This document shows, piece after piece, positions 1 through 64,000 of a stretch of 64,000 bases of DNA. Every line of letters begins with the position of its first letter. Within the stretch, counting starts at the first letter, position 1. This DNA is from Chromobacterium subtsugae (lineage in GTDB: Bacteria > Pseudomonadota > Gammaproteobacteria > Burkholderiales > Chromobacteriaceae), in contig NZ_JYKA01000004.1 of assembly GCF_001676875.1 (NCBI RefSeq), positions 310,001 through 374,000 on the forward strand, read 5' to 3'. The notes below the pieces were generated by a model. That model was not told the origin of the DNA and searched no databases. It saw only the letters and a program-made list of their open reading frames with translations. The position numbers and the translations under genes are program-made.

Positions 1-150
1 ACTTTCCTCCCCGCCCTTGCGGGCGCGGCGACTGTCTGACTGACTTCCGGCCGCGATTCTAACGGAAATCCGCCGGCGCCGCCCGACAATCTTTCATGAC
101 ATTCAGGATAATCCCGTATACTGACCATCCCTTTTCGAAGTCCCGAGACC

Positions 151-3100
151 GTGATGGAGTTGAACCAAGCCAGGCTGTCGCGCTTGCAGCTGTTCGGCAC
201 CCTGGCCATCGTGTTTGCGCTGGCCCTCACCCTGACCAGCTATTTCCTGATGATGAGCTGGCACGATTTCCAATCCGGACGGCAAAACATAGAGCAAGAG
301 GCCTCCGCGCGCGCGCGCGACAACCTGCGGGCCTATACCGACCACGCCGCGCTGCTGCTGTCGGCGCTGCGCGAACGCACCAACGACACCGTCCGCCACC
401 AGCTGCAGGAGCAGGTGGACCAGGCCTGGAGCCTGGCCGACGCCATCTGGCGCCGAGAACACGGCCGCCGCGGCGAACAGGACGCGCAGCGGCTGATCGT
501 CGAGGCGCTGCGCCCGCTGCGCTACTTCAACGGCCGCGGCTACTTCTTCATCGACACCCTGGACGGCCGCTGCGTGCTGCTGCCCACCGCGCCGGCGCGC
601 GAAGGCACCTCGCTGCTGGCCAACCGCGACGACCGCGGCCGCTACATCATGCGCGGCCTGATCGACTCGGTGGCCAACCCAGACGGCCGCGGCTTCTCCG
701 CCTACCGCTGGTATCTGCCCGGCGGCAACCGCATGGACGACAAGATCACCTATGCCCGCCGCTTCCCGCCTTACAACTGGCTGATAGGCAGCGGCGAATA
801 CATCAGCAATGTGGAAGCCGCGCTGCAGCAGCAGGGCCTGGACACGCTGGCGCGGATGCGCTTCGGCCAGGACGGCGGCGAATTGATGATCATCGACCGC
901 CAGGGCGTGATCCGCCTCTATCCGACCCGGCCGTCGCTGGTCGGCAAATCCTACCAGACGCTGCCGGCGGCCGAGCGCGACCGCGCGCTGCAACTGATCC
1001 AGCGCGGCAAGCACGGCGGCTTCCTCGAATACAGCCGCCAGGACGAGGCCGGCGCCGCCGCCGAATCCTATCTCGCCTACACCCGCCAGCTGCCGGGCTG
1101 GGACTGGACCCTGGTCACCAGCCTGCGGGTGCAGACGATACAGGACGACGGCCTGCGCGCCGCGCAGCGGCTGAAAAGCAGGCTGGCCGAGCGCATCATC
1201 GCCACGCTGGGCATGACGCTGGTGGCGATGCTGTGCGCCGGCCTGCTGTGCTGGTATTTCGTGCGCTGGGTCAGCGCGCTGGTGCGGCGCTACCAGCACG
1301 ATCTGGCGCAAAGCCACCTGTCGCTGAAGGAGCAGGCGCGCGAACTGAAGCTCAGCCACTTCATGATCGACAACGCCACCGACCTGGTGGCGCTGCAAAG
1401 CAGCCAGGGCGAGGTGGTGTACTGCAACCTGGCGCTGCGCCGCCTGCCGCAGCTGGTGGACGACCTGTTCCGCCATCCGCCCGGCGCCTTCCCGCTGACT
1501 TTCGAAACCCGCCACGACGGCGACGACGGCGAGCTGTTCCTGGAAATCACCGTCAACCAGCTGCGCTATCAGGGCGACAGCTATCTGTGCGCCACCGCGC
1601 GCGACATCAGCGGCCGCCGCCAGACCGAGCGCCAGCTGAGGCTGGCCGCCCAGGTGTTCGAATCCAGCAACGAAGCCATCCTGATCTCCGACCCGGACAA
1701 CCGCATCCTCACCGTCAACCGCGCCTTCTGCCACATCACCGGCTACAGCGAGGACGAAGTGCTGGGCCGCAAACCATCGCTGCTGTTCTCCGGCCGCCAC
1801 GAGCCCGCCTTCTTCCAGCAGCTGTGGCAGACCCTGCGCCAGCGCGGCCAATGGGCCGGGGAAATCTGGAACCAGCGCAAGAACGGCGAACACTTCCCCT
1901 GCTGGGTCAACATCAGCGTGCTGCAGGACGCGCAGGGCGCGATCAGCCACTTCGTCGCGCTGTTCACCGACATTTCCGAACGCAAGGAGCAGGAGGCCCG
2001 GGTGCAGCACATGGCGGAATACGACGCGCTGACCGACCTGCCCAACCGCGTGCTGGTCAACGACCGCCTGCACCAGGCGATACGCCAGGCCGAGCTGCAG
2101 CACAACCAGCTGGCGGTGCTGTTCGTCGACCTCGACCACTTCAAGAACATCAACGACACGCTGGGCCACAGCGCCGGCGACGAACTGCTGAAGGAAGTGG
2201 CGCGGCGGCTGGCCGGCGCGGTGCGCGGCCTCGACACCGTCGGCCGCACCGGCGGCGACGAATTCGTGCTGATCCTGCCGGCGATCAATCAGCCGAGCGA
2301 GGCGGCGCAGATCGCCGAACGCATCCTGCGCACGCTACAGCAGCCGTTCCAGATCGGCGAGCACTCGCTGGTGGTCAGTTGCAGCATAGGCATCAGCCTG
2401 ATGCCGGACGACGGCAGCGACATCCAGAACCTGCTGATGAACGCCGACCTGGCGATGTACCACGCCAAGGCGCACGGCCGGAACACCTTCCGCTTCTACA
2501 CCCGCGAGATGAACACCCAGGTGGCGGAGCGGCTGTTGATGGAAAACCGGCTGCGGCGGGCGATGGAGCAGCAGCAGCTGTACCTGGTGTACCAGCCGCA
2601 ATACGACATGGCCGGCAACCGCCTGCTGGGCTGCGAAGCGCTGCTGCGCTGGCGCGATCCGGACGAGGGCCTGATCATGCCCGGCCGCTTCATCCCGGTG
2701 GCGGAAGACACCGGCCTGATCGTGCCGCTGGGGCGCTGGGTGCTGAACGAAGCCTGCCGCCAGGCCAGCCAGTGGCTGCGCGACGGCCTGGGGCCGATCC
2801 GGGTGGCGGTCAACGTGTCCGCCCACCAGCTGATGCGCCACGACTTCATCGACGACGTGCGCGACGCGCTGCAGAAGAACAGCCTGCCCGGCCACTGCCT
2901 GGAGCTGGAGGTGACGGAAAGCACGCTGATGGCCGACGCCGACCTGGCCTCGCGCCAGCTGGCGGTGATCAAGGCGATGGGGGTGCGGCTGTCGGTGGAC
3001 GACTTCGGCACCGGCTATTCCAGCCTGGCCTACCTGAAGCGCTTCGCGCCGGACACGGTGAAGATAGACCGCTCCTTCATCACCGACCTGCCCGGCGACG

Positions 3101-3312
3101 AGGAAAACGCCGCCATCGTCAGCGCCATCATCCACCTGGCCGGCGCGCTGGGCATGGAAACGCTGGCGGAAGGCGTGGAAAACGAAACCCAGCAGCACTT
3201 CCTGGAAACGCTGGGCTGCGAGGCGATGCAGGGCTACCTGCTGGGCACCCCGCTGGCCGAAGAATTGATGACGCGGCGGCTGGAGGCCCAGCAACCGCTG
3301 CAGCCGGCCTAG
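151..3312 (+). CDS. Membrane sensor with tandem Cache, PAS, GGDEF and EAL domains
   Basis: This is a 1053-residue bifunctional c-di-GMP enzyme candidate. A membrane segment lies at about residues 13-36, followed by a periplasmic ligand-binding region resembling two Cache domains (about 45-340), then a second membrane segment near 350-370. Two PAS-like modules follow (about 400-480 and 500-615). The GGDEF domain keeps an intact GGDEF, with an RGLD inhibitory site five residues upstream. The EAL domain keeps EALLRW, the N of NVSAHQL, LELEVTES, DDFGTGYSS and AEGVEN. Both activities therefore look intact, although many such proteins show only one in vivo. The start is GTG at 151 with ATG at the next codon; either could be used. 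It stands alone and converges on the isochorismatase-like gene. The ligand cannot be read from sequence. Confidence 0.93.
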   Translation: MMELNQARLSRLQLFGTLAIVFALALTLTSYFLMMSWHDFQSGRQNIEQEASARARDNLRAYTDHAALLLSALRERTNDTVRHQLQEQVDQAWSLADAIWRREHGRRGEQDAQRLIVEALRPLRYFNGRGYFFIDTLDGRCVLLPTAPAREGTSLLANRDDRGRYIMRGLIDSVANPDGRGFSAYRWYLPGGNRMDDKITYARRFPPYNWLIGSGEYISNVEAALQQQGLDTLARMRFGQDGGELMIIDRQGVIRLYPTRPSLVGKSYQTLPAAERDRALQLIQRGKHGGFLEYSRQDEAGAAAESYLAYTRQLPGWDWTLVTSLRVQTIQDDGLRAAQRLKSRLAERIIATLGMTLVAMLCAGLLCWYFVRWVSALVRRYQHDLAQSHLSLKEQARELKLSHFMIDNATDLVALQSSQGEVVYCNLALRRLPQLVDDLFRHPPGAFPLTFETRHDGDDGELFLEITVNQLRYQGDSYLCATARDISGRRQTERQLRLAAQVFESSNEAILISDPDNRILTVNRAFCHITGYSEDEVLGRKPSLLFSGRHEPAFFQQLWQTLRQRGQWAGEIWNQRKNGEHFPCWVNISVLQDAQGAISHFVALFTDISERKEQEARVQHMAEYDALTDLPNRVLVNDRLHQAIRQAELQHNQLAVLFVDLDHFKNINDTLGHSAGDELLKEVARRLAGAVRGLDTVGRTGGDEFVLILPAINQPSEAAQIAERILRTLQQPFQIGEHSLVVSCSIGISLMPDDGSDIQNLLMNADLAMYHAKAHGRNTFRFYTREMNTQVAERLLMENRLRRAMEQQQLYLVYQPQYDMAGNRLLGCEALLRWRDPDEGLIMPGRFIPVAEDTGLIVPLGRWVLNEACRQASQWLRDGLGPIRVAVNVSAHQLMRHDFIDDVRDALQKNSLPGHCLELEVTESTLMADADLASRQLAVIKAMGVRLSVDDFGTGYSSLAYLKRFAPDTVKIDRSFITDLPGDEENAAIVSAIIHLAGALGMETLAEGVENETQQHFLETLGCEAMQGYLLGTPLAEELMTRRLEAQQPLQPA

Positions 3313-3325
3313 CCGCCGGCAGGCG

Positions 3326-3898
3326 TCACAGCGCTTCCAGCTGCGCCTGGTCAATGATGCCGGCGATGGCCGCCAGCTGCTTCATCGACATCTGGTGTTC
3401 GTCCTCATTGGCCGCCGCGCAGGCCGGCTCCAGCACCAGCACCCGGTAGTCGCGGTCGTGCGCGTCGCGCGCCGCCGCCTGCACCGCCCAGGTGCTGCTG
3501 ACGCCGGCGATCACCAGCCGCTCGACGCGCTGCGCCCGCAGCACCGCCTCCAGGCCGGTGGCGTAAAACGGGCTGATGCGGTGCTTCACCACCACCGCGT
3601 CTTCCAGCGCCACATCCAGCTCCGGATGGAAATCGGTGCCCGGCCCGGCCAGGTTCAGCGCCTGCAGCGCCTGGGCGCGGCTGAAGATGGCCGATCCCTC
3701 CGGCATTTCGGCGTAATTCGGCGAAAACCCCACCTTGACATGGATGATCGGCCAGCCCTGCCGGCGCGCCAGCGCGATGGCGCAGTTGGCCGCCGCGATC
3801 ACGCCGCGCTCGGCGGCATGGCCGGCGCAGCGCGCCGTCTTGCCCGTCGGGTGCATGATGTCGATGATGTAGTCCAGCGTCAGCAGCGCGGTTTTCAT
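3326..3898 (-). CDS. Isochorismatase-family hydrolase lacking the nucleophile cysteine
   Basis: This 190-residue protein has the isochorismatase-like hydrolase fold. The N-terminal strand carries the catalytic Asp (LTLDY) and the catalytic Lys lies in VVKHRISPFY. In cysteine hydrolases of this family the third residue sits in a G-V-x-T-x-x-C-V motif; here the aligned stretch is GVSSTWAVQ, with Ala in the Cys position. This is what cysteine-independent members such as PhzD-type isochorismatases show, so either an isochorismatase-like activity or a changed function is possible. It lies 51 bp downstream of the marR gene on the same strand and is probably co-transcribed and repressed by it. The substrate is unknown. 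Confidence 0.85.
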   Translation of the reverse strand: MKTALLTLDYIIDIMHPTGKTARCAGHAAERGVIAAANCAIALARRQGWPIIHVKVGFSPNYAEMPEGSAIFSRAQALQALNLAGPGTDFHPELDVALEDAVVVKHRISPFYATGLEAVLRAQRVERLVIAGVSSTWAVQAAARDAHDRDYRVLVLEPACAAANEDEHQMSMKQLAAIAGIIDQAQLEAL

Positions 3899-3949
3899 GG
3901 TTCACTCTCCGAATACTCTCGATCGCGGCGGCGAAGGGCCGCCGCCCTG

Positions 3950-4390
3950 TCAATCCTCGCGCGCCAGCCGCTCCAGCAAGGCGCCGGCGCGCAACAGCAG
4001 CGCGCGGTCGGCGTCGCCCAGTCCATCCAGCCGCGCCTGCAGCCAGCCATCGCGCAGCTGGCGATTGCGCTGCAAGGCCGCGGCGCCTGCCGCCGACAAC
4101 TGCACGCGCACCCGCCGGCCATCCTCCGGATCAGGCAGGCGGCGAATCAGCCCGCCGCCCTCCAACTCGCGCAGCAGCCCGGCCAGATTGGACGAGCGCA
4201 GGCTTTCGCCGCGCGCCAGCTCGGTGGGCGTCGCCTCTCCGCCGGCGCGGTCTATCGCGCCCAGCACCGCCAGCAAGCCGAAAGGCAGCACATCCTGGCT
4301 CGCCTGCTGGCGCAGCCGGCGCGTCATCGTCATCAGCTGCATCCGCAGCCGGGTCGCCGCGGCGATGTGGGCGCTATTGTCTTTCATCAT
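3950..4390 (-). CDS. MarR-family transcriptional regulator
   Basis: This 146-residue winged-helix repressor candidate has a central HTH (about residues 40-90: ATPTELARGESLRSSNLAGL) followed by the wing containing the D-P-E-D-G-R-R turn typical of MarR proteins (LIRRLPDPEDGRRVRV). The gene precedes the isochorismatase-like gene with a 51-bp gap, and the region upstream of its start (4391-4440) is AT-rich, as expected for a shared promoter and operator. Autoregulation and control of the downstream hydrolase are inferred from this layout. No ligand can be named. Confidence 0.88.
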   Translation of the reverse strand: MMKDNSAHIAAATRLRMQLMTMTRRLRQQASQDVLPFGLLAVLGAIDRAGGEATPTELARGESLRSSNLAGLLRELEGGGLIRRLPDPEDGRRVRVQLSAAGAAALQRNRQLRDGWLQARLDGLGDADRALLLRAGALLERLARED

Positions 4391-4510
4391 TTATCTACTA
4401 TTACATAGCTATTCAATTATAGCAATTTTGCCGAAAAAGGCCCCGAGGAAGCCAGGCCCAGGCCGATTGCCCAGCGGACCGTCACGCCGCCGGCAGACGG
4501 TCCGTACCCA

Positions 4511-4768
4511 TCATGCCCTCTGCGTCGCCACGTGCTCGCCGGCCTTCAGCATCGCGATCTTCACATCGGCGAAATTCAATACCCTGTAAGCCAGGCCCAG
4601 CGCCAGCAACTCAACCAGATAATCGCGTCCGAAAATGGCCGCGCCCTCCCAGTCCGACCCCTTCTCGCCCAAGATGGATGGACAAGTCACCAGGACGCGC
4701 TTGCCCTGTATCGTGTCCAAGGCGAAATCATCGTCCTCTATTCTCTGAACCAGATGTGTTGATGCCAT
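4511..4768 (-). CDS. Small conserved-looking hypothetical protein
   Basis: An 85-residue protein that I do not recognise. It has no signal peptide or membrane segment and reads as a small soluble alpha/beta protein (QGKRVLVTCPSILGEKG followed by an aliphatic YLVELLALGLAYRVL stretch). A GAGGTGG ribosome-binding sequence lies about 10 nt before the ATG at 4768, supporting translation. It sits alone between the marR gene and the HTH-receiver gene. Codon use resembles the core genome, although the region just upstream of it is AT-rich. Confidence 0.6.
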   Translation of the reverse strand: MASTHLVQRIEDDDFALDTIQGKRVLVTCPSILGEKGSDWEGAAIFGRDYLVELLALGLAYRVLNFADVKIAMLKAGEHVATQRA

Positions 4769-5177
4769 CTAATGCCACCTCAACTCGATAACTCATCGGA
4801 GCAGACGCCGCGCCAGGCCAAACATCCACCCGGCGCGGCATCCGATTGCTTACACACGCGATACTCAACCACCGTCAAACATGCCAATGTCAATCAATAC
4901 TAAGACAATTCCAACACTACCTACTTGTCTCTGCAATAGACAGCCCAGTCATGACCAAAATGGCGTCTCGCGGCTTGGCCATCCCGACCTTCGCTCGACA
5001 GGCATACGATATCAGGCAAATTAATCTCAATGCCATAAAATTTGCAATTTACGCACACAAAAAAATAAAAATGTGCGCTTTACGCAATCGGCAACCAAGC
5101 CATGTCATGGCAAATTTGTAGCATCAATGATTTGCTGATAGCATTTCGACCCGCCAACCGCAGACGAAAATGCCGAC
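4769..5177. other. AT-rich intergenic region with a direct repeat
   Basis: This 409-bp stretch separates two divergent genes and has a lower GC content than its surroundings. I see no convincing gene. It holds an 8-bp direct repeat TTTACGCA at 5048-5055 and 5079-5086, exactly 31 bp apart (about three helical turns), with a CGCACA/TGTGCG inverted pair between them. This is a plausible operator or promoter region for the HTH-receiver gene starting at 5178, but no promoter can be assigned with confidence. Confidence 0.4.
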
Positions 5178-6080
5178 ATGATCGACGACTTCAAGTCATA
5201 TTTCCTGGGCCGCCTGGCCCAGCTGCTAGAGTCGCGCGGCATTGCGGAGCGCGAACGCACGCTGTGGCTGAAGACCCTGCTGGGCATCGACCTATCCAGT
5301 GCGAATCGCAAATTGAAGGGCGGAATCGCCTTCAATATCGAAGAACTGGCCAAGGTATCCCGGGCGGTGAGTTGCTCCAGCGATTACTTGCTTGGCCTGA
5401 AAGACGAAGCCTCCGCTACCCGTCCGCCCGGCCATGCCTTCGATGGCCTTGGCGTGCGCGCCACGCTGGACTGCGACCGGTTGCCCGCGCAGGACACCAT
5501 GACTGTCGCGGCTCGCCACCTTGGCGACCCTGATGAAAAAGCGTTGATTGCCTGGATATCGCGCAATGAGAGTGCGCTAAACGCACAAGTTGTCGCCTGG
5601 AAGCCTGTCGGCGGCAGCGGCTGGAAAATGGCGGAACGCGCGGACGCGCCTTCCGATGCGACCTTGCACCGGGTATACGCGCGCCTCGCGCTGGATCCCG
5701 CCATCAGCGCCTACCGGATCGCGGTGCTGGATGATAGGGCCGAAACGGCGGAAGTGATGCAAGGCTTTCTGGAACAGGCCGGGTACATCGCCGACACCTA
5801 CACCCGGACAGACGAGCTGGCCAAAGCGCTGCGGCAGACCCGCTACGACGCTTTCGTGCTGGACTGGTCGATGGGCCGCGGCGAAACCACCGAATCGCTG
5901 ATGGAAGACATCCGCCAGAACCATGCCGCCGACACGCCAATCATCCTGATCACCGGCGAAGCCAGCGAACTGGAGATAGAACGCGCCATCGACCGCCACG
6001 GCGTGCGCTACTTTCAGAAAACCGGGCTGTTCAAGCCCATCATCGCCCAGTTGAAAAAGGATTTGCGCGAATTGGCTTGA
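5178..6080 (+). CDS. HTH-receiver response regulator (receiver at the C-terminus)
   Basis: A 300-residue protein with inverted domain order. Residues about 1-75 look like an XRE/CI-type DNA-binding domain (SSANRKLKGGIAFNIEELAK, then a V-S-x-x-x-D-Y-L-L-G turn seen in such repressors). A linker of about 100 residues follows. A receiver domain fills residues about 178-300, with acidic LDDR, phospho-acceptor Asp in VLDWS, Thr in ILITGE and Lys in YFQKTG, so it should accept phosphate. It converges on the histidine kinase gene with a 6-bp gap, which makes the two a likely cognate pair. Most response regulators carry the receiver first, so this architecture is uncommon. The target is unknown; the direct repeats upstream suggest autoregulation. 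Confidence 0.82.
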   Translation: MIDDFKSYFLGRLAQLLESRGIAERERTLWLKTLLGIDLSSANRKLKGGIAFNIEELAKVSRAVSCSSDYLLGLKDEASATRPPGHAFDGLGVRATLDCDRLPAQDTMTVAARHLGDPDEKALIAWISRNESALNAQVVAWKPVGGSGWKMAERADAPSDATLHRVYARLALDPAISAYRIAVLDDRAETAEVMQGFLEQAGYIADTYTRTDELAKALRQTRYDAFVLDWSMGRGETTESLMEDIRQNHAADTPIILITGEASELEIERAIDRHGVRYFQKTGLFKPIIAQLKKDLRELA

Positions 6081-6086
6081 AACCGA

Positions 6087-7463
6087 TCAGACCAGCTCAA
6101 CCGGCAGTCTGGCGATGAAGGTAGACCCCTTGCCCACTTCGCTGCCGGCGAGAAACACCTCGCCCTGCATCAGTACGGCGATCTTGCGGACAATCGCCAA
6201 ACCCATGCCCGCGCCGCCGCGATTGGCGCCCTTGGCTTGGGTAAAAGCCTCGAACAGACAAGCCTGCTCGCTCTCGGGGATCCCGATGCCGGTATCACTG
6301 ACCGTTAGCGTCAGACAGGCTCGCGGCGCGACGCCCTCCAATTCCAACGCCACCCGCACCTCGCCGGCGTCGGTATAGCGCAAGGCGTTGGAGATCAAAT
6401 TGCTGGCCACTTGGCGGATTCTGGTCATGTCGGCATGCGCCTCGACCCCGGCCACGCCCGCCGCGGCAAAAGACAGCGCCACCCCCTTGGCCGCGGCGAC
6501 CTGGCGAAACTCCCCCACCACGCTGCCCAGCAGCTGGCCGGGCTCGAACCGCGTCGGCCGCAAAATCATCCTTCCCGCGTCCAGCCGTCCCATATCCAGC
6601 AAATCCTGCATCAGCTTGGACAGGTAGTCGGCGGCAGTCCTGACATTGGCGATCGTCCGCAACACCCTGGGCTCCCGCTCCATGTCGGACAACAACTCGA
6701 CCCCGCCCTGTATCGTGTGCAGCGGCGTCAGGATTTCGTGGCTGACGGTAGACAACATGGTGGAGCGCGCCAGCGCCGTCTGCACCGCCTCTTCCTGGGC
6801 CTGCTTGGCTGCGGCGATCATCTCGCGCTGCAGCTCAATGATCTCCTGGCGCCGTATCGCCTTCCATAGCTCCCGCGCCAGAAACACCACCAGCACCGCC
6901 CAGATGATCAGGCTGACCAAGGCGAAATTGCGCAGCCTCAGCGTCTGTTCGATCGATGCATCGCGCAGCCGGACCTCTTCGTGATGAGCGGCTATCACCA
7001 AATCGGCGATCACCGGCGACATGTCGTTCAACTCCTGCTGCAGCGCGGCCAGGGCGGCGGCATCGCTCCGCGTCGCCGGAAACAGGATCTTGCCGCGCCG
7101 CATGAAGCCGGCGATCTGCTCCAGCAAGGCCGCGTAATCGGCGTTCTTGCGCAATTGCGGAGAAACCGAGCGGTTCAGCACCAGGTATTTTGATTCCAGC
7201 ACATCGTAGGCGACCTGCAAATCTTCAAAGGTTTCGATATGCAGCGCATAAGCGTTGATCTCGCCATACAGGCGCTGCACCGCGTACCGATATTGCGATG
7301 CCGCCCAGTAATAGCCCTCCCCTGGGCCCGCGGCCTGCTCCAGCGCCTGCTTGGAAAACAGCGTGCTTTGCACGTAAAAGAAGCACAACATCGGCAACAA
7401 GACCGCCAGGCAGAAAAACATCAGCCACTGCCGCCCCTGCTGCACCGGAAGCGGAATTCTCAT
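6087..7463 (-). CDS. Membrane-bound sensor histidine kinase
   Basis: A 458-residue kinase when started at the ATG at 7463. This start makes a TGATG overlap with the stop of the upstream gene and puts a membrane segment (about 12-32) at the N-terminus. A periplasmic region of about 170 residues with no recognised domain follows, then a second membrane segment (about 185-205). The HisKA H-box reads STVSHEILTPLHTI. The ATPase domain has NLISNALRY (N box), DTGIGIP (G1) and GGAGMGLAI (G2). No receiver or HPt is fused. Translational coupling to the exported molybdopterin-fold protein suggests that protein supplies or senses the signal, and the convergent HTH-receiver gene is the likely partner. Confidence 0.9.
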   Translation of the reverse strand: MRIPLPVQQGRQWLMFFCLAVLLPMLCFFYVQSTLFSKQALEQAAGPGEGYYWAASQYRYAVQRLYGEINAYALHIETFEDLQVAYDVLESKYLVLNRSVSPQLRKNADYAALLEQIAGFMRRGKILFPATRSDAAALAALQQELNDMSPVIADLVIAAHHEEVRLRDASIEQTLRLRNFALVSLIIWAVLVVFLARELWKAIRRQEIIELQREMIAAAKQAQEEAVQTALARSTMLSTVSHEILTPLHTIQGGVELLSDMEREPRVLRTIANVRTAADYLSKLMQDLLDMGRLDAGRMILRPTRFEPGQLLGSVVGEFRQVAAAKGVALSFAAAGVAGVEAHADMTRIRQVASNLISNALRYTDAGEVRVALELEGVAPRACLTLTVSDTGIGIPESEQACLFEAFTQAKGANRGGAGMGLAIVRKIAVLMQGEVFLAGSEVGKGSTFIARLPVELV

Positions 7464-7945
7464 CAACGCACCACGATGGTCTTGATTTGCCAGGCAAGCT
7501 TGGCGTCGGCTTTGACTTTCTGCAATTCGGCGAAATCGCTGACCGGATACATCATCCACAGCGGGCCGAAATCCCGCCTCTCCAACGGCTTGCCATTGAT
7601 GAACCTGGCCATGATGGGATGGTATTTGTCCAGATCGCTCAGCGGCAGGATCACTTTGTATTCATCGTAAGTGACCAGTTCTATCTTCGAACCGCGCGCG
7701 CCGACCGCGCGCAGAATGTCGCTGAGCCCTGGGCCGGAAAACACCGACCTCGGCGTCCAGGTGGTTCGCGTGGTGATGGTGCGCTGCGGCAAGCGCAACA
7801 GCTCGCTTTCGGTGAAGCGGTATTCGCTGCGGCCGGCGTCGTTGAACATGCCTGCTCCGCCCCTGACCGTCAGCATGACATCGGCGGGCGAGGCCATCGC
7901 CGCGCCGGACCAGGCCAGCAGCATCCCCGCCAGCAATCGTTTCAT
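7463..7945 (-). CDS. Exported oxidoreductase molybdopterin-binding-fold protein
   Basis: A 160-residue protein from ATG 7945 (a Met four codons upstream is also possible). It starts with a cleavable signal peptide ending near AMA-SPA. The mature part (TPRSVFSGPGLSDILRAVGA ... YDEYKVILPLSDLDKY ... GPLWMMYPV) resembles the small sulfite-oxidase-like molybdopterin-binding fold. The cofactor-binding cysteine of true enzymes is not evident, so it may be a sensor or binding protein. Its stop overlaps the start of the histidine kinase gene by one base, a strong sign of a shared pathway: a periplasmic input protein for the kinase is the simplest reading, and it is inference. Confidence 0.72.
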   Translation of the reverse strand: MKRLLAGMLLAWSGAAMASPADVMLTVRGGAGMFNDAGRSEYRFTESELLRLPQRTITTRTTWTPRSVFSGPGLSDILRAVGARGSKIELVTYDEYKVILPLSDLDKYHPIMARFINGKPLERRDFGPLWMMYPVSDFAELQKVKADAKLAWQIKTIVVR

Positions 7946-8047
7946 TCCATCCCTCATTTCGCCTCCCGCCGATTCATTACTCCGTCGTAAAGACGAACTA
8001 CCGACAAGCCTATCATCATGAATCCAGGGTGGCGATGCCCAAGCCGC

Positions 8048-8911
8048 TTATTTGCCGACTATCACCACCGTGCAAGTCTGCCCGGCGATCAGCGGCTGGC
8101 CCTGCGGCTGCTCGTCCAGCTGGATGCGCACCGGCACCCGCTGCGCCAGCCGCACCCAGTTGAACGTGGGGTTGACGTCGGCCAGCAGCTCGCGGCCGGT
8201 GCCGGCGTCGCGATCGGTGATGCCGCGGGCGATGCTGGCGATATGGCCGCGCAGGCGCTGGCCGCTGCTCATCAGCGTCACCTCGGCCTTGGCGCCCACC
8301 TTCAGCATCGGCAGCTTGGTTTCCTCGAAATAGCCGTCGACATAGAAAGAGCCGCCGTCGATCAGCGCCAGCCGGGGCGCGCCGGTGGCTGCGAAGTCGC
8401 CGACATGGACGTTGAGGTTGGTGACATAGCCGTCGGTCGGCGCGCGCACCACCGTGCGCTGCAGGTTCAGCGCGGCCAGCTCGCGCGCGGCCACCGCCGC
8501 CTGGTACTGCGACACCGCGGCGGCGGCGGCGAAATCGGCGCTTTCGCGGCTTTCGGTGGAGACGATGGCGCTGTCCAGGCTGGCGCGGCGCGCCGCCTCC
8601 TTGCCGCGGCGGCTCTTGTCGGCCTGGTGGCCGGCCAGCGTCGCCTCGGCCTGCGCCAGCGCCGCGCGGTAGCGGCTGGGGTCGATGACGAACAGCACGT
8701 CACCGCGGCGCACCGGCTGGTTGTCCTTCACCGCCACCTGGGTGACGATGCCGGACACGTCGGCGGCGATGGTGACCACGTCGGCCTTCACCCTGCCGTC
8801 GCGGGTCCACGGCGACAGCATGTAGTGGTCCCACAGCGTTTTTCCGGCCCAGACGGCGGCGGCCAGCAACAGCAGGGTGATCAGGTAGCGGGTAATCGAT
8901 TTGGCGATCAT
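8048..8911 (-). CDS. aaeA: Periplasmic adaptor of an AaeAB-type efflux pump (HlyD family)
   Basis: The membrane-fusion subunit that links the inner-membrane pump to an outer-membrane channel. After one N-terminal membrane anchor it shows SPWTRDGRVKADVV, a biotinyl-lipoyl half motif (DVSGIVTQVAVKDNQPV), an alpha-hairpin, the second half motif (VVRAPTDGYVTNLNVHVGDF) and the YFEETKL strand typical of AaeA. The start is uncertain: ATG 8911 gives the N-terminus most like AaeA, while ATG 8932 lies just beyond the aaeX stop. It is the last gene of a four-gene operon transcribed toward lower coordinates. Family-level assignment; the substrate (aromatic carboxylic acids in E. coli) is not proven here. 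Confidence 0.88.
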   Translation of the reverse strand: MIAKSITRYLITLLLLAAAVWAGKTLWDHYMLSPWTRDGRVKADVVTIAADVSGIVTQVAVKDNQPVRRGDVLFVIDPSRYRAALAQAEATLAGHQADKSRRGKEAARRASLDSAIVSTESRESADFAAAAAVSQYQAAVAARELAALNLQRTVVRAPTDGYVTNLNVHVGDFAATGAPRLALIDGGSFYVDGYFEETKLPMLKVGAKAEVTLMSSGQRLRGHIASIARGITDRDAGTGRELLADVNPTFNWVRLAQRVPVRIQLDEQPQGQPLIAGQTCTVVIVGK

Positions 8912-8934
8912 GGAAAAGAATCCGGTAGGCATTG

Positions 8935-9135
8935 TCAACGGTAAAGCGGCAGCGCCAGCGCGCTGAAAATCACGATCAGCAGGCACCAGCGGAACAGCGC
9001 CGGATGCCACACCTTCTCATATACCCCCAGCCGGCCCAGCGCCCAGTCCAGGCCGATCTGCAGCAGCATGCCCAACACGAACAAGGGCAGCAAGGTCGGC
9101 ATCAGGATGCCGAATACGGCGATTTCATGCGGCAT
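8935..9135 (-). CDS. aaeX: AaeX-like small membrane protein (DUF1656)
   Basis: A 66-residue inner-membrane protein with two hydrophobic segments around a short loop containing VWHPALF, the signature stretch of DUF1656/AaeX proteins. It overlaps the end of aaeB by 11 bp and is followed within a few bases by aaeA, so the three are translated together. Its role is unknown even in E. coli, where the gene lies in the same operon with the pump subunits. Confidence 0.88.
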   Translation of the reverse strand: MPHEIAVFGILMPTLLPLFVLGMLLQIGLDWALGRLGVYEKVWHPALFRWCLLIVIFSALALPLYR

Positions 9136-11263
9136 GGCCGTCTCCCGCCGGCGCGCCGGCTTCCGGCTGCGGCATGGCGTCCAGCAGCGAAGTATGGATC
9201 AGATGCAGCGTGGCCAGCGCCCGGTTCAGGCTGGCCGCGGCCTCCGGCAGCGCCACCGCCAGCTGCGCGCGTATCGGCGGCCCCGCCGCCAGCAGCGCCG
9301 CCATCGCCCGCCGCAATTGCGGCGGCTGCGGCGCGGCGAAATAGTCGGCCAGCGCCGCCACGCTGGCATCGAGCGCGCGCCGCACCGGCTCCTGCCCGGC
9401 GTCGCGGGCCAGCTGGCGCAGATCGATGATGGCCAGCCCCAATTCGAGCAAGGTGATCGCCTGGCTGATGGTGGCCTGGCGCGCCGGATCGCCGGCCTCG
9501 CCCGGCGCGGCGTTCAATTGGTTCAGCAGGTCGCGCACGCGGTTGCCGTAGCGCTGCTTCAGGTGCGGCAGGCCGGCGCGGCAGGCGTTCAGCGCCTCGC
9601 GCCACAGCGCCGCGGCGATGTGGCGGCGCGAGCCCATGGTGTGCTCCGGCAGCACCAGCACGAAGAACATCCCCGCCAGCGCCAGGCCCAGCAGGCGGGC
9701 GATGCCGTCGTTGAGAAAGGCCACCACGTCGTAGCTCATCATGTTTTCCGGGTTCACCGCCTGCGCCATCAACAGGGTGATGCCGGTGCCGACGCCGGCG
9801 GTTTTCGGCCAGCATTTCAGGTAGCAGCCCAAAACCAGGAAGGGCGACATCGCCAGCGCCAACAGCGCAAAGCTGTCGGCCTGGTTCAAGAGCTTGAAGG
9901 TGCAGACGTAGGCCAGCGGCGTGGCCAGCGCGAAGCCGACCAGGATCTGCTTCACCATCAGCAAGGGCCGCGGCGACGACGAGGCCAGGCCGCAGAAGAT
10001 GGTGGCCAGCAGCACCGCGCCCAGCGCGCTGGGCCAGGCCAGCCAGTACCAGGCGACGGACAGCGTCAACAGCGTCAGCGCCGCCCGCGCGCCGCTGGCC
10101 AGCGCGATGGCGGCCGGGGTGCGCGCCGAATAGGCCAGCGCCTCCACTTGCAGCGGGTTGCGCTGGCGAAAGCCGTGGTACACCGCGGTGAAGGTGTGCA
10201 TTTCTTCGACGAAGCGCAGCAGCAGCTCGCTGGCGGTGTCGAACTCGATGCGCAGGCTTTCGTCGTGCGGCTGCGCCAGCAGCTGCTCGCGCGCCGCGGC
10301 CAGATCCTGGCGCAGCCCCGGGCGGACGGCATCCAGCCGCGCCAGCGTCGGCCCGGCCTCCAGCGCGGTGCGCGCCGGGCCGTCGTCATTGCTCAGCGCC
10401 GCCGCCGCCCGCTGGAACAGCGGGTAGAACAGACTGGGCAGCGGCGACGCCGGATCGCGGCGCAGCCGCTCCATCTGCCGGTGCAATGTATGAAAGGTGG
10501 TCAGCGCCGCCATGAAGGTGGCGTTGAAGGCGTGCAGCTGGTTGCTGCGCGCGCGCACGTTGCCGGCCTCGAAGAACGCGGCGGCGCGGCCCGCCTCCAG
10601 CGCGGCGATGTCGGAAGCGAAGCGCAGCTGGGTGGCCTCCAGCGTCGCCGCGTCCAGCCTTTGCGTCAGCGCCTCCTGGCACAGCAGCACGAAGCCGTGG
10701 TAGCGGCCGCGCACGGTGCGCACCACCAGGTCGGCCTGATGGCGCGGGAAGATGAAATCGTTGATCACCGCGCAGCAGAAGATGCCCAGCGAGATTTCCG
10801 ACACCCGCGTCACCGCCAGGTTGAACACCGCCAGCGGATGGTTCAGCGCCGGCAGCGCGATCATGCAGGCGGTGTAGCCCGACAGCACGAAAGCGTAGGA
10901 GCGCGAGTCGCGGTACAGCGTGGCCCCGCCGGTGCAGACGCCTACCCACAGCGCCAGGCTGATCAGCAACAGCGCCGCCTGGCCGTCGAACAGGCCGACG
11001 AAGCCCAGCGCCGCGGCGCTGCCCACCAGCGTGCCCAGAATCCGGTAGGCGCTTTTCTCCAGCACCGCGCCGCTGCGCGGGAAGGTGACGATGAACACCG
11101 TGGTCATCGCCGAGCTCGGCGAATCGAAGCCGAGGCGGAAGGCGATCCACAGCGAGGCGAAAGCCGCCAGCAGCGTCTTGGCGACGAAGCTCCAGTTTTC
11201 GCCCTCGCTGGCCAGCCAGTCGCGGCCGACGCGCCTGCCGGCCGCCAGCAGGCCGGCGCTCAT
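9125..11263 (-). CDS. aaeB: AaeB-type inner-membrane efflux transporter (FUSC family)
   Basis: A 712-residue fusaric-acid-resistance/AaeB-family pump. It has two clusters of about five to six membrane segments (about 25-175 and 375-510), each followed by a cytoplasmic region. The first cluster starts with KTLLAAFASLWIAFRLGFDS, a typical FUSC N-terminus. It is a little longer than the E. coli protein (about 655 residues). The start overlaps the end of the outer-membrane channel gene by four bases (ATGA). With its own channel encoded in the operon it need not rely on TolC. Expected to export aromatic acids or related toxic compounds. Confidence 0.9.
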   Translation of the reverse strand: MSAGLLAAGRRVGRDWLASEGENWSFVAKTLLAAFASLWIAFRLGFDSPSSAMTTVFIVTFPRSGAVLEKSAYRILGTLVGSAAALGFVGLFDGQAALLLISLALWVGVCTGGATLYRDSRSYAFVLSGYTACMIALPALNHPLAVFNLAVTRVSEISLGIFCCAVINDFIFPRHQADLVVRTVRGRYHGFVLLCQEALTQRLDAATLEATQLRFASDIAALEAGRAAAFFEAGNVRARSNQLHAFNATFMAALTTFHTLHRQMERLRRDPASPLPSLFYPLFQRAAAALSNDDGPARTALEAGPTLARLDAVRPGLRQDLAAAREQLLAQPHDESLRIEFDTASELLLRFVEEMHTFTAVYHGFRQRNPLQVEALAYSARTPAAIALASGARAALTLLTLSVAWYWLAWPSALGAVLLATIFCGLASSSPRPLLMVKQILVGFALATPLAYVCTFKLLNQADSFALLALAMSPFLVLGCYLKCWPKTAGVGTGITLLMAQAVNPENMMSYDVVAFLNDGIARLLGLALAGMFFVLVLPEHTMGSRRHIAAALWREALNACRAGLPHLKQRYGNRVRDLLNQLNAAPGEAGDPARQATISQAITLLELGLAIIDLRQLARDAGQEPVRRALDASVAALADYFAAPQPPQLRRAMAALLAAGPPIRAQLAVALPEAAASLNRALATLHLIHTSLLDAMPQPEAGAPAGDGHAA

Positions 11264-12708
11264 TGCGGCTTGCCCTCGGCCGGCGGCTGGCTCACCGCCA
11301 CGCCGCCGCCCAGCGCGCTCATCAGCGCGGCGAAGCTGTCCAGCCGCTCGCTGCGTATCCGCGCCAGCTGCTGCTTCGCCGCCAGCAGCGCCAGGCGCGC
11401 GGCGATCACATTGTCCTGGTCGGACAGGCCGGCGCGGTAGCCTTGCTGCGCCAGCCGGAACGCCTTCTGCGCCGAGGCCAGCGCCAGTTCGGTCTGTTTC
11501 TGCTGCCCGGCTTGCGACTCCACCTTGGCGATGGCGCCGGCCACCTCGTTCAGCGCGCGCACCACGCTGGCGTTATAGCTGTCCACCGCCGCATCGTAGG
11601 CGGCGGTTTGAGCCGACAACGCGCTGCGCAGCCGGCCGCCCTCGAAGATGGGCAGGCTGATCGCCGGGCCGATGCCGCGCACCGCGGTGGAGGCCGACGG
11701 GAAATTGTCGAAGCCTATCGCCTGGAAGCCGGCGAAGGCCATCAGATTGATGTTCGGGTAGAAAGCCGCCTTGGCCGCGTCTATCTTGCGGGCCTCCGCC
11801 TCCACTTTCCAGCGCTGGGCGGACACGTCGGGCCGGCGGCCCACCAGTTCGGCCGGCAGCGCGCTGGGCAGCCGCGGCGCGGCGTCGTCCAGCTTCAGCG
11901 TCGGCCGCCGCAGCGCCTCGCCGGCGGCCGGCCCCTGGCCGCACAGCGCGGCCAACTGGTTGCGCAGCAGCTCGATGGCTTCGTCCACTTGCTCGATCTG
12001 GTTGCGCGCGGCCGGCAGCCGCGACTCCAGCAACACCACTTCGGCTTCGGCGGCCAGGCCGGCGGCCTTGCGCTTCTTCGCCAGCTGCCAGCTGCGTTCG
12101 CGCTGCGCCAGATTGTCCTGCAGCAGGTCTTTCTCGGCGTACTGCAGCGCCAGCTGCACATAGGCGCGCACCACCGCGGCGCTGAGGTTCAGGCGCGCCA
12201 GCTGCGCTTCGGCCGCCAGCACCTGCGCCTCGTCCAGCGCCGCGGACAACGCGGCGCGCTGCCGGCCCCATAAGTCGAGGTCGTAGCTGGCGTTGAGGGC
12301 GGCGTGGTTGTACCAGGAATAGTTGCCGGCTTCGGGCGGCGGGATGAAGTCCTGCTCGGAATAGCGCTGGCGGGTGAACGAGGCCTCGCCGGCCGCTTGC
12401 GGCCGGGTGGCGGATTCGGCCACGCCGGCCAGCGCCTGGGCCTGGCGCAGCCGCGCCGCGGCGGCGCGCAGGCCGGGATTGCCGGCCAGGGCGGCCGTCA
12501 CCAGCTGGTCCAGCTGCGCGTCGTGCAGCTGATGCCACCAGTCGGCCTGCGGCCAGCCCGCCTTGGCCGCCGCCTCCTGTATCCGCTTGCCGGCGCTGAG
12601 GCTATCGGCGTCCAGCAGCCGCGACTGCGGCCCGCCGGCGCCCGGATCGGCGCAACCCGCCGCCAGCAAGGCCAAACCCGCAATCCATACCGTGTAGAAC
12701 CGCTGCAT
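11260..12708 (-). CDS. Outer-membrane efflux lipoprotein (NodT/OprM type)
   Basis: A 482-residue channel subunit of a tripartite efflux pump. The signal peptide ends in a lipobox (LLAAGC), so the N-terminus should be acylated. Two repeats of the outer-membrane efflux protein domain follow (about 60-260 and 270-460), including GRRPDVSAQRWKVEAEA at the start of the second half, a NodT-family hallmark. It is the first gene of the operon with aaeB, aaeX and aaeA and ends in a four-base overlap with aaeB. A hairpin followed by a T-rich stretch lies just upstream of its start (12736-12765), so a promoter must lie close to the gene or it is reached by readthrough from tamB. Confidence 0.9.
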   Translation of the reverse strand: MQRFYTVWIAGLALLAAGCADPGAGGPQSRLLDADSLSAGKRIQEAAAKAGWPQADWWHQLHDAQLDQLVTAALAGNPGLRAAAARLRQAQALAGVAESATRPQAAGEASFTRQRYSEQDFIPPPEAGNYSWYNHAALNASYDLDLWGRQRAALSAALDEAQVLAAEAQLARLNLSAAVVRAYVQLALQYAEKDLLQDNLAQRERSWQLAKKRKAAGLAAEAEVVLLESRLPAARNQIEQVDEAIELLRNQLAALCGQGPAAGEALRRPTLKLDDAAPRLPSALPAELVGRRPDVSAQRWKVEAEARKIDAAKAAFYPNINLMAFAGFQAIGFDNFPSASTAVRGIGPAISLPIFEGGRLRSALSAQTAAYDAAVDSYNASVVRALNEVAGAIAKVESQAGQQKQTELALASAQKAFRLAQQGYRAGLSDQDNVIAARLALLAAKQQLARIRSERLDSFAALMSALGGGVAVSQPPAEGKPQ

Positions 12709-12735
12709 CTATCGCACCAATGGCCAAACGCAAAA

Positions 12736-12765
12736 TGAAAGGCCGCCGGCGATATGCCGGCGGCC
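12736..12765 (-). terminator. Hairpin with T-rich tail downstream of tamB
   Basis: Perfect 10-bp arms (GGCCGCCGGC, 12741-12750, and its complement 12756-12765) enclose a 5-nt loop. Read on the minus strand they are followed by TTTCATTTT, as in an intrinsic terminator. It lies 110 bp beyond the tamB stop and 33 bp before the efflux channel start, so it could also act as an attenuator for the efflux operon. Confidence 0.6.
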
Positions 12766-12874
12766 CCGATTCCAGCGGCAGTCGGCGCCAGCCGACGGCG
12801 GCCTGCTAGCTTGTACTATCTCCGGCCATTTTAGCACCTGCGCATGACAACAGCGTCAAACTGTTAGACATTTT

Positions 12875-15800
12875 CTAATCGAAACGCAGCGTATAGCGCG
12901 ACTCGGCCGACATCGCGGTGCCGGCGCGCAGCACCACCGACCAGCCCTTGGACAGCTGGTAAGCGAGCTTCACCGCCTGGTCGGCGCTGCTGATGCCGTA
13001 TTCATAGCCCAGGTACAGCTCGCGCGTCAGCTGGCGGCCTACCGTCACCACCTGCTCGGCCGGGCTCACCGTGCCGTTGGACAGCGTCTTTTCCTTGCGG
13101 CTGGAAACGCCCAGATCGTCGAACAGGCCGATGTGGTCGTTGATCGAACCGGCCAGCATCATGCCGGCCGAGGCCGCCAGGTCGTTGTTATCGCGGTCGC
13201 CGCTGGCGGCGCGGCCCAACACCAGCCAGGCCAGCTTGTCCTTGTCCGCCATCGGGTCGTCGGTGATCAGCCGCACCTTGGGTGCCGCCACCGAACCGGT
13301 CACCTCCACCCCAGCCCCCACCGGCGACAGCCGGCGCTTGGCCTGCACATTGAGCAGCGGATTGTCCAGCGGGCCATTGAAGGTGATGGCGCCGAAGGTG
13401 ATGTCCAGGTCCTGGCCGTAAGCCTTGTAGCGGCCCTTGTCCACCTTGACCTGGCCCCTGGCCGCCGGTGCCTCGCCCGGATTGGCGCTGACGTGCACCA
13501 GGCCCGACAGCTCCACGTCCAGCCCCTGGCCGGAGAAGCGGAAGCGCTCGCCCAGATCCAGATCCAGCGCCACCGTCAGCGGCATGGTGGCGAAGGCCGA
13601 AGGCTCGGCCGCCGGCCGCCCCACCACCACCACGTCGGCGCCCAGGTCGGGCGCGCCCAGCTTGGGCAGGCCCACCCGGCCCTGGTCGGCGCGGATGCGG
13701 CCGCTCAACGACAGCCGGCCGCCGACGAAGGCCAGCTCGCTCTGGCCGGATACCACCAGCCGGCGGTTGGGGCGGTCGAACACGCTGAACTTCTGCAGCG
13801 ACACCTTGACCCGCGCATCCGGCTGGGCGTCGCTGAAATCAAGCGAGCCGCTGGCGTTGACTTCGCCCTTGCCGCTGACGAAGCGCAGCTGCTGCAGCGT
13901 CAGCTGGCGGCCGTCCACCCGCGCCAGCAGGCTGCCGTCGGATAACGACACCCCGGTGCGGCGGTCGGCCAGCTTCAGCTTGTCGCCGCGGATCTGCCCC
14001 TGCGCCTGCGGCATCTGCAGCGGGCCGCCCAGATCGAGATTGGCCGCCAGCTGTCCGCCCAGCTCCAGCCCCGGGCCGGACAGCTCGGCCAGCGCCGCCA
14101 GCGACGGCAGGCTGGCGCGTAGATTGCCGGACAGCGGCGTGTGGCCGTCGATGCGGCCGCCGTTCCACGGCAGGCTGCCCTGGCCCTGCGCCTGGGCGAA
14201 GCGGCTGTCCACGCTGACATTGAAGGCCAGCTGCCTGCCGTCCAGGTCCAGTTCCGCCCGCGCCGTCTTCAGGCCCAGCGCGACATGCCGGCCCTTGTCC
14301 AGCGGCAGCTGCACGTCGCCGCCGCTGCGCCACAGCGCCAGCTTGCCGATGCCGGCAGGGCTGAGGCTCCAATCGGCGTCGAATTGCAGGTTCTGCTCCA
14401 GCGGCAGCTTCAGCCATGGCCCCAATTCGCTCAGGCGCAGGCCGCGCGCGCTGCCGCCGCCGCTGAGCGCGCCGTTCGCCTGGCGCGTCAATTCCGCCAG
14501 ATTCAGGCTGCCGCCCAGCAAGGCCAGCCGCGCCGCGCCCAGTCGCGCCTGGCCGTCTGCGCCCAGTGTCAGATCTGCCGGCGCCTGCAGGCTGAGGCCG
14601 GGCTTGCCGGCCAGCTCCAATTTTTGCAGGCTGCCCTGCCAGCGGTTGTCCAGGCTCAAGCCGCCCGCCGCCGCCAGCTGCAGCGCGTAATTCTGTTGCT
14701 CCAGCTGGAAACGGCCATCCAATTGCAGGCTGTGGCGGGCGCGGGTGCCCGACGCGCGCGCGCGCAGCTGCTCGGCGCTGACGCCGCCGGCCTGCAGCGC
14801 CGCCACGTCCAGGCTCAGCTGGAAGGGGCTGGCCTGGTCGGCCTTGATGTTGCCGGCGAACTGCATCGACTGCAGCGCCACGCCGCCCGGCAGGCGCAGC
14901 CGCTGCGCCTGCAGCTTGGCGCTCAGCACCGGTATCTTCGGCACGCCGGCCAGCTCGCCCTGGCCTTGCACGACGCCGGCGAAGCCGGGGCCCAGCAAGG
15001 ACAGATTGGGCGCGTTGACCGCCAGCTTGAGCTTGTCGCCCAGCACGCCGTAGCTGCCGCTGGCCTGCAGGCGGTTGTCCGCCAGCTTCAGATCCAGCAA
15101 CAGCTGTTTCAGCCGCGCCTCGCCCAGCAATACGCTGGCGTTGCCGGACAGCGGCGCGCCCGACAGCCGGCTGGGCGCCAGTTGCAGCTTGGCGCCCACT
15201 TCCATCGGCTCGGCCAGCTGGCCGGCCATCTTCAGCGTGGCGTTGAGATCGCCGCTGGGCAGGCCGTCGCGCAGCCGCGCTGGGTCGGCGTGCACCAGCT
15301 TGCCGTTCAATTCGAATAGCCGCTTGCCGGACAGGCCCAGCTTGCCGTTGACGCTGGCCGCGCCGCTGCCCGCGCCCAATTCCAGTTTTTTCAGCAGCAA
15401 GGCCGGCTGCTGGCCGCCCGACAGCTCGGCCAGCGCGCTCGCCTGCAGCCATTTGCCTTTCAGCTGCGCGGCGAAGCGCGGCGCGGCGAACGCGCCCTCG
15501 GCGGTCAGCCGGCCGCTGATCACGTCGTCCGGCGCCGACGCGTGCAGCTGACGCAGCGACAGCTGGCTCAGGTCCAGCGCCAGCTTCATCCGGTCGGGCT
15601 TGACCTCGCCCACCAGGCCCAGCTTGCCGCCGCCCAGCTCGGCGTGGCTGTTGAACAGCTCCAGCGCCTGCTCGTCGGCGCGGAATTCGCCGGCCAGCAG
15701 CGACAGCGGCAGCCGTTGCGCCGACAGCGCGCCCGGCTCGGTGTTGACCAGCGTCAGGCCGCCTTTCACCCGCTGGCCGGCGTCGGGCTCGGCGAACACC

Positions 15801-16690
15801 GCGAAGCTGAGCCGCGCCTTCGGCCAATCGGGCAGGATGGCTTGCGGATTGATGTTGCCGACGCGGGCATCCAGCCGGACCAGCCGGTTGAACGGATTGG
15901 CGTCGAACGGCCGCAGCGCGCCGGCGATGTCGACGCTGACGCCCTTGCCGTCCATTTCGCCGGAGAAGGCCGGCTTGAGCAGGTCGCCGGACAGGTCGAG
16001 CCTGGCCTTCACCGGCACCTGCTCCAGCTCGCCCTTGGCGGACAACTGGCCGGACAGCGCAAACGGCGAGGCCGCCGACAGCGTCAGGCCGGCGCGGGCC
16101 TCGCCCCAGGGCGAATCCAGCCGCTGCAATTGCAGGCGGTGGCGCGCGCCGTCGTAATCGTAGGCGGCCTGCAGCCGGTACAGGCTGAAATGCGCCGGCT
16201 CCAGCGTCAGGCTGGCCAGGTTCAGCTGGTCCACCTTCAGCCGCAGCGGCAAGGCCAGCGTGCGCGGCGCGGCCAGCGGCGCGCTTTTCTGTTCGGGCGC
16301 GGGCCGGCTCAACACCCGCACATGGCCGACGTCCAGCCGGCTGATGCGCAGCTCGCCGCGCGACAGCGCCGCCGGCTGCCAGTCCAGCCGCAGCGATTCG
16401 ATGTCGACATCGTCGGCGCCGCCGCGCAGGCGGATGTCGCGCAGCGCGAAGCCGCGCCACAGCGTGCCCTGGGTCGCGCCCACGCTCAGCCGCTGGCCGC
16501 TGAGCCAGTCCAGTTTGCCCAGCGCCCAGGCGAAGCCGGCCGGGCTGGCGCTGATCCAGCCCAGGCCGGCCAGCAACAGCGCCAGCGTCAAGGCCAGGCA
16601 GGAAAACGCCAGCCGCCAGCGGCGCGGGCGCGGCGGCGCGGCGGGCGGCGCCTGCGGCGTTTCGGGGGGAAGATCGTGATGTTCGCTCAT
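12875..16690 (-). CDS. tamB: Translocation and assembly module subunit TamB
   Basis: A 1271-residue inner-membrane-anchored protein that spans the periplasm and works with TamA in outer-membrane protein assembly and lipid transport. A short proline-rich cytoplasmic start is followed by one membrane segment (about 28-50). A very long beta-rich region then contains repeated AsmA-like strands, and the conserved C-terminal DUF490 part contains VTGSVAAPKVRLITDDPM and KLAWLVLGRA. The C-terminus ends in an aromatic-plus-acidic strand (YTLRFD). Length is normal for the family. It starts 12 bp after the tamA stop and is co-transcribed with it. Confidence 0.95.
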   Translation of the reverse strand: MSEHHDLPPETPQAPPAAPPRPRRWRLAFSCLALTLALLLAGLGWISASPAGFAWALGKLDWLSGQRLSVGATQGTLWRGFALRDIRLRGGADDVDIESLRLDWQPAALSRGELRISRLDVGHVRVLSRPAPEQKSAPLAAPRTLALPLRLKVDQLNLASLTLEPAHFSLYRLQAAYDYDGARHRLQLQRLDSPWGEARAGLTLSAASPFALSGQLSAKGELEQVPVKARLDLSGDLLKPAFSGEMDGKGVSVDIAGALRPFDANPFNRLVRLDARVGNINPQAILPDWPKARLSFAVFAEPDAGQRVKGGLTLVNTEPGALSAQRLPLSLLAGEFRADEQALELFNSHAELGGGKLGLVGEVKPDRMKLALDLSQLSLRQLHASAPDDVISGRLTAEGAFAAPRFAAQLKGKWLQASALAELSGGQQPALLLKKLELGAGSGAASVNGKLGLSGKRLFELNGKLVHADPARLRDGLPSGDLNATLKMAGQLAEPMEVGAKLQLAPSRLSGAPLSGNASVLLGEARLKQLLLDLKLADNRLQASGSYGVLGDKLKLAVNAPNLSLLGPGFAGVVQGQGELAGVPKIPVLSAKLQAQRLRLPGGVALQSMQFAGNIKADQASPFQLSLDVAALQAGGVSAEQLRARASGTRARHSLQLDGRFQLEQQNYALQLAAAGGLSLDNRWQGSLQKLELAGKPGLSLQAPADLTLGADGQARLGAARLALLGGSLNLAELTRQANGALSGGGSARGLRLSELGPWLKLPLEQNLQFDADWSLSPAGIGKLALWRSGGDVQLPLDKGRHVALGLKTARAELDLDGRQLAFNVSVDSRFAQAQGQGSLPWNGGRIDGHTPLSGNLRASLPSLAALAELSGPGLELGGQLAANLDLGGPLQMPQAQGQIRGDKLKLADRRTGVSLSDGSLLARVDGRQLTLQQLRFVSGKGEVNASGSLDFSDAQPDARVKVSLQKFSVFDRPNRRLVVSGQSELAFVGGRLSLSGRIRADQGRVGLPKLGAPDLGADVVVVGRPAAEPSAFATMPLTVALDLDLGERFRFSGQGLDVELSGLVHVSANPGEAPAARGQVKVDKGRYKAYGQDLDITFGAITFNGPLDNPLLNVQAKRRLSPVGAGVEVTGSVAAPKVRLITDDPMADKDKLAWLVLGRAASGDRDNNDLAASAGMMLAGSINDHIGLFDDLGVSSRKEKTLSNGTVSPAEQVVTVGRQLTRELYLGYEYGISSADQAVKLAYQLSKGWSVVLRAGTAMSAESRYTLRFD

Positions 16691-16702
16691 GCTTGCGGCG
16701 GT

Positions 16703-18484
16703 TTAGAAAGCCAGGCCCAGGCTGAGGTTCCAGCGTATCTTGCCGTCCCCCTCCGCCTTGGCGATATCAAAAGACAGCGGCGCCACCGGGCTCATCCAGC
16801 GCACGCCGACGCCGTTGGCGCGCATGGTCTGGAAGCCTTTCCAGCTGTCGGCGGCGTTGCCGGCGTCGCTGAACAGCGCCAGATACCAGTCCGGCTTCAC
16901 CGGAATCTGGTATTCGACGCTGCCGGTGGCCACCACCCTGCCGCCCAGCACCGAGCCGTTGGGGCCGGGCAGGCCCAGGCTCTGGTAGTCGTAGCCGCGC
17001 ACGCTGTTGGCGCCGCCGGCGCGGAACAGCAGCGCCGAAGGCACTTGCGCGCCCTCCTTGGCCCAGACCTGGCCCAGCTCCAGCCGGGCGACGAAGGTGC
17101 CGTACTTGGGGAAGGGCGACCAGTAACCGACCGCGCGGCCATAGGCGCGCACCATGGATGTGGACGACGCCAGCGCGCCCAGCGAGCCGGACAGCTGACC
17201 GTCCAGCAGATAGCCGCTGCGCGGCCGCATCAGGTCGTCCACCGCGCGCTGGGTCCAGCCGTACACCAGCTGGGTGACGTGGGTGTCGCTCGACGTGACG
17301 CCGCCGGCCTCGGCGCTTTCCTTGAGGAATTCCACCCCCAGCCGCGCCTCGATATTGCCGCGGCTGCGCAGGCGCCAGGCACCGGCGTCCATGGTATTGG
17401 TCTTCACCCCCTGCACGTTTTCCGACTTGAAGGCGCTGGTCAGCGAGTGCGAATAGCCGTCGGACTCGCGCGGGAAGCCCAGGCCGAAGCTCAGCGACTG
17501 CTGCTCGCGCTTCCAGTCCACCAGCGCCGAGCCGGTCCAGCCCTGCTGGAACAGATTGTAGTGGTCGTAACCCACCCGCACGCCGGGGCCGACGTCGGAA
17601 TCGTAAGTAAGGCCCAGCTCCAGCTTTTTCTTCGGCAGCTCCACCACGTCCACCGTCACCGGCACCTGGTTGTCGACGATGTGGTCGAAATCGGCGCTGA
17701 CGATCACCGAGGAGAACTGCGGCGACTGCTCCAGCGCCGACTGGAAGGCCAGCACCTTGTCCTGGTGGTAGGGCGAGCCGGGGTTGAAATCGGCCATGCC
17801 GGTGGCCAGTTTTTCCGGGTAGCGCTTTAGGCCGTTGACCTTGATCGCGCCGAAGCGGATCAGCGGGCCGCTGTCCACCGCCACGTCGAGCGTGGCGCGG
17901 CGGGTGGCCGGGTCTATCCTGGCTTCGCTCTTGACGATGCGCGCCTTGGGAAAGCGGTCGGCCTGCACCCGGCGCAGCACCGCGCGCTTGCCGGCGTCCC
18001 AGTCGGCCTGGCGGTAGGGCGCGCCCATCGGCAGCGTCCAGGCTTCCAGCACCTGGGCGAAACGCTGCTGGTAGTCGCTTTCCTGGCGGACCGCGCCGTC
18101 CAGCCGGATCACCACGTCGTCGATCAGCACCGGCTCGCCTGGGGAAACCTTCACCTTCACCCGATTGCCGCCTTCCAGCGCCGCCTCCACCTTGGCGCCG
18201 AAATAGCCCTCGGTTTCCAGCAGTTTTTTGGCGTCGTCCGGCGTGCTCTTCACCAGCGCCTCCAGCCAGCTCTGGTCGATGTCCGGATCGCGCTGGTTTT
18301 CCACCAGCTCCAGGTTGTCGCGCAGCAATTGCGCCAGATTGGACGGCGCGTCTATCTCCACCATGTAGTCGAGCGCGGCCTGGGCCTGGCCGGCCAGCAA
18401 AATGGCCGCCAACGCCAACAGCCGCCGGCCTGGTATACGGCGGCGGCGATGCGAGCGAGCGAAAACGAGGGAAGCGCTTGGCAT
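16703..18484 (-). CDS. tamA: Outer-membrane protein TamA (Omp85/BamA family)
   Basis: An Omp85-family protein of about 593 residues from the chosen ATG 18484, which places an arginine-rich start directly before a signal peptide ending near GQAQA. ATGs at 18496 and 18511 are alternatives, and none has a strong ribosome-binding site. Three POTRA domains occupy about residues 38-265. The C-terminal 16-stranded barrel includes RAGGANSVRGYDYQSLG (the VRGY/F motif of the lid-lock loop) and ends in a terminal Phe after LSLGLAF, the usual barrel signature. It partners the TamB product encoded immediately downstream. Confidence 0.94.
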   Translation of the reverse strand: MPSASLVFARSHRRRRIPGRRLLALAAILLAGQAQAALDYMVEIDAPSNLAQLLRDNLELVENQRDPDIDQSWLEALVKSTPDDAKKLLETEGYFGAKVEAALEGGNRVKVKVSPGEPVLIDDVVIRLDGAVRQESDYQQRFAQVLEAWTLPMGAPYRQADWDAGKRAVLRRVQADRFPKARIVKSEARIDPATRRATLDVAVDSGPLIRFGAIKVNGLKRYPEKLATGMADFNPGSPYHQDKVLAFQSALEQSPQFSSVIVSADFDHIVDNQVPVTVDVVELPKKKLELGLTYDSDVGPGVRVGYDHYNLFQQGWTGSALVDWKREQQSLSFGLGFPRESDGYSHSLTSAFKSENVQGVKTNTMDAGAWRLRSRGNIEARLGVEFLKESAEAGGVTSSDTHVTQLVYGWTQRAVDDLMRPRSGYLLDGQLSGSLGALASSTSMVRAYGRAVGYWSPFPKYGTFVARLELGQVWAKEGAQVPSALLFRAGGANSVRGYDYQSLGLPGPNGSVLGGRVVATGSVEYQIPVKPDWYLALFSDAGNAADSWKGFQTMRANGVGVRWMSPVAPLSFDIAKAEGDGKIRWNLSLGLAF

Positions 18485-18643
18485 GGTCCGGTTCATTGGG
18501 GAATGCTGCATGGTAACGGAAGTCGGCCGGACTGGCGACGGCAAACGATTGTCGAACAAGGGGTGTCAGACAAGCGCGCGCGCCAGGTAGTTCAATGGCG
18601 GACAATATGATGGAAAACTGGAAAACCGGGCCTGCCCGCGCCG

Positions 18644-19139
18644 TTAGCGGTCGGTGACGCTGACCGATCCAACCAGCGCGAACAAGGCCTGGACATCATC
18701 GGCGTCCGGCTGGAACGCGGGGGCATGAAAATCGCCAGCCTTGCCATCGCGCCGGAACAGCAGATGGACGTTGCGCGCCTGCGCGGGCTCTCCGTCCCGC
18801 TCGGCGCGGACCAGGCAGGAGACTTGCACGCCCGCCGGCAGCGCATTGGCGCGGACGCTGGACGCCGCCACCAGAGGCGATGACCGCAGCTTGCGCAGGA
18901 AGCAGCGGCAGATCGGCTCGTTGGACTCCGCCCCTCGCAAGAAGGCGGCTCGACAAACAGTGAAACGTTCAACTTGCCCGCTGCGGCCGCGTAAACAAAG
19001 CGGTCTGGCTGCGCAACGGCTTCCATTCCGGCGCGTCGAAACGCACCTGCCAGCCGGCATCGGGCGCCGCGATGGCGATCGGCTGGGCCGTGGCCGCAAA
19101 CGGCGATAAAAGACAAGCAAGCCAAATCAACGATTTCAT
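18644..19139 (-). pseudogene. Exported hypothetical protein broken by two frameshifts
   Basis: A coding signal can be followed through three frames. The ATG at 19139 opens a signal peptide (MKSLIWLACLLSPFAATAQ) and a mature start (PDAGWQVRFDAPEWKPLRSQ). The reading then continues in a second frame (RFVYAAAAGKLNVSLFVEPP) and then a third (ESNEPICRCFLRKLRSSPLV) to a stop at 18644. Each change corresponds to a one-base loss, the second beside a G-rich run. Without shifts the product would be an exported protein of about 165 residues with conserved-looking cysteines. I do not recognise the family. It is either a recent pseudogene or carries sequencing errors. Confidence 0.6.
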
Positions 19140-19181
19140 TTCGTTTCCATCATGCATGTCAATCCGTGGGCGGCGCGCCAT

Positions 19182-19811
19182 TCACCGGCCTTCGCGGCAG
19201 TCTCCCAGATAAGCCCGCAGCAGGCGGACCAGCTCCCGCCGCACGCCGGCCTCCGCCAGCCTGCCGCGCCTGGCCGCATTGTGGACCACGCCTTCGATGG
19301 CGGAGGATATCGTCTGCGCCGCCAGCTCGTCATCCTCGTCCCGCGCCACGCCGCGGCAACCGGCGACGATCGCGCGGTAGCGCCGCAGGTATTCCGCCTG
19401 GAAAGCGTCGCCGGCGGCGCGCATCTCGTCCGGCACCGGCACGTCCAGCAACGCCCGGTGCAGGGCCGGGCAGCCGCCGTGGACGGCGATCATGCCGTCC
19501 ACCAGGCGCTCCAGCGGACACTCCGGCCGCCCCAGGCCATCGCAGACCCGCTGCAAAGCGGCCAGCACCTCGTCGAAATGGCGGCGGCGGATGGCGTCGA
19601 CCAGCACGATCTTGTTCGGGAAATACTGATACAGCGAACCGATGCTGACCCCGGCCACGCCAGCGACCTCGCTGGTGGTGAACCCGCCCCAGCCGCGCGC
19701 GCCCAGAACGCGAGCCCCGGCCTCGACAATGACGTCCACCGTGGCCCGGGAACGGGCCTGGCGCGGGGCTTTGCGCATCGCCAGCCGCGGCCCGGAAATG
19801 CGAATGGACAT
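19182..19811 (-). CDS. TetR-family transcriptional regulator
   Basis: A repressor of about 209 residues from ATG 19811 (nine codons after the longest possible start). The N-terminal HTH contains FTTSEVAGVAGVSIGSLYQYF followed by PNK, a textbook TetR recognition helix. The C-terminal part is a ligand-binding helical domain with a solvent-exposed stretch near VARDEDDE. It is divergent from the DinB-family gene with a 67-bp shared promoter region, which suggests that it controls that gene and itself. The ligand is unknown. Confidence 0.9.
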   Translation of the reverse strand: MSIRISGPRLAMRKAPRQARSRATVDVIVEAGARVLGARGWGGFTTSEVAGVAGVSIGSLYQYFPNKIVLVDAIRRRHFDEVLAALQRVCDGLGRPECPLERLVDGMIAVHGGCPALHRALLDVPVPDEMRAAGDAFQAEYLRRYRAIVAGCRGVARDEDDELAAQTISSAIEGVVHNAARRGRLAEAGVRRELVRLLRAYLGDCREGR

Positions 19812-19878
19812 GCCGGCCTCCTCCGCGAACAATATCAATGATGCGGCATCCTATTACTCACATGGAAAGGTTAGCATC

Positions 19879-20418
19879 ATGAGCGCAAGCAGACTATTGG
19901 CGCGGCTGTTCCGCTACCAGGCGTGGGCGAACGATGACATGCTGCGGGCGCTGGCGGCACTGGACCCCGGCCGGCACGCCGAGGAACGCCAGCTCGGCCT
20001 GCGGCTGATGAACCACTGCCTGGTGGTGAACCAGATCTTCGCCGCCCATCTCGCCGGCCGCAGCCACGGCTTCGCCGCCGACAACACGCCCGATACCCCG
20101 GCCCCAGAAGCGCTGCGGCGCGAGCTGGCAGCCGTCGACCGCTGGTATCTGGACTACGCCGAAGCCGCCACCCCGGATCTGCTGGCCCAGCCGCTGCCGT
20201 TCACCTTCACCGACGGCGATCCGGGCTTCATGAGCCACGAGGACATCCTCGCCCACGTGGTCACCCACAACGGTTATCACCGCGGCGAGGCCGGACGGCT
20301 GCTGCGCCAGGCGAACGACCGCGCCCCGCTGCGCGGCGAGCTGCCGTGGGACACCTACGCCGTTCACCTGCACCGCGCCGAGCCGGAACGCCGGCGGCAA
20401 GGCCGCGCCGCGCCGTAA
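19879..20418 (+). CDS. DinB-family metal-dependent protein
   Basis: A 179-residue four-helix-bundle protein of the DinB/YfiT superfamily. The start at ATG 19879 is supported by GGAAAGG eight bases upstream. The expected three metal-binding histidines are present: one in MNHCLV and two in HVVTHNGYHRGEAG near residue 130. Such proteins are often thiol- or nickel-dependent transferases or hydrolases, but most have no known reaction. It is divergently transcribed from the tetR gene and is likely its regulatory target. Confidence 0.88.
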   Translation: MSASRLLARLFRYQAWANDDMLRALAALDPGRHAEERQLGLRLMNHCLVVNQIFAAHLAGRSHGFAADNTPDTPAPEALRRELAAVDRWYLDYAEAATPDLLAQPLPFTFTDGDPGFMSHEDILAHVVTHNGYHRGEAGRLLRQANDRAPLRGELPWDTYAVHLHRAEPERRRQGRAAP

Positions 20419-20632
20419 CTTTCCGCTCAATCATGCCGTGGCCATTGCCGTTTGGAATAGCCGCGGCCAATGGTTTACCGATAGCGGGACATTTCCGCGC
20501 GCCGGCCCGCGGCCGCGGCAAAACCATCTATCGTGAATCAGGCAGGCCCCGGCCCGCCGCGCCTTGCGGCCGGGCCGGCATCGCCTCGCCCGCAAAGCTT
20601 GTGAATGTCCGTAGCCACCCGGCGAGGCCGCC

Positions 20633-21826
20633 ATGTTCGACAAAAGCGACAAAAGCATCATTCTGAAAACCATCATGGTGGCCGCCCCCATCCTGATCTG
20701 CATGGGCCTGCTGCCGGTGCTGTCGTTTTACATCGAAAAACTGGAGGAAAACGGCCGCGCCGAAATCGTCGACTACATCGCCATCGCCCAGGCGGCGATG
20801 GAGGTGAAATTCGACGCCGCCGACCTCAACGGCTGGCAAACCGGCTACGCCTTCGACATCATCCGCCATGTCGACGGCGCCAGCCGCAACGATGCCGTGT
20901 CCCGCGCCGAATTCCTGCGCTCGGCCGGCAATTTCCGCCGCGACATCCAGGCGCTGCGCGCGATGCCGCTGGCCGCCGACCAGCGCAACCTGCTGGACGA
21001 GGTGCAGCAGGATTTCGACAGCTTCATGGCGCTGGATGCCCGCATCATCGCCATGTACCGCGGCGGCGCGCCCGCCACCCGCGACAAGGCGTCCAACCTG
21101 GTGATGGGCGAGGAAATCCAGATCTTCAACCACATCTCGCAGAACACCAACGCGCTGGCGGTATCCATCACGCTGGACCTGATGAAGAAAGTGGCGCAAT
21201 CCAACTCCTACGGCATCGTCGCCCGCTGGATGATGCTGGTGATGTGGATCATCGCCAGCGCGATGGGCATTCTGCTGGTGCGGCTGCTGCACAAGTGGCT
21301 GGGCCAAATGCGCAGCCTGATGCAAAAGCTGGAATCGCTGGCCGGCACCGACGAACTGACCCAGCTGCCCAACCGCCGCACCTGGGACATCCAGATCGAA
21401 ATGATGCTGGCCGCCGCCAAGCGCTACCGCCAGCCCATCGCGGTGGCGCTGTTCGATCTGGACCACTTCAAGCAGTTCAACGACAGCCACGGCCACCCGG
21501 AAGGCGACCGCCTGCTGCGGGAAGTGTCCATCCTGATCAAGTCGCGGATGCGGCAATCGGACCTGTTCGCCCGCTTCGGCGGCGAGGAGTTCGTGCTGGC
21601 GCTGATGGACTGCGACCTGCCGCAGGCGGTGACCCGCATCGACTCGCTGCGCCGCAACCTGCCGGACAACCAGACCTTCTCGGTGGGCGTCACGCTGTGG
21701 GCGGAGGGCGAGCGCATCCACAATACCCTGGCGCGGGCGGACAAGGCGCTGTACCAGGCCAAGGACGGCGGCCGCGACCGGGTGGTGGGGGTGGAGCCGC
21801 CCGGGGGCAGAATCGAAGGGCGCTAG
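20633..21826 (+). CDS. Membrane-anchored diguanylate cyclase
   Basis: A 397-residue protein with a membrane segment at about 12-34, a periplasmic helical sensor region (about 35-195), a second membrane segment (about 200-222) and a GGDEF domain (about 240-390). The active site is GGEEF with the inhibitory RQSD motif five residues before it, so product inhibition is expected. DLDHFKQFND and HPEGDRLL are the usual substrate-binding stretches. There is no EAL domain. It is a monocistronic gene, convergent with the HAD phosphatase gene. The sensory ligand is unknown. Confidence 0.92.
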   Translation: MFDKSDKSIILKTIMVAAPILICMGLLPVLSFYIEKLEENGRAEIVDYIAIAQAAMEVKFDAADLNGWQTGYAFDIIRHVDGASRNDAVSRAEFLRSAGNFRRDIQALRAMPLAADQRNLLDEVQQDFDSFMALDARIIAMYRGGAPATRDKASNLVMGEEIQIFNHISQNTNALAVSITLDLMKKVAQSNSYGIVARWMMLVMWIIASAMGILLVRLLHKWLGQMRSLMQKLESLAGTDELTQLPNRRTWDIQIEMMLAAAKRYRQPIAVALFDLDHFKQFNDSHGHPEGDRLLREVSILIKSRMRQSDLFARFGGEEFVLALMDCDLPQAVTRIDSLRRNLPDNQTFSVGVTLWAEGERIHNTLARADKALYQAKDGGRDRVVGVEPPGGRIEGR

Positions 21827-21834
21827 GCGGCCAG

Positions 21835-22530
21835 CTAAACCAGCCCTTCGGCCAATTGCCCCAGCGCAAAGATGCCGCGCGCCGGCCGCGGCCTCTCCGC
21901 CGGCCAAGCGTGAAAGCCGCTCAGCCACACCGGCGCCATCCCCGCCCCTGCGGCGCCGATCACGTCATTGAGCGGATGGTCGCCGACATACCAGCACTCC
22001 GCCGGCGCCACCCCCAGCGCCTCGGCCGCCAGCCGGAAAATCGCCGCGTCCGGCTTGCCTACCCCTGCCGATTCGGAGCTGACCGTCAGCTCGATGGCCG
22101 ATGCGAACGGCAGCCGCGCCACTTTCTCCAGCCGGGTGCGATGGCTGCCATTGGAAATCACCCCGATGCGGACGCCCCGCGCCAGAAGAGCGGCAACCGC
22201 CTCCGCCGCGCCCGGCATCGCCGCGGTGCAAACCGCGTTGTAGCGCTCCCAATGATCCAGCAGCGCCTCCTGCTCCACCGCTTGCCGCCAGACGATCTGC
22301 GTTTTCAAGCCATGGGAAACCGCCTGCTTGATCGAACCATGCGGCGAGCCGGCGGGCAAATAGCCGCCGTTGTCGCAACGCTTGATCACCTCTGCCACCC
22401 GCTCTGCCCCGCCGGAACCGATGGCGTGGCCGAAATCGCGCCAGAACTGAAGGGCGTAAAGATCGATGCTGTCGTTCCGGTGCACCAGGGTGTTGTCCAG
22501 ATCGAAGAAAACGGCTTGGGGCAGCGTCAT
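21835..22530 (-). CDS. HAD-superfamily hydrolase (YjjG-like phosphatase)
   Basis: A phosphatase of about 231 residues starting at ATG 22530, which is preceded by GGAGGA and overlaps the stop of a 40-codon ORF (ATGA). Motif I is FFDLDNTLV with both catalytic aspartates, motif II is VISNGS, and motif IV is GDHPLNDVIGA. The cap is of the HAD-IA type. Its family dephosphorylates small metabolites such as nucleoside monophosphates or sugar phosphates; the substrate cannot be read here. Probably co-translated with the tiny upstream ORF. Confidence 0.88.
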   Translation of the reverse strand: MTLPQAVFFDLDNTLVHRNDSIDLYALQFWRDFGHAIGSGGAERVAEVIKRCDNGGYLPAGSPHGSIKQAVSHGLKTQIVWRQAVEQEALLDHWERYNAVCTAAMPGAAEAVAALLARGVRIGVISNGSHRTRLEKVARLPFASAIELTVSSESAGVGKPDAAIFRLAAEALGVAPAECWYVGDHPLNDVIGAAGAGMAPVWLSGFHAWPAERPRPARGIFALGQLAEGLV

Positions 22531-22649
22531 GCCACATCCTCCGCGCTCGCCAGGCCGCCGTACTCCGCCGAATACACATAGCGGCCATCCCGCGCGCCGG
22601 ACACAAAATCGGCGAAGTACGCCTCGAATTGCCCCCACAACTCATCCAT
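22527..22649 (-). CDS. 40-residue ORF coupled to the HAD phosphatase
   Basis: A short acidic ORF (MDELWGQFEAYFADFVSGAR at its start) with a strong AAAGGAAAGG ribosome-binding site before ATG 22649. Its last codons form ATGA with the start of the phosphatase gene. The composition (aromatic residues, evenly spaced acids) looks like a real small protein, not a random frame. No family is recognised; it may be a small partner of the phosphatase or a translation-coupling leader. Confidence 0.55.
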   Translation of the reverse strand: MDELWGQFEAYFADFVSGARDGRYVYSAEYGGLASAEDVA

Positions 22650-22744
22650 GTTCAACCTTTCCTTTCGCTATGCGGAAATTGTTCCGCGCCAAAGAAGACG
22701 GGGCAGCCATCAGCCTGCCCCGCGTCATCCAACCCGCTTTGCGC

Positions 22745-23413
22745 TCAGCCGGCAATCCGCCCCATCCGCTCCGCCAGCCGCAAATGGCAGGCGGAAGCCA
22801 GTTTGACCAAGTCGGTATTGTTCACCGGCATCCTGCCCGGTTCGGCGATCAACTCCGCCAAGCCTTCCAGCGTGGCGACGGAGCTGGTCAAGCCGATCAG
22901 CTTGCCATGCGGCCAGCGCTGCTTGTTGTGGCGCTCGTAATCCAGGGCCACCACCCAGCGCGAATGCTGCCACGGCCTGGGGCCGCGCAGCACCGCCTCC
23001 ATCACCGCCCGCCCCACTTGCTGCGCCGCCTCGGCGGCCAAGGCCAGCGCCAGATGCAGACTCTCCGCCGTGGTGGCCGGCCCGCCCTCATGCAGCAAGG
23101 CCGGCCGGGTTTCCTCCTGCCACCAGCGTCGCAACCGCCGCGCGCCCGGTTTCTTGATCCTCCTGACCACCTCGTCCAGCTCGCCTTCGGACAAGCACAG
23201 CACCGGCTCGTCCTCGCCTGCCAGCAACAGCAAGCGGCCGGCGGGTTGTTCCAGCGTGTGTAGCAGGTCTTCCACCTCCTGTTTCATCGAGGCGGCGATT
23301 TCGGCGGCGACGAACCAGAAACCCTCCTCGCGGCGGAGGACGCGCAGCGGGAAATTTTTGGCGTAGTCGAGGCGGAGGGGGAGGTTTACGGAGAGGTCGA
23401 GGTGGTGGTTCAT
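22745..23413 (-). CDS. Bro-N-like domain protein (antirepressor-type)
   Basis: A 222-residue protein. The N-terminal part reads FPLRVLRREEGFWFVAAEIA, followed later by LSEGELDEVVRRIKKPGAR and LRRWWQEETRPAL. This order and wording match the Bro-N domain of phage antirepressors (the V-R-V...G-x-x-W-F-V-A-x-D strand pair, then S-E-x-G-L-Y...F-R-x-W-V-x-x-E-V-L-P). The remaining 120 residues are helical and unknown. GC content and codon use match the core genome, so it is either an old prophage relic or a domesticated regulator. It follows a 35-codon ORF with an ATGA overlap. The Bro-N call is from memory of the motif. Confidence 0.6.
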   Translation of the reverse strand: MNHHLDLSVNLPLRLDYAKNFPLRVLRREEGFWFVAAEIAASMKQEVEDLLHTLEQPAGRLLLLAGEDEPVLCLSEGELDEVVRRIKKPGARRLRRWWQEETRPALLHEGGPATTAESLHLALALAAEAAQQVGRAVMEAVLRGPRPWQHSRWVVALDYERHNKQRWPHGKLIGLTSSVATLEGLAELIAEPGRMPVNNTDLVKLASACHLRLAERMGRIAG

Positions 23414-23517
23414 GGCTGGGCCTCCACAAGCTGATTGGCTACTCGGGAGCTAGCGGGAAGAGACAAGGAGTAACTGAGGACAAGCAGCGCCTCAGCAATA
23501 CGATTGATCATGGCCAT
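23410..23517 (-). CDS. 35-residue ORF coupled to the Bro-N-like gene
   Basis: Starts at ATG 23517 behind a near-perfect TAAGGAGG ribosome-binding site with optimal spacing. It encodes MAMINRIAEALLVLSYSLSL followed by a short polar tail. Its stop overlaps the ATG of the Bro-N-like gene as ATGA, so the larger gene is probably translated by coupling. The first half is hydrophobic enough for a membrane or signal-like helix. No homologue is known to me. Confidence 0.55.
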   Translation of the reverse strand: MAMINRIAEALLVLSYSLSLPASSRVANQLVEAQP

Positions 23518-24064
23518 GATGGCCTCCTTATGCTTTGAGATGAGAAGTCCACCGTATCGGGGTGGGGGCGCTCTCAACGGCATAAGTCGTCCGGGTCCTT
23601 GCGGATACCCGACACCCCCCTTGATCTCTTGCGACGTGCGAACGCACGCCTAGAAAGAAGGCGTAATGATACCGCCAGAACTGGGCGGGTGCAGCTTATG
23701 CTTTGAGAGAACCTCCAAGCTAATCCGCCTTCAGCTTTATGTCAATGCGCTAAGTATTGCTGCGTAATCAATAGCTTTTTGCTGTGTTGTACTGCTCTTT
23801 GTGCGTGATTTGGTATGTAATTTTATTAGGTTGGTACTCTGTCAACGGGGTAGATAAAGGGCCATGCGAAACTTTATCGTTGTAAGAGTTCATGCTTTTT
23901 ATGCATAGGCTAATGACGGTTGTTTGCTATAGTTGCAAGTACTATTTTGAACGGATTATATTGTAAATATTTTTAAATGGTTAGATATGGGAAATGTTCA
24001 TAAATGCTTTTATTTCGATCATTTTTTGCTCTTTGAGCCCATCAGAGATGGGCTCACCTTCAAC
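23518..24064. other. Intergenic region, GC-rich to AT-rich transition
   Basis: This 547-bp stretch holds the leader of the Bro-N-like pair and the border of the AT-rich island; base composition drops sharply near 23740. It contains a 13-bp direct repeat TTATGCTTTGAGA at 23528-23540 and 23696-23708, the first copy touching the ribosome-binding site of the 35-codon ORF. It also contains a small hairpin at about 23673-23690. A 39-codon frame with a GTG start at 23647 ends at that ribosome-binding site but lacks one of its own. I see no other gene. Confidence 0.4.
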
Positions 24065-25857
24065 TTATTGCCGAGCAAATCTTTTGTATATATTCGGAAG
24101 CTCATTTTGGGCTAACTTCCGAACACTAGCACCTTCTCTAATATACAGTTCATCATTATATAGAGAAGGGTCTTCTTGAGCAGTTACTTCAAAGATAATG
24201 AGGGACTTTTCTTTGTAATTTATACATTTTATATTTCTGCAAATATGATCTTTTAATGTCTTATCAAGAGGTGACTGTCTGATTTTTTCAACTATATTTT
24301 GGTAATATTGATCAATTGTTTTATTGGTCTTTGTAGCTTCATGATCAATACCACTTATATAAAATCCATTTTGCTCATATGATTCAATTCCATGAATTGA
24401 TCTTATTCTTTTAGTTGTTTCTTCAGAATCAGATATTCCTACTATTACATATCCTTTTGCATTGATATCAAGGTTAGCAATCCCAGCACAAGTTTTTAAT
24501 ATTTTTTCTAAAGATTTGACATCAAATTTGTAAGGAGATTCTAGTTCTAGGAATCCTTGTTTGAAATCGTAAGATGCTTGTTCTGTTTTGCTTTGTGTAA
24601 GTAAGTTATTTAGCTTACTTTCCCAGTGTGATTCTATAGGATCGCTTTCTTCATTGTGAATAAATTCTTTTATGATTAACTTTTTTAATCTTTCTACTTG
24701 ATCTTTTCTGTGTTCTGCCCCCCATCTCCCACCTTCTTGTGGCTGTATTTTAGGGCCATGTTTTTTTAATTTCTCTATGAGCCCATCTATTGATTTAACT
24801 CGCATGTTGTTATTTATTATTATTTCGTATAGTGCAAGAAATACGATTTGAAAAACTCTGGGTGCTTTAGGTTGTGCATCTTGTCCGAAAAGTATAGTTG
24901 TCAATGCAAGTCCAGATTTTTTTGATGCCTCAATTATTGTGTCAATTATTTTTAAAAAATTATCATTTAAATTTTCGATCCCTATCTTTCTGGTTAAAAG
25001 GTTAACTTCATTGAATCTTTTTATAGATGCTTCTGTGTCACGTAAACCAAAGTAGTCGTCAAGATACTCACTTCTTGATCCCGGTTTTTCGTGGCTAATG
25101 ACGTATGCTAATATATCAGCAATAATTTGCTCATCAAGGCTTTGTCGAACTTCCTCTTTGGAAAGAACTCCTTGTGATACCCAAAAAACAGAATCCACAT
25201 CAATGCCATACCCTAAGTCTCTACTTGCGACACTAATTAACTTCATCTTATTTAAAGGTAAGATGTCGGAGTGAGAAGAATCTCCTCTAATACTTGCAGA
25301 TATCTTTCTGGTTGCTGTTGAGAAATCATCAAGTGAGCCGGCGGCTCTTAATTCTTGTCTTGAGAGCTTCCTACCACCAGAGTTAATTCTCCTAAATACT
25401 TCATCTACATCAGTATCTGAACTGTATTCAAAAATTGACATCGGAACTTCATAAGCAGTTATTTTGACGCATTCTGCCCTGTCTAATTTAGGAAGGTTTT
25501 GTTTCAAAACCCCAGCGTCTAACAATTGCTTTGTTGATGCTATTGATTCAAGGTCGAAATATCTATTATCAAGTGTAATTTCACCTTCAATAAATGAAAA
25601 AATAGCATTTAGTCGCTGCATTCCATCGATTATTTCTATCGATTGGGATTTTATATTCTCGGCTAGAAGTATGATTGGAACTGGAAATTTTTTAGAAATT
25701 GAATCAATGAAAGCTTTTTTTCTTCTATTCCCCATACTAATTTTCTTTGATATCTACGATTGACTGTGTATTTGTCTTCTACATAATTAATATATAGTCT
25801 TTCAATTGTTTCACCTTTGACCGTAAGGTCTTGCTTTACTTTGTTTATAGATTTCAT
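24065..25857 (-). CDS. DUF262 plus AlbA_2 protein encoded in two frames joined by a -1 shift
   Basis: The start at 25857 opens a frame with the DUF262 hallmark RRYQRKLVWGIEEKK, which then runs into unrelated residues and stops. The -1 frame continues perfectly with AFIDSISKKFPVPIILLAE, the IIDGMQRLNAI motif (DGQQR-like) and VFRRINSGGRKLSRQELR, to a stop at 24065. The joined protein has 597 residues. The C-terminal 190 or so resemble an AlbA_2/Schlafen-type domain (YDFKQGFLEL, CAGIANLD, GYVIVGISDS). No HNH (DUF1524) nuclease half is seen. DUF262 proteins include type IV restriction and anti-phage enzymes (GmrSD, SspE), so a defence role is plausible. The shift point is A AAA AAG. The gene is AT-rich, unlike its neighbours, and probably acquired. 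A plain one-base deletion is the alternative to recoding. Confidence 0.75.
25714..25720 (-). promoter_or_regulatory. A AAA AAG heptamer, possible -1 frameshift or slippage site
   Basis: The reading frame from 25857 passes through GAA GAA AAA AAG, which puts A AAA AAG in exactly the phase used by the E. coli dnaX site. Slipping back one base continues into the long downstream frame at GCT TTC. The run is seven A followed by G; an eighth A would restore one frame. I see only a weak 5-bp palindrome downstream and no convincing upstream Shine-Dalgarno stimulator. Confidence 0.45.
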
Positions 25858-26213
25858 GATATAGGCTCACATCCGCTTGACAAAGAGTCAATATAACACA
25901 CCAGTTGACACTGGCATGCCTGAGTGATTGAAAATCAGTCGCATGGTATGTGAATTGTCAAATGAAAAATATTTAAACAATAATTAATATCACTACATTT
26001 TATATTATTATGTATAATTTAAATACAGATTATTAGTGTAAAATTGGTTAATACACATATAGGATGATGTAAAGCCAATTAGATTTATTTGGTATGGCCT
26101 ATGATGTACCGTTGGAGTACGAACTACTGGGCCCAATGTCCCCATCAGCGCAAGCCGGCTTCGAAGCCATTCCCAAGGTGGCTGTTCGACGCGGGGCGAC
26201 GTTAACCCGGTAA
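25858..26213. other. AT-rich island edge with a small inverted repeat
   Basis: Upstream region of the DUF262 gene. A perfect 5-bp-arm inverted repeat TTGAC-5-GTCAA lies at 25877-25891, about 20 bp before the start codon, and could be an operator. The rest up to about 26100 is very AT-rich with no gene. From 26140 it changes to GC-rich repeat sequence (a partial copy of the long palindrome described below). Confidence 0.35.
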
Positions 26214-26270
26214 GTTGGGCTCCATCGTAGGTTGGCGCTGAGCGCAGCGAAGCCCAACGTTCACCGAGGC

Positions 26271-26792
26271 CTACTCCTGCAACTGCACCACAACACCTTC
26301 CCCTGCCCAATCCGCAGGCAACCACCCCAACCTGACATAGCGATGGAAGCTGGAATACGGCCAATCCGCCACCCGCTCCGCATCGCCATGCTTGACCGGG
26401 TTGTAATGGATGTAATCCACATGCGCCTGCAAATCCGCCTCATCCCGGATCTGATGCTCCCAATACCGCCGCTGCCAGATGCCGCGCTCCCGCTTGCGCT
26501 CTCGACTCTCCCGGATGCGTTCGACTTTGGGCAGACTGCGCGAAAACGCCGCCTTGATCAGCGCCATTCTTGTCGCGTAATCCGCGTCGCCCTGCGGCAA
26601 GGCCCATACCGCATGGAAATGATCCGGCAACACCACCATGGCGACGATCTCAAATGGATGGCGGTCTCGCACTTGGCGAACAACCTGCCGCAAAACGTCG
26701 ATATGGCGCGTCAGATAATCTTGTCGCCGATCCGCCAAATTGACGGTGAAAAACCATGTGCCGCCACCTGCTATTGAACGCCGGTATTGCAT
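26271..26792 (-). CDS. REP-associated tyrosine transposase (RAYT), copy 1
   Basis: A 173-residue Y1/HUH-type transposase of the REP-associated group. The HUH motif is HFHAVW in VLPDHFHAVWALPQGD. The catalytic tyrosine region is near YIHYNPVKHG, and the WQRRYWEHQI and YSSFHRYV stretches are RAYT hallmarks. Such enzymes nick and move or amplify REP palindromes, and flanking inverted REP-like sequences are present. It is nearly identical to the copy at 27684-28223, with a different N-terminus (MQYRRSIAGGGTWFF versus a longer start). No frameshift is seen, so it may be active. Confidence 0.92.
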   Translation of the reverse strand: MQYRRSIAGGGTWFFTVNLADRRQDYLTRHIDVLRQVVRQVRDRHPFEIVAMVVLPDHFHAVWALPQGDADYATRMALIKAAFSRSLPKVERIRESRERKRERGIWQRRYWEHQIRDEADLQAHVDYIHYNPVKHGDAERVADWPYSSFHRYVRLGWLPADWAGEGVVVQLQE

Positions 26793-26815
26793 GGACTGCC
26801 TCCAGACTGTGCGCG

Positions 26816-26858
26816 GTAAACGTTGGGCTTCGCTACGCTCAGCACCAACCTACACGCC
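26816..26858 (+). repeat. REP-like hairpin repeat
   Basis: GTAAACGTTGGGCTTCGCTA followed by CGCTCAGCACCAACCTACAC. GTTGG pairs with CCAAC around a GCTTCGC..GCTCAGC core. The same sequence occurs at 27168-27212 and 27513-27555, with one variant at 28229-28268, and in inverse orientation at about 26228-26260 and 27641-27673, giving six copies in 2 kb. Confidence 0.75.
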
Positions 26859-26908
26859 AACGAATCCCAGGCCATCTTGAACACAAAACCAAAGCGATGC
26901 GCCCCATC

Positions 26909-27031
26909 CCCCATCAGCGCAAGCCGTCTCCGAAGCCATTCCCAAGGTTTTAAGCCGCCGGTTGTTCGACGCGGGGCGACGTTAGCGCCCCGCTAGTTCC
27001 GGCGGCTCCTTGGGAATGGTTTTGGAGACGG
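26909..27031. repeat. Long imperfect palindrome, copy 1
   Basis: Four nested complementary blocks make a 108-bp palindrome from 26924 to 27031: CCGTCTCC with GGAGACGG, CATTCCCAAGG with CCTTGGGAATG, GCCGCCGG with CCGGCGGC, and GCGGGGCG with CGCCCCGC. It is preceded by CCCATCAGCGCAAG. It has no coding capacity. It resembles a non-autonomous element or structured RNA or DNA unit that travels with the REP-like repeats. Confidence 0.65.
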
Positions 27032-27261
27032 GGTTTCGCCGCGCTGTTGGGGTCGCCTAGGGGTGTCGGGGAGCTGGCGAGACAGCTCCCTGACCTGTCC
27101 GGCGGGCAGCCCCGCCATGAAAATCATCGTCCGCGAAGCGGACACCAAACCACACACCGTGCGCGGTAAACGTTGGGCTTCGCTGCGCTCAGCACCAACC
27201 TACACTCCAACGAATCCTAGGCCATCTGAAACATAGAACCGCACCAGCTCGCCGACATCCC
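27032..27261. repeat. Repeat spacer with GTCCGCGAAGCGGAC hairpin and REP-like copy
   Basis: A spacer with no gene. It contains a CGTCCGCGAAGCGGACACCAA hairpin block near 27127-27147 (repeated near 27479-27499 and, truncated, near 28403-28417) followed by a REP-like copy at 27168-27212. Confidence 0.5.
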
Positions 27262-27382
27262 CCATCAGCGCAAGCCGGCTTCGAAACCATTCCCAAGGTT
27301 TTAAGCCGCCGGCTGTTCGACGCGGGGCGACGTTAGCGCCCCGCTAGTTCCGGCGGCTCCTTGGGAATGGGTTTGGAGACGG
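27262..27382. repeat. Long imperfect palindrome, copy 2
   Basis: Same nested structure as the copy at 26909-27031. The inner blocks are identical and the outermost arm is diverged on the left (CCGGCTTCGAAACC). Partial copies lacking the right half are found at about 26141-26204 and 28321-28399, so four traces of this element lie within 2.3 kb. Confidence 0.65.
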
Positions 27383-27616
27383 GGTTTCGCCGCGCTGTTG
27401 GGGCGGCCTGGGATTGCCAAGGGGCTGGCCGCACAGCCCCTGGCCCGTTCGCCGGGCGGAACCGGCACTAAAATCATCCGTCCGCGAAGCGGACACCAAA
27501 CCACACTGTGCGCGGTAAACGTTGGGCTTCGCTGCGCTCAGCACCAACCTACACGCCAGCGAAATCCCAGGCCATCTTGAGCACAAAACCGAACCGACTC
27601 GCCACCATTCCCCATC
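27383..27616. repeat. Repeat spacer between RAYT units
   Basis: Contains a second GTCCGCGAAGCGGAC hairpin block and a REP-like copy (27513-27555), then a short unique stretch before the second RAYT unit. I see no gene here. Confidence 0.5.
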
Positions 27617-28293
27617 AACCCGGTAAGTTGGGCTCCATCGTAGGTTGGCGCTGAGCGCAGCGAAGCCCAACGTTCACCGCGCCCTACTCCTGCAACTGCA
27701 CCACAACACCTTCCCCTGCCCAATCCGCAGGCAACCACCCCAACCTGACATAGCGATGGAAGCTGGAATACGGCCAATCCGCCACCCGCTCCGCATGGCC
27801 ATGCTTGACCGGGTTGTAATGGATGTAATCCACATGCGCCTGCAAATCCGCCTCATCCCGAATCTGATGCTCCCAATACCGCCGCTGCCAGATGCCGCGC
27901 TCCCGCTTGCGCTCTCGACTCTCCCGGATGCGTTCGACTTTGGGCAGACTGCGCGAAAACGCCGCCTTGATCAGCGCCATTCTTGTCGCGTAATCCGCGT
28001 CGCCCTGCGGCAAGGCCCATACCGCATGGAAATGATCCGGCAACACCACCATGGCGACGATCTCAAATGGATGGCGGTTCCGCACTTGGCGAACAACCTG
28101 CCGCAAAACGTCGATATGGCGAGTCAGATAATCTTGTCGCCGATCCGCCAAGTTGACGGTGAAGAACCATGTGCCGCCTTCTGCCATTGAACGACGATAA
28201 CGCATGGATTGCCTCCAGCACACCCGCGGTAAACGTTGGGCTTCGCTGCGCTCAGCGCCAACCTACACGCCAACGAATCCCAGGTCATCTGAA
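27617..28293 (-). mobile_element. RAYT unit, copy 2
   Basis: Tandem near-identical duplicate of 26204-26880, in the same orientation and offset by 1413 bp. It again has an inverted REP-like sequence at each end (about 27641-27673 and 28229-28268). Differences are a handful of substitutions and small changes at the transposase N-terminus. The homology extends past the gene on both sides, so duplication of the whole unit is likely. Confidence 0.8.
27684..28223 (-). CDS. REP-associated tyrosine transposase (RAYT), copy 2
   Basis: A 179-residue near-copy of the transposase at 26271-26792, with the same HFHAVW motif, WQRRYWEHQI stretch and YIHYNPVKHG region; visible changes include D to N in the QVR-NRHPFE stretch and D to H in VKHGHAERV. 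The start is six codons longer (MCWRQSMRYRRSMAEGG); the internal Met before RYRRS (28205) matches the start of copy 1 better and is the likelier start. It appears intact. Confidence 0.9.
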   Translation of the reverse strand: MCWRQSMRYRRSMAEGGTWFFTVNLADRRQDYLTRHIDVLRQVVRQVRNRHPFEIVAMVVLPDHFHAVWALPQGDADYATRMALIKAAFSRSLPKVERIRESRERKRERGIWQRRYWEHQIRDEADLQAHVDYIHYNPVKHGHAERVADWPYSSFHRYVRLGWLPADWAGEGVVVQLQE

Positions 28294-28560
28294 ACATAGA
28301 ACCGCACCAACTCGCCGACATCCCCATCAGCGCAAGCCGGCTCCGAAGCCATTCCCATGGTTTTAAGCCGCCGGCTGTTCGACGCGGGGCGACGGTAGCG
28401 CCCTCGCGAAGCGGACACAAAACCTTCGACTGCACGCAAGCCATCTAGCGTCGCCCCTTCTCCCGCGAGGTAAAAGGGGCTTCGCAACCCGGAAGCGCTC
28501 TGCACTCAGCTACACGGCCAACCAGATACGACAGTATCCATCCGCTGCCGCATCGCCTCG
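28294..28560. repeat. Decayed repeat fragments
   Basis: Holds a left-half copy of the long palindrome (28321-28399) and a truncated GCGAAGCGGACAC block (near 28403), then about 140 bp with no recognisable feature. It marks the downstream edge of the RAYT/REP array. Confidence 0.45.
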
Positions 28561-28758
28561 TTATCCCCTCTTGCGCAAACGGCGGCGAATCACCAGCAAG
28601 CTAGAGGCCGCGACAACGGCTGTCGAGAAAATCACCATATGAAGCGGCTTGACCTGGAAAAGATAAGGCTGCAGGTAAGCCAGCCCGACGATGACTAGAT
28701 ACAAAATGGCAAGCGCGATGGCAATCGCCAGCCCCGCTGCCACTACATGATTACGCAT
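28561..28758 (-). CDS. Small two-helix membrane protein
   Basis: A 65-residue protein starting at ATG 28758 behind AAAGGAG. Two hydrophobic segments (about 5-30 and 38-57) are followed by a strongly basic tail (RRRLRKRG), predicting both ends in the cytoplasm. No family is recognised. It lies downstream of lpd beyond that operon's terminator and is likely expressed on its own. Confidence 0.6.
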   Translation of the reverse strand: MRNHVVAAGLAIAIALAILYLVIVGLAYLQPYLFQVKPLHMVIFSTAVVAASSLLVIRRRLRKRG

Positions 28759-28880
28759 GCCCACTCCTTTGAGATTCCACCCAGCGCTCGCCAGCGAAGC
28801 GGGGCTTGGCAAAGGCGGAATGCCCGCAATGCGGTCTTCCACCCTGAAAAATTCAATCATCATATCACTCAACCACAAAA

Positions 28881-28911
28881 CAAAAAGGGCAAGCCCCAAG
28901 GCTTGCCCTTT
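28881..28911 (-). terminator. Intrinsic terminator of the aceE-aceF-lpd operon
   Basis: A perfect 12-bp stem (AAAGGGCAAGCC, 28884-28895, with 28900-28911) and a 4-nt loop, followed on the minus strand by TTTTTGTTTTG. It begins 36 bp after the lpd stop. Confidence 0.85.
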
Positions 28912-28946
28912 CTCCATCTGATGGCGGTCAAACCGCCGATCCAACC

Positions 28947-30746
28947 TTACTTCTTGCGTTGCGGCGGCAGGTCCGTGCAGGTGCCGTGCGCCACTTCCGC
29001 GGCCATGCCGATGGACTCGCCCATGGTCGGGTGCGGGTGGATGGTCTTGCCGATGTCGGTCGCGTCGCAACCCATCTCGATCGCCAGGCACACCTCGCCG
29101 ATCATGTCGCCGGCATGCGGGCCGACGATGCCGCCGCCGATGATCTGGTGGCTTTCGGCGTCGAAGATCAGCTTGGTGAAGCCTTCGTCGCGGCCGTTGG
29201 CGATGGCGCGGCCGGAGGCGGCCCACGGGAACACGCCCTTCTCGATCTTCAGGCCTTGCTTCTTGGCCTCGTCTTCGGTCACGCCCACCCAGGCCACTTC
29301 CGGATCGGTGTAGGCCACGCCCGGAATCACGCGGGCGTCGAAGTAGGCCTTCTGGCCGGCGCAGTTTTCCGCCGCCACGTGGCCTTCATGCACGCCCTTG
29401 TGCGCCAGCATCGGCTGGCCGACGATGTCGCCGATGGCGAAGATGTGCGGCACGTTGGTGCGCTGCTGCTTGTCCACCTGGATGAAGCCGCGGTCGGTCA
29501 CCGCGATGCCGGCGTTTTCCGCGCCGATCAGCTTGCCGTTCGGCGCGCGGCCGGTGGCGTACAGCACCAGGTCGTAGCGTTGCGCTTCCTTCGGGGCTTG
29601 CTCGCCCTCGAAAGTCACCCATACGCCGTCTTCCTTCGGCTCCACGGCCACGGTCTTGGTATTCAGCATGATGTTGTCGAAGCGGTGCGCGTTCCACTTC
29701 TGCCATACCTTGACCAGGTCGCGGTCTGCGCCCTGCATCAGGCCGTCCAGCATTTCCACCACGTCCAGGCGCGCGCCCAGCGTGGAGTAGACAGTGCCCA
29801 TTTCCAGGCCGATGATGCCGCCGCCGATGATCAGCATGCGTTTGGCGACGCCCTTCAGCTCCAGCGCGCCGGTGGAGTCCACCACGCGCGGGTCGTTCGG
29901 GATGAACGGCAGCTTCACCACGCGGGAGCCGGCGGCGATGATGGCGTTCTTGAACTTGACGATCTTCTTCTCGCCCGACTCTTCGCGGCCTTGGCCGGTG
30001 GTCAGCGAGACTTCGATGTGGTGCGGGTCGATGAAGTGGCCGTTGCCGCGCACGATTTCCACCTTGCGCGCCTTGGCCATGCCGCCCAGGCCGCCGGTCA
30101 GCTTGGCGATGACCTTTTCCTTGTAGCCGCGCAGCATGTCGATGTCCACTTCCGGCTTGCCGAACTTGATGCCGTTGGCGGCCAGGTGGCTCACTTCGTC
30201 GATCACCGCGGCGTTGTGCAGCAGCGCCTTGGACGGGATGCAGCCCACGTTCAGGCACACGCCGCCCAGGGTGGCGTAACGCTCGACGATGACCACTTTC
30301 AGGCCCAGGTCGGCCGCGCGGAAGGCGGCGGAGTAACCGCCGGGGCCGCCGCCCAACACCATCACGTCGCATTCCACGTCGGCGCCGCCGCTATGGGAGG
30401 CGGCGACCGGCGCGGCTTGCGGCGCGAAGCCGGCCTGGGTGGTGGCGGAGGCGACGCCGGTGGTTTCCACCGGTTTCACTTCGGCCGGAGCCGCGGCGGC
30501 TGCGCCGGCGGCTTCCAGGATGACGACCACGTCGCCCTCGGACACTTTGCCGCCCACGGCGACGCGCACTTCCTTGACGGTGCCGGCGGCTTCGGCCGGC
30601 ACTTCCATGGTGGCTTTGTCGGTTTCCAGCGTGATCAGGCTGGCTTCTTTTTCAATCACGTCGCCCGGTTTGACGAACACTTCGATCACGTCCACGTTGT
30701 TGTGGCCGCCGATGTCCGGGACTTTCAATTCGATCAGATTGCTCAT
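28947..30746 (-). CDS. lpd: Dihydrolipoamide dehydrogenase with N-terminal lipoyl domain (E3)
   Basis: The 599-residue E3 subunit of pyruvate dehydrogenase, which reoxidises dihydrolipoyl groups with FAD and NAD. An N-terminal lipoyl domain (lipoylated Lys in ETDKATM, about residue 43) is joined by an Ala/Pro linker to the flavoprotein. The flavoprotein has the FAD site GGGPGGYSAAFRAADLG, the redox disulfide GGVCLNVGCIPSK, a second Rossmann motif (IGGGIIGLEMG) and the C-terminal HPHPTMGES base. The start at ATG 30746 begins exactly with the lipoyl domain. The lipoyl-E3 fusion is known from Neisseria and relatives. Third gene of the operon. Confidence 0.97.
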   Translation of the reverse strand: MSNLIELKVPDIGGHNNVDVIEVFVKPGDVIEKEASLITLETDKATMEVPAEAAGTVKEVRVAVGGKVSEGDVVVILEAAGAAAAAPAEVKPVETTGVASATTQAGFAPQAAPVAASHSGGADVECDVMVLGGGPGGYSAAFRAADLGLKVVIVERYATLGGVCLNVGCIPSKALLHNAAVIDEVSHLAANGIKFGKPEVDIDMLRGYKEKVIAKLTGGLGGMAKARKVEIVRGNGHFIDPHHIEVSLTTGQGREESGEKKIVKFKNAIIAAGSRVVKLPFIPNDPRVVDSTGALELKGVAKRMLIIGGGIIGLEMGTVYSTLGARLDVVEMLDGLMQGADRDLVKVWQKWNAHRFDNIMLNTKTVAVEPKEDGVWVTFEGEQAPKEAQRYDLVLYATGRAPNGKLIGAENAGIAVTDRGFIQVDKQQRTNVPHIFAIGDIVGQPMLAHKGVHEGHVAAENCAGQKAYFDARVIPGVAYTDPEVAWVGVTEDEAKKQGLKIEKGVFPWAASGRAIANGRDEGFTKLIFDAESHQIIGGGIVGPHAGDMIGEVCLAIEMGCDATDIGKTIHPHPTMGESIGMAAEVAHGTCTDLPPQRKK

Positions 30747-30847
30747 GGTTTTCCATCCGCAATGTTGGGAGGCCGGCGCAAAGCCGGCCGCCTCGAGTCT
30801 GGCTGATTCTGCAGGGTGGAACCTCCCCCCGCATCCTGCGACAAGAA

Positions 30848-30881
30848 GGCGGAACGCCCCGGCCAAGCCGAGGCTTCCGCC
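30848..30881 (-). promoter_or_regulatory. Hairpin between aceF and lpd
   Basis: GGCGGAA (30848-30854) pairs with TTCCGCC (30875-30881), and the inner bases CCCCGGC...GCCGAGG extend the stem. It has no T-tract, so it is more likely an mRNA-stability or processing structure than a terminator. It resembles the hairpins after aceE. Confidence 0.45.
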
Positions 30882-30887
30882 CCGCCG

Positions 30888-32549
30888 TTACAGGATCAGA
30901 CGGCGCACGTCGGTCAGCAGCTTGCCCAGGTGCACGGTGAAGCGCGCGGCGGCCGCGCCGTCGATCACGCGGTGATCGAAGGACAGGCTCAGCGGGCACA
31001 TCAGGCGCGGCGCGAATTCCTTGCCGTTCCACACCGGCTTGATCTGCGATTTGCAGACGCCGAGGATGGCCACTTCCGGCGCGTTCACGATAGGCGTGAA
31101 GCTGGTGCCGCCGATGCCGCCCAGCGACGAGATGGTGAAGGTCGCGCCTTGCATGTCGGTCGGCTTCAGCTTGCCTTCGCGGGCCAGCTTGGACAGGTCG
31201 GTCAGTTCCTGGGCGATCTGGCGCAGGCCCTTCTTGTCCGCGTCCTTGATCACCGGCACCACCAGGCCGTTAGGCGTGTCGGCGGCGAAGCCGATGTGGT
31301 AGTACTGCTTCAGCACCAGGTTGTCGCCGTCCAGCGAGGCGTTGAAGTTCGGGAAAGCCTTCAGCGCTTCGGCGGCGGCCTTGATGATGAAGGCCAGCGG
31401 GCTGATCTTCAGGCCGGACTTTTCCCATTCCTTGCCCACGGTCTTGCGGAAGTCTTCCAGCTCGGTGATGTCGCACTCGTCGTTGAACGTGACGTGCGGG
31501 ATCATCACCCAGTTGCGCGACAGATTGGCGCCGGAAATCTTCTGGATGCGGGACAGCGGCTTGGTTTCGATCGGGCCGAACTTGGCGAAGTCCACCTTCG
31601 GCCACGGCAGCAGGTCCAGACCCACGCCGGAGCCCGCCGGCGCGGCGGCCGGGGCCAGAATAGCCGGGTTCTGCATCACGCCCTTGACGAAGGCCTTGAC
31701 GTCGTCTTCGGTGACGCGGCCCTTGCGGCCGTTGCCCTTCACTTTGCCCAGGTCCACGCCCAGTTCGCGCGCCAGACGGCGCACGGACGGACCGGCGTGA
31801 GCCTTGGAGAAGGCGATTTCGTCGATGGCGGCGGCCACGGCGGCGGCTACCGGCGCCACGGCCGGCGCGGCGGCAGGCGCAGCTGCAAGCGGGGTCGGAG
31901 CGGCCGGGGCTGCTGCCGGAGCCGGCGCAGCGGCTGCCGGGGCGGACGCGGCGACAGCGCCTTCCACCACGACGATCAGGTCGCCTTCGCTGACCTTGTC
32001 GCCCACCTTGATTTTCACTTCCACCACACGGCCGGCGGCGGTGGCCGGCACTTCCATGGTGGCCTTGTCGGTTTCTAGCGTGATCAGGCTGTCGTCGACG
32101 GCGATTTCGTCGCCCACTTTGACCGTCACTTCGATCACGTCGACGCCGTTATGGCCGCCGATGTCCGGCACGCGGATTTCGCTGCGGCCGGATGCGGTGG
32201 GCGCTGCCGGCGCGTCGGCCGGAGCGGCGGCAACCGGAGCCGGGGCAGCGACCGGAGCGGCTGCAGGCGCCGGCGCGGCGGCTGCAGGCGCCGGAGCGGA
32301 CGCGGTAGCGCCCACTTCGATGATGGCGATCACGTCGCCTTCGGAAATCTTGCCGCCCACGACGGCTTTCACTTCCTTGACCACGCCGGCGGCTTCCGCC
32401 GGCACTTCCATGGTGGCCTTGTCGGTTTCCAGGGTGATCAGGGAATCGTCCACGGACACGGTCTGGCCCGGGGCGATGAATACTTCGATGATGTCTACGT
32501 TGCTGTGACCGCCGATGTCGGGCACTTTCAGTTCGATCAGATTGCTCAT
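30888..32549 (-). CDS. aceF: Dihydrolipoamide acetyltransferase (E2)
   Basis: The 553-residue core subunit of pyruvate dehydrogenase, transferring acetyl groups from lipoate to CoA. Two lipoyl domains (about 1-78 and 118-195, each with [10 protein letters not shown]) are separated by Ala/Pro-rich linkers. A peripheral subunit-binding domain (about 265-305: [20 protein letters not shown]) and the catalytic domain (about 325-553) with DHRVIDG active-site histidine follow. The first lipoyl domain is very similar to that of Lpd, at both DNA and protein level, which points to domain duplication within the operon. It starts at 32549, 120 bp after aceE. Confidence 0.97.
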
Positions 32550-32566
32550 GAGCTTTCCATTCGTAG

Positions 32567-32662
32567 GGCGGAAGCCCCTCTCGGGGCGTTCCGCCGGATA
32601 TCCGCTACAGATTCGCTTGCCTTGCCAAAACGGAAGCTCCCGGCCTGGGCCGGGGCTTCCGT
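32567..32662 (-). promoter_or_regulatory. Two hairpins between aceE and aceF
   Basis: Hairpin one (32567-32595) pairs GGCGGAAGCCCC with GGGGC-G-TTCCGCC. Hairpin two (32630-32662) pairs CGGAAGC-TCCCGGCC with GGCCGGG-GCTTCCG. They share the CGGAAGC/GCTTCCG ends with the aceF-lpd hairpin. No T-tract follows, so they probably tune mRNA stability or processing instead of ending transcription. Confidence 0.5.
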
Positions 32663-32669
32663 TCAGGAA

Positions 32670-35333
32670 TCACACCTTCCAGCTCGGCAGCTTGTCAGTC
32701 TTGATGCCGTACTTGGCGATGGCTTCCGCCACCTTGGCGCCGTCGATCTTGCCGTCGCGGGCCAGGGCGGACAGGGCCGCCAGCGCCACGTGGTAGCGAT
32801 CCACCTCGAAGAAGGAGCGCAGGTTGGCGCGGCTGTCCGAGCGGCCGAAGCCGTCGGTGCCCAGCACGACGTAGCGGCCCGGCACGTAGGCGCGGATCTG
32901 GTCGGCGTAGTTGCGGATGTAGTCGGTCGCGGCGATCACCGGGCCGTTGCGGCCGGCCAGCTGCTGTTCGACGTAGGAGGACTGGGCCTCGGCGGTCGGG
33001 TTCAGCAGGTTGTGGCGCTCGGCTTCCATGCCGTCGCGGCGCAGCTGGTTGAAGGAGGTCACGCTCCAGATGTCGGCGCCGATGCCGAAGTCGGCCTTCA
33101 GCAGGTCGGCCGCGGCCATCACTTCGCGCAGGATGGTGCCGGAGCCCATCAGCTGCACCTTGACCTTGGCGTCGCCGCCGTCCTGCAGCAGGTACATGCC
33201 CTTCAGGATGCCCTCTTCCGCGCCTGCCGGCATCGCCGGGTGAACGTAGTTTTCGTTCATCAGGGTCAGGTAGTAGAAGACGTCCTCTTGTTCCGCGTAC
33301 ATGCGGCGCATGCCGTCCTGCACGATCACGGCCAGCTCGTAGGCGAAGGTCGGGTCGTAGCTGATGCAGTTCGGGATCAGGCCGGCCTGGATGTGGCTGT
33401 GGCCGTCTTCGTGCTGCAGGCCTTCGCCGTTCAGCGTGGTGCGGCCGGCGGTGCCGCCCAGCAGGAAGCCGCGGGCGCGCATGTCGCCGGCAGCCCAGGC
33501 CAGGTCGCCGATGCGCTGGAAGCCGAACATCGAGTAGTAGATGTAGAACGGGATCATCGGCTGGCTGCTGTTGGCGTAGCTGGTCGCCGCGGCGATCCAG
33601 TCGGCCATCGCGCCCGGCTCGTTGATGCCTTCCTGCAGGATCTGGCCGTCCTTGGATTCCTTGTAGAACATCAGCTGGTCATGGTCCTGCGGCACGTAGT
33701 TCTGACCCTGGGTGGACCAGATGCCGTACTGGCGGAACATGCCTTCCATGCCGAAGGTGCGGGACTCGTCCGGCACGATCGGCACCACGCGCTTGCCGAT
33801 GTTCTTGTCCTTCATGATGGTGCCCAGCATGCGGACGAAGGCCATCGTGGTGGAGAACTCGCGGTCGCCCGACGCTTGCAGCTGCGCGTCGAAGGCGGAC
33901 AGTTCCGGCACCGCCAGCGGGTGGTTGACCGGATTGCGGGCCGGCAGGTAGCCGCCCAGCGCCGCGCGGCGTTCGCGCATGTACTTCATTTCCGGGCTGT
34001 CTTCGGCCGGCAGGTAATACGGCACATTCGGCAGGTCCTCGTCGGACACCGGGATGCCGAAGCGGTCGCGGAAGTTGCGCAGGCTTTCCAGGTCCATCTT
34101 CTTGGCCTGGTGGGCGATGTTCTTGGCTTCGCCGGACGCGCCCATGCCGTAACCCTTGATGGTCTTGGCCAGGATCACGGTCGGACGGCCGTTGGCGTTG
34201 TGGGTGGCTTCGTGGTAGGCCGCGTACACCTTGTGCGGATCATGGCCGCCGCGGTTGAGGTTCCACACCTCTTCGTCGGACATGTTGGCCACCATCTCGC
34301 GCAGCTCCGGGTACTTGCCGAAGAAGTGCTCGCGCACGTAGCCGCCGTCCTTGGACTTGAAGGTCTGGTAGTCGCCGTCCACGCACTCGTCCATGCGCTT
34401 CTTCAACAGGCCCTTGGTGTCCATGGCCAGCAGCGGGTCCCAACGGGAGCCCCAGATCACTTTCAGCACGTTCCAGCCGGAACCGCGGAAGTCGCCTTCC
34501 AGTTCCTGGATGATCTTGCCGTTGCCGCGCACCGGGCCGTCCAGGCGCTGCAGGTTGCAGTTGATCACGAACACCAGGTTGTCCAGGCCTTCGCGCGCGG
34601 CCATGGCGATGGCGCCCAGCGATTCCGGCTCGTCCATCTCGCCGTCGCCGCAGAAGCACCACACCTTGCGGCCCATGGTCTTGGCCAGGCCGCGGCTTTC
34701 CAGGTACTTCAGGAAGCGGGCTTGGTAGATGGCCATCAGCGGGCCCAGGCCCATCGATACGGTCGGGAACTGCCAGAAGTCCTTCATCAGCCACGGGTGC
34801 GGATAGGAGGACAGGCCCTTGCCGTCCACTTCCTGGCGGAAGTTGTCCATCTGCTCGGCGGAGAGGCGGCCTTCCATGAAGGCGCGGGCGTACACGCCTG
34901 GGGCGATGTGGCCCTGGAAGTAGATCAGGTCGCCGTCCTGGTTTTCATTCTGGGCGCGCCAGAAATGGTTGAAGCCGACGTCGTACAACGTGGCGGAGGA
35001 TTGGTAGGAGGCGATGTGGCCGCCCAGCTCCAGATCCTTCTTGCCGGCGCGCAGCACCATGGCGGCGGCGTTCCAGCGATTGATCGAGCGGATGCGGTGT
35101 TCCATCTCGTGGTTGCCCGGCGACTTGGCTTCCTTGCCGACCGGGATGGTGTTCAGGTACGCGGTGGTCGCGTCAAACGGCAGGTGGGCACCACGGCGGC
35201 GGGTGCGCTCCACCAGCTTTTCCAACAGGTAATGCGCGCGTTCCGGGCCTTCGTTATCCAGCACCGACTCAAGCGCTTCAGTCCATTCCTGGGTTTCCAA
35301 CGGATCGATATCGTCAGGGAAAGTTGCAGCCAT
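32670..35333 (-). CDS. aceE: Pyruvate dehydrogenase E1 component
   Basis: The 887-residue homodimeric thiamin-diphosphate-dependent E1 that decarboxylates pyruvate and acetylates lipoyl groups on E2. The thiamin-binding motif runs from CGDGEMDEPES to VINCNLQ, and the whole chain has the expected length of the proteobacterial enzyme (E. coli 887). It starts at ATG 35333 and heads the operon aceE-aceF-lpd. The upstream 300 bp carry a large inverted repeat and a hairpin that could be regulatory. No pdhR-type repressor gene is adjacent. Confidence 0.98.
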   Translation of the reverse strand: MAATFPDDIDPLETQEWTEALESVLDNEGPERAHYLLEKLVERTRRRGAHLPFDATTAYLNTIPVGKEAKSPGNHEMEHRIRSINRWNAAAMVLRAGKKDLELGGHIASYQSSATLYDVGFNHFWRAQNENQDGDLIYFQGHIAPGVYARAFMEGRLSAEQMDNFRQEVDGKGLSSYPHPWLMKDFWQFPTVSMGLGPLMAIYQARFLKYLESRGLAKTMGRKVWCFCGDGEMDEPESLGAIAMAAREGLDNLVFVINCNLQRLDGPVRGNGKIIQELEGDFRGSGWNVLKVIWGSRWDPLLAMDTKGLLKKRMDECVDGDYQTFKSKDGGYVREHFFGKYPELREMVANMSDEEVWNLNRGGHDPHKVYAAYHEATHNANGRPTVILAKTIKGYGMGASGEAKNIAHQAKKMDLESLRNFRDRFGIPVSDEDLPNVPYYLPAEDSPEMKYMRERRAALGGYLPARNPVNHPLAVPELSAFDAQLQASGDREFSTTMAFVRMLGTIMKDKNIGKRVVPIVPDESRTFGMEGMFRQYGIWSTQGQNYVPQDHDQLMFYKESKDGQILQEGINEPGAMADWIAAATSYANSSQPMIPFYIYYSMFGFQRIGDLAWAAGDMRARGFLLGGTAGRTTLNGEGLQHEDGHSHIQAGLIPNCISYDPTFAYELAVIVQDGMRRMYAEQEDVFYYLTLMNENYVHPAMPAGAEEGILKGMYLLQDGGDAKVKVQLMGSGTILREVMAAADLLKADFGIGADIWSVTSFNQLRRDGMEAERHNLLNPTAEAQSSYVEQQLAGRNGPVIAATDYIRNYADQIRAYVPGRYVVLGTDGFGRSDSRANLRSFFEVDRYHVALAALSALARDGKIDGAKVAEAIAKYGIKTDKLPSWKV

Positions 35334-35401
35334 CTCTGGTCCTCACAGCGGGTGACATCGGGGACCGCGTCGTTGCAAGCCGGCCCCGCGTTTATGCTAT
35401 T

Positions 35402-35417
35402 GGCTCGGAATCGAGCC
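35402..35417. promoter_or_regulatory. Short hairpin in the aceE upstream region
   Basis: GGCTCG and CGAGCC enclose GAAT, about 70 bp before the aceE start and next to an AT-rich stretch (35418-35441) that could hold the promoter. It may lie in the leader RNA or be part of an operator. Confidence 0.35.
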
Positions 35418-35441
35418 AAATATTTGATTTGAGATTATAAA

Positions 35442-35485
35442 CGAACACATTCGCAAATAAAAATGTTCATTTGCGAATGTGTTCG
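35442..35485. repeat. 17-bp-arm perfect inverted repeat upstream of aceE
   Basis: CGAACACATTCGCAAAT (35442-35458) and its exact reverse complement (35469-35485) flank the 10-bp spacer AAAAATGTTC. It lies 109 bp upstream of aceE and 149 bp after the stop of the M48 protease gene, both on the minus strand. It is too AT-rich and lacks a clear T-tract for a confident terminator; an operator for the pyruvate dehydrogenase operon is possible. Confidence 0.65.
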
Positions 35486-35633
35486 CTACGACCCAGCCAG
35501 TGTACGTCCGGATGGATTCGCAAAGGAATAGCCGGAAGCGACTAAGACAGCGGGAAGTCGTGAAAAAAACCGATGCTGCGCCGCGTCATGTTGTTTTTTT
35601 GCGATAACACGGCGCGAACTTGAAACAATTGTT

Positions 35634-37079
35634 TCAATTCCGCGCAGCCTTGCGCTCGTCCTTGGCCAGTTTTTCCACCTCGCGCAGCCGCGCCTCCAGC
35701 ATCGAGCGCAGGTAGAAGTCGTCGCCCTTGGCCTTGCTGGCCAGCTGGTACTGCTCCAGCGCCGACGAATAGCGCTGCTCGTAATAGAAAGCGTTGCCCA
35801 GCGCCTCGTGGTAGCGCAGCGGGTCGCGGTCGGCGTAGAGCTTGGCCTCGCGCCGGTACAGCGCCGGGTCGCCGCTGCGGTCGTTCAATTGCTGGCGCAG
35901 CAGCTTCTGCGCGCCGGCGCGGTCGCCGCTGTCCAGCGCCACGTCGATCTGCGCCAATTGCAGCGCCACGTTGCGCGGGAAGGCGGCCAGGCCGTCGCGG
36001 GCCGCCGCCGCCGCCGCGCTCCAGTCGCGGCCGTCGCGGGCGATCTCCACTTCCAGCCCGTGCAGCATCGGGTTGTCCAGCAGCTTGGCGCGCGCCTTGG
36101 CCAGCGCCTCCTCGGCGCCCTTGCGGTCGTGCTGCAGCAGCTTGGCGCGCGCCAGGCCGTACCAGCTGGCGCCTTCGTTCAGGTACAGGCCGCGCTGCAG
36201 CGTGCTGTTGTAGTAGAACAGCGCCTCTTCCGGCGTCATGGTCAGCGTGCGCAGCTTTTCGCGCACCAGCAGGTAGTCGATGCTGTCGGCGCGCATCCGC
36301 ACCGGGTAGTCGAGCGCGCGGTTCTGCGCCTCGCTGATCCGCTCCACCGTCACCGGGTGGGTGCGCAGGAAGGCGTAGGCCATGGTGTCGCTGTAGCGGC
36401 CCGCCTGCTCCAGCCGCTGGAAGAAGGTGGCCATGTAGCGCACGTCGTAGCCGGCGTTGCTCATGAACTGCATGCCGACGCGGTCGGCCTCGCGCTCGAA
36501 ATCGCGCGAGAACGCCAGCTGGCGCGAAATCGACAAGCCCATGCCGGCCGACACCGCGCCCATCGCGCCGTCGCCGCTGCCGGCTTTGGCCGCCAGCGCG
36601 GCGGCGATGATGGTGCCCAGCAGCAGCAGCGGGCTGGTGGCGCTGTTGGCCGCCTGCATCCGCGCGATGTGGCGCTGGGCGACGTGGGCGGTTTCGTGGC
36701 CCATCACCGCCGCCAGCTCGCCCTCGCTCTGGGTGGCCAGGATCAGGCCGATGTTGACGCCGATGTAGCCGCCGGGCATCGCGAAGGCGTTGATGCCGGT
36801 GTCGGCGACGCAAAAATAGGTGAAATGGATGCCGGGCAGCGTCACCGACGACGACAGCCTGCCGCCGATGTCGTTCAGGTAGGCGCTGATCTCGGCGTCG
36901 TCCAGCACGTCGCCGGCCTCGCGCATCGCGCGCAGCGCGTCGCGGCCGATGCGGGACTCGTCGGACAGGGACAGGGAGGCGTCGGAAATCTCGCCCAGGT
37001 CGGGCAGGTCGGCGCGGACGGTCAGCGGCTGCGCCAGCACCGAGGCCAGCAGCGCGCACAGCAGGCGGCGTTTCATCAT
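35634..37079 (-). CDS. BepA-like periplasmic M48 metalloprotease with TPR region
   Basis: A 481-residue exported zinc protease of the BepA (YfgC) type, which degrades or helps assemble outer-membrane proteins such as LptD. It has a signal peptide (about 1-23). The catalytic HETAH lies at about residue 127 (GHETAHVAQRH), and the third zinc ligand is in FEREADRVGMQF. Helical TPR-like repeats fill about 300-481 (WYGLARAKLL, FYYEQRYSSALEQYQLA). Length and order match BepA (487 in E. coli). It stands alone upstream of aceE. Confidence 0.9.
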   Translation of the reverse strand: MMKRRLLCALLASVLAQPLTVRADLPDLGEISDASLSLSDESRIGRDALRAMREAGDVLDDAEISAYLNDIGGRLSSSVTLPGIHFTYFCVADTGINAFAMPGGYIGVNIGLILATQSEGELAAVMGHETAHVAQRHIARMQAANSATSPLLLLGTIIAAALAAKAGSGDGAMGAVSAGMGLSISRQLAFSRDFEREADRVGMQFMSNAGYDVRYMATFFQRLEQAGRYSDTMAYAFLRTHPVTVERISEAQNRALDYPVRMRADSIDYLLVREKLRTLTMTPEEALFYYNSTLQRGLYLNEGASWYGLARAKLLQHDRKGAEEALAKARAKLLDNPMLHGLEVEIARDGRDWSAAAAAARDGLAAFPRNVALQLAQIDVALDSGDRAGAQKLLRQQLNDRSGDPALYRREAKLYADRDPLRYHEALGNAFYYEQRYSSALEQYQLASKAKGDDFYLRSMLEARLREVEKLAKDERKAARN

Positions 37080-37225
37080 GGGGCTTATGATAGCCGCGAA
37101 GCGATGAAAGTTGCATGCCCGCCAGCTTGATCAAAGCTAAACAATTGTTGCCCGTCCGCCGCGCTGTCATGACGGGCGGATTCCAGCTAGACTCGATCGC
37201 TGTCGAGGACTCCCGCACCCAAGCC

Positions 37226-38209
37226 ATGCCCATCCTTCCCGCCGCCCCGCCCCGGCTGACCGCCGGCGGCCGCGCCGACTTCGGCGTCTATCAGGGCACC
37301 GTGTCCGACCTCAGCTGGGACGGCCTGGCCATGAGCCGCTGGCAGCGGCTGGGCCGCCGGCTGCGCCACAAACGCTGGCAGTACGCCGCCATCGCCGGCG
37401 AGCGCTTCTTCATCGCGATGGCGGTAGTGGACGTGGGCTGGAGCGGCACCGCCTTCGCCTACCTGTTCGACCGCCGCAGCGGCCGGGTGGTGGCCGCTGC
37501 CAGCGCCGACGCGCTGCCCGGCGCCGGCCCCCGCGTCGCCGATCGGGCCTTTGGTGACGCCCGCTTCCGCGCGCCCGGCAAGCGCTTCGAATTCACCCGC
37601 GACGGTGACGCGCTGCGGCTGCGGCTGGACAGCCGGGCGCTGCAGCTGGACGCGACGATCGCGCTGGCCGGCATGCCGCCGGTGCTGGCGGTGATCGCGC
37701 CAGCCAACTACATGGCCCACAGCACCCACAAAAGCGGCGGCCTGGCGGTGAGCGGCGAGGCGCGCTGCGCGGCCGGCCGCTATTCGCTGGACGGCGCAAC
37801 CGCCTCGCTCGACTACTCCAACGGCCTCTTGGCGCGCGAAACCGGCTGGCGCTGGGCCAGCGCCCACTCGCGGCGCTTCGGCTTCAACCTGCAGCAAGGC
37901 TATATGGGCGACGCGGAAAACGCGGTGTGGCTGGACGGCCGGCTGTTCCGCGTCGGCGCCGCCGCCTTCGACTACCAGCCCGGCGATCCGCTGGCGCCGT
38001 GGCGCGTCGCCACCGCCGACGGCCTGCTCGACCTGGTCTTCACGCCGGAAGGCGCGCGGCGCGAGGACAAGAACCTGATCATCGCCGCCAGCCGCTACGT
38101 GCAGCCGATAGGCCGCTTCGACGGCGCGCTGACCGACCCGGACAGCGGCGAGCGCCACGCGGTGCGCGATCTCGTCGGCGTCACCGAGGACCATCTGTCG
38201 CGCTGGTAG
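37226..38209 (+). CDS. DUF2804 family protein
   Basis: A 327-residue protein from ATG 37226 (in-frame Met codons further upstream overlap the divergent promoter region and are less likely). It matches the DUF2804 pattern, an all-beta protein whose sequence includes RHKRWQYAAIAGERFFIAMAV, YANYMAH-type PANYMAHSTHK and a C-terminal GVTEDH stretch. The function is unknown; the lipocalin-like character suggests binding of a hydrophobic ligand, which is inference. It is followed 27 bp later by a membrane protein gene on the same strand. Confidence 0.82.
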   Translation: MPILPAAPPRLTAGGRADFGVYQGTVSDLSWDGLAMSRWQRLGRRLRHKRWQYAAIAGERFFIAMAVVDVGWSGTAFAYLFDRRSGRVVAAASADALPGAGPRVADRAFGDARFRAPGKRFEFTRDGDALRLRLDSRALQLDATIALAGMPPVLAVIAPANYMAHSTHKSGGLAVSGEARCAAGRYSLDGATASLDYSNGLLARETGWRWASAHSRRFGFNLQQGYMGDAENAVWLDGRLFRVGAAAFDYQPGDPLAPWRVATADGLLDLVFTPEGARREDKNLIIAASRYVQPIGRFDGALTDPDSGERHAVRDLVGVTEDHLSRW

Positions 38210-38236
38210 ACTCTTTTAAAGAAAGCAAAGCTTGCG

Positions 38237-38995
38237 ATGCTGTTGTTGTTGAAACTGCTGCTGGTGCCGGCGCTGATCGGCTTGATCAGCCTGGCTGCGA
38301 AAAGATGGGGGCCGGGCGTGGCCGGCGCGCTGGCCGGCTTTCCGGTGATCACCGGCTCCATCCTGTTCATCCTGAGCCTGGAACAAGACGCCGCCTTCGT
38401 GCGCGAGGCGTCGCTGGCCGCCGCGCTGGGCACCAGCGCCAACCTGGTGTTCGGCATCGCCTACAGCTGGACCGCGCGCCAGGCGCGCTGGCCGGCGTGC
38501 CTGGCGGCGGGCCTGCTGGCCTACGCGCTGGCGGTGGCGCTGGGACACTGGGCACAGCCGTCCGGCTGGCAAAGCGCCGTTTTCGGCGTTCTTTTCCTGC
38601 CGGTGGCGGGCAAGCTGTTTCCCATGCCGCCGCAGACGCCGGATTCGCCGCCGCGCAGCGCCGGCATGGCGCCGCGGATGCTGGCCGGCGCCGCGCTGGT
38701 GCTGGCCATCACCAGCCTGTCGGCACGGTTGGGCCCCAGCCTCAGCGGCCTGCTAGCGGTATTCCCGGTGCTGGGCTCGGTGCTGGCGGTGTTCAGCCAC
38801 CTCAGCGCCGGCCCGGCGACGACGATACGGCTGCTACGCGGCATGGTGCGCGGCTTCTACGCCTTCGTCGCCTTTTGCGTCGCGCTGGCCGCTGCGCTGA
38901 GCGCCTGGCCCGCGTCCGCCGCCTTCGGCGCCGCGCTGGGCTTGGCCATCGCGGTGCAAATCCTGATGATGTGGCTGGGACGCCGGCATCATTGA
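38237..38995 (+). CDS. Integral membrane protein with internal duplication
   Basis: A 252-residue protein with about seven to eight membrane helices and no recognised family. The two halves share a motif: GPGVAGALAGFPVITGSILF near residue 27 and GPSLSGLLAVFPVLGSVLAV near residue 165, each in a loop or half-helix after a helix ending in a basic residue. This inverted or parallel duplication is typical of small transporters. It is co-oriented with the DUF2804 gene and ends before a strong bidirectional terminator. Confidence 0.75.
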   Translation: MLLLLKLLLVPALIGLISLAAKRWGPGVAGALAGFPVITGSILFILSLEQDAAFVREASLAAALGTSANLVFGIAYSWTARQARWPACLAAGLLAYALAVALGHWAQPSGWQSAVFGVLFLPVAGKLFPMPPQTPDSPPRSAGMAPRMLAGAALVLAITSLSARLGPSLSGLLAVFPVLGSVLAVFSHLSAGPATTIRLLRGMVRGFYAFVAFCVALAAALSAWPASAAFGAALGLAIAVQILMMWLGRRHH

Positions 38996-39002
38996 GATGG
39001 CA

Positions 39003-39035
39003 AAACGCCCCGCGGCCAAAGCCTGCGGGGCGTTG
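39003..39035. terminator. Bidirectional terminator
   Basis: AACGCCCCGC (39004-39013) pairs with GCGGGGCGTT (39025-39034) around an 11-nt loop between two convergent genes. T and A residues on the edges are few, but position and stem strength support shared termination. Confidence 0.65.
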
Positions 39036-39054
39036 CGAAAGCCGCGGGCGGGAC

Positions 39055-39615
39055 TCAGCGCGCGCCGATGGGCAGCACGGTTCGGCCGTACTGCTCGTTC
39101 AGCACCGTGGCCATCGCCAGGTAGATGGCGCTGGCGCCGCAGATAATGCCTTCGAAACCGGCGATCATGCCGATGACGGCGCTGCCGGTGAAATCGCGCG
39201 CCGCCAGCAGGAAGAACAGCACGGTCAGCGAGGCGAACACGAACTGCTTCGCGCGCGGATAGTTGACAGTGCCCAGCAGCATGAACAGCGTGAACACGCC
39301 CCACATCAGCAGATACCAGCCCATGTAGCCGACCGGCGTGGCGTCGGCCAGGCCGGTCTTGGGCAAGACGATCAGCAGCACCAGGCTCAGCCAGAACAGG
39401 CCGTAGGACAAAAAGGCGGTGACGCCGAAGGTGTTGCCGCGGCGGAATTCCATGATGCCGGCGACGATCTGCGCCAGGCCGCCGTAGCACAGGCCCATCG
39501 CCAGGATCATCGAGCTGATCGGGAAGAAGCCGGCGTTGTGGATATTGAGAAGTACAGTGGTCATGCCGAAGCCCATCAGGCCCAGCGGGGCCGGGTTGGC
39601 CAATTTTTCGTTCAC
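39055..39615 (-). CDS. satP: Acetate/succinate transporter SatP (YaaH family)
   Basis: A 186-residue six-helix transporter of the GPR1/FUN34/YaaH family that moves acetate and succinate with protons. The family signature [14 protein letters not shown] is at residues about 7-20, right after a GTG start at 39615. That start is supported by GGAG ten bases upstream and by alignment of the N-terminus with E. coli SatP. Its presence fits a cell that handles acetate from or for the pyruvate dehydrogenase reaction. Monocistronic. Confidence 0.93.
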
Positions 39616-39916
39616 GGAGCGCTCCAAAATAAGCAAGCAGTAATATTCAAGGAGGCGCGATTCTAGGCAAGCCGACGCGGCGCGGCAAGGAGATTCGTCA
39701 AACTCTGTATAATTAGAATAAGGACTTACCCCGCTTGCAATCGCCGGCATCGCCTCCATCTCCAGCGATTCGTCGGCCGCGAATTTTTGTCCGATTCCGC
39801 CGACTGGTGGTAGCATGCCGCCCGGAATAGAGTAAAACTTCCAGAGCGAATTCACCTGTGCGCCCGCTGGACGCACAGGTGAATCCGTCCCGATATCCGC
39901 ACAGGAAACCGCACCC
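39616..39916. other. Divergent promoter region of satP and carbonic anhydrase
   Basis: A 301-bp intergenic region. A consensus-like TATAAT lies at 39708-39713 in the plus direction, but no good -35 element is visible and the gene it would serve begins 200 bp later. There is no gene that I can support in this stretch. Confidence 0.3.
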
Positions 39917-40498
39917 ATGGACCGACTGCATACCCTGCTCGAACACAATCGCGCCTTCGTGGAAAACCGCGAATACGAGCAATACAAAACCGACAAGTTT
40001 CCCGGCAAGGGCCTGGCCATCCTGGCCTGCATGGACGCCCGCCTGGTGGAGCTGCTGCCCAAGGCGATGGGCCTGAAGAACGGCGACGCCAAGCTGATCA
40101 AGAACGCCGGCGCGCTGATCACCCACCAGTGGGGTTCGGTGATGCGCAGCCTGATCGTCGCCGTCTACGAGCTGCGCGCCGAGGAAATCTGCGTGGTGGC
40201 CCACCACGACTGCGGCATGCGCGCGATCGACCCGCACAAGATCCTCACCCATGCCCAGGAGCGCGGCGTCAGCGAAGACACCATCGCCACGCTGCGCGGC
40301 GCCGGCATCGACCTGGACAACTGGCTGAAAGGCTTCGACAACGTCGCCGACAGCGTGCGCCACTCGGTGAACACCATCCGCAACCACCCGCTGATGCCGA
40401 AAGACATCCCGGTGCACGGCATGGTGATCCACCCGTCCACCGGCCGCCTGGAAGTCGTGGTCAGCGGCTACGGCGAAGAGGGCGCGCCGGCCGCATGA
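39917..40498 (+). CDS. Beta-class carbonic anhydrase-like protein
   Basis: A 193-residue zinc enzyme that interconverts CO2 and bicarbonate. Zinc ligands are in CMDARL (Cys with the Asp/Arg dyad) and HHDCGM (His and Cys), the two motifs of beta carbonic anhydrases. Its short length places it with the compact YtiB-like subgroup. The stop overlaps the nadD start as ATGA, so the two are translated together, an unusual pairing that may be only organisational. Confidence 0.9.
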
Positions 40499-41133
40499 GC
40501 CCGCGCATCGGGGTGTTCGGCGGCACCTTCGACCCCATCCACCAGGCCCACCTCCGGATGGCTGCCGCCTTCGCCGACGAACTGGCGCTGGAGCGGGTGC
40601 TGCTGATTCCCGCCGGCCAACCCTACCACCGCGCGCGCGGCGCGCGCGCCAGCCCCGAGCAAAGGCTGGAAATGGTGCGCCTGGCCATCGCCGGCGACCC
40701 CAGGCTGCAGGCGGACGACCGCGAAATCCGCCGCGGCCGCCCGGCCTATACCGTGGAGACGCTGCGCGAATTGCGCGGCGAGCTGGGCCAGGACGCCGAG
40801 CTGTGGTTCCTGATGGGCGGCGACTCGCTGGCCACGCTCGACAGCTGGAAGGACTGGACCCAGTTGTTCCAGCTGGCCAACCTGGCCGTCGCCATGCGCC
40901 CCGGCTTCGACTGGCAGACGCTGCCGGCCGAGGTGCGGCGCGAGTGGCAGGCCCGCCAAGTCCATGATTTTTCAAATCGAACGGCTTCCGGTACAATCCG
41001 CTCCCTGGCTCTGCCGCCGCTCGATCTGTCCGCCACCCGCCTGAGGGCCCGGCTGGCCTCCGGGCAAACGGCCGAGGGCCTGATCGACCCGGCCGTGCTG
41101 GCCTACATCCGCCAGCAGCGGCTATACCAATGA
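40495..41133 (+). CDS. nadD: Nicotinate-nucleotide adenylyltransferase
   Basis: A 212-residue enzyme that joins nicotinate mononucleotide and ATP to give deamido-NAD in NAD synthesis. It has the nucleotide-binding GVFGGTFDPIHQAHL at its start and the C-terminal DLSATRLR version of the ISSTxIR motif. The start codon overlaps the stop of the carbonic anhydrase gene by four bases. It is followed by rsfS, the common order in proteobacteria. Confidence 0.96.
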   Translation: MSPRIGVFGGTFDPIHQAHLRMAAAFADELALERVLLIPAGQPYHRARGARASPEQRLEMVRLAIAGDPRLQADDREIRRGRPAYTVETLRELRGELGQDAELWFLMGGDSLATLDSWKDWTQLFQLANLAVAMRPGFDWQTLPAEVRREWQARQVHDFSNRTASGTIRSLALPPLDLSATRLRARLASGQTAEGLIDPAVLAYIRQQRLYQ

Positions 41134-41221
41134 ACGGGCGGCGGACAAGCCGCCCTCGCTCTTTTGTGGTACCTCTTGCCGGCTCCTGCGCCTGCTACGT
41201 ACCGGCACAGGAAAAGGAATC

Positions 41222-41590
41222 ATGGAAATTCAAGCAATCAGCAAACTGGCCGTCGAGGCCCTGGAAGACATCAAGGGCAAGGACATCATCGAGCTGGACA
41301 CCAGCAAGCTCACCTCGCTGTTCCAGCGCATGATCGTCGCCACCGGCGACTCCAACCGCCAGGTGAAGGCTCTGGCCAACAATGTTCAGGTCACCCTGAA
41401 GGAAGCCGGCGTGGACATCGTCGGCAGCGAAGGCCACGAGAGCGGCGAGTGGGTGCTGGTGGACGCCGGCGACGTGGTGATCCACGTGATGCTGCCGGCC
41501 GTGCGCGACTACTACGACATCGAGGCGCTGTGGGGCGGCCAGAAGCCCAGCTTCGCCGCCGGCGCCGCCAAGCCGTGGTCGGCGGTCTGA
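41222..41590 (+). CDS. rsfS: Ribosomal silencing factor RsfS
   Basis: A 122-residue protein that binds ribosomal protein uL14 and blocks subunit joining when nutrients are scarce. Family stretches include DIKGKDIIELD, the MIVATGDSNRQVKALA segment and the GEWVLVDAGDVVIHVM strand. An AAAAGGAA ribosome-binding sequence precedes ATG 41222. It lies 88 bp after nadD and before a strong terminator. Confidence 0.96.
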   Translation: MEIQAISKLAVEALEDIKGKDIIELDTSKLTSLFQRMIVATGDSNRQVKALANNVQVTLKEAGVDIVGSEGHESGEWVLVDAGDVVIHVMLPAVRDYYDIEALWGGQKPSFAAGAAKPWSAV

Positions 41591-41603
41591 CACGCTGACC
41601 CGA

Positions 41604-41635
41604 CAAGGGCGGGCATCAGGCCCGCCCTTTGTTTT
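41604..41635 (+). terminator. Intrinsic terminator after rsfS
   Basis: A 10-bp stem (AAGGGCGGGC, 41605-41614, with 41620-41629) and 5-nt loop are followed by TTGTTTTT. It implies that rlmH, 25 bp on, is expressed by readthrough or from its own promoter. Confidence 0.8.
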
Positions 41636-41659
41636 TCCATCCGCACAAGCCCCTTCCCG

Positions 41660-42130
41660 ATGAAAATCACCATACTCGCCGTCGGCACCAAGATGCCGCG
41701 CTGGGTGGACGAAGCCTATTCCGACTACGCCAAGCGCTTCGGCCGCGACATCACGCTGGAACTGAAAGAGATCAAGCCGGAAAAACGCGGCGGCGGCGTC
41801 ACCGCCGAAAAGGGCATCGCCGCCGAGCACGAACGGCTGATCGCCGCCATCCCGCCGCGCGCGCGGCTGGTGGTGATGGACGAGCGCGGCAAGAACTGGA
41901 CCTCGGTCAAGCTGGCCGAAGGCCTGAAAGAATGGATGGCCGGCGGCGACGACGTGGTCTTCATCATCGGCGGCGCCGACGGCCTGTCGGCTGAGCTGAA
42001 GCAGCGCGCCGACGTGCTGCTGCAGTTGTCGGCGATGACGCTGCCGCACGGCATGGTGCGGGTGATGCTGGCCGAGCAGATCTACCGCGCCTACTCGATA
42101 CTCAACAACCACCCCTACCACCGCGAATGA
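41660..42130 (+). CDS. rlmH: 23S rRNA pseudouridine-1915 N3-methyltransferase
   Basis: A 156-residue SPOUT-fold methyltransferase that modifies pseudouridine 1915 in helix 69 of 23S rRNA. The S-adenosylmethionine knot contains VVFIIGGADGLS and the C-terminal part LPHGMVRVMLAEQIYRAYSI, as in all RlmH proteins, and the C-terminus ends in the conserved NHPYHRE. Length is as expected. Confidence 0.97.
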   Translation: MKITILAVGTKMPRWVDEAYSDYAKRFGRDITLELKEIKPEKRGGGVTAEKGIAAEHERLIAAIPPRARLVVMDERGKNWTSVKLAEGLKEWMAGGDDVVFIIGGADGLSAELKQRADVLLQLSAMTLPHGMVRVMLAEQIYRAYSILNNHPYHRE

Positions 42131-42133
42131 CAA

Positions 42134-42153
42134 AGCCGCGCCCAAGCGCGGCT
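42134..42153. terminator. Hairpin between convergent rlmH and membrane protein gene
   Basis: AGCCGCGC pairs with GCGCGGCT around CCAA, just after the rlmH stop. There is no long T-tract on either strand, so termination strength is uncertain. Confidence 0.4.
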
Positions 42154-42178
42154 GGATTGCGCGCCGCTTCGCCGCGCG

Positions 42179-42577
42179 CTACTGCGGATGCTTGCGCAGC
42201 CCGGCGCTCAAGCGGCGCCTGCTGTACGGCCACAGCAAGCTGACGCCCGCCAGCACCGCCAGACCGTTGGCGGCGACGCCGGCCACGTGCAGATAGCTCC
42301 AATGGCTGAGCAAACCGCCCTGCAGATGGTTGATCCCCAGCAGCAGCGACAACCCGCACAGCAGCGCCATCAAGCGGTGCGCGGACTGCGGCTCCTCATG
42401 CAGCCTGCACAGCAGATAAGTCGCCAGCACCAGATCGAAGATAGCGATCTCGCACTGCCAGCCGCTGGATAGGCCCCAGGCCGTGCCGGCCGCCATGAAC
42501 TGCGGCGCCAGCAAGTGGCCGATCGCGCTGGCGATGGCGGCAAACGCCCAAATCCTGACATACCAAGTGCTCATCAT
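42179..42577 (-). CDS. Small four-helix membrane protein
   Basis: A 132-residue integral membrane protein with about four hydrophobic helices (starting MMSTWYVRIWAFAAIASAIG). The start at 42577 follows an AAGGGGG ribosome-binding sequence; the adjacent ATG at 42574 is equivalent. The C-terminus is basic (YSRRRLSAGLRKHPQ). I do not recognise the family with certainty. Confidence 0.7.
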   Translation of the reverse strand: MMSTWYVRIWAFAAIASAIGHLLAPQFMAAGTAWGLSSGWQCEIAIFDLVLATYLLCRLHEEPQSAHRLMALLCGLSLLLGINHLQGGLLSHWSYLHVAGVAANGLAVLAGVSLLWPYSRRRLSAGLRKHPQ

Positions 42578-42759
42578 GCCCCCTTTTTTCGCTATTGAAC
42601 GTGTATCGATACGCTGCGCCGGCACGCCGGCGCCCATTTTTAGCACGCGAACCGCATCGTCTTTCCGCCTGGGCTCCGCCGCTGGGCGGAGCTGACAGGC
42701 GCGCGCATCTTTTATCCACAACAAACCACGAAATCCGGTTTTATCCACAAGCTCCCGGT

Positions 42760-44037
42760 TCAAGCCGCCCGCCAGACGCGCGAGGGTCGGTTGATCAACA
42801 GGACCAGTCCCGCGGCCAACAGGCATAGCCCCCCCGAAATCATCGTCGCCGCCGTATAGCTGCCCAGGCTGTTGCGCAGCATGCCGGCGCCCAGCGCCGC
42901 GAACGCCGCGCCCAGCTGGTGGCCGGCGACGATCCAGCCGAACACCACCGGCGCCTCCTGGCTGCCGAAACTGCCGGCGGTCAGCTTCACCGTCGGCGGC
43001 ACCGTGGCCACCCAATCCAGGCCGTAGAACATCGCGAACAGCGGCAGGCCGAGGAAATACTCCAGCCCGAAAGCGTAAGGCAGGTATATCAGCGCCAAAC
43101 CGCGCAGGCCGTAATAGCAAAATAGCAGGATTTGCGGCGCAAAGCGGTCGGATAGCCAGCCCGACAGCGTGGTGCCCAAGAGATCGAACATGCCCATCGC
43201 CGCCAGCAGGCTGGCGCCGCGCACCGGCGTCAACCCGTAATCGCCGCACATCGCGATGAAATGGGTGCCGATATAGCCGTTGGTGCTGGCGCCGCAGACG
43301 AAGAAAGTGGCGAACAACAGCCAGAAATCGCGCGAACGGGCGGCGCGGGCCAGCGCGTCGAAGGCGATGCGGATCGGGTTGTGGCCAAGGACCGGCGGCG
43401 GCGGCGCGTCGTCCGCTTCGCCCAGCGCGCGCAAGCCTATGCTGGACGGCCGCTCCGGCAACAGCAGCGCCACCAGCGGCATCGCGCAGGCGGCGGCGAT
43501 GGCCAGCAGCCAGACCGTGCTGCGCCAGCCATGCCATTCGGTGAGGTAGGCCATCAACGGCAGGAAGGCCAGCTGGCCGGTGGCGGAGCTGGCGGTGAGG
43601 ATGCCCATCGCCAGCCCGCGGTGGCGCACGAACCAGCGGCTGACCACCGACGCGCCCAGCGTCATCGCGGTGGCGCCGGTGGCGCAGCCCACCATCAGCC
43701 CCCACAGCAACTGCAGCTGCCAGTTGCTGCGCATCAGGCTGGACAAGCCCACGCAAACCGCCAGCAAGGCCAGCGCCGCCAGCACCGTGCGCCGCAGGCC
43801 GAAGCGCAGCATCGCCGCCGCGGCGAACGGCCCCATCAGGCCGAACAGCGCCAGGTTGATCGCCAGCGCGGTGGAAATCGCGGAGCGGCTCCAGCCGAAC
43901 TCATGCTCCAGCGGCACCATCATCACGCCCGGAGCGGAACGGATGGCGGCGGTGACCAGCATCACCAGGAAGGTGACGGCGACGGCGATCCAGGCATAGT
44001 GGAAACGCCCCCGGCTCCAGCCGCTCAGAAGGGTCAT
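42760..44037 (-). CDS. MFS transporter, oxalate/monocarboxylate-like
   Basis: A 425-residue major-facilitator permease with twelve predicted helices. It has an EFGWSRSAISTALAINL stretch near residue 46, a feature of the monocarboxylate/oxalate-type subgroup, and the loop GWLSDRFAPQ between helices 8 and 9. The central loop is proline-rich (DDAPPPPVLGHN). The substrate is probably an organic anion, but this is family-level inference. The gene is isolated between the small membrane protein and the GNAT gene, all on the minus strand. Confidence 0.87.
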   Translation of the reverse strand: MTLLSGWSRGRFHYAWIAVAVTFLVMLVTAAIRSAPGVMMVPLEHEFGWSRSAISTALAINLALFGLMGPFAAAAMLRFGLRRTVLAALALLAVCVGLSSLMRSNWQLQLLWGLMVGCATGATAMTLGASVVSRWFVRHRGLAMGILTASSATGQLAFLPLMAYLTEWHGWRSTVWLLAIAAACAMPLVALLLPERPSSIGLRALGEADDAPPPPVLGHNPIRIAFDALARAARSRDFWLLFATFFVCGASTNGYIGTHFIAMCGDYGLTPVRGASLLAAMGMFDLLGTTLSGWLSDRFAPQILLFCYYGLRGLALIYLPYAFGLEYFLGLPLFAMFYGLDWVATVPPTVKLTAGSFGSQEAPVVFGWIVAGHQLGAAFAALGAGMLRNSLGSYTAATMISGGLCLLAAGLVLLINRPSRVWRAA

Positions 44038-44141
44038 GCGCCACCTCGTCGCTTACGAAAACGCTTTTCTCAGACTAGCAACAAATCCCGCCGGCGTCGG
44101 CTGCCGCCCCGCTTATCCACAGCGATGGCTGACTTTTCAAG

Positions 44142-44597
44142 TTACCCACAGCCCGTCGGCGCGCGCCATGCCATCGCGCTGAGCCGCGGCCGCACCTTGA
44201 ATCCCAGCCGCTCGAAAAACGGCTCGCGGCCGGCCAGCGCCTCGCAATAGACCACCTCCGCGCCGCAGCGGAGCATGAATGCCCGCGCCAATGCCGTGCC
44301 CAGCCCCAAGCCGATGCAATCACGATGAACGACAATCTCGGCCAGCCAGCCCGCTTGCCAACCATCGCTGAAACCCCGCGCAAACCCCAGCACTCGCCCG
44401 TTGTCCAACGCGCATACGCCGAAACAGGCGCGGAACGCCCGCTCCATCGCCTGCAGATCGAAAGCTTTCTCCTCTCCCCAACCTTGGCTGGCATATAACT
44501 CCGCCACCGCTGGCAAGCAATGCGCTGGCAAATCCGCCAGCTTTATCCACTGGCAGGTCTCCTCAATGGACGCTCTGGGCTCGATCTGGTCAGCCAT
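44142..44597 (-). CDS. GNAT-family N-acetyltransferase
   Basis: A 151-residue acetyltransferase with the acetyl-CoA-binding motif A near residues 90-110 (WLAEIVVHRDCIGLGLGTAL, a V-x-x-x-x-x-G-x-G-x-G variant) and the C-terminal F-F-E-R-L-G-F turn. Its start overlaps the end of the lysR gene by eight bases, so the two are co-transcribed. The substrate is unknown. Confidence 0.85.
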   Translation of the reverse strand: MADQIEPRASIEETCQWIKLADLPAHCLPAVAELYASQGWGEEKAFDLQAMERAFRACFGVCALDNGRVLGFARGFSDGWQAGWLAEIVVHRDCIGLGLGTALARAFMLRCGAEVVYCEALAGREPFFERLGFKVRPRLSAMAWRAPTGCG

Positions 44598-45471
44598 ACT
44601 CCGCCTCCCCCGCCATCTGACGCATGAAATCCACGAACGCCGCCATCCGGGCCGACAGCCCCCGCGACGATGGCCACAGCAGCCGCAACGGCACCCGCTC
44701 GCCGCTGTCGCTGTTCAATAAAGGCCGCAAGCGGCCGTCGTCCAGCTCGCGGCGGATGGAAATGTCCGGCAGACAGGCGATGCCCTGTCCCTGCAACGCG
44801 AATTCCAGCCGCGCATGCATGCTATTGCAGACCAACGCGGCCGATAGCGATGTGTCGGCCAGCGGCCAATCCTCCAGCTTGCCGCTATTGGGCGAGCGGT
44901 AATGGATCAAGCGGTGGTCCGCCAAGCCCGCCGGACTCCGCGGACTGCCATGCCGGGCCAGGTAGTCCGGCGCGGCGACGATCAGGCGGCGGAATCCCGG
45001 CAAGGCCAGGCTGCGCAGCTTGCCGTCATCCCCCTCGCCCACCCGGATGGCGGCGTCGAAACCTTCCTCGATGATGTCGACGTTGCGCTCGCTGTAATCC
45101 AGCTCCAGCGACACCTCGGGAAAGCGCTGCTGGAAAGCCGACAGCTCCGCCATCATCACGCCGCCTATCGGGGGCAGGCTCAACCGCAGCAGGCCGCCTG
45201 GCAGCTTGCCCGCCTGCTCCAGCTCCGCCGCCATCGCGGAGGCTTCTTCCAACATGCGCCGGCCCCGGCCCAACACCGCGTCGCCCTCCGCCGTCAAGGC
45301 CAATGACCGGGTGCTGCGTTGCAGCAGCCGCACGCCCAGTTCCGCCTCCAGCCGGCTGATCCGCTTGCCCACCGCCGACGCCGACACCCCCAGCAGCCGC
45401 CCGGCGCCGACAAAGCTGCCCTGCTCTGCCACGGTGATGAACACCGCCAGATCGCTCAATGAAGCCAGCAC
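44590..45471 (-). CDS. LysR-family transcriptional regulator
   Basis: A 293-residue regulator. The chosen GTG start at 45471 has AAGGAGA at ideal spacing and gives the usual N-terminus (LASLSDLAVFITVAEQGSFV); an upstream ATG at 45507 would add 12 residues. The HTH (GAGRLLGVSASAVGKRISRL) is followed by a ligand-binding domain of the AaeR/DsdC-like subgroup. It is divergent from an MFS efflux gene with a 134-bp shared promoter region, which is the standard arrangement for LysR control of the neighbour. Confidence 0.92.
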   Translation of the reverse strand: MLASLSDLAVFITVAEQGSFVGAGRLLGVSASAVGKRISRLEAELGVRLLQRSTRSLALTAEGDAVLGRGRRMLEEASAMAAELEQAGKLPGGLLRLSLPPIGGVMMAELSAFQQRFPEVSLELDYSERNVDIIEEGFDAAIRVGEGDDGKLRSLALPGFRRLIVAAPDYLARHGSPRSPAGLADHRLIHYRSPNSGKLEDWPLADTSLSAALVCNSMHARLEFALQGQGIACLPDISIRRELDDGRLRPLLNSDSGERVPLRLLWPSSRGLSARMAAFVDFMRQMAGEAEYG

Positions 45472-45605
45472 ATGCTCTCCTTTTCCAAGCGGCAAGTGTA
45501 GCGTCATTCATGCCAAATGGTTCCGCAAAGTGCGGAGCGCCGCCTGGCTGTTTCCCGCCCCCGCCGGCGCTTAGGCTGACGCTTTGCTTCCACATCGAGA
45601 TCGCC

Positions 45606-46781
45606 ATGTCCTCTTCCCGTCTGCTGAGCCCCGCGCTATTGACGCTGGCGGTGGCCGCCTTCGCCATCGGCACCGCTGAATTCATCATCATGGGCTTGCT
45701 GCCCCTGATCGCCGCCGACCTGCGCGTCGGTTTGCCGCGCGCCGCATATCTGGTGTCAGGCTATGCGCTGGGCGTGGTGGCCGGCGGCCCGCTGCTGGCC
45801 GGCCTGATCGCCCGCCTGGACGAAAAGCGCGCGCTAAGCGGGCTGATGCTGATTTTCATCGCAGGCAATCTCGCCTGCCTGCTGGCGCCCGGCCTATGGC
45901 CGCTGCTGCTGGCGCGGATGTTCACCGCCTTCTGCCACGCCAGCTTCATTGGCGTGGCGGCGGTGATGGCGGCGCGGATGGCTCCGCCCGGCATGGCCGG
46001 CCGGGCGATGGCGCTGATGTTCAGCGGCATGACGCTGGCCAATGTGCTGGGGGTGCCGGCCGGCACGCTGATCGGCCAGTGGGCGGGCTGGCGCGCCAGC
46101 TTCGCCGCGGTGGCGGCGCTGGGCTTCCTTACCTTATTGCTGATCCGCTGGCAGCTGCCGACGCACATCGGAAACCATACCAGCGGCGAAACGCAGGCGC
46201 GCTTGCCTGGACGCGTCTGGCCGGCGCTGCTCGCCAGCGTCCTGGCCGCAGCCAGCATGTTCGCCTTCTTCACCTACCTAGTGCCGACGCTTAGCCAGGT
46301 CAGCGGCTTGGCGGCGAAGCACGCCAGCGCGGCCTTGTTGCTATGCGGCGCGGGATTGGTGATCGGCGGCTGGCTCGGCGGCCGCTTGGCGGACGGAAAC
46401 CTGGACCAGGCCCTGTCGCGATGCCTGATCCTGCTATGCGCCACGCTGGCGACGTTCTACTTGCTGGCAGCGCGCCTGCCTTTCGCGCTGGCGCTGATGG
46501 CGCTATGGGGCGGCCTGGCTTTCGCCCTATGCATGCTGCTGCAAACGCTGGCCATTCGCCAGGCGGGAGAGGCCGCCGCGCAGGCATCCGCCCTCAATGT
46601 CGGCGCCTTTAACCTGGGCAATGCCTTGGGAGCGTGGCTGGCTGGAAGACTGCTCGACCATGGCGGAACCTTGGCGCAAACCAGCCTGTTGGCCGCGGCG
46701 CTGGCGGGGCTGACCTGGCTGCTGGCGCGGTTCATTTCACGCGTGGAAACCGCCCGGCGCGTCGCACTGGCGCGGGCATGA
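45606..46781 (+). CDS. DHA1-type MFS efflux transporter (AraJ/YdhP-like)
   Basis: A 391-residue twelve-helix drug/sugar efflux permease. The N-terminus reads FAIGTAEFIIMGLLPLIAAD, the signature of the AraJ-like DHA1 group, with loop GLIARLDEKRALSG between helices 2 and 3. The second-half loop is GGRLADGNLDQAL. The start at ATG 45606 fits the family N-terminus. It is divergent from lysR and probably induced through it by its substrate, which is unknown. Confidence 0.9.
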   Translation: MSSSRLLSPALLTLAVAAFAIGTAEFIIMGLLPLIAADLRVGLPRAAYLVSGYALGVVAGGPLLAGLIARLDEKRALSGLMLIFIAGNLACLLAPGLWPLLLARMFTAFCHASFIGVAAVMAARMAPPGMAGRAMALMFSGMTLANVLGVPAGTLIGQWAGWRASFAAVAALGFLTLLLIRWQLPTHIGNHTSGETQARLPGRVWPALLASVLAAASMFAFFTYLVPTLSQVSGLAAKHASAALLLCGAGLVIGGWLGGRLADGNLDQALSRCLILLCATLATFYLLAARLPFALALMALWGGLAFALCMLLQTLAIRQAGEAAAQASALNVGAFNLGNALGAWLAGRLLDHGGTLAQTSLLAAALAGLTWLLARFISRVETARRVALARA

Positions 46782-46806
46782 AAAAACGGGCCGCGCAGCG
46801 GCCCGT
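46781..46806 (-). terminator. Terminator of the leuS-lptE-holA cluster
   Basis: ACGGGCCGC and GCGGCCCGT enclose a GCA loop (46786-46806); read on the minus strand the stem is followed by TTTTTT. It starts 18 bp after the holA stop and also lies at the end of the convergent MFS gene. Confidence 0.85.
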
Positions 46807-46824
46807 CCCAAGAGGAGGCGAAAA

Positions 46825-47829
46825 TCAGGCGGCCAGCAGGGTCGCCAGCGCCCGCATGGTCTGCCAGGGCTCGCCCGGCTCCACGCCCTTGATCTGGCGA
46901 TCGATGCGCGCGCACTCGGACAACGCCTGCATCAGCTTGCGCGGGCCGATGCGGCGCAGCGCCGGCTCGGCCAGCCGCTGCTTGTCGCCCCACAGCCGCA
47001 GTTCGCGCGCCATGTCGCGCAGCTGGCGGCCGTCCTTCAGGCCCTGGCGCAGCCTGAGCAGCATGCGCACGTCCTCGGACAGCGACCACAACACCAGCAC
47101 CGGCGCCTCGCCTTCGGCCATCAGCCCGTCCAGCATCCGCATCAGCCGCGGCGCGTCGCCGGCCAGCCAGGATTCCGACAACTGGAACACGTCGAAACGG
47201 GCGACATTGGCCACCGCCGCCTGCAGGTCCGCTAGGCTGAGTTCGCCCTTGGGATACAGCAGCGCCAGCTTGTCGACCTCCTGGCGCGCGGCCAGCAGGT
47301 TGCCCTCCACCCGCTCGACGAAGAACGCCAGCGCCTCGCTGCCCAGTTGCTGACCCTGCGCCTTCAGCCGCCGCGAAATCCAGCCCGGCAGTTCGGCGCG
47401 GCCCACCGGGCGCGCCTCCACCGCCAGCCCGGCCTTTTCCAGCGCGGCGAACCACTTGCCCTGCTGCTGGGTCTTGTCCAGCTTGGGCAGCGTGATCAGG
47501 GTGAGGGTGTCGGCCGGCGGGTTGGCCGCCAGCCGCTGCAGCGCCTCGCTGCCCTCGGTGCCCGGCTTGCCGCCGGGAATGCGGATTTCCAGCAGCTTCA
47601 GCGAGGCGAACAGCGACACGCTGCTCATCGCGTCGAACAGCTGCGACCAATCGAAACCCGCCTCCACCGTCAGCACTTCGCGCTCCAGGTAACCGGCCGC
47701 GCGCGCCGCCGCGCGCACGGCGTCGGCGGCCTCCAGCGCCAGCAGCGCCTCTTCCCCGTGCACCAGGTACAACGGCGCCAGCCCCTTGGCCAGCGCCGCG
47801 GTCAACGCGTCAGGGCTGAGTGACGGCAT
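46825..47829 (-). CDS. holA: DNA polymerase III subunit delta
   Basis: The 334-residue clamp-loader wrench subunit that opens the beta clamp. It begins with the typical PLYLVHGEEALLALEAADAV stretch and has the FASLKLLEIRIPGGKPGTEG and VERVEGNLLAARQEVDKL segments found in all delta subunits. Its start overlaps the end of lptE by 20 bp. The order leuS-lptE-holA is conserved in proteobacteria and links translation, envelope and replication genes without a known common function. Confidence 0.96.
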   Translation of the reverse strand: MPSLSPDALTAALAKGLAPLYLVHGEEALLALEAADAVRAAARAAGYLEREVLTVEAGFDWSQLFDAMSSVSLFASLKLLEIRIPGGKPGTEGSEALQRLAANPPADTLTLITLPKLDKTQQQGKWFAALEKAGLAVEARPVGRAELPGWISRRLKAQGQQLGSEALAFFVERVEGNLLAARQEVDKLALLYPKGELSLADLQAAVANVARFDVFQLSESWLAGDAPRLMRMLDGLMAEGEAPVLVLWSLSEDVRMLLRLRQGLKDGRQLRDMARELRLWGDKQRLAEPALRRIGPRKLMQALSECARIDRQIKGVEPGEPWQTMRALATLLAA

Positions 47830-48367
47830 TGGCCGGCTTCAAGCTTTGCGGACCGGCCGGCGAGACAGCCGGCACTTTCAGGTAGGCCAGACGGCGCACG
47901 ATCTGCTCGGCGGCGTCGCGGCGGGCATCGGCCCACAGCAGGCCCTCTTCCTGCTCTTTGCCCAGCACCGCGCTATCCGAGTAATTCATGCTGCGGCGCA
48001 CGCTCACCTCCATGTCCGGCTCGATCGGCACGCCGCCCAGCACCACCCGCACGGTGGCGGTGTAGGTCAGCTGGTACTCGCTGATCTTGCCGCTGGCGTT
48101 GATGGTGAGGATGTCCTTGGACTGGTTCTCGTTGAGCACGGTAACCACCGCCTGCGCCTGCTTGGCAGCCGGCAGCAGCGTCAGCTTCGAATTGCGCGCC
48201 AGCACCGTGCGCAGGTCCGCTTCGATGCCGGTATTGGCCGCCTCCAGATACATGGTTGAGAACGGCAGCTCCTTGACGCTGCCCCCCAGGCCGCGCAGGT
48301 GGAAGCCACAAGCGCTCAGCAGCAGGACCAAGCCGGCCAACAGCAGGCAGTTCAGGCTTTGTTTCAT
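47810..48367 (-). CDS. lptE: LPS-assembly lipoprotein LptE
   Basis: A 185-residue outer-membrane lipoprotein that plugs the LptD barrel during lipopolysaccharide export. The lipobox is LLLSACGFHLRG, followed by the conserved short motif G-F-H-L-R-G found right after the lipid-modified Cys of LptE. The rest is an alpha/beta domain with the usual TVRVVLGGV strand. It lies 82 bp after leuS and overlaps holA. Confidence 0.95.
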   Translation of the reverse strand: MKQSLNCLLLAGLVLLLSACGFHLRGLGGSVKELPFSTMYLEAANTGIEADLRTVLARNSKLTLLPAAKQAQAVVTVLNENQSKDILTINASGKISEYQLTYTATVRVVLGGVPIEPDMEVSVRRSMNYSDSAVLGKEQEEGLLWADARRDAAEQIVRRLAYLKVPAVSPAGPQSLKPANAVTQP

Positions 48368-48449
48368 ATCACTCCCCAGATGGCGGATGCTCCGCCGGCA
48401 AAAACGGCGCGGGACAGCCCCGCCGCCCCGCGCCGCGTCTTCGCTCGAA

Positions 48450-51212
<2,763 letters not shown>

Positions 51213-51289
51213 TTATATCGGCAAAAGCGGCAAAAAGGGGATGCCGCGGAGCGGACAGGCTGTCCGATTTCCGTACAAAAACAAGGCGT

Positions 51290-52093
51290 TCATAGCAGCC
51301 GGAGCAGCATCTCGCTGGCCATCGCCGCCATCAGCAAGGCAAACGCCTTTTTCAGCCTGGCCACCGGCAGCCGGTGCGCGGCCCGCGCGCCCAGCGGCGC
51401 GCACAGCACCGTCATCAGCATCAAGGCCAGCATCGCCGGCAAATAAACAAAGCCGACGCTGCCCCAGGGCAGGCCTTGCGCGCGCCAGCCGCTGGCCAGA
51501 TAGCCCAGCGCGCCGGAAACGGCGATCGGCCAGCCCAGCGCGGCGCTGGTCCCTATCGCCGTATGCACCGGCACATTGCACCAGCTCATCAACGGCACGC
51601 TCATCGAGCCGCCGCCGATTCCCACCCAGCTGGAAATCATGCCGATGGCGCCGCCCGCCGCGCCCTGGCCGGCGCGGCCCGGCATCTCGCGCCCGGCCCT
51701 GGGCTGCTTGCCTATCAGCATTTGCGCCGCCACCGCGTAGGCGTAGACCACGAAAAACCAGGCCAGCGCGCGGCCGGGAATCCAGCCCGCCAGCAGGCTG
51801 CCGGCCAGCGTGCCCAGCACCATCGCCGGCGCCATGCCGCGCACGATGCGCCAGTCCACCGCGCCTTTCTTGTGGTGGGCGCGCACGCTGGAAGCGCTGG
51901 TGAACACCATCACCGCCAGCGAAGTGCCCACCGCCAGATGCTGCGCGTGCTCGCCGCCCAGATGCGCGGCCGCCAACACCGCCAGCACCACCGGCACGAT
52001 GATCAGCCCGCCGCCGACGCCCAGCAGGCCGGCCAGGAAGCCGGCCACCGCGCCGCAGCCCAGCAAGGCAACCAGCAAGGGCGGCGCCAGCAT
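51290..52093 (-). CDS. TSUP-family membrane permease (sulfite exporter TauE/SafE)
   Basis: A 267-residue, about eight-helix protein with both copies of the family repeat: GFLAGLLGVGGGLIIVPVVL near the start and AIGMISSWVGIGGGSMSVP in the second half. Such proteins export sulfite, sulfoacetate or related sulfur anions, or taurine metabolites. The start at ATG 52093 overlaps the stop of the EVE gene by one base (TGATG), so translation is coupled. The substrate is unproven. Confidence 0.9.
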   Translation of the reverse strand: MLAPPLLVALLGCGAVAGFLAGLLGVGGGLIIVPVVLAVLAAAHLGGEHAQHLAVGTSLAVMVFTSASSVRAHHKKGAVDWRIVRGMAPAMVLGTLAGSLLAGWIPGRALAWFFVVYAYAVAAQMLIGKQPRAGREMPGRAGQGAAGGAIGMISSWVGIGGGSMSVPLMSWCNVPVHTAIGTSAALGWPIAVSGALGYLASGWRAQGLPWGSVGFVYLPAMLALMLMTVLCAPLGARAAHRLPVARLKKAFALLMAAMASEMLLRLL

Positions 52094-52551
52094 CACAACA
52101 CCTCGCGCGTGAGATAGTCCCACTCTTCCGCCGTCACCGGCGTGATCGACAAGCGGTTGCCGCGCTTGAGCACCGTCATGCCCTCCAGCGGCGGATGGCC
52201 GCGCAGCTCGGCCGGCGACACCAGCCGGGTCTTGCTGACGAAGCGCACGTCCACGCACTGCCAGCGCGGCTGGGCCGGGTCGGACTTAGGATCGTGATAG
52301 GGGCTGTCAGGATCGAACTGGCTGGAGTCGGGATGCGCCGGCGCGGCCACTTCGGCGATGCCGGCGATGCCGGGCTCGGGACAAGACGAATGCCAGAACA
52401 GCAGCAGGTCGCCGGGACGCATGTCGTCGCGCATGAAATTGCGCGCCTGGTAGTTGCGCACGCCGGTCCACTCGAACAGGCGCGCCGGTTCGGCGGCCAG
52501 GTGGTCGATCGAGGTTTCGTCCGGTTCGGACTTCATCAGCCAATAGCGCAT
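52093..52551 (-). CDS. EVE domain-containing protein
   Basis: A 152-residue PUA-like EVE domain protein (start ATG 52551; a TTG six bases upstream is weaker). It has MRYWLMKSEPDE, FEWTGVRNYQARNFMR, DLLLFWHSS and the C-terminal EWDYLT. EVE domains bind modified bases in DNA or RNA, and a role in RNA modification recognition is likely by family. Conserved neighbourhood with zapA-6S-fthC genes is common in proteobacteria. No Shine-Dalgarno sequence is visible. Confidence 0.9.
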   Translation of the reverse strand: MRYWLMKSEPDETSIDHLAAEPARLFEWTGVRNYQARNFMRDDMRPGDLLLFWHSSCPEPGIAGIAEVAAPAHPDSSQFDPDSPYHDPKSDPAQPRWQCVDVRFVSKTRLVSPAELRGHPPLEGMTVLKRGNRLSITPVTAEEWDYLTREVL

Positions 52552-52678
52552 GGGCAATATCTGTTAATCGCTGAGGGGAAAGGGAAAGACTTGCTCAATC
52601 TTACTGGAAAGATTGCCTCGTATGCTGGTTTCAACAGGACAGGTTTTTTGCCATGCCTGCCGTTCCAGGAGAATACCG

Positions 52679-52834
52679 ATGAAAACGTGGATACTCGCCG
52701 TAATCGCGATAGGCAGCCTAAGCGGCTGCGTGGTGGAACCGCCGCGAGTGGGCATCGCACCGGTAGTGGTGCGGCCGGCGGTGGTGGTGGCGCCGGCTTA
52801 CTACTACGGCCCGCGCTACTACGGCTGGCGTTGA
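52679..52834 (+). CDS. Small lipoprotein
   Basis: A 51-residue protein from ATG 52679 with AGGAG seven bases upstream. The signal peptide ends in GSLSGC, a good lipobox. The mature part is short and rich in Val, Pro and Tyr (VVVRPAVVVAPAYYYGP), with no charged block. The role is unknown. It runs opposite to its neighbours and overlaps the end of the DUF1294 gene at 52819-52834. Confidence 0.65.
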   Translation: MKTWILAVIAIGSLSGCVVEPPRVGIAPVVVRPAVVVAPAYYYGPRYYGWR

Positions 52835-53148
52835 AGCCACCACCATGCCAGCGGCGGCGCCAGATTGGCCAGCGCCGCCAGCCAATAGATCAGCAGGAAA
52901 GGCTGCTTGCGGGTCTTGTGGCGGAACCAGCGCTGCGCGAGAAACGCGGCCGGCCAGCCGCCGGCCAGGTGCAGCAGCTGCAGCCTGGCCTCCGGAATGC
53001 GCCAGGCGCCGCGCAGGGCGGCGCGCTTGTCCAGCCAATACGCCAGCAGCGTCGGCAAGGCCAGCGCGGCGTAAGGCAGCCACCAGCCCCAGCCCAGCCG
53101 CCCCAGCAGGCAGGCAGCCAGCAAGGGCAGCAACAGCAGCAGAATCAT
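52819..53148 (-). CDS. DUF1294 membrane protein
   Basis: A 109-residue protein with about three to four membrane helices and the DUF1294 signature (YWLDKRAALRGAWRIPE followed by LHLAGGWPAAFLAQRWFRHKT). The start at 53148 overlaps the stop of fthC as ATGA. The function is unknown; co-translation with fthC is seen here and hints at nothing more. Confidence 0.85.
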   Translation of the reverse strand: MILLLLLPLLAACLLGRLGWGWWLPYAALALPTLLAYWLDKRAALRGAWRIPEARLQLLHLAGGWPAAFLAQRWFRHKTRKQPFLLIYWLAALANLAPPLAWWWLQRQP

Positions 53149-53753
53149 GCTTCCGCCTCCCGCAGCGGCAGCCGCCGCAGGCCGGACTCGGTCAGCAGGC
53201 AGTCCAGCCGCACATCCCAGGCCTCGCGCGGCACCGCGTCCACCAGCTGGCAATCGAAAGCCACGCCGACCAGCAGCGGCCCGCCGGCGGCGACGCGGCG
53301 GCGGAAGGCCAGCGTGCTGTCGTAGAAACCGCCGCCCTGCCCCATCCGGTAACCCTCGCGGTCTACGCCCAGCAAGGGCACGAACACCACGTCCAGCCGC
53401 TCGGCGCGCAGCCGGGCGCCGGCGTATTCCAGGATGCGGTAGCGCGGGTGCAGATACCAGCGGTCGGCGGCCGCCAGCCGGGTGAACCACAGCCGGCGGC
53501 CGCGGCGCGGAATCTGCGGCAGATAGACGCGCGCGCCGCGCCACAGCGCGGCGTTGAGCAGCATGGCCAGGTCCAGCTCGGAGCCGGCGGCCAGATAGCC
53601 TCCCACGCGCTTGCCGCGCTTCAACAGGCGCGAAGCATGGCGGGCGATGGCCTGCGCCGCGGCGGCGCGATAAGCCGGCGGCAAAGCCATGCGGGCGCGG
53701 CGCAGCTGGCGGCGCAGCGTCGGTTTGTCTGTAATGGGGAGAATATCGGTCAT
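53145..53753 (-). CDS. fthC: 5-formyltetrahydrofolate cyclo-ligase
   Basis: A 202-residue enzyme that returns 5-formyl-THF to the active folate pool using ATP (YgfA in E. coli). The family site MGQGGGFYDSTLA is at about residues 136-150. It follows directly downstream of the 6S RNA gene, as in E. coli and many other bacteria, so it is probably transcribed from the same promoter. Confidence 0.95.
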   Translation of the reverse strand: MTDILPITDKPTLRRQLRRARMALPPAYRAAAAQAIARHASRLLKRGKRVGGYLAAGSELDLAMLLNAALWRGARVYLPQIPRRGRRLWFTRLAAADRWYLHPRYRILEYAGARLRAERLDVVFVPLLGVDREGYRMGQGGGFYDSTLAFRRRVAAGGPLLVGVAFDCQLVDAVPREAWDVRLDCLLTESGLRRLPLREAEA

Positions 53754-53759
53754 GGGAGG

Positions 53760-53946
53760 GGGAGACCCCCGCGAGTGCCGTTCGGGCTAAATTCGCTTGT
53801 ACCCTGTTTCCAGGATGGGCCGCCTGCCAGACATTTCGGGCGCGTTCTCAAATGGAACGCGGCACGCCCATGTCTCACGCTGGCAGCCAGAAGCGAACGC
53901 ATTGGTACAAAGGAATTGTGTGCCGTCACGAGCACCGCAGGGGATA
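53760..53946 (-). ncRNA. ssrS: 6S RNA
   Basis: The region between zapA and fthC is where 6S RNA lies in gamma- and betaproteobacteria. On the minus strand, the two ends pair over about 12 bp: CCCCTGCG-GTGC near 53942-53931 with GCAC-T-CGCGGGGG near 53778-53765. These are followed inward by the expected CTCGTGACGG and CGAACGG flanks and a long, partly paired interior. Boundaries are approximate. 6S RNA binds sigma-70 RNA polymerase and reshapes transcription in stationary phase. The assignment rests on position and the closing stem. Confidence 0.8.
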
Positions 53947-53979
53947 AACTGACCTGTAGTGCGAGCCTGGAACCGGCTG

Positions 53980-54291
53980 TCAGAACAGCGGTTGCTGGCT
54001 CTGGCGAAGCGCGTTGTCGGCCGCTTCGCCCATGTCGCGTATCTTACGCTGAAACGCCGCCATCTCCAAGCCCTCGCCCACTTTTGTTTTCAGCAGATCG
54101 TGGGCGATGTTGAGCGCGGCCATGATGGCGATCTTGTCGGCGTCCATCACCTTGCCGTGCTGCTGAATGGTGGAAATCTTGCCTTCCAGCAGGCGCACCG
54201 CCTCCAGCAGGGTTTCCTGCTCGCCCTGCGGGGTGCCGATGGTGAAATGACGGCCCAACAGTTCGATCTCGACCTGAACCACGTCGCTCAT
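53980..54291 (-). CDS. zapA: Cell division protein ZapA
   Basis: A 103-residue FtsZ-ring stabiliser. The globular N-terminal part contains VEIELLGRHFTIGTPQGEQE, and the C-terminal half is a coiled-coil helix with KIAIMAALNIAHDLLK. The start overlaps the stop of the upstream coiled-coil gene as ATGA. It lies in the classic order zapB-like gene, zapA, 6S RNA, fthC. Confidence 0.95.
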   Translation of the reverse strand: MSDVVQVEIELLGRHFTIGTPQGEQETLLEAVRLLEGKISTIQQHGKVMDADKIAIMAALNIAHDLLKTKVGEGLEMAAFQRKIRDMGEAADNALRQSQQPLF

Positions 54292-54497
54292 TGCTCATCC
54301 TCCGGCGCGCCCGGCAGGCGCGCCACCAGGGCCGCCACCCGGCTGCGGGTTTCGTTCACGCGGAAATTCAGCTCGGCATTCTCCTTCAGCGCTTCGGACA
54401 GCGCCTCGGCAAAGCGGCCGTTCTGGGTTTCCAACTCCCGGATGCGGGCGATCAGCGCCGCGACGCGGGATTCCAGATATTCCAGTTCATTGTCCAT
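54288..54497 (-). CDS. ZapB-like coiled-coil protein
   Basis: A 69-residue, almost wholly helical protein with heptad spacing of hydrophobics (LEYLESRVAALIARIRELE, FAEALSEALKENAELNFRV). It ends in a short acidic tail. It overlaps zapA by four bases. Its length and place match the small ZapB-like proteins next to zapA, which bind ZapA or FtsZ in relatives; direct function is inferred. Confidence 0.85.
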   Translation of the reverse strand: MDNELEYLESRVAALIARIRELETQNGRFAEALSEALKENAELNFRVNETRSRVAALVARLPGAPEDEQ

Positions 54498-54518
54498 GCC
54501 GGCGAGGATAACGGGCGG

Positions 54519-55391
54519 CTAGTTGGGCGTCAAACCCAGCCGCTGGCGCGCCATGTCCAGCCGCTCGCACAGCGCCGCCGCGCCCTCGACCAGGCGCGGG
54601 CCGGGAATGCTGATGTCGTCACCCGGCAGCGCGAACAGCGCGGCATGCGACACCGCCGGCACGCCGCGCCAGCGCCGCCACATCGCCAGCGTCGCCTCGT
54701 CGGACGCCACTATCGCCTGTGGCTGCGCCGCCACGACCGAGGCGGTGGATACCTGCGGCGCCGGCAGCGGCAGGTCGGCGAACACATTGACCCCGCCGCA
54801 AGTGCGGATCAGCGAATCGATATAGCTTTTGCCGCTGATGGTGAAGATCGGCGCCTGGCTCAGCTGGTAGAACACCCGCACCGGCGCGCGGCCGCCGTAG
54901 CGCTGCTGCAGCGCCGCCATTTGCCGCCGGTATTGCGCGGCGGCGCGGTTGGCCGCCGCCTCGCTGCCGGCCAGCCGGCCCAGCTTGCCGATTTCCAGCG
55001 CCACGTCGCCCGGCTGCAGCGGATGGCTGATGAACACCGGCACGCCCAGGCTGCGCAGACGCGCCAGTTCGCGCGGGGTGCCGCCATCCTTCCAGGCCAC
55101 CACCAGGTCGGGCCGCTGGCGCAGCACCGCCTCCAGGCTGAAGCCGGTGAAGCTGCCGACCCGCGGCAGCTTCTTCGCCGCCGGCGGATGGTCGCTGTAT
55201 TCGACGGTGGCCACCACCTTGTCGCCGGCGCCGGCGGCGAACAAGAGCTCGGTGGCGTGCGGCACCAGGCTGACGATGCGCTGCGCCGGCTGCCGCAGCG
55301 CCACTTCCTGGCCATCGCCGTCCGTCACACGGATATCGGCCTGCGCGGCGCCGGCCAGCAACAGGGCGGCCAAGACCCATGCGCGCCTCAT
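54519..55391 (-). CDS. btuF: Periplasmic cobalamin-binding protein
   Basis: A 290-residue ABC transport binding protein with signal peptide (about 1-19). The two-lobed fold starts with RIVSLVPHATELLFAAGAGD, the cobalamin-binding family hallmark, with VVATVEYSDHPPAAKKLPRV after it and a rigid linker helix (about 120-150). It delivers corrinoid to a BtuCD permease, which is not encoded in this window. The start overlaps the stop of cobU by four bases. Confidence 0.92.
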   Translation of the reverse strand: MRRAWVLAALLLAGAAQADIRVTDGDGQEVALRQPAQRIVSLVPHATELLFAAGAGDKVVATVEYSDHPPAAKKLPRVGSFTGFSLEAVLRQRPDLVVAWKDGGTPRELARLRSLGVPVFISHPLQPGDVALEIGKLGRLAGSEAAANRAAAQYRRQMAALQQRYGGRAPVRVFYQLSQAPIFTISGKSYIDSLIRTCGGVNVFADLPLPAPQVSTASVVAAQPQAIVASDEATLAMWRRWRGVPAVSHAALFALPGDDISIPGPRLVEGAAALCERLDMARQRLGLTPN

Positions 55392-55915
55392 GCCGGACCC
55401 CCTTTCAAAACCAGCGGCAAACCGCAGGCCACCAGCGTCACCCGCTGGCAGCGCGCCGCCGCCAGCTGGTTGAGCCGCCCCAGTTCGTCGACGAAGCGCC
55501 GGGTTTCGGCATCTCCAGCCACCACGCCCCAGCCCACCTCGTTGCTGACCAGCAGGATTTCGCCACGCGCGCCGTCCAAGGCCGCCAGCAGGGCGTCGCG
55601 CTCGACGGCGTAGCCGGCTTCGTCAAAGCCTGGTTCACCGAAAAAGCGCATCAGCCACATGCCCAGGCAGTCCACCAGCACCAGCCCGCCCGGGCAGTCA
55701 GCGGCGGCGATGGCGGCGGCCAGGCCGCGGCCGGCTTCCGCCACCCGCCAATGCGCCGGCCGCTGCGCGCGGTGGCGCTCCACCCGGCGCGCGAACTCGG
55801 CGTCGCGCACTTCGGCGGTGGCGAGATAACACACCGGGCCGGCATGGCGGCGGGCCAGGTCTTCTGCATGGGCGCTCTTGCCGCTGCGGGCGCCGCCGCT
55901 GATCAGATGGGGCAT
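55388..55915 (-). CDS. cobU: Adenosylcobinamide kinase / guanylyltransferase
   Basis: A 175-residue bifunctional enzyme that phosphorylates adenosylcobinamide and adds GMP, giving adenosylcobinamide-GDP for the nucleotide loop. It has the P-loop GGARSGKS (residues 6-13), VERHRAQRP with the guanylylated His, and VLVDCLGMWLM. It lies 3 bp downstream of the btuB stop and overlaps btuF, so btuB-cobU-btuF form one operon under the cobalamin riboswitch. Confidence 0.96.
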   Translation of the reverse strand: MPHLISGGARSGKSAHAEDLARRHAGPVCYLATAEVRDAEFARRVERHRAQRPAHWRVAEAGRGLAAAIAAADCPGGLVLVDCLGMWLMRFFGEPGFDEAGYAVERDALLAALDGARGEILLVSNEVGWGVVAGDAETRRFVDELGRLNQLAAARCQRVTLVACGLPLVLKGGPA

Positions 55916-55918
55916 GGT

Positions 55919-57892
55919 TTAGAACGTGTAAGTCACGGCGGCTTGGTAATTCCGCGCGTTGGCCGGGTACAAATCATAAGCCGTAGGCGAGGTGTAAGCA
56001 TCCGTCCCGCCATAGGTCGCATAATGCCTGTTGAACAAGTTGTTCACGCTGAAAGTGGCGCTCACATGCTTGCCGAATGCCTGGCTGAACTTGGCGTCGA
56101 CAACCGTGTAAGCCGGCAACTTGCGGCCAAAGGCGTTGCTCTGGTCATTATCGAAATACTGCTGAGAAACATATTGCGCCGCCACCGACACCTTGCTGGC
56201 GTCGCTGATGCTCCAATTCACTGCGGTATTCGCCATCAGCTTCGGCACCATCGGAATAGTGTTGCCGGCCAAGCCGGCGCCTGAGCGGTAGGTCGCCTGA
56301 GTCCAGGTCAGATTGGCGTTCACGCCCACCCGCTGCGACAGCTTGGCGCCGCCCTCCAGCTCGACACCCTGATGGCGCGTCTCCGGCAAGTTGGCATTGG
56401 CGCCAAACAGCCCGACGAAGGGGTTGTAAGCGATTTCATTGGTCAGATCATTGCGGAACAGCGCCAGCTTGGCATGCGCCGCATCGTTCGCCCATTGCGC
56501 CCCCACTTCCCTATCATGCGACTGCTGCGGCTGCAGCGGCAGGCCGTTGGTATAAGTCACCTCATCGGCATTGCCCAGGCGGAAGCTCTGGCCGGATCTG
56601 GCATACACGCTCCAACCCGCGCGCAAATCCTGCTTCAGGCCCAAGGACCAGGCATGCAGGCTGGTATGGATGGTCGACAGATTGGCCCCGCCGCTCATGG
56701 CGTTGACCTTGTCGTCCACCAGTTGCTGGCGGCCTCCGGCCGACAGCGTCGCGCCCTGCCACAGCTTGAACTGGCCGTCGACGAAATAGCCGACGCGCTT
56801 TTGCGAGGTCTGCTTATTGCCCAGCGAGTTGTATACGCTCATCGAACTGTCGAGCCAGTCGCTGCCGAAAGACAGGGTGTGCTTGCCGATAGGCAGCTCG
56901 TAACGGGCGCTGGCGGCGTTTTCGCCCAGATTGCGCTGGTCCCGCGAGCATCCGGCGATGCCGGCATACTGGACGCAGGAGTCCGCATCCTTGACGCGGC
57001 GCGACCAGTCGGCATACAGCGTCCCGGCCCCCAAGTCCTGGCTCAAAGAAACGCCGCCGCTGCTGGTGCCGGTGGAGGAGTGACTGTTCGGCGTCGCCGT
57101 GCCGGTCGGATTGTTGAGCAAGGGGTTCTGGCCGTTGGCCGGATCCATGACGATGGATCCCGGCAGGCGCAAGCCCTGGCTCGCCGTTTTGGCGAACAGC
57201 TTGATGTCGCCGCCGTCATGCTTGAAAGTCAAGGTGGCGCCGGCGTTGTCGTCGCGCTCGGCATTGTTCTGGCGGTAATTGTCGGTCTTCAACGACTGGA
57301 CATAGCCATCCAGCGCCACATACTGGTTCCCCGCGTGCAGATTGGCATCCAGCTGGCGCAGATCGTAACTGCCGCCGGTCAGCATGACGCTGCCGTTCAC
57401 CCCGTTGGCCGCGCCGGACTTGGTAATGATGTTGATCACCCCGCCGGTCGCGCCGCCGCCGTAGGCGACGCCGCCGATGCCGCGCACCACCTCGATGTGG
57501 TCGATGCTCGCCAGCGTGACCGCCCCCAGGTTAGGCGCGCTCAAATCATTGGTGTTTTGCCGTACGCCATCGACCAGGATCAGCGTGTTGCTCATGCCCG
57601 TCACGCCGAAACCTCGCAAGTCCACCATCGCCGTGCTGGCGGAGCCGGAACTGTTCGACACATGCACGCCGGCGTAGCTAGACAGCACATCCTGCACCGT
57701 CGTCGCCGTGCTGTTGGCAATGTCCTCGGCGGTGATGACGGTGACGTTCGCCGGCAGCGACGAGACTTTCTGCGGCACCCGGCTGGCGGTGACGATCACC
57801 GGGTCGCCGGCGAACTCGGGAAGATCGGCGGCCTGAACCACGCCGGCGGCGGTCAGCGCCGCGAACAGCGCGCAGGATTGAAACTTGAACAT
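55919..57892 (-). CDS. btuB: TonB-dependent cobalamin receptor
   Basis: A 657-residue outer-membrane receptor from ATG 57892 (GGAG upstream; an ATG three codons before is weaker). It has a signal peptide ending VVQA-A, a TonB box near DPVIVTASR, a plug domain (about 40-160) with the TALILVDG-type stretch NTLILVDGVRQN, and a 22-strand barrel ending in the aromatic-rich AVTYTF. The length is slightly above E. coli BtuB (614). It is the first gene of the riboswitch-controlled operon. Confidence 0.93.
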   Translation of the reverse strand: MFKFQSCALFAALTAAGVVQAADLPEFAGDPVIVTASRVPQKVSSLPANVTVITAEDIANSTATTVQDVLSSYAGVHVSNSSGSASTAMVDLRGFGVTGMSNTLILVDGVRQNTNDLSAPNLGAVTLASIDHIEVVRGIGGVAYGGGATGGVINIITKSGAANGVNGSVMLTGGSYDLRQLDANLHAGNQYVALDGYVQSLKTDNYRQNNAERDDNAGATLTFKHDGGDIKLFAKTASQGLRLPGSIVMDPANGQNPLLNNPTGTATPNSHSSTGTSSGGVSLSQDLGAGTLYADWSRRVKDADSCVQYAGIAGCSRDQRNLGENAASARYELPIGKHTLSFGSDWLDSSMSVYNSLGNKQTSQKRVGYFVDGQFKLWQGATLSAGGRQQLVDDKVNAMSGGANLSTIHTSLHAWSLGLKQDLRAGWSVYARSGQSFRLGNADEVTYTNGLPLQPQQSHDREVGAQWANDAAHAKLALFRNDLTNEIAYNPFVGLFGANANLPETRHQGVELEGGAKLSQRVGVNANLTWTQATYRSGAGLAGNTIPMVPKLMANTAVNWSISDASKVSVAAQYVSQQYFDNDQSNAFGRKLPAYTVVDAKFSQAFGKHVSATFSVNNLFNRHYATYGGTDAYTSPTAYDLYPANARNYQAAVTYTF

Positions 57893-58029
57893 GAAACACA
57901 CTCCACGACAGGGTCAACGTTGAGTGCGAAGAGGACAACAGCAGCAAAGGACGGCACGGCAAAACCGGAACGCCTGTCGGATCGCCTCCCCGCGATTCGT
58001 CAGCAATCTGCCCGGCTTCCGGCCGAGGC

Positions 58030-58212
58030 GCGCAGGCCGGTCTCCGGGCTGGGCCATGCCGGCGCCGCGCCTTCCCGTCCAAAGGACAGTGGCTATCTGC
58101 GTCGCCTGGGCGCTTGCGCGCCGGGCCTTACCGTTGCGGGGGCAGCGCCGGCTTGTCCACCGGCTTCCCGTTTCACCCGCGCGCCGGAATTCGGCGGCCG
58201 CGGGCACCTGCA
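58030..58212 (-). promoter_or_regulatory. Cobalamin riboswitch upstream of btuB
   Basis: On the minus strand the leader has the elements of the B12 aptamer in order: AGGTGCC near 58210, GGTGAAACGGGAAGCCGGTG, GCTGCCCCCGCAACGGTAAG (the B12-box-like core), AGCCACTGTCC with GGACGGGAAGGC, and the closing GGAGACCGGCCTG near 58033. It should lower translation or transcription of btuB-cobU-btuF when adenosylcobalamin is high. No second copy is seen before cobT on the other strand. Confidence 0.93.
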
Positions 58213-58352
58213 AGCGGCGGATTATACCTCGCCGGGCTTATGGCGGCATCGTCCAAGCGGTAATATGCTTAGAGTCCGACCGGCCGCGCGCCGGCGGCAG
58301 GCTTTTTCTCGATCACCCGGGCATCGCGCCCCGCACTCCGGCAGGCTCAACC

Positions 58353-59387
58353 ATGAACAGCAGCAAACCCCTGGATCTCTCCGCCCGCAACGCCGCCCGC
58401 GCCCGCCAGGCCGTGCTCACCAAGCCGCCCGGCAGCCTGGGCCAGCTGGAGGAACTGGCTTGCCGCTTCGCCGCCTGGCAGGGACGGGCCTGCCCCGAGG
58501 AATTGAAACCGGCGATCACCGTGTTCGCCGGCGACCACGGCGTCACCGTCGAAGGCGTGTCGGCCTTCCCGGCCGAGGTCACCACCGAAATGGTGCGCAA
58601 CTTCAGCGCCGGCGGCGCGGCCATCTGCGTGCTGGCGCGCGCGCTGGACGCCCGGCTGGAGGTCGTCGACGTCGGCGTGGCGGGCGATGTGTCGGCGCTG
58701 CCCATCATCCACGCCAAGGTGCGCGCCGGCAGCCACAATCTGGCCAAACAGTCGGCGATGAGCGCCGAGGAAACCGCCGCCGCGCTGGAAACCGGCCGCG
58801 CCGCCGCGCGCCGCGCGGTGGATGCCGGCGCCAATCTGCTGATCGCCGGCGACATGGGCATAGGCAACACCACCGCCTCCGCCGCGCTGATCTGCCGCCT
58901 CACCGGCGCGGCGCCGGAGCTGGTGGTCGGGCGCGGCACCGGCATCGACGACAGCGGCCTCTCCAACAAGCGCCGGGTGGTGAAAACCGCGCTGGCGCGG
59001 GTGGCCTGGGAAAACCTCAGCGGCGAGGACACGCTGGCCGAATTGGGCGGGCTGGAAATCGCCGCGATCGCCGGTTTCTTCCTGGAAGGCGCGCGCCTGG
59101 GCGTGCCTTCGCTGGTGGACGGCTTCATCGCCAGCGCGGCCGCGCTGTGCGCCAAAGCGATAGACCCGACGCTGCACGACTGGCTGCTGGCCAGCCACCG
59201 CTCCGCCGAATCCGGCCACGACCTGGCGTTGGCGGCGCTGCAGCTGCACCCGCTGGTGGACCTGGGGCTGCGCCTCGGCGAAGGCTCCGGCGCGGCGCTG
59301 TGCGTGCCGATGCTGCAGATGGCGGTGAAGCTGCACAACGAGATGGCCACTTTCGCCGAAGCCGGCGTCAGCGGCAAATCGGCATGA
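58353..59387 (+). CDS. cobT: Nicotinate-nucleotide-dimethylbenzimidazole phosphoribosyltransferase
   Basis: A 344-residue enzyme that activates dimethylbenzimidazole as alpha-ribazole phosphate. It has LTKPPGSLGQLEELA near the start, TVFAGDHGVTVEGVSAFP, GDMGIGNTTASAALI (phosphate and base binding) and a C-terminal EGSGAAL motif with the catalytic Glu. ATG 58353 gives the expected N-terminus. The stop overlaps cobC as ATGA. It is divergent from btuB. Confidence 0.97.
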   Translation: MNSSKPLDLSARNAARARQAVLTKPPGSLGQLEELACRFAAWQGRACPEELKPAITVFAGDHGVTVEGVSAFPAEVTTEMVRNFSAGGAAICVLARALDARLEVVDVGVAGDVSALPIIHAKVRAGSHNLAKQSAMSAEETAAALETGRAAARRAVDAGANLLIAGDMGIGNTTASAALICRLTGAAPELVVGRGTGIDDSGLSNKRRVVKTALARVAWENLSGEDTLAELGGLEIAAIAGFFLEGARLGVPSLVDGFIASAAALCAKAIDPTLHDWLLASHRSAESGHDLALAALQLHPLVDLGLRLGEGSGAALCVPMLQMAVKLHNEMATFAEAGVSGKSA

Positions 59388-59986
59388 ATCCCTACACGCT
59401 CACCCTGCTGCGCCACGGCGAAATCGACCACGACGGCCGGCTGATCGGCCTGACCGACCTGCCGCTGACCGAGCACGGCCACCATCAGCTCGGTCGCAGC
59501 TGGCAGCGCATCAGCAGCCTGGCGCCGGTCACCGCCATCGCCAGCTCGCCGCTGCAGCGCTGCCGCGAATTCGCGGTCAAGCAGGCGCTGTCCGGCTCGC
59601 TGACGCTGAAAGTGGACCCGCGCTTCGCCGAGATGGACTTCGGCGGCTGGGACGGCCAGCCGGTGGCCGACCTGGAGCGCGTCCACCCCGGCTGGGGCGA
59701 AGCGCTGGCCGACGGCAGGCTGAGCCCGCCCGGCGGCGAAAGCTTCGAAGCGTTCCGCACCCGGGTGCTGGCCGGCCTGGCCGACTGGATGACCGAGGCG
59801 CGCGGCAGCCACCGGCTGCTGGTGACGCACGGCGGCGTGATCACTGTGCTGATGGCGGAATTGCTCGGCACCGATTTTTCCGTCGCCAAGCTGATGACGG
59901 TGCAGCGCGGCGGCTTCGTCCAGCTGTCGATGCTGGAAGGCCACCCGGCCTACCTGCTGCGCCTGGAGTCTGCATGCGCGGACTGA
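59384..59986 (+). CDS. cobC: Alpha-ribazole phosphatase
   Basis: A 200-residue histidine phosphatase that removes the phosphate from alpha-ribazole-5'-phosphate or from adenosylcobalamin phosphate. It has LLRHGEIDH with the catalytic His, CREFAVKQAL, FAEMDFGGWDG and the second His in LLVTHGGVI. Its start overlaps cobT by four bases and its end overlaps cobS by 13 bp, so cobT-cobC-cobS is one tight operon. Confidence 0.94.
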   Translation: MNPYTLTLLRHGEIDHDGRLIGLTDLPLTEHGHHQLGRSWQRISSLAPVTAIASSPLQRCREFAVKQALSGSLTLKVDPRFAEMDFGGWDGQPVADLERVHPGWGEALADGRLSPPGGESFEAFRTRVLAGLADWMTEARGSHRLLVTHGGVITVLMAELLGTDFSVAKLMTVQRGGFVQLSMLEGHPAYLLRLESACAD

Positions 59987-60714
59987 TCCTGGCGGTGCAG
60001 TTTCTCACCCGGCTGCCGACGCCGCAGTTGGCGGAATTCAAGCCGGAATGGCTGGCCGCCAGCGCGCGCTGGTTTCCCGCCGTCGGCGCGCTGGTCGGCG
60101 CGCTGCTGCTGGGCGCGCTGCAAGTGGGCCAGCCGGTCGACCCCTGGCTGGCGGCGCTGCTGGCGCTGCTGGTCTGGACCGGTGTCACCGGCGGCCTGCA
60201 CCTGGATGGCCTGGCCGACCTCGCCGACGCGCTGGGCGCGTCCCACCGCTCGCGCGAACGCTTCTTCGAGGTATTGAAAGACCCGCATCTGGGCAGCTTC
60301 GGCGTGCTCTCGCTGATCCTGGCGGTGGTTTGCAAGCTGGTGCTGCTGATGCTGCTCGCGCGCCAGAGCGGGCCGGTCTGGGGACTGCTGCTGGCGCCGG
60401 CCTGGGCGCGCGGCTTCGCCATCGCTTGGTCTGCGACGCTGCCGGCCATCGCGCCGGGCAGCGGCGAACGCTTCGCCTGGCGCCGCGACTGGGCCGGCAT
60501 GGGGCTGAACCTGGCCGCGCTGCTGGCGCTGTCGGCCTGGCTGGCGCCGGCGCTGCTGCTGGCCCCCTTGGCCGGCCTGGCCTGGTGGGCCTTCCTGAAG
60601 CGCCGCCTGGGCGGCATGACCGGCGACTGCCTGGGCGCGGGGGTTGAGCTTTGCGAGATCGCGCTGCTCGCCGCGCTGTTGATTCTGCCGACGTATTTTC
60701 CTGTGTTGAAGTGA
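59974..60714 (+). CDS. cobS: Adenosylcobinamide-GDP ribazoletransferase (cobalamin synthase)
   Basis: The 246-residue integral membrane enzyme that joins adenosylcobinamide-GDP and alpha-ribazole, the last step of cobalamin assembly. It has the N-terminal FLTRLPTP, the HLDGLADLADALGASHRSRERFFEVLKDPHLGSFG segment containing catalytic acids, and about five to six membrane helices. It ends the cobT-cobC-cobS operon. Together with cobU this supports corrinoid salvage and nucleotide-loop assembly; no corrin-ring genes are in the window. Confidence 0.96.
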   Translation: MRGLILAVQFLTRLPTPQLAEFKPEWLAASARWFPAVGALVGALLLGALQVGQPVDPWLAALLALLVWTGVTGGLHLDGLADLADALGASHRSRERFFEVLKDPHLGSFGVLSLILAVVCKLVLLMLLARQSGPVWGLLLAPAWARGFAIAWSATLPAIAPGSGERFAWRRDWAGMGLNLAALLALSAWLAPALLLAPLAGLAWWAFLKRRLGGMTGDCLGAGVELCEIALLAALLILPTYFPVLK

Positions 60715-60721
60715 GGCCGGC

Positions 60722-61840
60722 TTACGGCAAACGCGGCGTCAAAACGCCTGGGTGCTGGCGCACCAATGCCCACGGCAACAGGCTCCAGGCCGGGTTGTCG
60801 CAATCCTTCCGCGCGCGCGCGAAGAAGGCGCCGATCTGCATGCCTTTCGGCGTCAGATACCAATTGAACGCATTCCAGGCCTCGGGACCGCGGTAATCGC
60901 AACCCCCGCCTTCGCCACCAGCCATCTCCCGCGGATACAACTTGCCGAAGACGCTAGCGAGCCAAGGCTGCAGCACCTTGCTTTCATACCCGGCATCTCG
61001 CAGCAGGCCATCCTCGCCCCGCGCATCCTGTGGTTCGCCCCTCCCCAGCCACAATACATCCTCCAGATGCAAAACGCGCCCGCTGGCCACCTCCATATTC
61101 AACGGCGCGTCGCCGGAGTCCGGATGGGCGCCGCCGCAAAACGCGCTGGTTTCAATGCTGATGCTCACCACGCGCGGCGTCAGCAAGCGCGGGGTCACCG
61201 CCTGCTGATACCTGCCTAAAGTCGAACCCTGCGCGGCCGCCACGCACTCGAAGGCATCCACCACCGCGCGCCATTGCCGCCTCTCAAAAATCCGGTTCAG
61301 ACGGGCCATGGCGTCCGCAGAATAGCCGCTTTCCAACCGGAACCAGCGGATCCGGCTGACCGGCTCCTCCCACCAGCTCAGCCGATGGCCGAGGAAAACC
61401 TGTTCGCCCACCCGCCGCAACCGCAGGTCAGCCAATCTGGCCCGGTTGTAGTCGTCGATCCAATCCGCTTCGTCCGTACCCTCCTCGCTCGACATGGCCA
61501 ACGGCGTCAGCGTGACCGGCAACGCGCGCTTCGTCTTCGGTTCGCGCCACTCACCCACCCAACCGGTTCCGGATGGGCGCAACGCGAGATCGGCCCGCGC
61601 CTCGCCATGGCCCAGGCTCTCGCTCAAGCGCAACGCGCCCTGCGCATCCCGCTTGCCCGTCAGCGCGATGTCATTATGGAATTTGCGATAGAAATAACGG
61701 CCGTCGACCTCGCCCTCGTTATCGACGCTCCACTCCATCACAACCGGCGCGCCGCCCAACTCGCCCTGCCAGACATCGGCGTGAACCGGCGCCGCCAAAG
61801 CCCAGCTAACCCACAAACCAACCGCTTTTCGTACGTCCAT
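60722..61840 (-). CDS. Exported protein with a DUF3298-like C-terminal domain
   Basis: A 372-residue protein from ATG 61840, preceded by AAGGGGCGG, with a signal peptide (ending APVHA). The N-terminal half is beta-rich (WQGELGGAPVVMEWSVD, GRYFYRKFHNDIALTG). The C-terminal half contains SISIETSAFCGGAHPDSGDA and NWYLTPKGMQIGAFF, which recall the DUF3298/RsiV fold of secreted sensor and anti-sigma proteins. I give this as resemblance only. It is convergent with cobS and unlikely to be part of the cobalamin pathway. Confidence 0.7.
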   Translation of the reverse strand: MDVRKAVGLWVSWALAAPVHADVWQGELGGAPVVMEWSVDNEGEVDGRYFYRKFHNDIALTGKRDAQGALRLSESLGHGEARADLALRPSGTGWVGEWREPKTKRALPVTLTPLAMSSEEGTDEADWIDDYNRARLADLRLRRVGEQVFLGHRLSWWEEPVSRIRWFRLESGYSADAMARLNRIFERRQWRAVVDAFECVAAAQGSTLGRYQQAVTPRLLTPRVVSISIETSAFCGGAHPDSGDAPLNMEVASGRVLHLEDVLWLGRGEPQDARGEDGLLRDAGYESKVLQPWLASVFGKLYPREMAGGEGGGCDYRGPEAWNAFNWYLTPKGMQIGAFFARARKDCDNPAWSLLPWALVRQHPGVLTPRLP

Positions 61841-62039
61841 GCCGCCCCTTTGCATGAAAAAGCCCGCCCAAACTCAGGGACTGGTGCCGCTCTCCAAGCG
61901 AGAGTGCGTCACAACCACACAAGCACTTTTCCATAATGACAATTTCATAGCCCGTCACCCATCTTTCACAGCCGACGGCTCAAGGCTGCCGCGCCCCGTG
62001 GCGCGGAAACCCGCAGCGCGCCGGGATGAGGGAAGTCGT

Positions 62040-62849
62040 TCAAGTCCGGCGCAAAGCGCCGGCGCGCGCCCTGGCCGCCGTCAAGCCGATCCGCCACCAG
62101 CGCCAGCGCAGCCTGACGTCGTACCAGGCGGGCCTGAGACCCAGCAGGAACAGGAACAAGGCCAGCGGCAGCGTGAAGCCGAAACCCAGGTGCTTGAAGC
62201 CCAGCGCGCCGACCACGCCGCCGGCGAAGAAGGACAACAGGATCAGGCTGTAGACGCGGAATTTGTTGCGGTTGGATCGCACCGCCTGGATCCGTGGCCC
62301 CTGCTGGCGGTTGTAGTAGCTCATCTTGGCCAGCTCGATGCCGATGTCGGTGGCGATGCCGGTCATGTGGGTGCTGCGCAGCAGGCCGCCGGACAGCTTG
62401 GTGACGATGGTGTTGTGCATGCCCATGATGAAGCACAACAACATCACCGTCGGCGGCGTGAACAGGCCCTTGTGCAACGACAAGCCGGCGCCCAGCAAGC
62501 CGAACACCAGCAGCAGCAGCGCCTCCTCCATCATCGACACGCCGTAGCCGCCGCGCAGCCGTTGCCGGCGCGCCCACAGGATCAGCCAGGTGCTGTGCAT
62601 GGCGCCGCCGATGAAGCAGCACAGCATCACCAGCAGCGAAAGCGCCAGCCGCACCTCACCGGTGCCCCAGGCGTCGGCCATGCCGGACACGATGCCGGAG
62701 ACGTGCGAGGTATAGCGGTGCACCGCCAGGAAGCCGCCGGCGTTGATGGCGCCGGCGATGAAGGCCATCGCCCAGCCCAGCTGGCGCAATACCTTGTCGT
62801 TGAAGCGGCCGCGGTCCAGCAGCCTGGTAATGTGGAAGTGTCGGGCCAT
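62040..62849 (-). CDS. DUF1275 (YoaK-like) membrane protein
   Basis: A 269-residue integral membrane protein with about six to seven helices, starting at ATG 62849 (the upstream ATG at 62879 falls inside the terminator of the previous gene). Family stretches are FIAGAINAGGFLAVHRYTSH with VSGIVSGMADA, GMHNTIVTKLSGG and THMTGIATDIGIELA. Function is unknown; the fold is typical of small transporters or stress-induced membrane proteins. Confidence 0.88.
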   Translation of the reverse strand: MARHFHITRLLDRGRFNDKVLRQLGWAMAFIAGAINAGGFLAVHRYTSHVSGIVSGMADAWGTGEVRLALSLLVMLCCFIGGAMHSTWLILWARRQRLRGGYGVSMMEEALLLLVFGLLGAGLSLHKGLFTPPTVMLLCFIMGMHNTIVTKLSGGLLRSTHMTGIATDIGIELAKMSYYNRQQGPRIQAVRSNRNKFRVYSLILLSFFAGGVVGALGFKHLGFGFTLPLALFLFLLGLRPAWYDVRLRWRWWRIGLTAARARAGALRRT

Positions 62850-62864
62850 GGCAATCCGGCAAGC

Positions 62865-62892
62865 AAAACGGCGACCCATCGTCGCCGTTTTT
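62865..62892 (-). terminator. Terminator after the SPOR gene
   Basis: A perfect 11-bp stem (AAAACGGCGAC, 62865-62875, with 62881-62891) and CCATC loop lie 57 bp after the SPOR stop. The T-tract is short (TTTTGCTT on the minus strand), and the hairpin overlaps the longest possible start of the DUF1275 gene. Confidence 0.75.
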
Positions 62893-62947
62893 CATATTGC
62901 GCCGCAGCATGCCCGCTTGGCAAGCCGTCGGATCAAATGCCGTCCAA

Positions 62948-63793
62948 TCAGCAGCCTTTCAGCGCGATGCCCGGCGTCAACCGCTTCTGCAGCGCCTTCA
63001 GATGCTCGGCCTGCGCCGCGTCCAGGTCTTTGAAGGACAGCGTGGTCACCTTGGCCGCTTCGTTCTTGGACTTGACCACCGCCTTGTCGTAGCCGGCCGC
63101 CTTCAGGCGCGCCGCCAGCGTCTTGGCCGCGTCTTCGCGGCCGAACAGGCCCAGCGACAGATTGCCCTTGAACTCGTCGCCGCTGACGAGGTAGTTGTCG
63201 AAACCCTTGTCCTTCAGCTCGGCCGACAGCGTCTTGGTCTCGGCCTGGGTGGCCAGCGGCGGGTAGTACACCCAGAAGCGGCTCGAGCCCTTGCTTTCTT
63301 CCTTGCTGTCTTCCTGCAATTGGCCAGCCTTCAGCTTCAGCAACGGCACGCCGCCCTTCACCCGGGCCAGCAGGCTGTCGCTGAGGCCGGCCCAGCGGTA
63401 GCAGGCCTTGGCGGCCGGCGGCGCGGCTTCCGCGGACTTGGCCGCGGCCGGTTTGGACGCCTCTTGCTTGGCCGCCGGCTTCGCCTGCGCCTTGGCCGAT
63501 TTGGCCTGTTCCTGCGGCGCGCTCGCCGCGGGCTTGGCATGTTTGTCCGTCTTGGCTGCCGCCAGCGGCGCCGACGCCGCCTTGGCGGCGGACGCGGGAG
63601 CGCTCGCCGCCGCATGCGGCGCGCTGGCCTGCCCGGCCGACGCGTCCGGCGTCCAGCCTGTCGGCAACAGTTTCACCTGGCCGGGACTCACTTCCTGCGC
63701 ATGCACATCCATCGGCGGCCGCTGCTTGAAGGAGCCATACATGGCCACCACCAGATTCAGCACCACCACCAGCGCCACAAGCCACTTGATCAC
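62948..63793 (-). CDS. SPOR domain-containing membrane protein
   Basis: A 281-residue protein with one N-terminal membrane segment (about 3-20), a long Ala/Lys/Pro-rich periplasmic linker (about 50-130), and a C-terminal SPOR domain (about 165-255: WVYYPPLATQAETKTLSAEL, NLSLGLFGREDAAKTLAARL). SPOR domains bind septal peptidoglycan lacking stem peptides, so the protein should collect at the division site. Its start overlaps the end of coaX by four bases. Confidence 0.9.
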   Translation of the reverse strand: MIKWLVALVVVLNLVVAMYGSFKQRPPMDVHAQEVSPGQVKLLPTGWTPDASAGQASAPHAAASAPASAAKAASAPLAAAKTDKHAKPAASAPQEQAKSAKAQAKPAAKQEASKPAAAKSAEAAPPAAKACYRWAGLSDSLLARVKGGVPLLKLKAGQLQEDSKEESKGSSRFWVYYPPLATQAETKTLSAELKDKGFDNYLVSGDEFKGNLSLGLFGREDAAKTLAARLKAAGYDKAVVKSKNEAAKVTTLSFKDLDAAQAEHLKALQKRLTPGIALKGC

Positions 63794-64000
63794 GCGTTCG
63801 CCACCTTGAGTAAACCCATCAACACCAGATTATCCACGATCTCCAGCGGAGCGGCGAGCCAAGGCGCGATGCGGCCGGCGTCGCCCCCGGTCAGGATCAC
63901 CGTGGCAGGCTGGCGGCCGGTGCGTTCGGCCAGCTTGCGCCGTTGCCCTTCGATGGCGCCCACCAGCGCCGCCATCACGCCGCTGGCCAACGCATCCTGC
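63790..64000 (-). CDS. coaX: Type III pantothenate kinase, 3' part
   Basis: The last 69 codons of a gene whose start lies beyond the window. The visible part, QDALASGVMAALVGAIEGQ followed by TVILTGGDAGRIAPWL and DNLVLMGLLKV, is the conserved C-terminus of type III pantothenate kinase (first step of coenzyme A synthesis). It overlaps the SPOR gene as ATGA, an arrangement common in Neisseriales and Burkholderiales. Confidence 0.88.
   Translation of the reverse strand, partial: QDALASGVMAALVGAIEGQRRKLAERTGRQPATVILTGGDAGRIAPWLAAPLEIVDNLVLMGLLKVANA

Follow-up and report, generated by a model that had tools for sequence, protein, structure and literature searches.

Probable recent frame loss at a short A run in a horizontally acquired DUF262–AlbA_2 gene of Chromobacterium subtsugae

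Introduction

The described systems close to the gene reported here include GmrSD, BrxU, and SspE, in which an N-terminal DUF262 (GmrSD_N) domain is followed by a C-terminal DUF1524 nuclease domain, according to the available text of PMC10952713. The motif DGQQR is known as the nucleotide-binding motif of DUF262 proteins (PMC4619093, PMC10952713). In the DUF262–DUF1524 gene PFLU4242 of P. fluorescens, loss-of-function mutations were reported to relieve plasmid cost (PMC8544851), suggesting that a DUF262 gene can be dispensable, or its loss beneficial.

Another group of proteins, annotated as 'DUF262 domain-containing protein', carries DUF262 and AlbA_2 in the same order as the gene studied here; it includes the copy on Azotobacter chroococcum pAcX50f (WP_040107390.1) and copies on IncF plasmids. 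In the literature searched, we found neither a paper on DUF262 together with AlbA_2 nor any published example of recoding in a DUF262 gene. The -1 frameshift cassettes of the dnaX type and the IS type resemble the present locus in that an in-phase A AAA AAG sits where two frames overlap, and the dnaX recoding site is A AAA AAG in the same phase. Here we describe a split DUF262–AlbA_2 gene from a 64,000-nucleotide stretch of C. subtsugae DNA (the window) and consider how the split arose.

Gene Organization and Domain Architecture

A first-pass annotation of the window had placed the split of this gene exactly at an in-phase A AAA AAG site; its coordinates were right, and the strand, which it had left out, is given in Table 1. 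ORF A continues for 48 residues to EEKK and then for 16 residues outside the family frame. In the frame of ORF A the junction reads GAA GAA AAA AAG CTT, and ORF A and ORF B overlap there. The length of 597 residues proposed for the joined protein fits, with 48 residues from ORF A and 549 from ORF B. The assignment of both halves to one DUF262 protein was likewise confirmed when the two halves were searched separately against relatives, as residues 1–47 of ORF A and the whole of ORF B hit the same 12 relatives at adjoining places and together match one DUF262 (GmrSD_N)–AlbA_2 protein.

Table 1. Features of the split DUF262–AlbA_2 gene and of the segment that carries it (positions in the window).
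Feature	Position	Strand	Description
ORF A	25857–25663	minus	64 codons; N-terminal end of the DUF262 (GmrSD_N) domain, with NRRYQRKLVW
ORF B	25735–24065	minus	556 codons; remaining GmrSD_N with DGMQR, long middle region, C-terminal SLFN_AlbA_2
Junction run	25721–25714	minus	seven A (25721–25715) and G (25714)
Heptamer A AAA AAG	25720–25714	minus	in phase with the ORF A frame
Second in-phase A AAA AAG	24686–24680	minus	unbroken part of ORF B; internal control
AT-rich acquired segment	~23777–26202		31–38% GC inside (500-base windows), ~58–72% outside

ORF B matches the Pfam models GmrSD_N (57.1 bits, cut-off 33.2, E 3.4e-15), starting at position 26 of the 199 positions of the model, and SLFN_AlbA_2 (29.7 bits, cut-off 25.3, E 1.1e-6), whereas ORF A alone matched no Pfam, PADLOC, or NCBIfam model with an E value of 1 or less. 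The residues NRRYQRKL and the W are present in all nine unbroken relatives of our alignment, and this conserved stretch precedes the ORF B match; in the tenth row, that of ORF B, the NRR at this place comes only from a fortuitous alignment of the out-of-family start of ORF B. The DGQQR motif has its counterpart in DGMQR, which ORF B retains. With NRRYQRKLVW in ORF A and DGMQR in ORF B, neither ORF is therefore a whole DUF262 domain.

The family architecture, as scanned in ORF B and three relatives, is an N-terminal GmrSD_N and a C-terminal SLFN_AlbA_2 in a protein of ~590–600 aa, with AlbA_2 below the Pfam cut-off in two of the three relatives (P0003 and P0005). ORF B aligns with the Azotobacter copy over 99% of its length, at 47% identity. 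The gene shares the N-terminal GmrSD_N with GmrSD, BrxU, and SspE, its DGMQR being a version of DGQQR, but AlbA_2 stands where these proteins end in DUF1524; DUF1524 was not detected in ORF B (E up to 1) or in the three relatives (E up to 0.01). Two PADLOC models match ORF B locally, over the DUF262 part only, namely NsnA (E 1.1e-20), which we take to be a Menshen protein, and PD-T4-2_A (E 5.2e-15); no second long gene was found in the AT-rich segment. A search by sequence for a solved structure of an intact relative returned none at E up to 0.1.

ORF B contains no internal stop in its own frame, compared with 52 and 66 in the other two forward frames and with a mean of 45 (lowest 28) in 500 mononucleotide shuffles. 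Its open frame is not due to chance, and if the break is real it must be recent. The second in-phase heptamer lies within this unbroken frame, where slipping would only do harm, and shows that the motif also arises incidentally.

Relatives Read at the Junction

The junction was read in 26 relatives that are 29 to 49% identical to ORF B. Three near-identical pairs (L012/L013, L070/L071, and L011/L076) are included with both members counted, leaving ~23 distinct sequences. The frame is unbroken at the junction in 25 of them, the Azotobacter copy among these, whereas the window gene is broken. In the first set (L009–L020, n = 12) both halves abut in every relative and 11 are in one frame, the exception being L012; in the second set (L070–L079, L081, L083, L085, and L086, n = 14) all are in one frame. 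The exception, E. coli plasmid CP042633.1, breaks near position 3008, in the codon where the window gene also loses its frame. It differs from its sister L013 by seven one-base gaps and three mismatches over 6,084 bases, and with such a density of indels its break is probably an error of the record. L016, from genome G106, has a frame break of its own near query residue 450 (near 2838).

None of the 26 relatives has an in-phase A AAA AAG at the junction. The conservation check put forward in the first-pass annotation, in which a kept A AAA AAG with both frames would favor recoding, thus turned out negative. A simple indel or sequencing error had been expected to show as homologues mostly with eight A in one frame; the single frame is indeed nearly universal, but eight A are not general, as AAA AAA G (lysine codons, with G at codon position 1) occurs at the junction in L015 and L078 alone. 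Recoding by conservation is rejected on these 26 relatives; their identity to ORF B does not exceed 49%, and conservation among them would not reveal a trait confined to this lineage.

The remaining loci were dropped for the following reasons: L001, L002, L021, L025, and L029 belong to the own genome; L003–L008 are partial matches to other DUF262 proteins, covering residues 3–139 at most; L022–L024, L026–L028, L030–L032, and L033–L068 are flanks or genome stretches; L069, the R100 copy, was taken for annotation only; the N-terminal half of L080 has no match; and L082 and L084 are the same genes as L017 and L018.

Among plasmids, 616 records match at E up to 1e-30, with at least 80% of the query covered in 144 of them, and six were read at the junction (L010–L013, L019, and L020); the record of L011 sits in the plasmid set yet is 4.9 Mb long. 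At the DNA level, three plasmid records matched, each covering at most 10%. Phage records gave one partial match. The exact junction DNA had no match in viral contigs. A single-protein scan found no relative in viral contigs and one in genome contigs, and an alignment-based scan of viral contigs found 12 loci. The R100 copy (L069:2878–4914) is another shortened one, its match reaching query residue 394 with an IS1 directly after it; many of the IncF plasmid copies listed also end their match at residue 394.

Origin of the Frame Break

We consider that this is an ordinary defense-like gene that was recently inactivated, its frame having been lost within a short stretch of A roughly 48 codons from the start, and we give this reading a probability of roughly 0.6. 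The continuity of the relatives at the junction supports this part of the first-pass annotation, which had offered frame loss at a homopolymer as its other reading, and the long frame, otherwise intact, means that the break is either recent or an error. Replication slippage in the A run would have caused the frame loss in this lineage. The strain would then make a 64-residue dead-end peptide, and the gene would most likely be off. ORF B could be started internally at 25735, but the product would lack the most conserved DUF262 stretch. In the intact protein, by analogy with GmrSD, BrxU, and SspE, the nucleotide-binding DUF262 part probably senses foreign or modified DNA and the C-terminal part probably acts.

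The phase of the heptamer is no independent evidence of recoding, since a frame loss of this kind itself yields that phase. When one base is lost from a lysine A run that precedes a G at codon position 1, the G moves to codon position 3, which is the shift-prone phase. Eight AAAAAAG heptamers were counted in the 11 relatives scanned, with the G at position 1 in six (three of them in L015), at position 2 in two, and at position 3 in none. Position 1 is thus the commonest arrangement among them, and it is the one that a one-base loss turns into the pattern seen here. No in-phase heptamer occurs anywhere in the ORF of the same 11 relatives, and the lack of this phase also fits selection against slippage. 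The main value of the case is therefore one of caution, in that a break at an in-phase A AAA AAG mimics recoding and conservation needs to be checked.

Alternatively, the A run may hold a sequencing or assembly error and the gene may be intact in the organism, which we regard as rather unlikely, though the foremost of the rival accounts. The assembly is a draft of 76 contigs, and the rest of both frames is flawless. According to the available text of PMC3711429, sequencing errors, not indels, are the expected cause of isolated frameshifts confirmed by BLASTp, and real indels are thought likelier near 3' ends, while the break here is near the 5' end; on this expectation, an error was given more weight and recent inactivation less. 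Against an error, the reading frame persists through the other homopolymers of the gene, two more A7 runs and a G6 among them, and no frame switch was found in 127 matched ORFs of the same contig. For this comparison, 374 kb of the contig were set against 320 kb of the complete congener G008, from which 192 ORFs passed a composition filter and 127 had a match of at least 70% identity. These matches cover 138,870 bases of the own contig with 26 homopolymers of at least six (24 of six and two of seven). Stops occur in ten of the matches, apparently close to ends or next to alignment gaps, and nine best matches are free of stops but span less than 85% of the query ORF. The comparison run the other way showed one frame switch in G008 among 129. 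The result mildly favors a real mutation and argues against an indel-rich assembly, although a single error would be compatible with it. A reversible switch, which the first-pass annotation had raised as phase variation, is a good deal less probable than an error. Under it, the A run would slip at replication and turn the protein on and off, as happens in other bacteria, where restriction genes phase-vary through homopolymers. The position of the run near the 5' end of a defense-like gene would suit such a switch, but a run of seven bases is short for it, and the run is not conserved, as the two occurrences of AAA AAA G among the relatives indicate.

The first-pass annotation had also proposed that the protein is made through programmed -1 frameshifting or transcript slippage, which, as a new form of control, would fix the dose of a toxic or costly defense protein. 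This does not hold up well and is the least probable of the readings, even though the in-phase A AAA AAG ranks, with stimulators present, among the three heptamers of highest efficiency in E. coli, according to the available text of PMC4066793, and both frames are otherwise intact, the same look being expected of a lineage-specific recoded gene. A GGGG ~8 nt upstream could pair weakly with the anti-SD. However, GGGG does not belong to the set of SD-like elements in the available text of PMC4066793, and no member of that set occurs in the 30 nt upstream. Downstream structure does not exceed chance either: in folding that took in no pseudoknots, the 73 nt downstream gave -0.5 kcal/mol (z +1.48, a stability equaled or exceeded by 194 of 200 shuffles), and the 133 nt downstream gave z +0.16 against shuffles. 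The locus thus differs from the dnaX-type and IS-type cassettes in its lack of a conserved site, a listed SD element, and such a structure, and the incidental heptamer in the body of ORF B further weakens the case. As for transcript slippage, many bacterial genomes were reported to show selection against it at runs of nine A or T (PMC1088944), and the seven A here fall short of that length. Tested in E. coli with no stimulators, 39 heptamers (61%) reached between 2.1 and 10 times the level without a motif, which averaged 0.055% (PMC4066793), figures that pool heptamers and do not refer to A AAA AAG alone; on this basis, a trace of full-length fusion below about 0.6%, made by ordinary ribosomal slippage, is plausible, and nothing shows selection for such a trace. 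An intermediate idea, the "problem indel with compensation" taken from PMC5009743, is that the heptamer at the break gives a very small constant dose without the cost of full expression, a state that selection would keep in the lineage. We consider this doubtful, slightly more so than a reversible switch; it overlaps both recent inactivation and the recoding proposal. If the leaky reading were true, a defense gene could persist at a trace dose through incidental slippage.

Genomic Setting

We take the gene to have been acquired recently by horizontal transfer. Its GC content is 33%, and it is the only PF03235 match in its genome at E up to 0.001. At the DNA level it was not found in any of the 18 congeners (19 genus genomes including its own); five of them have matches to the segment, none extending past query position 378 of 2751 and all lying left of the gene, and protein-level matches in congeners are weak and confined to the DUF262 part. 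In congener G016, homology of the left flank ends at 23777 and that of the right flank restarts at 26202, and a different AT-rich stretch (39% GC) lies between these flanks, indicating that the site is variable and that G016 does not show it in a cleanly empty state. An Rfam search of positions 20000–31000 and a tRNA scan of the window yielded nothing, and promoter and GGAGG scans yielded nothing usable.

Two neighboring genes were scanned against Pfam. Beside the gene, at 26204–28404, two near-identical transposase gene copies stand in tandem together with several repeat families, and the copy scanned is IS200-like (Y1_Tnp); a single region of congener G016 matches both copies. On the other side, the segment is adjoined by a gene at 22748–23413 with a sub-threshold Bro-N match, and many similar stretches occur across the genus. 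At the same site, the AT-rich stretch of G016 carries a different gene (L065:4322–5557) with HATPase_c and DUF4325 domains and a local match to the PADLOC model DrmA (E 1e-34). The site may thus be a hotspot for acquired single genes.
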